A DNA stretch of 23,583 bases from a virus: positions 1 to 23,583 of the IMG/VR virus record IMGVR_UViG_3300037502_000704. One strand, 5' to 3'. The notes beneath the pieces were generated by a model, which was not told the DNA's origin, made no database searches, and saw only the letters and a list, made by a program, of their open reading frames with translations. Made by a program: the position numbers and the translations under genes. Positions 1 to 23,583 of this stretch are shown piece after piece (the stretch's first letter is position 1; each line of letters begins with the position of its first letter).

Positions 1-1
1 C

Positions 2-1414
2 AGCGGTGAAGTGCTGTCGATTCGTCGTAACTACAAAGCGAACGACCCGCTGCGCAAAAAGCGCCAGTATTTCGTTCACTACAAGTTTATGCCGGGCCTC
101 GGCTTCTATGGCTTCGGTCTTGTCCACCTTCTCGGCAATTTGTCACGTTCGTCAACTTCGCTTCTGCGCCAGTTGATCGATGCTGGCACGTTGTCGAACT
201 TGCCTGCTGGTTTCAAAGCCAAGGGCTTGCGCATTCAAGATCAAGAATCGCCGTTACAACCCGGTGAGTGGCGCGACGTCGATGCGCCCGGTGGTTCGCT
301 GCGCGAAAACTTAATGCCGCTTCCGTATAAAGAGCCGAGCGCAACGCTGATGCAGCTGCTTGGTTTCTGTGTTGAAGCCGCGCAAAAGTTTGTCGGCACG
401 ACCGACATGGGCATGGGCGACAGCAACCAAGAAATGCCTGTCGGCACAACGATTGCGCTTCTTGAACGCGGTGCGCGTGTCATGTCTGCAGTTCACAAGC
501 GCTTGCATCATGCGCAGGGCTTGGAGTTAAAGCTGCTCGCGCAAGTTTTTGCTGACTCGCTGCCGCCGGAATATCCTTACGAAGTTCCGGGCGCGGAGCG
601 CACGATTAAAGCTGCGGACTTTGATGATCGCATCGACATCATTCCGGTGTCCGATCCGAACATCTTCTCCATGACCCAGCGCATTTCGCTGGCACAAGAG
701 CAGCTCCGTCTCGCACAAGCTGCGCCGCAGATGCACAATTTGTATGAAGCCTATCGTCGTATGTACACCGCACTTGGTGTGCAGCAGATTGATCAGGTTT
801 TGCCGGCGCCTCCCGCCCCGCAACCACAAACACCGGCGCAGGAAAATGCGCGGTCGCTTGTTGTCCCTAACGGTGGCGCACCGCTGCAAGCTTTCCCAGA
901 GCAAGACCACCAAGCGCACATCATGTCGCACGTTTCGTTCTACATGATGCCGCTTGTGCAAGTGTCCCCGCAAGTACAGGGCGTGTTGCTGTCGCATATC
1001 TACGAGCACATCTCTCTCGCAGCGCAGCAGATCGTGAAGCAGCAAACACAACAGCCGGTGCAGGGCTTTGATCAGTTTGGTCAGCCCATGATGATGCCGC
1101 CTACACCTGTTGATGAGAACACCTACAACAACATGGTCGCGCAGGCCGAGGTCCAGTTGCAGCAGCAAGTCATGCAAATGATGCAGCCTCCGCAACCTCA
1201 AGGCCCAGATCCGATGATCCAGCTGCAGGAACAGAATCTGCAGATCAAGGCTCAGCAGATCGCGCAGAAGGCTCAAGCCGATCAGGCCCGCATTCAGCTT
1301 GATCAGCAAAAGCTGGCGATGAAAGACGCGTTGGATCGCGAACGGATGCAGTCCAACGAGGACATCGCGCAGCTTCGTGCTAACGTATCTCTGCAAAGAG
1401 CTGGGGTTGCGTAA
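2..1414 (+). CDS. Portal protein, P22-type, C-terminal part (5' end outside window)
   Basis: The frame is open to the left edge, so this is a partial gene of about 470 visible residues. The visible protein looks like the stem, wing and crown part of a podovirus portal: an early stretch with GLGFYGFGLVHLLGN, then helices ending in a glutamine-rich coiled coil (roughly residues 370-460) of the kind that forms the long C-terminal barrel in P22-type portals. The portal is the dodecameric ring at one capsid vertex through which DNA is packaged and ejected. A GTG at position 11 is available, but the reading frame upstream of it stays open and the conserved sequence seems already under way, so it is unlikely to be the true start. 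The stop overlaps the next ATG by one base (TAATG), which suggests translational coupling. Gln/Pro-rich linkers near residues 265-285 and 345-375 are low-complexity. Confidence 0.85.
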   Translation, partial: SGEVLSIRRNYKANDPLRKKRQYFVHYKFMPGLGFYGFGLVHLLGNLSRSSTSLLRQLIDAGTLSNLPAGFKAKGLRIQDQESPLQPGEWRDVDAPGGSLRENLMPLPYKEPSATLMQLLGFCVEAAQKFVGTTDMGMGDSNQEMPVGTTIALLERGARVMSAVHKRLHHAQGLELKLLAQVFADSLPPEYPYEVPGAERTIKAADFDDRIDIIPVSDPNIFSMTQRISLAQEQLRLAQAAPQMHNLYEAYRRMYTALGVQQIDQVLPAPPAPQPQTPAQENARSLVVPNGGAPLQAFPEQDHQAHIMSHVSFYMMPLVQVSPQVQGVLLSHIYEHISLAAQQIVKQQTQQPVQGFDQFGQPMMMPPTPVDENTYNNMVAQAEVQLQQQVMQMMQPPQPQGPDPMIQLQEQNLQIKAQQIAQKAQADQARIQLDQQKLAMKDALDRERMQSNEDIAQLRANVSLQRAGVA

Positions 1415-3408
1415 TGGCCAAGGGCGGCATTGGGGACCTTTATGTAAAGGTCGGCAAAGAGCTGCATAGCAAGAAGACACTGGACAACGTCCCGGTGCGG
1501 TGGCGCTCAGCCCCCGATCACCCTGAGACCCAGCTGGCCTATATCACCGACGAAGAAGCCGCTCTCCTTAAACAGCTAGACATCCACAACAGCGGCGTCC
1601 GCTACAACCATCACATCGGTCCTCTCGGCATCCCGTCTTACAACGGGGCGGGCTCTGGCGATTCCGCCGGGGATAATTCTGGTGGGGGCGGGGGCTTTGG
1701 TGGCGAAGGCGGCTCTCCCGCTGGCGATACCGGCGGCTCCATGGGCGGCGGTGATGTCGGCGGAACTGGCGGCTCCCCTGCCGGTGACGGCGGCGGAACT
1801 ATGGGCGGCGGCAACAACGACAGCGCTGGCGGCTCCCCTGCCGGTGACGGTGGCGGAGTCATGGGCGGTGGCGACGCCAACAATGCTGGGGGTTCCCCTG
1901 CCGGTGACGGCGGCGGTGTCATGGGCGGAGGCGGGGTCACCGGAGGTGCTGCGCCTGGCGCAGGTGCCGTAGGCCCCTCAACCAGCGGCCCCGATCAAAC
2001 AAATTCTCTGCAAGACGCTCTTGGCCAAACGGCGGCGGGGGCCTTCTCGGCCACTCAACTGGGCGTCACTGGCGTTCCCGCGGGCATGGCCCCTGACGTA
2101 TCCACGGCCCTTTCCACCATGGGCCTTGGTGATGTGACCATGGGCGCCCTCGGCATTGGCGGCATCATGGGCACGGGCACCGATATCGGTGGGGTTTCTG
2201 GCCTCGGTGGCGGTGCCGGTAACATGACCACGGGCGGTGCTTTCAGCAACACCATCGGCGATGCTTTGGGAAACATCGCTGGCCCGGTAGGCTTTGGCAC
2301 CACAATGCAAGGCTTTACCACGGATCAGGCCACAAGCACCCCTTTCGGCGGCGCACCAACAACGTCCCCGGCCTACTCGTCACCCTCTCTCGGCATGGGT
2401 TTTGGAGTCGGACCAACAGGCTTTAGCATGGGGGCTCCCTATGCGGGGGCTTCTCTCGATACTGGAATGCTGGCCACGGGCGGGATACCGGGATCTCGCC
2501 CAGACACCCTTTCTCAGCAGCAGTCTATTTTTGCGGACCAACAAGCTGCGGTCACAGCGGCTCGTTCCGTCGGGAGCCCCTACGTTGGAGCCCCCGGCGT
2601 TGCCGTTTCGCAGCCCAGCCAAACGGTGTCGCAGGCTCTTTCGACACCGGCCACCGCGGTATCCTTCTCCGCGTCAACCCCCGCTGCTACGGTAGCCGCT
2701 CAGACGGCGGCACAGACAGCGTCACAACCTACAGCGCAGCAAGCGACGGGCGTCTCCCCGACCGTTTCAGCCCCGTCCCAGACAACGTCCCCGACGCAGG
2801 CCACAACCTCGCCCACAACAGGCCCTTCCCGTTCAGCCAGCTCCATTAGCCAAGAGACATTTGCCGACCCACTTACAGGTGCTACTGTCTCGGTCACGAC
2901 TAACGACGATGGCACGGTTAACATCAGCAGCCCGGACCAGCAGCCTGGCTGGGGTCAATCCATGGTCGGTACTGCGGTTAATCTGGGCCTTGGCCTCACC
3001 GGCTTACCGGGCCTTATCGGGCAGGGCCTGTCTTATGGCCTGACAGGTCAGAGCGCTGGCACCAACGTAGCCAACGCGGTTTTTGGACAGGGTTTTTCCC
3101 CAGTAGGTGGTTTGCTCGGCGGCGGTCCGACAGCAGGGTATGACAGCGGTCCTTCAAACCCGAACGCTTCGCAGGGTGAAGGCGGTGGCGGTGGCATAGC
3201 GAGCTTGCCGGCGGGTCAGCAGTCCGGCTACAATCTTGCCCCCACAATCGATGCCACGTCGGGCGCGGGGTCCAGCTCAGCTCAAACAGCCCGCCCCGTG
3301 GTCATACTGCCCGATTTGTGGAACCAAGGTTTCCAGACATGGGGTGATCAAGTAATCTATGGGGCACCGGCCCCCACCCCGATACGCTACATCACCGGAT
3401 CCGTCTAA
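1414..3408 (+). CDS. Glycine-rich low-complexity phage protein with four 20-residue repeats
   Basis: This 664-residue protein has no family I can name. Residues 1-78 are a normal-looking folded region that begins MAKGGIGD and contains LAYITDEEAALLK (41-53) and GPLGIPSYN (69-77). Residues 99-178 are four tandem 20-residue units of the type GGSPAGDGGGxMGGG. The rest is rich in Gly, Ala, Ser and Thr, with a Ser/Thr/Gln/Pro-rich stretch near 395-480 and a mildly hydrophobic Gly/Leu-rich segment near 515-545. The N-terminal module and the GSPAGDTGG string both recur in the glycine-rich protein at the right end of the window (22171 onward). The gene sits directly after the portal with a one-base overlap, so a virion or DNA-ejection role is plausible but inferred. 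It could also be an adhesin-like or surface protein. Confidence 0.8.
   Translation: MAKGGIGDLYVKVGKELHSKKTLDNVPVRWRSAPDHPETQLAYITDEEAALLKQLDIHNSGVRYNHHIGPLGIPSYNGAGSGDSAGDNSGGGGGFGGEGGSPAGDTGGSMGGGDVGGTGGSPAGDGGGTMGGGNNDSAGGSPAGDGGGVMGGGDANNAGGSPAGDGGGVMGGGGVTGGAAPGAGAVGPSTSGPDQTNSLQDALGQTAAGAFSATQLGVTGVPAGMAPDVSTALSTMGLGDVTMGALGIGGIMGTGTDIGGVSGLGGGAGNMTTGGAFSNTIGDALGNIAGPVGFGTTMQGFTTDQATSTPFGGAPTTSPAYSSPSLGMGFGVGPTGFSMGAPYAGASLDTGMLATGGIPGSRPDTLSQQQSIFADQQAAVTAARSVGSPYVGAPGVAVSQPSQTVSQALSTPATAVSFSASTPAATVAAQTAAQTASQPTAQQATGVSPTVSAPSQTTSPTQATTSPTTGPSRSASSISQETFADPLTGATVSVTTNDDGTVNISSPDQQPGWGQSMVGTAVNLGLGLTGLPGLIGQGLSYGLTGQSAGTNVANAVFGQGFSPVGGLLGGGPTAGYDSGPSNPNASQGEGGGGGIASLPAGQQSGYNLAPTIDATSGAGSSSAQTARPVVILPDLWNQGFQTWGDQVIYGAPAPTPIRYITGSV
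1708..1947 (+). repeat. Four tandem 60-bp in-frame repeats
   Basis: Four consecutive 60-bp units start at 1708, 1768, 1828 and 1888. Each encodes 20 residues of the form GGSPAGD(T/G)GG(S/T/V)MGGG followed by 5 variable residues. The last two units are the most alike at DNA level, as expected of a tract that expands and contracts by slippage or recombination. Copy number probably varies between related phages. Confidence 0.95.
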
Positions 3409-3421
3409 AAGGAGACTATCC

Positions 3422-3589
3422 ATGCAGCCCAAGACCCCCAAAGTCGAAACATCTCAAACCATCGAAGGCCAAGGCTCGGTGCCGCTGGCTCAAGTGCAGG
3501 ACGTCAAGGTCGAAGCCGCCCCCAAGGGCCGGCAGAAATTCCTTGGTCAGGGTGCCATGGTCCGTAACAAGGGCTTCGTGGTCCGGTGA
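3422..3589 (+). CDS. Small basic phage protein, unknown function
   Basis: This is a 55-residue basic protein. I chose the ATG at 3422 over upstream in-frame codons because AAAAGGAGA (3407-3415) lies just before it and because an earlier start would run back into the preceding gene. The C-terminus reads KFLGQGAMVRNKGFVVR, which resembles the Gly-x-Gly basic tails of two other small proteins here (ends at 11320 and 12564). The stop overlaps the GTG start of the endolysin by four bases (GTGA), so the two are probably translated together. No function can be assigned. It sits between the glycine-rich protein and the lysis cassette. Confidence 0.7.
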   Translation: MQPKTPKVETSQTIEGQGSVPLAQVQDVKVEAAPKGRQKFLGQGAMVRNKGFVVR

Positions 3590-4320
3590 AAACGTCTCCC
3601 GCAGGAATCGCACTTATCCAAGAGTTCGAAGGCCGCAGGCTGGAGGCTTATAAATGCCCTGCGGGAATTTGGACGATTGGCTATGGCCACACGTCAGCGG
3701 CGGGTGAGCCGACCGTTGTCCAAGGCATGGTCATCACCAAGCAGGAAGCGGTCGATATTCTGAAGCGCGACCTCATTAAGTATGAGTCCGCTGTGGATCG
3801 TCTCGTCACCGTCCCCCTGTCGCAGAACCAGTTCGACGCCCTCGTCTCGTTCACATTCAACGTTGGCGAAGGAGCGTTGTCCAAGTCCACTTTGCTCAAA
3901 AAATTAAATCGCGGGGACTATTCTGCCGTTCCCGGTGAATTAATGAAGTGGACCAAGGGCGGGGGTAAGGAGCTACCCGGTCTCGTTCGCCGTCGCCGTG
4001 CAGAAGCGGCCATGTGGCGCGGGGTTGATGACACAACAGCTCCCGATATTGACGAGGCTCGCACGGAACCGGACGTGCCTAAGCCCGTTAAGAAGATCAC
4101 CCAGTCCAAGGAAGCCAATGCCGCGATTGCGGTGGGTGGTCTTTCTGGCGCTACGGTGGTGTCTGATGTCACGAACCGTCTCAAGGAAGCGGGTGACAAC
4201 GCCAAGTCTTTTGTTGATGCGATCATGGACCCGAACGTCTTGGTCCTGATCATCGTGGTCTTGGCGGCGATATTGATTTGGAACTGGCGTCGGCAGAGGC
4301 TTGAAGAGACCGGGGAATGA
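3586..4320 (+). CDS. Endolysin: GH24 lysozyme (muramidase) with C-terminal membrane anchor
   Basis: This 244-residue protein cleaves the N-acetylmuramic acid to N-acetylglucosamine bond of peptidoglycan at lysis. Residues 1-145 are a T4-lysozyme-like domain. The catalytic pattern is E15 (in QEFEG), C24 and T30 (in WTIGYGHT), with the E-x8-(D/C)-x5-T spacing of the GH24 family; the Asp of T4 lysozyme is a Cys here. FNVGEGAL and PGLVRRRRAEAAMW are typical downstream motifs. Unlike soluble or SAR endolysins, it continues through a linker (about 150-215) into a hydrophobic helix at 218-234 (VLVLIIVVLAAILIWNW) followed by Arg residues, suggesting a C-terminal anchor. The start is GTG, overlapping the previous stop. 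The i-spanin start overlaps this stop (ATGA). Confidence 0.93.
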   Translation: MKTSPAGIALIQEFEGRRLEAYKCPAGIWTIGYGHTSAAGEPTVVQGMVITKQEAVDILKRDLIKYESAVDRLVTVPLSQNQFDALVSFTFNVGEGALSKSTLLKKLNRGDYSAVPGELMKWTKGGGKELPGLVRRRRAEAAMWRGVDDTTAPDIDEARTEPDVPKPVKKITQSKEANAAIAVGGLSGATVVSDVTNRLKEAGDNAKSFVDAIMDPNVLVLIIVVLAAILIWNWRRQRLEETGE

Positions 4321-4547
4321 TCCCTTTCCTTTTCACACCGATTGGGAAATACCTAGCACTGGCTGCTATAGCACTGGTTCTAGGCACCGGGGTTTATTGG
4401 AAGATCAGATCCGACGCTATTGCTGAAGAGCAGGCGCGTCGGCAGCAAATCGAGCTAGAAAGGATGCGAGATGCGATACGTGCTGGTGATGCCGTTAATG
4501 TTGATCCTGAGCGGTTGCGCGACACAGACCGCTTCAGTCGAGACTAG
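4317..4547 (+). CDS. Inner-membrane spanin (Rz-like)
   Basis: A 76-residue protein with one N-terminal transmembrane segment (about residues 12-28, YLALAAIALVLGTGVYW) followed by a charged helical region rich in Glu, Arg and Gln and ending near DRFSRD. This is the layout of i-spanins, which span the inner membrane and reach through the periplasm to an outer-membrane partner to fuse the membranes at the last step of lysis. It is shorter than lambda Rz, so the identity rests on topology and on its place after the endolysin and overlapping an o-spanin. The ATG overlaps the endolysin stop by four bases. Confidence 0.75.
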   Translation: MIPFLFTPIGKYLALAAIALVLGTGVYWKIRSDAIAEEQARRQQIELERMRDAIRAGDAVNVDPERLRDTDRFSRD

Positions 4548-4653
4548 TTGCTCAGTCTTTGGCTACATTACGTGGAGTAAGAAGGACACTGACCAGACTA
4601 TTCAGCAGGTCAAAGTCCACAATGCTCGCCGTGAAGCTTTCTGCCAAGACTGA
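4471..4653 (+). CDS. Outer-membrane lipoprotein spanin (Rz1-like)
   Basis: A 60-residue protein with a lipoprotein signal: MRYVLVMPLMLILSGC, with lipobox L13-S14-G15-C16. Cleavage before C16 would leave a 45-residue lipidated protein in the outer membrane. The first 77 bases overlap the end of the i-spanin gene in another frame, the partly overlapping Rz/Rz1 arrangement. The mature part has two further Cys residues (C27 and C58), which could form disulphide bonds. An AGGA sits about 6-9 bases upstream of the ATG. The pair implies a Gram-negative host. Confidence 0.8.
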   Translation: MRYVLVMPLMLILSGCATQTASVETSCSVFGYITWSKKDTDQTIQQVKVHNARREAFCQD

Positions 4654-4664
4654 GGATTTATTTT

Positions 4665-4862
4665 ATGGACGATCTTTACATTGTCGAAAAACTGTACAAG
4701 ATTATCCGCGAGCGGCGCAGTGTCGTTGTGGAAGCTTTAACAGAAGGCAGCGTCCACGACTTTGCCGCTTATCGTCACCTTCGTGGCAAGCACGAGGCGT
4801 GGAACGAGATGGAATCTGAGCTCCGCCTTCTGCTGAAACAGAGTGAAAGAGACGATGAGTGA
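4665..4862 (+). CDS. Small acidic phage protein, unknown function
   Basis: A 65-residue protein, mostly helical by composition, with no signal peptide or membrane segment. A TGAGGA element overlapping the previous stop (4651-4656) precedes the ATG with an AT-rich spacer. It contains EKLYKIIRERR and ends acidic (KQSERDDE). Similar short proteins sit between lysis and head genes in other podovirus-like phages, but I know of no assigned role. Its last bases overlap the start of the co-chaperonin gene. Confidence 0.7.
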   Translation: MDDLYIVEKLYKIIRERRSVVVEALTEGSVHDFAAYRHLRGKHEAWNEMESELRLLLKQSERDDE

Positions 4863-5343
4863 ACTCATCCTACCGGAGCACGTAGCCCGGAAAATGAAGG
4901 CCAAGTCCGCCCCTAAAGATAAAGCGGCAGAAGAAACATCTCCTCTCGAAACAGCTTACGTGAAGCAAGAGGAGCTCTACCTAGATCCCACAAAAATGGA
5001 CATGTCGGCGATTGAGCGGCTCCCCAAGCCGACCGGTTGGCGCATGCTTGTTTTGCCTTTCCGCGGGGTGGGTAAGACCCAAGGCAACGTCTACCTCCCG
5101 GACGAGTATGTCGAGCGTCAAACCTTGGCTACCGTTGTGGGCTATGTGTTGCACATGGGCGCAGACTGCTACACCGACAAGGACAAGTTCCCTGGCGGTC
5201 CGTGGTGCAAGAAGGGTGATTGGGTTTTATTCGGCCGCTATGCCGGAGCCCGCTTTAAGATCGAAGGCGGAGAAGTCCGCATTCTTAACGACGATGAGAT
5301 CATCGCAACCATCGCGGACCCCAAAGACGTTCTGAACGTCTGA
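4855..5343 (+). CDS. GroES-like co-chaperonin (Cpn10 fold)
   Basis: A 162-residue protein. Residues 60-158 read as a Cpn10 domain: PTGWRMLVLPF, a mobile-loop region (GVGKTQGNVYLPDEYVERQ), TVVGYVLHMG, a KKGDWVLFGRYAG strand matching the GDIVIF region of GroES, and a C-terminal DDEIIATI matching the ESDILAIV end. V79-Y80-L81 sits where GroES has the I-V-L tripeptide that docks on GroEL. Residues 1-58 are an extra charged N-terminal extension. In T4, the analogous gp31 replaces GroES to fold the major capsid protein. Its position just before the scaffold and capsid genes suggests the same job with host GroEL. I chose the ATG at 4855 (8-base overlap) over an in-frame GTG at 4843. Confidence 0.85.
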   Translation: MSELILPEHVARKMKAKSAPKDKAAEETSPLETAYVKQEELYLDPTKMDMSAIERLPKPTGWRMLVLPFRGVGKTQGNVYLPDEYVERQTLATVVGYVLHMGADCYTDKDKFPGGPWCKKGDWVLFGRYAGARFKIEGGEVRILNDDEIIATIADPKDVLNV

Positions 5344-5365
5344 TCCGCGCTATAGGGACTTACCT

Positions 5366-6283
5366 ATGAACGAAACTGAAGTTCTCAAAAAAGACGATGA
5401 AGAAGACTTCGAAGTAATCGAAGAGGCTGAAGAGTCCGCCCCGGAACCAGAGAAAGCCGCCGACAAGGCGGAAGAACCGGAAGCCAAGGCCGAGCCTGAG
5501 AAGGAAGAGCCGAAGCGGTCGGATGACGATCTGTCCGGCATCAGCGAGTCGGTCAAGAAGCGTATCGACAAGCTGACCTTCAAGATGCGGGAAGCGGAAC
5601 GCCGTGAGCAGGCCGCTATTGAGTATGCCCGTAGCCTGCAAGAAGAGAATAAAACCTTTAAGCAGAAGGCCGACCAGTTCAACCAAGGCTTCGTCACTGA
5701 GTACGAAAACCGGGTCAAGACTCAGCAGCAGCTGATCATGGACCGCTATCGTGCGGCAGTGGAAAGCGGTGATGTTGACTCTCAGGTCAAGGCGCAGAAC
5801 GAGCTGGCCAAGCTGGCCGTCGAGGAAGAGCGCGTCCGTGTTGCCAAGCAGCAGCGTGAGTATGAGGTGCAACGGGCGATCACCCCGCAGCCTCAGCCCC
5901 AACCTGCCCAGCAGCAGGCTCCGCGCCCCGATCCGAAGGCCGAAGCGTGGGCCGAGCGCAATGAATGGTTTGGCGCAGACGATGCCATGACCGCTACGGC
6001 GTTCGTTATCCACCGGAAGCTTGTTGAGGAAGAAGGCTACGACCCGACAAGCGATGAGTACTACGACGCTCTTGACCGCCGTATTCGGGGCGAGTTTCCT
6101 CATAAGTTCAAGCGCGAAGAACCCCGGCAAGCCCCGCCTCCGGTGGCGTCTGCCCGGCCTTCCGCTCGCTCGGAAAACAACCCGCGTCAGGTCAAACTGA
6201 CTCGTTCGCAAATTGAGATTGCCCGCAAGCTAGGAGTTAGTGTAAAAGACTATGCGCGGCAGCTTCAGAAACTCGCTCGTTGA
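5366..6283 (+). CDS. Capsid scaffolding protein
   Basis: A 305-residue protein with the composition of a phage scaffold. The N-terminal 60 residues are very acidic (DDEEDFEVIEEAEE), the middle is a long charged and Gln-rich helical region likely to form a coiled coil (about 65-170), then a Pro/Gln linker (174-190), a short region with EAWAERNEWFGADDAMTAT, and a basic C-terminus ending in ARKLGVSVKDYARQLQKLAR. Scaffolds fill the procapsid and bind the capsid protein through a small basic C-terminal helix. It lies two genes before the probable decoration protein and three before the capsid protein. AGGGA (5354-5358) serves as ribosome binding site for the ATG. Confidence 0.8.
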   Translation: MNETEVLKKDDEEDFEVIEEAEESAPEPEKAADKAEEPEAKAEPEKEEPKRSDDDLSGISESVKKRIDKLTFKMREAERREQAAIEYARSLQEENKTFKQKADQFNQGFVTEYENRVKTQQQLIMDRYRAAVESGDVDSQVKAQNELAKLAVEEERVRVAKQQREYEVQRAITPQPQPQPAQQQAPRPDPKAEAWAERNEWFGADDAMTATAFVIHRKLVEEEGYDPTSDEYYDALDRRIRGEFPHKFKREEPRQAPPPVASARPSARSENNPRQVKLTRSQIEIARKLGVSVKDYARQLQKLAR

Positions 6284-6297
6284 AGAAGGACACCGCC

Positions 6298-6753
6298 ATG
6301 GAACGTACACCGCGCTCTGAACAGAGCCGTGCCAAGTCTTCCCGCCCCAAAGCGTGGAAGCCCCCGTCCTCACTGGACGCACCTCCGGCACCGGAGGGCT
6401 TTGCCCATCGTTGGATCCGTATGGAAGCCAATGGGCAAGATGACCGGAAGAACTTATCCGCACGTCTCCGCGAAGGTTTTGAACTAGTTCGCGCCGAGGA
6501 GTATCCGGATTGGGAACTCCCCACCATCCAAGACGGCAAGCATGCCGGTATCATTGGAGTTGGTGGGCTTGTGTTGGCCCGGATTCCTCTTGAAATCGCA
6601 CAACAACGCAACGCGTATTATCGTCGCCAAACCAACGAGCAGCTTGCTGCAGTGGACAACGACTTGATGCGTGAGAGCAACCCCACAATGCCGATTCAGA
6701 AGCCTGAACGGCAAAGCAGAGTCACCTTCGGTGGAAATCGTTCCTCCGATTAA
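6298..6753 (+). CDS. Conserved phage protein between scaffold and capsid genes, unknown function
   Basis: A 151-residue protein. I chose the ATG at 6298 because GAAGAAGGA (6282-6290) lies 7 bases upstream; an in-frame TTG at 6280 is less likely. The N-terminus is basic and Pro-rich (about residues 1-35). The core has FAHRWIRMEANGQDD, REGFELVRAEEYPDW and GIIGVGGLVLARIPLEIAQQ, followed by a helical, charged tail. No transmembrane segment or catalytic motif is evident. Its slot between scaffold and capsid genes suggests a role in head assembly, such as an assembly cofactor, but that is inference from position alone. Confidence 0.75.
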   Translation: MERTPRSEQSRAKSSRPKAWKPPSSLDAPPAPEGFAHRWIRMEANGQDDRKNLSARLREGFELVRAEEYPDWELPTIQDGKHAGIIGVGGLVLARIPLEIAQQRNAYYRRQTNEQLAAVDNDLMRESNPTMPIQKPERQSRVTFGGNRSSD

Positions 6754-6772
6754 AGTCACAAGGATCTGAGCA

Positions 6773-7399
6773 ATGGCAAATATCGATGCCGCTTTCGGGC
6801 TTCGCCCGTATAAGATGCTCGGCGAAGGCGCTAACACCAACGGTGTGAGCACCTATAAGATCCAGTTGACGGGGACTGCGGGCACTTCTAGCGTCATCTA
6901 TGAAGGCTCGCCGGTCATCCCGACAGCTGATGGTCTTATTGACATCGTCGGCAATGCAAACGGTGGTACTGTCCCTCTCTTGGGCGTGTTCCTCGGCTGC
7001 AACTATATCGACCTCCTCGGCAACCCCACCTTCAATAACAAGTGGCCCGGTACGGCTGCTGTTATGGCTGGCACGGAAGCCACGGCACTTGTCGCCGCGC
7101 ACCCCGATCAGCTCTTCTTGATCAACTGCGATGCGGCTGCTGCCGACGCACTCGTCCACGAAAACGCTAACCTCGCCACCGCCACAAGCGGCAATGCTAA
7201 CTCCGGCATTTCTACTGCCGAGCTTGCTGTTTCAACGGCTGACGAAGGTTCGGGCTCAGACGTCCTCAACCTCCGCATCATTGGCTTCGAAGATTCTCCG
7301 GGCAATGATGACGCGACGGCTGCTGGTCGTTTGGCTATCGTGATGCTCAACAACCACTTCTACCGTTATTCGACTAACGGTACGAACCAGGGCATCTGA
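6773..7399 (+). CDS. Virion structural protein, probable capsid decoration protein
   Basis: A 208-residue protein starting MANIDAAFGLRPYKML, the opening style of a family of phage structural proteins encoded just before the major capsid gene. It is low in charge and rich in Ala, Gly, Asn and Thr, as expected of a beta-rich virion surface protein; HFYRYS lies near the C-terminus. It has no signal peptide or enzymatic motif. AAGGAT precedes the ATG. The capsid gene follows 12 bases later, so the two are probably made together. Decoration or head-stabilising protein is the best guess. A minor capsid protein is the alternative. Confidence 0.65.
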   Translation: MANIDAAFGLRPYKMLGEGANTNGVSTYKIQLTGTAGTSSVIYEGSPVIPTADGLIDIVGNANGGTVPLLGVFLGCNYIDLLGNPTFNNKWPGTAAVMAGTEATALVAAHPDQLFLINCDAAAADALVHENANLATATSGNANSGISTAELAVSTADEGSGSDVLNLRIIGFEDSPGNDDATAAGRLAIVMLNNHFYRYSTNGTNQGI

Positions 7400-7411
7400 G
7401 GAGTTTGACAG

Positions 7412-8320
7412 ATGGCTATTACACGTTCCCAACTCCTCAAAGAACTGGAACCAGGCCTTAATGCCTTGTTCGGTCTTGAGTATGACCGCTACGACAACGA
7501 ACACGCTGAGATCTTCGATACGGAGAGCTCGGACCGTGCGTTCGAAGAAGAAGTCATGCTCTCAGGCTTTGGTCAGGCTCCGGTCAAGGGTGAAGGCGCT
7601 GCCGTCTCCTACGACTCAGCTGGCGAAGCTTGGACAGCCCGCTACACCCATGAGACGATTGCTCTTGCTTTCGCCATCACGGAAGAAGCTGTCGAAGACA
7701 ACCTCTACGACCGTCTCTCGGCTCGTTACACCCGCGCTCTTGCTCGCTCAATGGCGAACACGAAGCAGGTGAAGGCTGCTGCGATCCTCAACAATGCCTT
7801 CAACTCGTCCTACAAGGGCGGTGACGGCGTTGAGCTCTGCGGCACCCACGCGACTGTAGGCGGCGGCAACGTCGTTAACGAACCCGCCACCCCAGCGGAC
7901 TTGAACGAAACATCGCTTGAGCAAGCGCTCATCGACATTTCGGCTTTCGTTGACGAGCGCGGTCTGAAGATTGCCCTCCGCGGCATGAAGCTGATCGTTC
8001 CCCCTGCGCTCCAGTTCACCGCGGAGCGTATCCTCGTGTCTGATCTCCGCGTTGGCACAGCCGACAACGACATCAACGCGATGAAGAACATGGGCATGCT
8101 GCCGCAAGGCTACGTGGTCAACCACTTCCTGACCGACCCGGACGCTTGGTTCATCAAGACCGACGCCCCGAACGGCTTGAAGCACTTCGTCCGTTCGCCG
8201 ATCAAGACGGCAATGGAAGGCGACTTCGAAACGGGTAACGTGCGCTACAAGGCGCGTGAGCGTTACTCCTTCGGCTGGTCGGATTTCCGTTCCATCTACG
8301 GCTCGGAAGGCGCTGCCTAA
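7412..8320 (+). CDS. Major capsid protein (HK97 fold, Mu gpT-like)
   Basis: A 302-residue protein, the usual size for a major head subunit. It resembles the gpT-like branch of HK97-fold capsid proteins: an N-terminal helical arm (MAITRSQLLKELEPGLNALF), a central ITEEAVEDNLYDRLSARYTR helix, a PPALQFTAERIL segment, DPDAWFIKTD and a C-terminal YKARERYSFGWSDFRSIYG strand. A GGAG lies 9-12 bases upstream of the ATG. A strong terminator follows 16 bases after the stop, so this is the last gene of the head-assembly block. The GroES-like protein upstream is probably dedicated to folding this subunit. Confidence 0.87.
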   Translation: MAITRSQLLKELEPGLNALFGLEYDRYDNEHAEIFDTESSDRAFEEEVMLSGFGQAPVKGEGAAVSYDSAGEAWTARYTHETIALAFAITEEAVEDNLYDRLSARYTRALARSMANTKQVKAAAILNNAFNSSYKGGDGVELCGTHATVGGGNVVNEPATPADLNETSLEQALIDISAFVDERGLKIALRGMKLIVPPALQFTAERILVSDLRVGTADNDINAMKNMGMLPQGYVVNHFLTDPDAWFIKTDAPNGLKHFVRSPIKTAMEGDFETGNVRYKARERYSFGWSDFRSIYGSEGAA

Positions 8321-8336
8321 TCCGAATGGAATACGG

Positions 8337-8364
8337 GGGCCCGCTTCGGCGGGCCCTTTCTTTT
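8337..8364 (+). terminator. Intrinsic terminator after the major capsid gene
   Basis: A perfect 8-bp stem (GGGCCCGC at 8337-8344 pairing with GCGGGCCC at 8349-8356) is closed by a TTCG tetraloop and followed by TTTCTTTT. This is a textbook Rho-independent terminator. It is the only strong one I see in the window. Confidence 0.93.
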
Positions 8365-8473
8365 GCTTGCTAGATATGGCAATGTCTTTCTAGTTCCGGG
8401 TTACCCGGCCCTGTAGACCGTCCCGGCGGACGCTGCACAGACTACTGGGCCACATCGTGCAGGAGTTTAGCCC
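8365..8473 (+). promoter_or_regulatory. Non-coding leader with successive inverted repeats
   Basis: This is the longest gene-free stretch in the window. After the terminator come four short inverted repeats: CTAGA/TCTAG (8370-8374 with 8389-8393), CCGGG-TTA-CCCGG (8396-8408), CGTCC-CGGC-GGACG (8419-8432) and CTGCAC/GTGCAG (8433-8438 with 8457-8462). The last overlaps the AGGAG ribosome binding site (8461-8465) of the next gene. Genes downstream of the terminator need read-through or a promoter here, but I cannot point to a convincing -35/-10 pair. Repeats this short can occur by chance. Confidence 0.45.
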
Positions 8474-8878
8474 ATGGCTAGAACAACTTTCTCGGGTCCA
8501 GTTAAGTCGGACAACGGCTTTGAGGGCAATATCACTGGCAACATCACAGGCAATGTGACCGGTAACATCACGTTCCCCGTGGCCACGGTTGCTGCTGCCG
8601 GTTCCGCCCAAGGCGATGCCGCTGCGATTACCGCTGGTTTCACTTACGTCACAGGCGCCGACGATGCCAAGGGCGTTCGCCTCCCGGCCGCTGCGGCGGG
8701 TACGGTTGTGATCATCAAGGTAGGCCCCGGCGCCGATCTAAAAGTTTATCCGGCCTCTGGCGATAAGATCAACGATGGTTCGGCCAACGCCGCGATCACC
8801 GTTGTCGATGACGTGTGCTTCATGATCATCGCCAAAGACGCCACGGATTGGTACACGCTGCCGCTCCTGCCGTCGTAA
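8474..8878 (+). CDS. Virion surface protein with GNIT repeats, probable head fibre or decoration protein
   Basis: A 134-residue protein. Residues 1-17 are a short conserved start (MARTTFSGPVKSDNGF), followed by four tandem tetrapeptides G-N-(I/V)-T at residues 18-33. The rest is an Ala/Gly-rich beta-type domain ending in a hydrophobic DWYTLPLLPS. Repeats of this kind occur in trimeric phage head fibres and decoration proteins, where a fibrous N-terminal part carries an exposed domain. AGGAG at 8461-8465 precedes the ATG. It is the first gene after the capsid terminator, which fits high-copy surface proteins made as a separate unit. The family name is inference. Confidence 0.65.
   Translation: MARTTFSGPVKSDNGFEGNITGNITGNVTGNITFPVATVAAAGSAQGDAAAITAGFTYVTGADDAKGVRLPAAAAGTVVIIKVGPGADLKVYPASGDKINDGSANAAITVVDDVCFMIIAKDATDWYTLPLLPS
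8525..8572 (+). repeat. Four tandem 12-bp repeats encoding G-N-(I/V)-T
   Basis: Four in-frame units (GGC-AAT/AAC-ATC/GTG-ACN) encode residues 18-33 of the probable head-fibre protein. The third-position differences between units suggest the repeat is old or selected at protein level. Confidence 0.9.
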
Positions 8879-8879
8879 T

Positions 8880-8898
8880 CCTCCGTTAAAACAGGAGG
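8880..8898 (+). promoter_or_regulatory. Hairpin covering the ribosome binding site of the next gene
   Basis: CCTCC (8880-8884) can pair perfectly with GGAGG (8894-8898), the core of the AGGAGG ribosome binding site six bases before the ATG at 8905. The hairpin begins one base after the stop codon of the upstream gene, so a terminating ribosome would melt it. This layout could couple translation of the two genes. Whether it forms in vivo is unknown. Confidence 0.5.
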
Positions 8899-8904
8899 CC
8901 AAAG

Positions 8905-9306
8905 ATGGCTGACGCAGTAACAACCCAAAAACTGGTGGACAGCGCTCAACGCGCTGTCTTCAAGTTCACAAATATATCTGACGGCACCGGCGAAGCCGCT
9001 GTCGTTAAGATTGACGTGTCCGCTCTTGCACCCTTTCAAGGCGAGCCCTGCACTGGCGTGTCGATCCAAAAGCTCGACGTGGTCACGGTAGGCATGGGCC
9101 TTGATATGTTGTGGGATGCCACGACGGACGCGCTTGCCTTGTCGTTCGGCTCTGACGATTTCGTCACGTTGGATTTCTCCCGCTTCGGTGGGATTACCAA
9201 CAATGCCGGCGCGGGCAAAACAGGGGACCTTGTCTTCACGACCGTGGGCGCCGCAAGCGGTGACCGCTACACGGTGGTGATCGAAGTCCTCAAATCCTAC
9301 GGGTGA
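8905..9306 (+). CDS. Small virion structural protein, unknown role
   Basis: A 133-residue protein with a strong ribosome binding site (AGGAGG at 8893-8898). It is compact, beta-rich by composition and without signal peptide or membrane segment. Features include AVFKFTNISDGTGEAAVVKID, GLDMLWDATTDALALSF and a YTVVIEVLKSYG end. Proteins of this type are found with head-fibre and structural genes in aquatic phages. A minor virion component is likely from position and composition, but the exact location in the particle is unknown. The next gene starts 6 bases after the stop. Confidence 0.65.
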   Translation: MADAVTTQKLVDSAQRAVFKFTNISDGTGEAAVVKIDVSALAPFQGEPCTGVSIQKLDVVTVGMGLDMLWDATTDALALSFGSDDFVTLDFSRFGGITNNAGAGKTGDLVFTTVGAASGDRYTVVIEVLKSYG

Positions 9307-9312
9307 TGAGCA

Positions 9313-10101
9313 ATGGCCGCGCCTTCCTCTGTAACTAAGACCGGCCGAAATGAACCGTGGGAGCTACAGGTCTCCCGCGGTCAAATCTCTTGGCACAAGC
9401 CTCTTTTTAAATACGGGGCTAACCCGGATATTAACGGATCCTTAGAAACGATCTGGTCGCAGGGCGGGATTTATGCCTACCCTGCAGCGGCCTCTGTTAT
9501 GAAAGTCTCCAGTTCTTCCACCGACGATGCTTCGTCTGGGACAGGCGCTCGAACCGTAGCTATCTACGGGCTGGATGCCAACTACAACGAAATTGATGAA
9601 ATTGTTTCCCTTGACGGGCAGACTCAAGTCAACACCGTGAAATCGTACCTCCGAGTCTTCCGGGCATTTGTTGTTACTGCCGGAAGCGGTGGGACTGCGG
9701 CGGGCACAATTTACATCGGAACGGGTACGGCCACCTTAGGGGTTCCGGCGACTACCTACGCCGCTATTCCACTAGGTGACAATCAAACCATGATGGCCAT
9801 GTGGACCGTTCCAGCTGGCTACACAGCCTATATGCTCGGTGGGAAGTTTTCCGCCAGTTCTAACAACGACACACATACGGCGCTGGGAAAGTTTTTGTTC
9901 CGCCCTTATGGCGGCGTGTTCAGGAATGCCGCGGACGTCACCCTGAATAACGGCTTCGCTAATTTTAACTTCATTCTTCCCTTGGCGATTCCTGAAAAAT
10001 CGGACATTGAGACGCGGGCTATTGCTTTAAGCGGAAGCAATTTCTACGTCACCGCCTCTTTTGAAGTTCTATACATCAAGAACGATGCGAGTACGCCCTG
10101 A
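9313..10101 (+). CDS. Virion structural protein (conserved in aquatic phages)
   Basis: A 262-residue protein. It has EPWELQVSRGQISWHKPLFKYG near the start, then a long Ser/Thr/Gly-rich beta-type region with a TAAGTIYIGTGTATL turn-rich part and a C-terminal SFEVLYIKNDASTP. I recognise this as a widespread structural protein of marine and freshwater phages, without an assigned location in the virion. There is no enzymatic motif. Its ribosome binding site is weak (GGGTGA). The stop overlaps the next ATG by one base (TGATG), so it is coupled to the basic-protein cluster that follows. Confidence 0.7.
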   Translation: MAAPSSVTKTGRNEPWELQVSRGQISWHKPLFKYGANPDINGSLETIWSQGGIYAYPAAASVMKVSSSSTDDASSGTGARTVAIYGLDANYNEIDEIVSLDGQTQVNTVKSYLRVFRAFVVTAGSGGTAAGTIYIGTGTATLGVPATTYAAIPLGDNQTMMAMWTVPAGYTAYMLGGKFSASSNNDTHTALGKFLFRPYGGVFRNAADVTLNNGFANFNFILPLAIPEKSDIETRAIALSGSNFYVTASFEVLYIKNDASTP

Positions 10102-10436
10102 TGGCCAAAGCTTCTGACGTCAAGCGCACAGGCAAAGGGATCACCTACCGGGGTGTGACCTACGCCGGCTTTAACAAGCCGCGAGCCAGCACGAACCCGA
10201 AAAAGAAAAAGATGGTCCTTGCTAAGAAGGGCGACGAGGTGAAGGTCATTCACTTCGGCGATGCCAGCATGGGCCATAACTATTCTGCGGAAGCGCGTAA
10301 GAATTATCTTGCTCGCAGCGCAGGTATCAAAGGCAAGGATGATAAGTTCTCTGCTAATTACTGGGCCCGGAAAGTCCTTTGGGCTGGACCGGGTGGTTCT
10401 AAGAAGGCCCCTCCTGGCGGGAGCAGATTCAAATGA
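10101..10436 (+). CDS. Small basic conserved phage protein with HFGD motif
   Basis: A 111-residue, lysine-rich protein. It has a KKKKM cluster near residues 34-38, the motif VKVIHFGDASMGHNYSAEAR and the C-terminal part FSANYWARKVLWAGPGG. A related pattern (an R/HFGD core, then a basic Arg/Lys helix, then a K-x-YW segment) recurs in proteins of phages and some large eukaryotic viruses with no known function. The high positive charge suggests nucleic-acid or polyanion binding. It opens the run of small basic genes up to 12564. Both ends overlap neighbouring genes by 1-4 bases. Confidence 0.7.
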   Translation: MAKASDVKRTGKGITYRGVTYAGFNKPRASTNPKKKKMVLAKKGDEVKVIHFGDASMGHNYSAEARKNYLARSAGIKGKDDKFSANYWARKVLWAGPGGSKKAPPGGSRFK

Positions 10437-10675
10437 GTGCAAGCTTCGAATTTCTTTGGAACGCAATCCTTACACTCGTTGTCGCTCCAGCGGCATGGTT
10501 CCTGTTGCATTTGAACGGGAAGCAGGAGAAGCTTACGACCGGTCTGTCGGACACCCGTGAAGAGATGGCCAAGACCTACGTCACGAAGACAGATCTTCAT
10601 AACGACCTCAATCGGATCATGCAGCGTTTTGACCGGTTAGAAGAAAAGATTGATCGCATTACAGGAGCCCGGTGA
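10433..10675 (+). CDS. Small membrane protein with coiled coil, holin-like
   Basis: An 80-residue protein with one membrane segment (about residues 7-25, FLWNAILTLVVAPAAWFLL) followed by a charged helix ending in DLNRIMQRFDRLEEKIDRI, a likely coiled coil. A single transmembrane helix plus a cytoplasmic or periplasmic coil resembles XhlA-type or class III holin-like proteins that work with endolysins. It is about 6 kb from the endolysin, so a holin role is not certain. A second spanin-like or a virion membrane protein are alternatives. The ATG overlaps the previous stop (ATGA). Confidence 0.6.
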   Translation: MSASFEFLWNAILTLVVAPAAWFLLHLNGKQEKLTTGLSDTREEMAKTYVTKTDLHNDLNRIMQRFDRLEEKIDRITGAR

Positions 10676-11013
10676 TGAAGAAGATTGGTATGAAGCGTCG
10701 CATCGGCCGCGCTCCTAGCGCCAAGAGCATGATGCCCAGCGCGATGAAAATGGAAGCGCCCCGCAAGATGCTTGCGGAAGGCATGAAGTCTCCGAAGATC
10801 GAAGGTCCGATGGCCCCGGCCATTCCGGGCTTTAAGAAGGGCGGCAAGGTTAAGAAGTCCGATATCGTTGGCGCGGGTAAAACCCCAGCTGCCGCTCGTT
10901 CGGATTACGAAAAGAAGATGAAGAAGGCTGGCATGAAGCCTCTTCCTCCTGCCAAGAAGCCAAAGATGGGCCTCGGCATCATGATCATTCTTGGTAAGAA
11001 GAAAGGTAAATAA
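10675..11013 (+). CDS. Small Lys/Met-rich basic protein with GGKV element
   Basis: A 112-residue protein, extremely rich in Lys, Met, Ala and Pro, and so strongly basic and probably disordered. It contains FKKGGKVKKSD (DNA 10840-10851 encodes G-G-K-V), a variant of the element repeated in neighbouring genes. The C-terminus is GLGIMIILGKKKGK. I chose the ATG at 10675 (one-base overlap with the previous stop, ACAGGAG at 10661-10667) over the GTG three bases upstream. No family is recognised. Nucleic-acid binding is only an inference from charge. Confidence 0.7.
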   Translation: MKKIGMKRRIGRAPSAKSMMPSAMKMEAPRKMLAEGMKSPKIEGPMAPAIPGFKKGGKVKKSDIVGAGKTPAAARSDYEKKMKKAGMKPLPPAKKPKMGLGIMIILGKKKGK

Positions 11014-11014
11014 G

Positions 11015-11320
11015 ATGCCCGGTAAGATGAAGCCCAGCCAAAAGTTTTCGATTGTCCCCGAGGGAATGACCGAGCGCTTTCGTGAAATGCGCCGTGGCGA
11101 GGATGCCCCCAAGATGGCCCCCTCTGCTCCGCAGGGCGGTCCCAGCATGTCTGATCGTGATGTACTCAAGCGTATGATTGAGGACGAGAAGATGGACATG
11201 ATGGAAGACCGCGAGGAATACGCCAAGGGCGGCATGGTCCGCAAGAAGTCTTCTGGTCGTGGTATGATTAAAGTACGCGGTTACGGCAAGGCCCGCTCAA
11301 AGCCCTGCAAGATCTGCTGA
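11015..11320 (+). CDS. Small basic protein with GGMV element and RGYGKA tail
   Basis: A 101-residue protein starting at the ATG one base after the previous stop. AAAGG (11002-11006) is the ribosome binding site, and an in-frame start at 10991 lies inside the upstream gene. The middle is a charged helix (DVLKRMIEDEKMDMMEDREE), then YAKGGMVRKK, and finally a basic tail VRGYGKARSKPCKIC with two Cys residues in the last five. Both the GGMV element and a Gly-x-Gly-Lys-Ala tail occur again in the gene ending at 12564. Function unknown. Confidence 0.7.
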   Translation: MPGKMKPSQKFSIVPEGMTERFREMRRGEDAPKMAPSAPQGGPSMSDRDVLKRMIEDEKMDMMEDREEYAKGGMVRKKSSGRGMIKVRGYGKARSKPCKIC

Positions 11321-11332
11321 TAGGAGGCAGTT

Positions 11333-11665
11333 ATGGCTGGTTGTGGTTCAAAGAAAATGGCTAAAGGCGGCATGGTCTCTCCGCGTAAGGCGATGGCCAT
11401 GGGCAAGAAGCCGCAGAAGTTTGCGGCGGGCGGCATGGTTGCTGGCAAGCGCGTAGTAAACCCTGTAAAAATGCCTCGTGGCGCGGGCCCCAATGATAAT
11501 CCCAACCTCGGCTCGATGGGCCCCCGTGGCGCTGCCGCAGGCACCGTTCAAGCGGCCCCAATGGTCCGTCCAGGCACCCGCCCCATGGGCGCTGCCCCGG
11601 CAATCTCTGGCCCGAAGCGCCCCGGCTTTAAAAAGGGCGGCATGGTCAAGAAGGGCAAGAAGTGA
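11333..11665 (+). CDS. Small basic protein with three GGMV elements
   Basis: A 110-residue protein preceded by a perfect AGGAGG (11322-11327). It carries three copies of the element: MAKGGMVSPRK near the start, FAAGGMVAGK near residue 35 and FKKGGMVKKGKK at the very C-terminus. The stretches between are Pro/Gly/Ala-rich and probably disordered. It has no predicted membrane segment or enzyme motif. The stop overlaps the GTG of the next gene by four bases. The repeated element makes it the best single gene for testing what the motif does. Confidence 0.7.
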   Translation: MAGCGSKKMAKGGMVSPRKAMAMGKKPQKFAAGGMVAGKRVVNPVKMPRGAGPNDNPNLGSMGPRGAAAGTVQAAPMVRPGTRPMGAAPAISGPKRPGFKKGGMVKKGKK

Positions 11666-11856
11666 AAAAGCCCTCCAGGCCTAAGAGCAAGGTGAACGCT
11701 GCCGGAAACTATACAAAGCCCGGCATGCGCAAATCCCTGTTCGAAAAGATCAAAGCCTCCAATGTGCAAGGCACCGCGGCGGGGCAGTGGTCGGCTAGGA
11801 AAGCGCAGCTCTTGGCCAAGCAGTACAAGGCCAAGGGCGGAGGATATAAGGACTGA
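11662..11856 (+). CDS. Small basic conserved phage protein (AGNYTKPGMRK family)
   Basis: A 64-residue basic protein starting with GTG in a GTGA overlap. It has KVNAAGNYTKPGMRKSLFEKI and GQWSARKAQLLAKQYKAKGGGY, two well-conserved blocks that I recognise from many aquatic phage proteins, sometimes as a domain of larger proteins. The function is not established. Conserved Trp, Ser and Arg residues with many lysines suggest a small folded nucleic-acid-binding helix pair, which is inference. The stop overlaps the next ATG by one base. Confidence 0.7.
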   Translation: MKKPSRPKSKVNAAGNYTKPGMRKSLFEKIKASNVQGTAAGQWSARKAQLLAKQYKAKGGGYKD

Positions 11857-12101
11857 TGAAAAAGCCTCAGAAGTCCCTCAAAGCTTGGTCAGCGCAGAAG
11901 TGGCGGACAAAATCCGGCAAACCTTCTAGCCTGACCGGCGAGAGGTATCTTCCGGAAGCCGCTATTAAGTCCTTATCTTCGCAGGAGTATGCGGCCACAA
12001 CCAAGGCCAAGCGCGAAGGCAAGGCTTCTGGTAAACAGTTTGTGAAGCAGCCAAAGGCCGTCGCCGCGAAGGTGCGTCCTTTTCGCAAAAAAGGTCTTTG
12101 A
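11856..12101 (+). CDS. Small basic conserved protein (KW-x-T-SGKPS...RYLP family)
   Basis: An 81-residue basic protein. It has LKAWSAQKWRTKSGKPSS, TGERYLPEAAIKSLSSQEY and a Lys/Arg-rich C-terminal half (TTKAKREGKASGKQF). I recognise the pattern W..QKWRT.SG..S...GERYLP as a small family found in phages and some bacteria, with unknown function. GGCGGAGG (about 15-22 bases upstream of the start) is rather distant for a ribosome binding site, so coupling through the one-base overlap is more likely to drive translation. Confidence 0.7.
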   Translation: MKKPQKSLKAWSAQKWRTKSGKPSSLTGERYLPEAAIKSLSSQEYAATTKAKREGKASGKQFVKQPKAVAAKVRPFRKKGL

Positions 12102-12102
12102 T

Positions 12103-12564
12103 ATGGCCAAGATGACGAAAGCGCAGAAGAAAATCGGTAAGGTCATGCGGGAGTATAAAGAGGGTTCTCTCCACTCCGGCAAGAAGGGTCCTGTCGTGAA
12201 GTCGCGGAAGCAGGCGATTGCCATTGCGCTTTCGGAAGCTGGCAAGGCTCGTCCTCGTAAATATGCTGACGGTGGCATGGTCGATGTTGCGGCTCCCCCT
12301 GTCGGCATGACAAGCCTGTCCGGTCAGCCGCAAGCTCCGCAGGTCGGTCCTTACATGCAGCCCTCCGATTACGGTGTTCAGCAGGCTCCGATGCAGGCGC
12401 CCATGCAGCAACCTTCGCAGGTTCTCACCACCCGTAACCGCACCACGGGTTCAATCGGCACAGTTGGTGGTCCTGTTCAGACCTTTGCCAAAGGCGGCAT
12501 GGTCAAAAAACCGCGTGGTTGTGGTAAGGCTATCAAGGGCCTTACTAAAGGACGGATGTACTGA
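12103..12564 (+). CDS. DUF6496-like basic protein fused to a GGMV / RGCGKA tail
   Basis: A 153-residue protein. Residues 1-48 match what I know as the DUF6496-type domain: TKAQKKIGKVMREYKEGSLH, SGKKGPVVKSRKQAIAIALSEAGKA. This small basic domain is found in phages and bacteria, with no proven function. Two copies of the GGMV element follow (KYADGGMVDVA and FAKGGMVKKPR), separated by a Gln/Pro-rich linker. The end, PRGCGKAIKGLTKGRMY, is a basic tail similar to that of the gene ending at 11320. The stop overlaps the next ATG. The element thus appears attached to a recognisable domain rather than only in disordered proteins. Confidence 0.75.
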   Translation: MAKMTKAQKKIGKVMREYKEGSLHSGKKGPVVKSRKQAIAIALSEAGKARPRKYADGGMVDVAAPPVGMTSLSGQPQAPQVGPYMQPSDYGVQQAPMQAPMQQPSQVLTTRNRTTGSIGTVGGPVQTFAKGGMVKKPRGCGKAIKGLTKGRMY

Positions 12565-13250
12565 TGACCGTTTCGGGCACGAAGACGTTTGAGCTGGACG
12601 TAGCAGAATATATCGAAGAGGCCTTCGAACGCTGCGGCATTGAGATTCGCACTGGTTACGACCAGCGCACGGCTCGTCGTAGCTTGAACCTTCTTCTTGC
12701 CGAATGGGCTAACCGCGGTCTCAATCAGTGGACGATTGAGAGGACCAGCATCGAACTGTCGGCGGGCGTCACCACGTATCCGCTCGGCACCTCGACAATC
12801 GACATTCTCTCCGCCGCGATCCGCAGCGATCAAGGCATTGGAACACAATCCCAGAGCGACCTGACTATCGACCGCATCAGCCGGGACTACTACCTCAGCA
12901 TCCCAAACAAGTTGACCCGCGCTCGTCCGGTGCAGTTTGTTGTTGAGCGGTATATCGCCCCGCAGGTGACGGTGTGGCCGGCGCCTGATCAAACCTATTA
13001 CCTGGTCATCGACAAGCTTGTCCGTCTCGATGACGCAGGCGCAGGCGTGAACACACTGCAGATTCCGTTCCGCTTCTATCCCTGCCTTGCCGCCGGGTTG
13101 GCCTACTACATCGCCATGAAGAAGGCCCCGGACCGTGTTCAGCTTCTCAAGGCTGTCTACGACGAAGAGTTTGAGCGGGCCGCACAGGAAGACCGCGACA
13201 GAGCAGCGCTTCAACTGACGCCTGTCCGGGACTTCTACCGGGTGGTGTAA
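12564..13250 (+). CDS. Head-tail adaptor protein, P22 gp4-like
   Basis: A 228-residue protein. The start is helical (ELDVAEYIEEAFERCGIEI), followed by QRTARRSLNLLLAEWANRGLNQW, a beta-rich middle (VQFVVERYIAPQVTVWPAPDQTYYLVI) and a long C-terminal helix with LLKAVYDEEFERAAQEDRDRA. This is the layout of tail accessory or adaptor proteins that bind the portal as a ring and seal the head after packaging (P22 gp4, T7 gp11 in function). AAAGGA precedes the ATG. Its place before the nozzle and tail genes supports this role. Confidence 0.7.
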   Translation: MTVSGTKTFELDVAEYIEEAFERCGIEIRTGYDQRTARRSLNLLLAEWANRGLNQWTIERTSIELSAGVTTYPLGTSTIDILSAAIRSDQGIGTQSQSDLTIDRISRDYYLSIPNKLTRARPVQFVVERYIAPQVTVWPAPDQTYYLVIDKLVRLDDAGAGVNTLQIPFRFYPCLAAGLAYYIAMKKAPDRVQLLKAVYDEEFERAAQEDRDRAALQLTPVRDFYRVV

Positions 13251-13251
13251 G

Positions 13252-13554
13252 ATGTCGCGATACGCGAGCGGCTCATACTCACAAGCTATATGCGACCGAT
13301 GCGGTATGCAGTACGACTACCACCAACTCCGCAAGGAGTGGACGGGGTTCAAGACATGCCCCGAGTGCTGGGAAGCCAAGCACCCGCAGCTTGACCCTAT
13401 TTACCCGCCAACGGAACCGCAGGCGATCTTTGAACCACGTCCTGACCGCAAAGAACCCATGGACGTTCCCGTTGGGGTTTCCATCTTCCCGCCGTTGCAA
13501 AACGACCTTATTCAAGGCATTACTCAGGTGGGTATAGTTAGGGTGACAACCTGA
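13252..13554 (+). CDS. Zinc-ribbon protein in the connector region
   Basis: A 100-residue protein. Its N-terminal half has two CxxC pairs: C14-DR-C17 and C36-PE-C39, separated by 18 residues, within ICDRCGMQYDYHQLRKEW and TCPECWEAKHPQ. This is a zinc-ribbon pattern and is strongly conserved in many aquatic phages. The C-terminal half is Pro-rich and probably extended. Its position between two adaptor-type genes suggests a virion or assembly role rather than transcription control, but DNA or protein binding cannot be excluded. The next ATG overlaps its stop by one base. Confidence 0.75.
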   Translation: MSRYASGSYSQAICDRCGMQYDYHQLRKEWTGFKTCPECWEAKHPQLDPIYPPTEPQAIFEPRPDRKEPMDVPVGVSIFPPLQNDLIQGITQVGIVRVTT

Positions 13555-14189
13555 TGGCTTGGACATACGCGACACTGGTTCAGGCCATTAAGGACTGGAC
13601 CGAGAACAACGAAACGACCTTCAACAGCCAGATCGATTTCTTCATCCGCAACGCTGAAGAACGCATCCTCTACGCTGTTGACCTCGACGTTTTCCGTAAG
13701 AACCAGTCCGGCACTTGCACGAGCGGCAACCAGTATTTGGCGGCACCGTCTGACTTCTTGGCTCCCTTCGCCGTGGCTATCACGGCCAGCGGCAGCAAGC
13801 AGTTCTTGTTGAACAAAGACGTTGAGTATTTGCAGGAGTACAACCCCACAGGCGCTACCGGGGTTCCGAAATACTACGCCCTTTTTGACATCAACAACTT
13901 CATTTTGGCCCCGACCCCGAACGCAAACTTCCCGGTCGAGATCCACTATTACTACCGGCCCGAGTCCATCGTGACCGCGGGCACGACGTGGATTGGGGAC
14001 AACGCTGAGCAAGCTTTGCTTTATGGCTGCTTGTTCGAAGCCTACACTTTCATGAAGGGCGAGCAGGATATTCTTAACCTGTATAACCAGCGCTTTGCTG
14101 AAGCCCTGACACGCCTCAAGAATCTGGGCGAAGGTCGCGAGAACAGCGATGCTTATCGTGACGGCCTGATCCGTGTGAGACCAACCTAA
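13554..14189 (+). CDS. Second head-tail adaptor protein (SU10 adaptor-like)
   Basis: A 211-residue protein. It starts MAWTYATLVQAIKDWTENNE and has FIRNAEERILYAVDLDVFRK, a beta-rich middle with PSDFLAPFAV, a VPKYYALFDINNFILAPTP strand pair and a helical C-terminal end (FAEALTRLKNLGEGRENSDAY). The helix-beta-helix order fits connector proteins of the gp6/SU10 adaptor type that attach under the portal. Identification is from memory of the family pattern, supported by gene order. The one-base overlaps at both ends suggest it is made in step with its neighbours. Confidence 0.7.
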   Translation: MAWTYATLVQAIKDWTENNETTFNSQIDFFIRNAEERILYAVDLDVFRKNQSGTCTSGNQYLAAPSDFLAPFAVAITASGSKQFLLNKDVEYLQEYNPTGATGVPKYYALFDINNFILAPTPNANFPVEIHYYYRPESIVTAGTTWIGDNAEQALLYGCLFEAYTFMKGEQDILNLYNQRFAEALTRLKNLGEGRENSDAYRDGLIRVRPT

Positions 14190-14482
14190 TGTCTTGGACG
14201 AATCCAAACGTCGCCTCTGTGATGACCGTCGATGTGGCCACTACATCTAATGGTGGCCATCCCCCTGAGTTTTGGGCTAAACTTGCCACAGACCGCATCG
14301 TTCAGGTTTCGGAAGATGCGCACCCGGCAATCCGGGAGCAGGCCCTGGCTTTTCGTGATAAGGTGGAACGGGTGGTTCTGCTTTATATGCAGCGGGCCAT
14401 TCAATCCGACCGGACAACCGTCCATCATCTTGTAACTGAAGCGGGTCAGCCAAAGCTCGCAGAACTGCTTAGGAGGCCGTAA
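14189..14482 (+). CDS. Small conserved phage protein next to tail genes, unknown function
   Basis: A 97-residue, helical-looking protein. It has FWAKLATDRIVQVSEDAHPAI, REQALAFRDKVERVVLLYM and SDRTTVHHLVTEAGQPKLAELL. I recognise this as a small conserved family near connector and tail genes of aquatic podoviruses, with no assigned role. It has no signal peptide or membrane segment. The start overlaps the previous stop by one base, and its last codons contain the AGGAGG that serves the next gene. Confidence 0.7.
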   Translation: MSWTNPNVASVMTVDVATTSNGGHPPEFWAKLATDRIVQVSEDAHPAIREQALAFRDKVERVVLLYMQRAIQSDRTTVHHLVTEAGQPKLAELLRRP

Positions 14483-14483
14483 G

Positions 14484-14933
14484 ATGGCGTTCAGTGGCAA
14501 CTACATGACAACGTCCTTCAAGCAGCAGTTGCTTGAAGCCGTTCACGATTTTCGCACATCGGGCGACACATTCTACATGGCGCTCTACACCAACTCCGCC
14601 ACGCTCGACGCTTCGACAACGGCGTATACCGCCACGGGAGAAACAACCAACACCGCTGGTTCGGCGTATGTGGCGGGTGGTCAGGCTCTGACGAACGTCA
14701 ACCCGACAACCGGCGGCACAACGGCGTTCACAGATTTCGCCGACGAAGTGTGGCCGACTGCATCGTTCACAGCTCGCGGCGCGTTGATCTATAACTCGAC
14801 CCCGACCCACACCTACACGAACCCCTCGGTTGTCGTGTTGGACTTCGGCTCGGATAAGACAGCGTCAGCGGGTGATTTCACCATCATCTTCCCGACAGCG
14901 GATGCCTCTAACGCGATCATCCGGATTGCCTGA
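14484..14933 (+). CDS. Conserved virion structural protein
   Basis: A 149-residue protein. The start is MTTSFKQQLLEAVHDF, followed by FYMALYTNSATLD, many Thr/Ala/Gly residues, AFTDFADEVWPTASFTARGALIYN and FTIIFPTADASNAIIRIA at the end. This is a common structural family in aquatic phages, probably beta-rich and exposed on the tail or capsid, without a proven location. AGGAGG at 14471-14476 lies 7 bases before the ATG. No enzymatic motif is present. Confidence 0.7.
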   Translation: MAFSGNYMTTSFKQQLLEAVHDFRTSGDTFYMALYTNSATLDASTTAYTATGETTNTAGSAYVAGGQALTNVNPTTGGTTAFTDFADEVWPTASFTARGALIYNSTPTHTYTNPSVVVLDFGSDKTASAGDFTIIFPTADASNAIIRIA

Positions 14934-14942
14934 TAGGGCGCC

Positions 14943-15911
14943 GTGACCGATGCAACCGTAGCCTTTGAAGGTTGGTCGCGCTCTGCTGGATGGGGTGAAC
15001 TCCCGTTCGGCGAGGGCGCGGTTACCATTGGGCTGGCTACGGGTCAGGTCGGTTCTGTCACCGTTGTAGGCATCGCCAATGTTTCCGTAACGGGGGTTTC
15101 CGCTACGGGGCAAGTGGGATCCGTTGCTGTTGAAGCGGATGCCAATGCTCCCGTCACAGGGGTCTTTGCTACAGGGCAAGTCGGTACTGTCACAGTCACG
15201 GGCGTTGCCAATGTCAGCGTCACGGGCCTTGAGGCCACAGGTTCCGCAGGCTCTGTCACTGTAGAAGCCGACGCCAATGTCGGTGTTACAGGGCTGTCGG
15301 CCACCGGAGCTTCTGGCTCTGTCACCGTAGAAGCCGACGCCAATGTCGATGTCACAGGCGTCGAAGCCACCGGCGAAGTCGGCACGGTCACCGCCAAATC
15401 GGTCAACAAGATCTTCGTCACAGGTGTCGAGGGAACTGGCGAAGTCGGCACTGTCGCGGTTGTCGGCAATGCCAATGTCTACCCCTCCGGCCTTGAAGCA
15501 ACCGGCGAAGTTGGCGACGTCTTCGTTAAGCGTGACGCCAATATCTACCCGTCCGGTCTTGAGGCCACAGGCTCACCGGGCTCGGTGGTCGTTGAATATA
15601 GCGCCCGCGTTTACCCCGGCGCGTTGCAGGCCTACACTTCGGTCGGCAATGTAACCATAAATCTTACAGCAAATGTCTATCCTGCCGGTGTTTCTGCACA
15701 AGGGATAGTGTCTTCTGTATTGGTTTGGGGTAATATCATCCCGAACCAAGACCCAGATTGGAACGGCATCACGCCCACTCAATCTGCCGGGTATTCCCCG
15801 CTTTCGCCGGACGTTGGCGATAACTGGACACCCATTGTCCCGTCACAGCCTCCCGGCTATACTCCAACAACCCCGTCTCAGTCACCGCACTGGACACAGA
15901 TTGCTGCATAG
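14943..15911 (+). CDS. Tandem-repeat structural protein with 22-residue units
   Basis: A 322-residue protein starting at GTG with TAGGG four bases upstream. Residues 1-27 include AFEGWSRSAGWGELPFGEGA. Residues 28-269 are about eleven 22-residue units of the type TGVxATGxVGxVTVxxxANV, strongly suggesting a repetitive beta-structure such as a solenoid or stacked sheets. Residues 268-322 are five 11-residue units ending in a proline (for example NQDPDWNGITP), with Trp and Tyr alternating at the sixth position. Lying just before the tail fibre, it is probably a tail-associated or fibre-accessory protein; the exact role is unknown. Confidence 0.75.
   Translation: MTDATVAFEGWSRSAGWGELPFGEGAVTIGLATGQVGSVTVVGIANVSVTGVSATGQVGSVAVEADANAPVTGVFATGQVGTVTVTGVANVSVTGLEATGSAGSVTVEADANVGVTGLSATGASGSVTVEADANVDVTGVEATGEVGTVTAKSVNKIFVTGVEGTGEVGTVAVVGNANVYPSGLEATGEVGDVFVKRDANIYPSGLEATGSPGSVVVEYSARVYPGALQAYTSVGNVTINLTANVYPAGVSAQGIVSSVLVWGNIIPNQDPDWNGITPTQSAGYSPLSPDVGDNWTPIVPSQPPGYTPTTPSQSPHWTQIAA
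15024..15749 (+). repeat. About eleven 66-bp in-frame repeats
   Basis: Eleven consecutive 66-bp units encode 22 residues each. Units 4 and 5 are nearly identical at DNA level around GTAGAAGCCGACGCCAATGT, which indicates recent duplication. Units 6-11 have drifted further. Confidence 0.9.
15744..15908 (+). repeat. Five 33-bp repeats encoding 11-residue Pro/aromatic units
   Basis: Five units (NQDPDWNGITP, TQSAGYSPLSP, DVGDNWTPIVP, SQPPGYTPTTP, SQSPHWTQIAA) follow the 22-residue repeats. The aromatic at position 6 alternates W, Y, W, Y, W, so the effective period is again 22 residues. Confidence 0.85.
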
Positions 15912-15921
15912 AGGTCCTTAA

Positions 15922-18900
15922 ATGGCGAGCACCTATTCTGATCGGCTCCGGATTGAACTCATCGGGACCGGCGACCAATCGGGCACTTGGGGCATTACGA
16001 CCAACACCAACCTCGGCACGATTCTCGAAGAGGCCATTGCGGGTCTTGCTTCGATCACGATGTCGGATGCGAACTACACACTGAGCGTTGTAGACGGGGG
16101 TTCTGACGAAGCCCGCCAGATGATGATCTGGTTGAGCGGCACGTTGTCCGCTACGCGTGACGTAATCTGCCCGGCGGAAGAGAAGCTATACTTCGTCAAG
16201 AACGGCACGAGCGGTGGTCAAAGCATCGTCTTCAAAACCTCTGCTGGCACAGGCATTACAATTCCTAATGGTCAGACGGCTGTCGTGATTTGCGACGGCA
16301 CGAACGTCGTTGATGGTATCACCTACATCCCTTCGCTCGGCTCTGCTTGGATTAAAAACACCGGCGCCGGTAACACTTCTTTCAACGGGTCTCAGAACGG
16401 TCTGGCTCTTACAGCCACCGGCATGGACACGACCAACAAGTATACGCCGTCCGTTAAGTTTGGTTCTACGGACACCGCTTTCAGCACAACCAATCCCAAG
16501 TTTGGCGCAGCGATTGTTGGTGAAGCCACCGAAGCGTATGCCGCCGACACGGATGGCGGCATGGCTCTTACCTTTTGGACCTCTCCAGATGACCCCGGTA
16601 CAGGCAGCGGCCTCGTTCAAAACATGCGCCTCACGCAATGGGGTACCCTTGGCATAGGCTTTTGGTCTGAGAATGTCGGCGTCTACAACAACGCTCCGAC
16701 AGGCGGTAGCACAAGCCAGTATGGTTTTTATGCGAATCCGCTGTTCACATACGACGGGTCACCGCTCGGATTAGTTGGTTACCAGACCGCGCTCACCACG
16801 CCTTCTAACGGCGGTTCCCCCTATACGGTTAATAGCATCGTCCACTTCGGCGCCGCGCAGGGGGTTCTCAGCGGCGACAGCACCGTAACCAACCAGTACG
16901 GGTTCTTCCTCAGCTCCGCTCTTTCCGGGGGAACATTCAATACGGGCTACTATTCGGGCCTCGCTTCGTCCGGCTCTTCTATAGCGGCAACCAGTGTCGT
17001 TCGCGCCACAAACATAACAACCGTTACGACGGCCTCGGCGCACGGCATTGTAGCCAATGATCGCATTATCATTAGCGGTGTGGTCCCGGCGTCCTTCAAC
17101 GGTGTTTACACGGTTGCCAGCGCCGGAAGCACAACTCTGACCTACACCCAAACAGGTCTCCCGGATGTCTCCGCAACGACCACCGGCTATTTGACCAAGG
17201 CCAACGACATTGCCGTCTTCGCAGACGGCACAGCCCCCTCCCTGTTCGACGGCCCCGTATATATCCAGACAAACACCGGCATGGATGCCTTGCGCATTCA
17301 GCAATCGGGCGTCGGTCCGTCGATTGTTGTTGCTGACCAAGCTAACGACCTGACTCCGTTTATTGTTACGGCGTCCGGCCTCGTTGGCATGGGCACACCG
17401 TCCCCGCTTGACCAGCTCGAAGTTGTCGGGATCGTAAAAGCCTCGACCAGTCTCTACGTTGGCGATACCGCGAACACCAATTACTCCGGCGGCATCCTCA
17501 ACCTAAGCAACACCACTAAATCAATCACGCTGACGGCAGACCCGACAAACACGGGGGCCTCTTCGGTGATTAACTTCGCCGTTGACGCCACCGTTGTCGG
17601 GCAATTTAACACCGCGGGCTTTGGCATCGGCGGGGGTGCCTCCGCCAACATTGGTTTCTACAATCGGTTCCCGATTACGGGGGGCACCACTGCCTACGCC
17701 AACTATACCGCAGTGGATATTAAATCGGACGTCACAGGCTCTGCTATTGGCTACCGCACTTTCCTAAGCGTTGACCCAGGGTTCACCTTAACTAACCTCC
17801 AGCATTACCGCGCCACTCAAGGAACCATCGGTGCTGGGTCCGCTATTACAAACCAATACGGTTTCTTCTCGGACACAACCCTCGTCGGGGCCACAACAAA
17901 CATCCAGTTCTATGCCGGCAACTCTGCTGCGATAACCTCAGGCAAAACAAACTACGCGTTTTACTCTGATAATGCCATTGCAACGGGTGGCGGAACGACG
18001 TGGAATTTCTACGCCAACGGCACGGCTCCGAATTATTTCGCTGGCAACGTAGGGATTGGGACAACCATCCCCCTTTACAAGTTAGATATATACAACGCAT
18101 CCAACGTGGCATCACGCCTATACGGTGATGATGATGTTACGTCCGTAATCAGCCGCGCTTCGACAGATGGTTCTGGCGCGGCGCAGGTGTTCTACAAGTA
18201 TCGAGGAACACACACCTCTCCAACGGGTGTCTCTTCTGGGGACATCACAGGCCGCGTAATTTTCTACGGCTACGATGGCTCGACTCTGCGGGTGGGTGCG
18301 GAAATTCGATCTTCTGTAGATGGAACACCCGGCTCCGGTGACATGCCGGGCCGCTTGGATTTCTACACCACCCCGGACGGCACAGCGACGCAACAGCCGC
18401 GCCTTTCTATTAAAAATGACGGTTACGTCGGGATCGGGGCAACAAGCCCAGCTTACAAGCTGGATGTGCGAAATACCGGCTCGGACGTAGTTGCATCCCT
18501 CACTAATACGGGCACCGCGGCGTCGGACGATTGTTTTTTACTGCTGACAACATCTGGCACTGGCGGCACTTCCCAGATCTCCGGCTTCTTCTTTGGGGAC
18601 GGAGATAGCAGTTCAGTTGGCCAACTTCGCTATAACCACGGTGATGACTCTATGACGTTCTACACGTCTAGCGCGTTGCGTGGTCGGTGGTCAGGGAGCG
18701 GTGATTTTATCGTCGGTGACACCACTCTGTCACCCGGCGACCTCATCACAACGACGAGCCAGACGGGCATTGGTCTCGATCAAGACAGCTATCTCACTGT
18801 CACCCGAGCCTCCCAAACCCCAGTCTACATTAACCGTATAACCAACGACGGACTTCTTATTGATTTCCGTCAGGCCGGTGTGTCAGAGGGCAGTGTTTCC

Positions 18901-19380
18901 GTTTCCGGAACGACCGTCTCGTACAACGGCGGTCACTTGGCTCGTTGGTCCCAGCTTCCAAACGGCCAGCGCGACCCGAATTTGTTAAAGGGGACTGTCC
19001 TAACAAACCTCAACGAAATGTGCGAGTGGACAAACCCAGACGGCCAGCCCGCGGAAAACGAGCAGCTTAACCGCATGAAGATTTCCGATGTGGAGGGCGA
19101 CCCGAACGTAGCCGGGGTATTCGTCAACTGGGACGATGATGACCAAGACAACCCCTACGACATGAACATCGCTATGACGGGCGACATGGTCATCCGTATC
19201 GCGCAAGGCGTAACTGTTCAGCGCGGTGACCTGCTTATGTCTGCCGGGGACGGTACAGCAAAGCCCCAAGGCGATGACATCGTGCGGTCGAAGACAATCG
19301 CCAAGGTCACTTCGACACATGTCTCATGCACTTATGAGGACGGCTCGTACTGCGTCCCTTGTGTTTTGATGGCTTGCTAA
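15922..19380 (+). CDS. Tail fibre protein (large, with conserved virion-attachment start)
   Basis: An 1152-residue protein and the largest gene here. The start, YSDRLRIELIGTGDQSGTWG followed by TTNTNLGTILEEAIAG, is a conserved phage fibre head that I take as the virion-attachment end. The middle is beta-rich, with repeats such as NQYGFFxS, and two VGIG-x-T/S-x-P-x-YKLD elements near residues 714 and 834 typical of fibre shafts. Residues about 355-425 hold an inserted beta domain with TTASAHGIVANDRIIISGV. The last 140 residues (from LPNGQRDPNLLKG) form a separate domain with GDLLMSAGDGTAKPQ and TYEDGSYCVPCVLMAC, resembling C-terminal chaperone or self-cleaving domains of other fibres. It binds the host surface. 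GAGGT precedes the ATG. Confidence 0.85.
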   Translation: MASTYSDRLRIELIGTGDQSGTWGITTNTNLGTILEEAIAGLASITMSDANYTLSVVDGGSDEARQMMIWLSGTLSATRDVICPAEEKLYFVKNGTSGGQSIVFKTSAGTGITIPNGQTAVVICDGTNVVDGITYIPSLGSAWIKNTGAGNTSFNGSQNGLALTATGMDTTNKYTPSVKFGSTDTAFSTTNPKFGAAIVGEATEAYAADTDGGMALTFWTSPDDPGTGSGLVQNMRLTQWGTLGIGFWSENVGVYNNAPTGGSTSQYGFYANPLFTYDGSPLGLVGYQTALTTPSNGGSPYTVNSIVHFGAAQGVLSGDSTVTNQYGFFLSSALSGGTFNTGYYSGLASSGSSIAATSVVRATNITTVTTASAHGIVANDRIIISGVVPASFNGVYTVASAGSTTLTYTQTGLPDVSATTTGYLTKANDIAVFADGTAPSLFDGPVYIQTNTGMDALRIQQSGVGPSIVVADQANDLTPFIVTASGLVGMGTPSPLDQLEVVGIVKASTSLYVGDTANTNYSGGILNLSNTTKSITLTADPTNTGASSVINFAVDATVVGQFNTAGFGIGGGASANIGFYNRFPITGGTTAYANYTAVDIKSDVTGSAIGYRTFLSVDPGFTLTNLQHYRATQGTIGAGSAITNQYGFFSDTTLVGATTNIQFYAGNSAAITSGKTNYAFYSDNAIATGGGTTWNFYANGTAPNYFAGNVGIGTTIPLYKLDIYNASNVASRLYGDDDVTSVISRASTDGSGAAQVFYKYRGTHTSPTGVSSGDITGRVIFYGYDGSTLRVGAEIRSSVDGTPGSGDMPGRLDFYTTPDGTATQQPRLSIKNDGYVGIGATSPAYKLDVRNTGSDVVASLTNTGTAASDDCFLLLTTSGTGGTSQISGFFFGDGDSSSVGQLRYNHGDDSMTFYTSSALRGRWSGSGDFIVGDTTLSPGDLITTTSQTGIGLDQDSYLTVTRASQTPVYINRITNDGLLIDFRQAGVSEGSVSVSGTTVSYNGGHLARWSQLPNGQRDPNLLKGTVLTNLNEMCEWTNPDGQPAENEQLNRMKISDVEGDPNVAGVFVNWDDDDQDNPYDMNIAMTGDMVIRIAQGVTVQRGDLLMSAGDGTAKPQGDDIVRSKTIAKVTSTHVSCTYEDGSYCVPCVLMAC

Positions 19381-19393
19381 CCAGTTGACTAAC

Positions 19394-19429
19394 GCCGGTC
19401 GGGATACGACATTGTCAATGCCGACCGGC
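19394..19429 (+). promoter_or_regulatory. Hairpin between tail fibre and next gene
   Basis: GCCGGTCGG (19394-19402) pairs perfectly with CCGACCGGC (19421-19429) around an 18-base loop that itself holds the palindrome GACATTGTC. It is not followed by a T-run, so it is not a standard intrinsic terminator. mRNA stabilisation, processing or factor-dependent termination are possible. Confidence 0.6.
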
Positions 19430-19458
19430 AAATCAACCCTAAATCACGAGAGAATGTG

Positions 19459-19650
19459 ATGGAAACCCAAACCCTTGAACTCAAGTTGTCTGTTCTGCAC
19501 GTTAATGCAATTCTTCAGACATTGAGCCAAGCACCGTACGCTGTTGCGGCCCCAATTATTGAAGTAATCCGCCAGCAAGCGGCGTCTCAACTTGCTGCCA
19601 CTACACAGGTCTATCAAGAACCAGTAAAAGAAGAAGCTGCAGGCGAGTAA
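19459..19650 (+). CDS. Small conserved phage protein, unknown function
   Basis: A 63-residue protein. It has METQTLELKLSVLHVNAILQ, then PYAVAAPIIEVIRQQAASQL and an acidic end. I recognise it as a short family encoded near fibre or tail genes in many phages, with a helix-turn-helix-like look but no DNA-binding signature that I can defend. I chose the ATG at 19459 over the GTG directly before it; the ribosome binding site is weak (GAGAGA). It follows a 78-base gap that contains a stable hairpin. Confidence 0.65.
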   Translation: METQTLELKLSVLHVNAILQTLSQAPYAVAAPIIEVIRQQAASQLAATTQVYQEPVKEEAAGE

Positions 19651-19662
19651 TCGGAGGACGCG

Positions 19663-21804
19663 GTGCCCCTAACGAAACTTCAATTCCGACCTGGGGTTGT
19701 CCGCGATCAAACAGCCTATACCAATGAAGGTGGCTGGAGGTCCTCGAACCTTGTCCGCTTTCGTCTAGGCTTTCCAGAAACCATTGGCGGGTGGCAACCT
19801 TATTCCCAGAACACTTTCTTGGGAAGTTGCCGCTCGCTGCATAACTGGGTTGCCCTCGACTCCAGCAATTACATGGGCCTTGGGACGCACCTCAAGTTCT
19901 ATGTTGAGTGGGGTGAGCAGTACTATGACGTCACGCCTATCCGCAGCACGGTAACCCTATCTAATCCGTTTGTTGCGACGAATGGGTCGAGCGTCATCAC
20001 GGTTACTGATGCGGCCCACGGCTGCACAGTCAATGACTTCGTGACTTTCTCTGGGGCTACAAGCCTCGGGGGCAATGTGACCGCGGCGATTCTTAACGCC
20101 GAGCATCAGGTCACCCAAGTCATCGATGACAACCGCTACACAATCACAGTCTCTGTGACCGCCAACGCCTCGGACACAGGCAATGGCGGCACGTCTGTTG
20201 TCACGGCGTACCAAGTCAACACCGGACTCGACACGCAAGTGGCGGGCACAGGCTGGGGCGCGGGCATGTGGCCTGACCCCGACGAATACACACTAACAAG
20301 CCCATTCACGACAGTGTCTGGCAGCGGCACAGTAACAGTGACGCACAACTCGCACGGCTTGTTGAACGGTGAGTATGTCGCATTTGCTGGGTCAACTGCA
20401 GTCGGTGGTCTCACCGCTGGCATGCTCAACCGCACGTTTCAAATTACGTATGTTGATCCCAACAGCTACACGATTGCTATGGGCGGCAGCATCACGGCCA
20501 CGTCTTCGACAACGGGTGGCGGAACGGTAACGGCATATTATCAGACCGGAACACGGGGCTGGGGCTCGGCTGCGACGCTGGCTATCGGCAACACACTCCG
20601 CCTTTGGTCGCAAGACAATTACGGGGAAGATCTTCTCTACAACATCCGCGGTGGCGGCATTTATTATTGGGACAAGACAGCGGGACTTACAGCTCGCGGC
20701 GTTGCGCTCAACAGCCTGTCGAGCGACCCAACTTGCCCGACAGTAGCTAACCAAGTCATGGTCTCTGACCGAGACCGGCACACGATTGTGTTTGGCGCCG
20801 ACTATGGCGACGGTCTTGCCGACCCGATGAACATCCGGTTCAGCAGTCAAGAAGACCCCTACACTTGGACGCCCACAGCAACAAACACGGCAGGCGATCT
20901 GCGCCTCGGTTCAGGTAGCCGCATCGTTAAGGCTGTCGAAACGAAGCGTTCGATTCTTATCTTTACGGACACAACACTTTATTCGATGCAGTTCCTTGGC
21001 CCGCCCTACACTTTCGGTGTCGAGCAGATCTCGTCAGGCGTCACTATCATGGGCTACAACTCCGCTGTCGCAGTGGATGACACTGTGTTCTGGATGGGGA
21101 TTGACTGCTTCTATGTTTACAGTGGTCAAACACAGCAGCTTGTTTGCCCGGTGAAAGAGTTCATCTTCCACAACCTCAACTACGCGCAGTCTGATAAAGT
21201 GTTTGCTGGGTTGAACACAGCGTTCAACGAAGTGACGTGGTTCTATCCTTCAGAGAACTCGGAACAGAACGACCGCTACGTGACCTATAATTACGTGGAA
21301 CAAGCTTGGACCTATGGTGAGTTAAGCCGCAGCGCATGGATTGATCGCGGCGTTCGTCAATATCCTATCGCTGCGAAGTCCTCCGGCACCGGGTCCAACA
21401 AGCTCTACAACCACGAGCTCGGTCGCAGCGACGGTGACTACATGCCGCCCGGTCCAATCAACGCGTATATCGAGAGCTCGCCTGTAGACATCAGCGAAGG
21501 CGATCAGTTCATGCTGATCAACCGCATCATCCCTGATGTCGCGATCCAAGCCGAGAGCAGCGTCCCGACCCCGACAATCACGATGACGTTGAAGACGCAG
21601 CGCTTCCCCGGCTCGAACTACAACGAGACAACCAACTCCAGCGTTGTGCGCTCTGCGCAGGTTCCTATTGAGCAGTATACGGAGCAGGCCTTTGTTCGCT
21701 TGCGCGGGCGTCAAGTTTCGTTCCGTATTGAGAGCAACCAGACCGATGTAGGCTGGAGGCTTGGCAGTCCGCGCATTGATCTTCGGACGGATGGACGTCG
21801 CTAA
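19663..21804 (+). CDS. Tail nozzle / DNA-stabilisation protein, P22 gp10-like
   Basis: A 713-residue protein starting at GTG with GGAGG (19653-19657) five bases upstream. The start, MPLTKLQFRPGVVRDQTAY followed by NEGGWRSSNLVRFRLGFPE, and the C-terminal propeller-like region (AVDDTVFWMGIDCFYVYSG, VTYNYVEQAWTYGELSRSAW) fit the tail-nozzle family that in P22 (gp10) caps the adaptor ring and keeps DNA in. Two inserted beta domains (about residues 103-187 and 213-297) each contain an AHG or SHG turn, in ITVTDAAHGCTVNDFVTFSG and VTVTHNSHGLLNGEYVAFAG. T7 gp12 is the functional counterpart. Stop and next start overlap (TAATG). Confidence 0.78.
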   Translation: MPLTKLQFRPGVVRDQTAYTNEGGWRSSNLVRFRLGFPETIGGWQPYSQNTFLGSCRSLHNWVALDSSNYMGLGTHLKFYVEWGEQYYDVTPIRSTVTLSNPFVATNGSSVITVTDAAHGCTVNDFVTFSGATSLGGNVTAAILNAEHQVTQVIDDNRYTITVSVTANASDTGNGGTSVVTAYQVNTGLDTQVAGTGWGAGMWPDPDEYTLTSPFTTVSGSGTVTVTHNSHGLLNGEYVAFAGSTAVGGLTAGMLNRTFQITYVDPNSYTIAMGGSITATSSTTGGGTVTAYYQTGTRGWGSAATLAIGNTLRLWSQDNYGEDLLYNIRGGGIYYWDKTAGLTARGVALNSLSSDPTCPTVANQVMVSDRDRHTIVFGADYGDGLADPMNIRFSSQEDPYTWTPTATNTAGDLRLGSGSRIVKAVETKRSILIFTDTTLYSMQFLGPPYTFGVEQISSGVTIMGYNSAVAVDDTVFWMGIDCFYVYSGQTQQLVCPVKEFIFHNLNYAQSDKVFAGLNTAFNEVTWFYPSENSEQNDRYVTYNYVEQAWTYGELSRSAWIDRGVRQYPIAAKSSGTGSNKLYNHELGRSDGDYMPPGPINAYIESSPVDISEGDQFMLINRIIPDVAIQAESSVPTPTITMTLKTQRFPGSNYNETTNSSVVRSAQVPIEQYTEQAFVRLRGRQVSFRIESNQTDVGWRLGSPRIDLRTDGRR

Positions 21805-22100
21805 TGGCTGACTTCCGCCTCAATCTCCCCGTCTTCACAGCGCCGCCGCAGCAATACAGTCAAATGTATTTCGCTGACCTGATCAGGGCGCTGGCTCGGA
21901 TGGGCGATGTTCTGAGGTCACCGGGCGAAGGTCGGCAGACAACTATAGTTCTCACCAATCTAGCGCACAATGATGTCGGGCTAGAACCCGGCACGTTGTT
22001 TGAAATTGACGGGGTGCTTTACGTCAGCGTTCTGTACAAGTCTTTTGTGGCGGGAACTTCTGCCACAGGGGCTGTCGGCACGGTTGCCGTAACCACCTGA
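21804..22100 (+). CDS. Small tail-associated protein, unknown function
   Basis: A 98-residue protein. It starts MADFRLNLPVFTAPPQQYSQ, has a short helix (YFADLIRALARMGDVL) and a beta-type C-terminal half. It ends SATGAVGTVAVTT, which looks like one unit of the 22-residue repeat in the gene at 14943. It is coupled to the nozzle gene by a one-base overlap. Small proteins of this type commonly follow gp10-like genes in aquatic podoviruses, but their role is not established. Confidence 0.7.
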   Translation: MADFRLNLPVFTAPPQQYSQMYFADLIRALARMGDVLRSPGEGRQTTIVLTNLAHNDVGLEPGTLFEIDGVLYVSVLYKSFVAGTSATGAVGTVAVTT

Positions 22101-22112
22101 AAAAGATACATT

Positions 22113-22143
22113 GCAGAGGCCGCGACAGGACTACGGCCCCTGC
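22113..22143 (+). promoter_or_regulatory. Hairpin between tail gene and the last gene
   Basis: GCAGAGGCCG (22113-22122) pairs with CGGCCCCTGC (22134-22143) at nine of ten positions (one A-C mismatch) around an 11-base loop. No T-run follows. Like the hairpin at 19394, its loop contains CGACA, which may be chance. Confidence 0.5.
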
Positions 22144-22170
22144 TCAACTTGATGTCTATTGAGGGCTCCT

Positions 22171-23583
22171 ATGCGGGACGTTATGGCTTATCAGGACGGT
22201 GGCATGGTCGGTGGTCAACAGCCCACGGACCAAGGTCTACCCAACATCAATCCAGAAGAAGCTTCGGTATTCGCACGTCTCCTGTCTGAGGTATCCCCGC
22301 AGGAGATTGAGCAACTTAAAGAACTTCAGGACGAGCTCGCCGAATCGACCCCCGACGAGCTGAGCACCATGCTGCAGGTGATCGACTTCTTGTTGACCCG
22401 CAGCAAGGCCTACCCGGAAGCCGTCAACTATCTTATTCAGCAGGGCCTCGTTGAGCCCGGCGATCTTCCTGTCCGTTATGTTCCGACCTTCTTTAGCATT
22501 CTACGGTCCATGGTCCTTAACGCCATTCAGGCTGCGGAGCAGCGTGGTCCGGCTCCGGAGATGGAAGAAGAGGTGCCTGCCTTTGCAAGGGGCGGCATCG
22601 TAAGCTTGAAGAGCAAGGCCGAGCAGGTCCGCAAGGCAGGTCGCGATGGCGACACAATGCTGGCGCACATCACACCCCGTGAAGCGCAAGCCTTGAAGGC
22701 CATGGGCGGTGCGGGAACAATCAACCCGAAGACCGGGTTGCCCGAGTTCAAGAGCTTCTTCTCCAAGGTCGGCAGCTTCCTGAAGAAGGCCGCTCCGGTC
22801 ATTCTTCCTATTGCTCTTAACTTCGTAGCCCCCGGTCTCGGAACGATTGCCTCTGGCGCTATCGGTGCGGGCGTCGGCTCTTTGATTGCAGGCGCCAGCC
22901 CCAAGCAGGCCTTGATCAACGGTCTCATCGGCGGCGCTACGGGTGCTCTCTATTCCGGCTTCTCTGGGAACACGGGCTCCTTCCTTGGAAACATTGCTTC
23001 TGGCGGGTTGCCCATGGGCCTCGGCGGCGGGCAAGGCTCCTTCCTCAACCCCAGCATCGCTGGCTTGTTTGGCGGTGGCGGTACGGGCAGCGTTGTCCCC
23101 GGCGTCACGTCGGGCCCCGGAAGCCCGCAACAACCTCTTGCTCCCAGCACCGGGTCTCCGGCAGGAGACACAGGCGGCATTGCTGGCGGGGCGATGAAGC
23201 CTGCCGCAACCGCCGGGCTAACCCCCACAGTTTCAGGGGCGGCTGCTTCCGGAACCGGTACAGGTTCTTCCGGGACAAGTTTCCTCTCAGGCTTGATGCC
23301 GAAGAATCCCATGACGGCTCTCGCACTGGGCGGCATCGGTGGTCTTGCTCTTGGGTCCTTGGCTGGTAGTCAGGAACAAGAGCAGCCCAAGACCGCGTTC
23401 CAGCAGATGGCTGAGATGGAGACCGGTGAAAAGCTTCTTGAAAAGTACCCCCAAAAATACGGCTTTAATGCTGCGTCATTCACCCCCATCCAGCGCCCAC
23501 GGACCTATAACGAAATCGTTGTTCCGAGCGTTGGCCCGGTTTACGCAAAAGACGGTGGACACATCTCCGGACCCGGCACAGGG
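22171..23583 (+). CDS. Glycine-rich protein with hydrophobic stretches, possible ejection or internal virion protein (3' end outside window)
   Basis: This open frame runs off the right edge, with 471 residues visible. GAGGG (22161-22165) lies five bases before the ATG. It begins AYQDGGMVGG, then has an acidic helical part (residues 29-135), then FARGGIVSLKSKAEQ (138-152), TMLAHITPREAQALK (162-176) and TINPKTGLPEF (183-193). A hydrophobic Gly/Ala/Ile-rich region follows (about 207-265, APVILPIALNFVAPGLG onward), with a second near 381-400. GSPAGDTGG is at 328-336. The visible end, VYAKDGGHISGPGTG, is the start of a motif common in phage tape-measure and internal proteins. Such glycine-zipper segments suit membrane insertion during DNA ejection; this role is inferred. 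Confidence 0.75.
   Translation, partial: MRDVMAYQDGGMVGGQQPTDQGLPNINPEEASVFARLLSEVSPQEIEQLKELQDELAESTPDELSTMLQVIDFLLTRSKAYPEAVNYLIQQGLVEPGDLPVRYVPTFFSILRSMVLNAIQAAEQRGPAPEMEEEVPAFARGGIVSLKSKAEQVRKAGRDGDTMLAHITPREAQALKAMGGAGTINPKTGLPEFKSFFSKVGSFLKKAAPVILPIALNFVAPGLGTIASGAIGAGVGSLIAGASPKQALINGLIGGATGALYSGFSGNTGSFLGNIASGGLPMGLGGGQGSFLNPSIAGLFGGGGTGSVVPGVTSGPGSPQQPLAPSTGSPAGDTGGIAGGAMKPAATAGLTPTVSGAAASGTGTGSSGTSFLSGLMPKNPMTALALGGIGGLALGSLAGSQEQEQPKTAFQQMAEMETGEKLLEKYPQKYGFNAASFTPIQRPRTYNEIVVPSVGPVYAKDGGHISGPGTG

Follow-up and report, generated by a model that had tools for sequence, protein, structure and literature searches.

A GH24 endolysin with a C-terminal membrane anchor and a portable membrane module in a virus record

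The endolysin gene and its lysis cassette

The window analysed here is a virus record of 23,583 bases, taken as a whole. At 3586-4320 it encodes a GH24 lysozyme with a C-terminal membrane anchor, which opens a cassette in the order endolysin, i-spanin and overlapping o-spanin, and it carries a holin candidate further along the same strand:

3586..4320, + strand: C-terminally anchored GH24 endolysin (GTG start, 244 aa)
3586..4023, + strand: GH24 catalytic domain, residues 1-146 (PF00959 match, triad, pLDDT)
4102..4317, + strand: portable C-terminal membrane module, residues 173-244 (72 residues), made up of SKxxN, a weak Gly/Ala-rich segment, a spacer (residues 198-215), a strong TM helix and a basic tail
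4117..4173, + strand: weakly hydrophobic Gly/Ala/Ser/Thr-rich segment, approximately residues 178-196 (best 17-residue hydropathy 1.49)
4231..4284, + strand: strong transmembrane helix, approximately residues 216-233 (hydropathy 2.71; modelled helix 216-242)
4285..4317, + strand: basic, conserved C-terminal tail WRRQRLEETGE (R235 conservation, tail pN/pS)
4317..4547, + strand: i-spanin (Rz-like) with an N-terminal TM, its start overlapping the endolysin stop (ATGA); weak Rz-like PHROG matches, best E 0.0094
4471..4653, + strand: o-spanin lipoprotein (Rz1-like), lipobox LSGC; phrog_1275 Rz-like spanin, E 4.4e-11
10433..10675, + strand: holin candidate of 80 aa, with one N-terminal TM and a charged, coiled-coil-like remainder, about 6.1 kb downstream of the endolysin

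The catalytic half of the endolysin matches Phage_lysozyme (PF00959) at residues 13-140 with an E-value of 7e-51 and 172.2 bits, against a curated cut-off of 22.3. Its triad (E15, C24 and T30) shows no variation in 27 aligned sequences and follows the E-8x-D/C-5x-T rule described for T4-like lysozymes (PMC3556154). C24 is also the single cysteine to be read from the 244-residue translation. In an AlphaFold2 model based on 27 sequences, residues 1-140 reach block pLDDT values of 88-98, and the disordered linker at 149-203 lies almost entirely below 50. A fold search with the endolysin returned GH24 lysozymes and endolysins, and the lysozymes and endolysins returned from solved structures align within residues 2-147, a stretch that does not reach the module. 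Soluble endolysins match the GH24 domain at more than 50% identity, and a tblastn search of annotated phages yielded 3455 records. Query coverage is 80% or more in 18 of these, which include a pair of environmental phages with 50% identity.

The o-spanin reading frame opens within the i-spanin gene, shifted to +1, and extends beyond it, as in the overlapped type of two-component spanins. Neighbourhoods, here and for the holin candidate below, were counted by distinct endolysin sequence, with fragments included and near-identical phages entered as separate rows. On this basis, profiles built from the lineage locate an i-spanin within 300 bp of the endolysin in 42 of the 77 relatives with 600 bp of downstream sequence, and an o-spanin within 600 bp in 63 of them. 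The corresponding count for soluble GH24 controls (0/20) says little, since the spanin profiles were seeded from the endolysin's own lineage.

Several other genes in the window deserve mention. A GroES-like co-chaperonin (4843-5343; PF00166, E 2.5e-9; phrog_3188, E 6.9e-15) lies just downstream of the lysis genes, and a Gly-rich protein of 664 aa (1414-3408), which contains GGSPAGDGGG repeats and matches no Pfam family, is encoded between the window-opening gene and the endolysin. Six small, very basic proteins follow one another at 10672-12564, four of them with KGGMV, AGGMV, DGGMV or KGGKV, and a frame near 22,190, truncated by the contig end, opens with a similar DGGMV motif. The 322-aa protein at 14943-15911, made of NVxVTGVxATGxVGTVTV-type repeats, is likely a beta-rich fibre or decoration protein.

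The C-terminal membrane module and its relatives

The initial annotation had proposed a C-terminal membrane anchor on this lysozyme, with NWRRQR at the end of the helix and no obvious export route at the N-terminus, and our analysis upholds these three observations. The top 19-residue hydropathy window of the protein (213-231) has a mean of 2.71, a value that only 5 of 5000 composition-preserving shuffles reach. In the AlphaFold2 model one unbroken helix spans 216-242; its block pLDDT is about 76-88, falling to 57 in the last few residues. Protein similarity identified 42 related loci (L002-L043), one of which (L038) runs off its contig, and the C-terminal helix is kept in all 41 that are C-terminally complete. 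NWRRQR occupies residues 233-238, immediately past the helix, and the C-terminal tail beyond the strong helix reads NWRRQRLEETGE. The best hydropathy windows are C-terminal without exception (12/12), and hence the endolysin carries no N-terminal signal or SAR-like helix by this measure; an N-terminal SAR endolysin is ruled out on the same grounds. The weak Gly/Ala-rich segment, with a hydropathy of 1.49, is modelled without confidence and is a possible second, marginal membrane helix.

Conservation extends beyond hydrophobicity. In an alignment of 25 sequences S174, K175, W232 and R235 are invariant and N178 and W234 nearly so, and the pattern throughout is one of SKxxN, weak Gly/Ala-rich segment, spacer, strong helix and a W-x-W-R-[RK] tail; R235 is invariant in A1 and conserved at 90% or more in A3. 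Counting ratios over eight pairs give a pN/pS of 0.12-0.48 for the module and 0.00-0.28 for the tail, amino-acid changes being rarer than synonymous ones in the module and most of all in the tail. Chance hydrophobicity of the C-terminus is ruled out by the shuffles, the retention of the helix in 41/41 relatives and these ratios.

None of the 16 module members scanned points to a convincing Pfam or PHROG family. The best matches, to TrbC (E 3e-4, 4 of 16 members), phrog_37298 (E 4.8e-4, 3 of 16) and phrog_17373 'peptidase' (E 0.0012, 5 of 16), look to us like hydrophobic or low-complexity ones. The best holin match among the same 16 members has an E-value of 0.14, which leaves a holin-family assignment unsupported, and the suggestion of a holin-fused lysis strategy is not borne out. 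A tblastn search of phages with the last 63 residues gave no match at E-values up to 10, though two of the records hold full-length relatives; the BLAST low-complexity filter being the likely cause, this blank is no evidence of absence.

A profile of the last 74-86 residues retrieved 150 relatives from viral contigs, and the analysis continued with the 80 top-scoring loci. The enzyme that precedes the module in these 80 loci is GH24 in 70 and non-GH24 in ten; the latter appear by eye to share one enzyme type, and the two that were scanned are GH19 (PF00182, E 1.6e-8 and 2.3e-11). The module profile also gave four matches in bacterial genomes (genome_contigs). In one of them, from a Phreatobacter MAG (L167), the enzyme ahead of the module is an N-acetylmuramidase (PF11860, E 5.4e-41). 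In those from a Hyphomonas MAG (L168) and an Acidithiobacillales MAG it is one that reads by eye as GH24, and the last match (L170) was discarded as a chance one in an unrelated frame. Two of these MAGs make it plausible that the hosts of the module lineage are in part Alphaproteobacteria. One membrane module, with conserved S-K-x-x-N and W-x-x-R motifs, is thus common, by sequence comparison, to three unrelated muralytic domains (GH24, GH19 and PF11860), and hence the module, rather than the enzyme, is suggested as the carrier of the delivery function.

Other small membrane proteins and anchored enzymes were encountered in this survey. Immediately ahead of GH19-type endolysins, a second small membrane protein of these cassettes is encoded, some 155 aa long and with a strong helix at its C-terminus (L140:2940-3413, L146:2961-3425 and similar loci); the L146 protein matches phrog_32327 (E 1.1e-4). 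DUF6127 (PF19622) proteins with a C-terminal helix adjoin the module endolysins of Hyphomonas (L168:3233-3481, E 2.8e-21) and Phreatobacter (L167:4605-4910, E 6.1e-5, below cut-off), and are possible holins. A further group (L064-L081) combines GH24 with a C-terminal helix ending in RERxxKWxxG; module membership is unsupported for L064-L080 (hhalign 1.4), the likeness being one of layout only.

The architecture itself is already known, and the protein at 3586-4320 is a further case of it with a published and tested homolog, LysAP of Acidovorax phage AP1 (OM049504). The premise of the initial annotation that endolysins are either soluble or of the N-terminal SAR type is, in fact, out of date (PMC6498227, PMC7143992, PMC8943055, PMC8879335). 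LysAP and the window endolysin share 41.1% identity over residues 1-209 (tblastn), and the AP1 C-terminus matches the module profile with an hhalign probability of 94.0 (E 1.4e-7, 73 columns). That probability was reached by none of 40 controls with the part before the helix shuffled (best 61.5), nor by any of 40 with all blocks shuffled (best 22.5). A probability of 90 was likewise reached by none of 64 unrelated C-tail membrane ORFs; a 65th, L154, exceeds it and is a true GH19-type module member. Enzyme identity and this controlled C-terminal profile comparison establish homology with LysAP for both halves of the protein.

The holin candidate and its family

The endolysin, the i-spanin and the product of 10433-10675 are the sole main genes of the window with a clear TM; the product of 6280-6753 has a marginal internal helix (hydropathy 1.68). 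No multi-helix holin gene is found in the window, and no one-TM holin gene lies directly upstream of the endolysin, the upstream gene (3423-3589) having no clear TM. The 10433 family, defined by a cut at E 1e-3 that leaves weak adjacent matches in L072, L073, L075 and L080 uncounted, comprises 56 loci, always with one member per locus and always on the strand of the endolysin. A member lies within 1300 bp upstream in 35 of the 70 distinct C-anchored endolysins with enough sequence, overlapping or touching the endolysin in six of these 35, whereas none of the 21 soluble GH24 controls has one there. A member does lie 1 bp downstream in a single soluble GH24 case (L055). Three near relatives (L012, L014 and L005) have a homolog at 79-84% identity, separated from the endolysin by about 5.9 kb, a distance similar to that in the window. 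A search of eight near or module-bearing records, some of whose contigs may be fragments, left four without a match and gave one weak match.

The family carries no curated holin label, PHROGs describing it as 'lipoprotein' or unknown. Its resemblance to HolAP, the holin of AP1, is weak (hhalign 33.7, with 30 shuffles reaching at most 1.8), and the Siskin holin is not matched (1.0). From the neighbourhood and the TM we infer that 10433-10675 is a holin or trigger gene that would have become separated from the endolysin in this lineage. The initial annotation, which had itself singled out 10433 as a candidate holin, had considered a holin-independent strategy. This idea is weakened by the difference between C-anchored and soluble enzymes, and is not the best reading because the family recurs directly upstream of such endolysins in many relatives. 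The recurrent one-helix neighbour provides both a specific trigger candidate and a way to recognise these cassettes in uncultured phages.

Topology, lysis mechanism and known systems

How an enzyme placed ahead of its sole membrane helix reaches the cell wall is the question posed in the LysAP and Enc34 papers (PMC8879335, PMC8943055). The export problem raised by the initial annotation is a real one; for LysAP itself, the authors state that the route to the periplasm requires more study (PMC8879335, section 4). Across 59 distinct modules, the mean number of K and R is highest in the 18 residues ahead of the weak segment (3.63) and in the tail (3.15), lower in the spacer (1.02) and the weak segment (0.69), and lowest in the strong helix (0.07). 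This distribution fits a cytoplasmic tail, as had been proposed, and is compatible both with a hairpin that keeps the enzyme inside and with a single pass that leaves it outside. The weak segments have a mean hydropathy of 1.29 and consist of G, A, S, T or N at 64%; 41 of the 59 contain K or R and none is charge-free, and hence a stable hairpin is not assured.

We consider it probable that the window protein is a LysAP-type endolysin that is stored at the inner membrane through its module and exposed by a small one-helix holin-like protein. In such a scheme, the GH24 enzyme would be synthesised in the cytoplasm without a signal, and the 72-residue module would insert in the inner membrane, its basic tail remaining in the cytoplasm, with the strong helix either spanning alone or pairing with the weak Gly/Ala-rich segment as a hairpin. 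The endolysin would thereby be stored at the membrane until the product of 10433-10675 compromised or depolarised it and exposed the enzyme to peptidoglycan, after which the adjoining spanin pair would disrupt the outer membrane. This topology, the LysAP-like behaviour of the window protein and the holin role of 10433 are inferred. LysAP alone kills and lyses Escherichia coli, and its lysis is abolished by deletion of residues 194-216 (the helix) or by E15A, is little affected by R222A and is delayed by 10 mM azide; the one-TM holin HolAP speeds this lysis and contacts LysAP in a two-hybrid test (PMC8879335). Against the storage scheme count the distance of 10433 from the endolysin in the window, the lack of a curated holin label for its family, the weak or absent matches to HolAP and the Siskin holin, the four of eight searched records that gave no match, and the 35 of 70 relatives with no family member within 1300 bp upstream. 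The strong helix (2.71), moreover, does not resemble the release-prone helix of SAR endolysins, and for M4Lys, which has another enzyme domain, a nearby ORF is dispensable for lysis in E. coli and azide brings a delay but no stop (PMC7143992).

A different account, close to the topology of the initial annotation, is the model of the LysAP authors (PMC8879335), according to which Sec or another route carries the enzyme to the periplasmic side (N-out, C-in), where the helix holds it inactive until depolarisation frees it. The basic tail past the helix agrees with it, as do the azide delay, the ability of LysAP to lyse alone when helix and E15 are intact and the N-out, C-in topology that its authors predict for M4Lys (PMC7143992). 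We nonetheless regard it as rather unlikely. The Enc34 authors state that a hydrophilic domain at the N-terminus is not exported from a C-terminal signal by any known route (PMC8943055), and azide is described as delaying the lysis of M4Lys and not preventing it (PMC7143992). C24 is the sole cysteine of the endolysin, so that disulfide caging of the P1 Lyz type within the protein is impossible and can be ruled out. Finally, the strong helix looks too hydrophobic to be released easily.

It seems improbable that the module functions in the manner of a holin or otherwise disrupts the membrane, one protein then both breaching the membrane and cutting the wall. Its portability across three enzyme folds would suit this role, and so would the lysis that overexpressed LysAP and M4Lys bring about with no holin present and the bacteriostatic effect of the M4Lys TMD alone (PMC7143992). 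M4Lys requires its TMD to lyse on its own, but the TMD alone gives no lysis (PMC7143992). The lack of a supported holin-family match (best E 0.14 among 16 members) and the recurrence of separate one-helix genes beside module endolysins also argue against it. That the helix is a passive tether or by-product, and that the enzyme leaves the cytoplasm through the large holes of an ordinary holin, as the soluble endolysins akin to its GH24 domain might suggest, is very improbable given a tail and SKxxN motif that are conserved and under constraint, the loss of lysis on helix deletion in the homologous LysAP (PMC8879335) and a window devoid of any multi-helix holin gene.

We put forward, as a tentative and rather speculative proposal, that the 72-residue module may be a self-contained delivery domain that would drive, from the C-terminus and post-translationally, the signal-peptide-free passage, through or across the inner membrane, of any muralytic enzyme fused to it (GH24, GH19 or PF11860), with the 10433 family as its dedicated trigger. 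Such a role is testable by swapping enzymes onto the module. Two points go beyond the papers cited here, namely that the module is portable and that it is linked to a small family of one-helix proteins: in the open-access literature, outside which most subscription journals fall, we found no report of either.

Among known systems, LysAP shares with the window protein the GH24 domain, the lack of an N-terminal signal, the linker, the C-terminal TM, the basic tail and a homologous module. It differs in having D24 in the triad position of C24, and in a holin gene of the PF16082 Phage_holin_2_4 family directly upstream, whereas the window candidate lies some 6.1 kb downstream and belongs to another family; the AP1 paper reports no spanin (PMC8879335), in contrast to the spanin pair of the window. 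Module proteins of uncultured phages and MAGs have the same C-terminal module, with an adjoining spanin pair in most, although some present a GH19 or PF11860 enzyme instead of GH24. The chi-like type, represented by M4Lys, Enc34 ORF39 and Siskin, resembles the window in placing the enzyme first, followed by C-terminal membrane helices, and in a one-TM holin candidate. The record of Siskin is annotated in the order one-TM holin, C-anchored endolysin, i-spanin and o-spanin, its holin being described as N-out (PMC6498227), and the i-/o-spanin order of the window is that of Siskin and Enc34 (PMC8943055). The Siskin C-terminal domain is unsupported as a homolog of the module (hhalign probability 5.3), the layout alone being alike. 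The chi-like enzyme domain is PHA02564 and not PF00959. A chi-like endolysin would have two C-terminal TM helices with both termini inside, and a two-helix C-terminal domain is reported for Enc34 (PMC8943055); in the window protein the first segment, weak (1.49) and modelled with low confidence, is a marginal candidate for such a helix. The SAR endolysins P1 Lyz and R21, in turn, share with it the T4-like lysozyme family, the E-C/D-T triad and membrane tethering, but their helix is N-terminal and weakly hydrophobic, and that of the window protein is C-terminal and strong.
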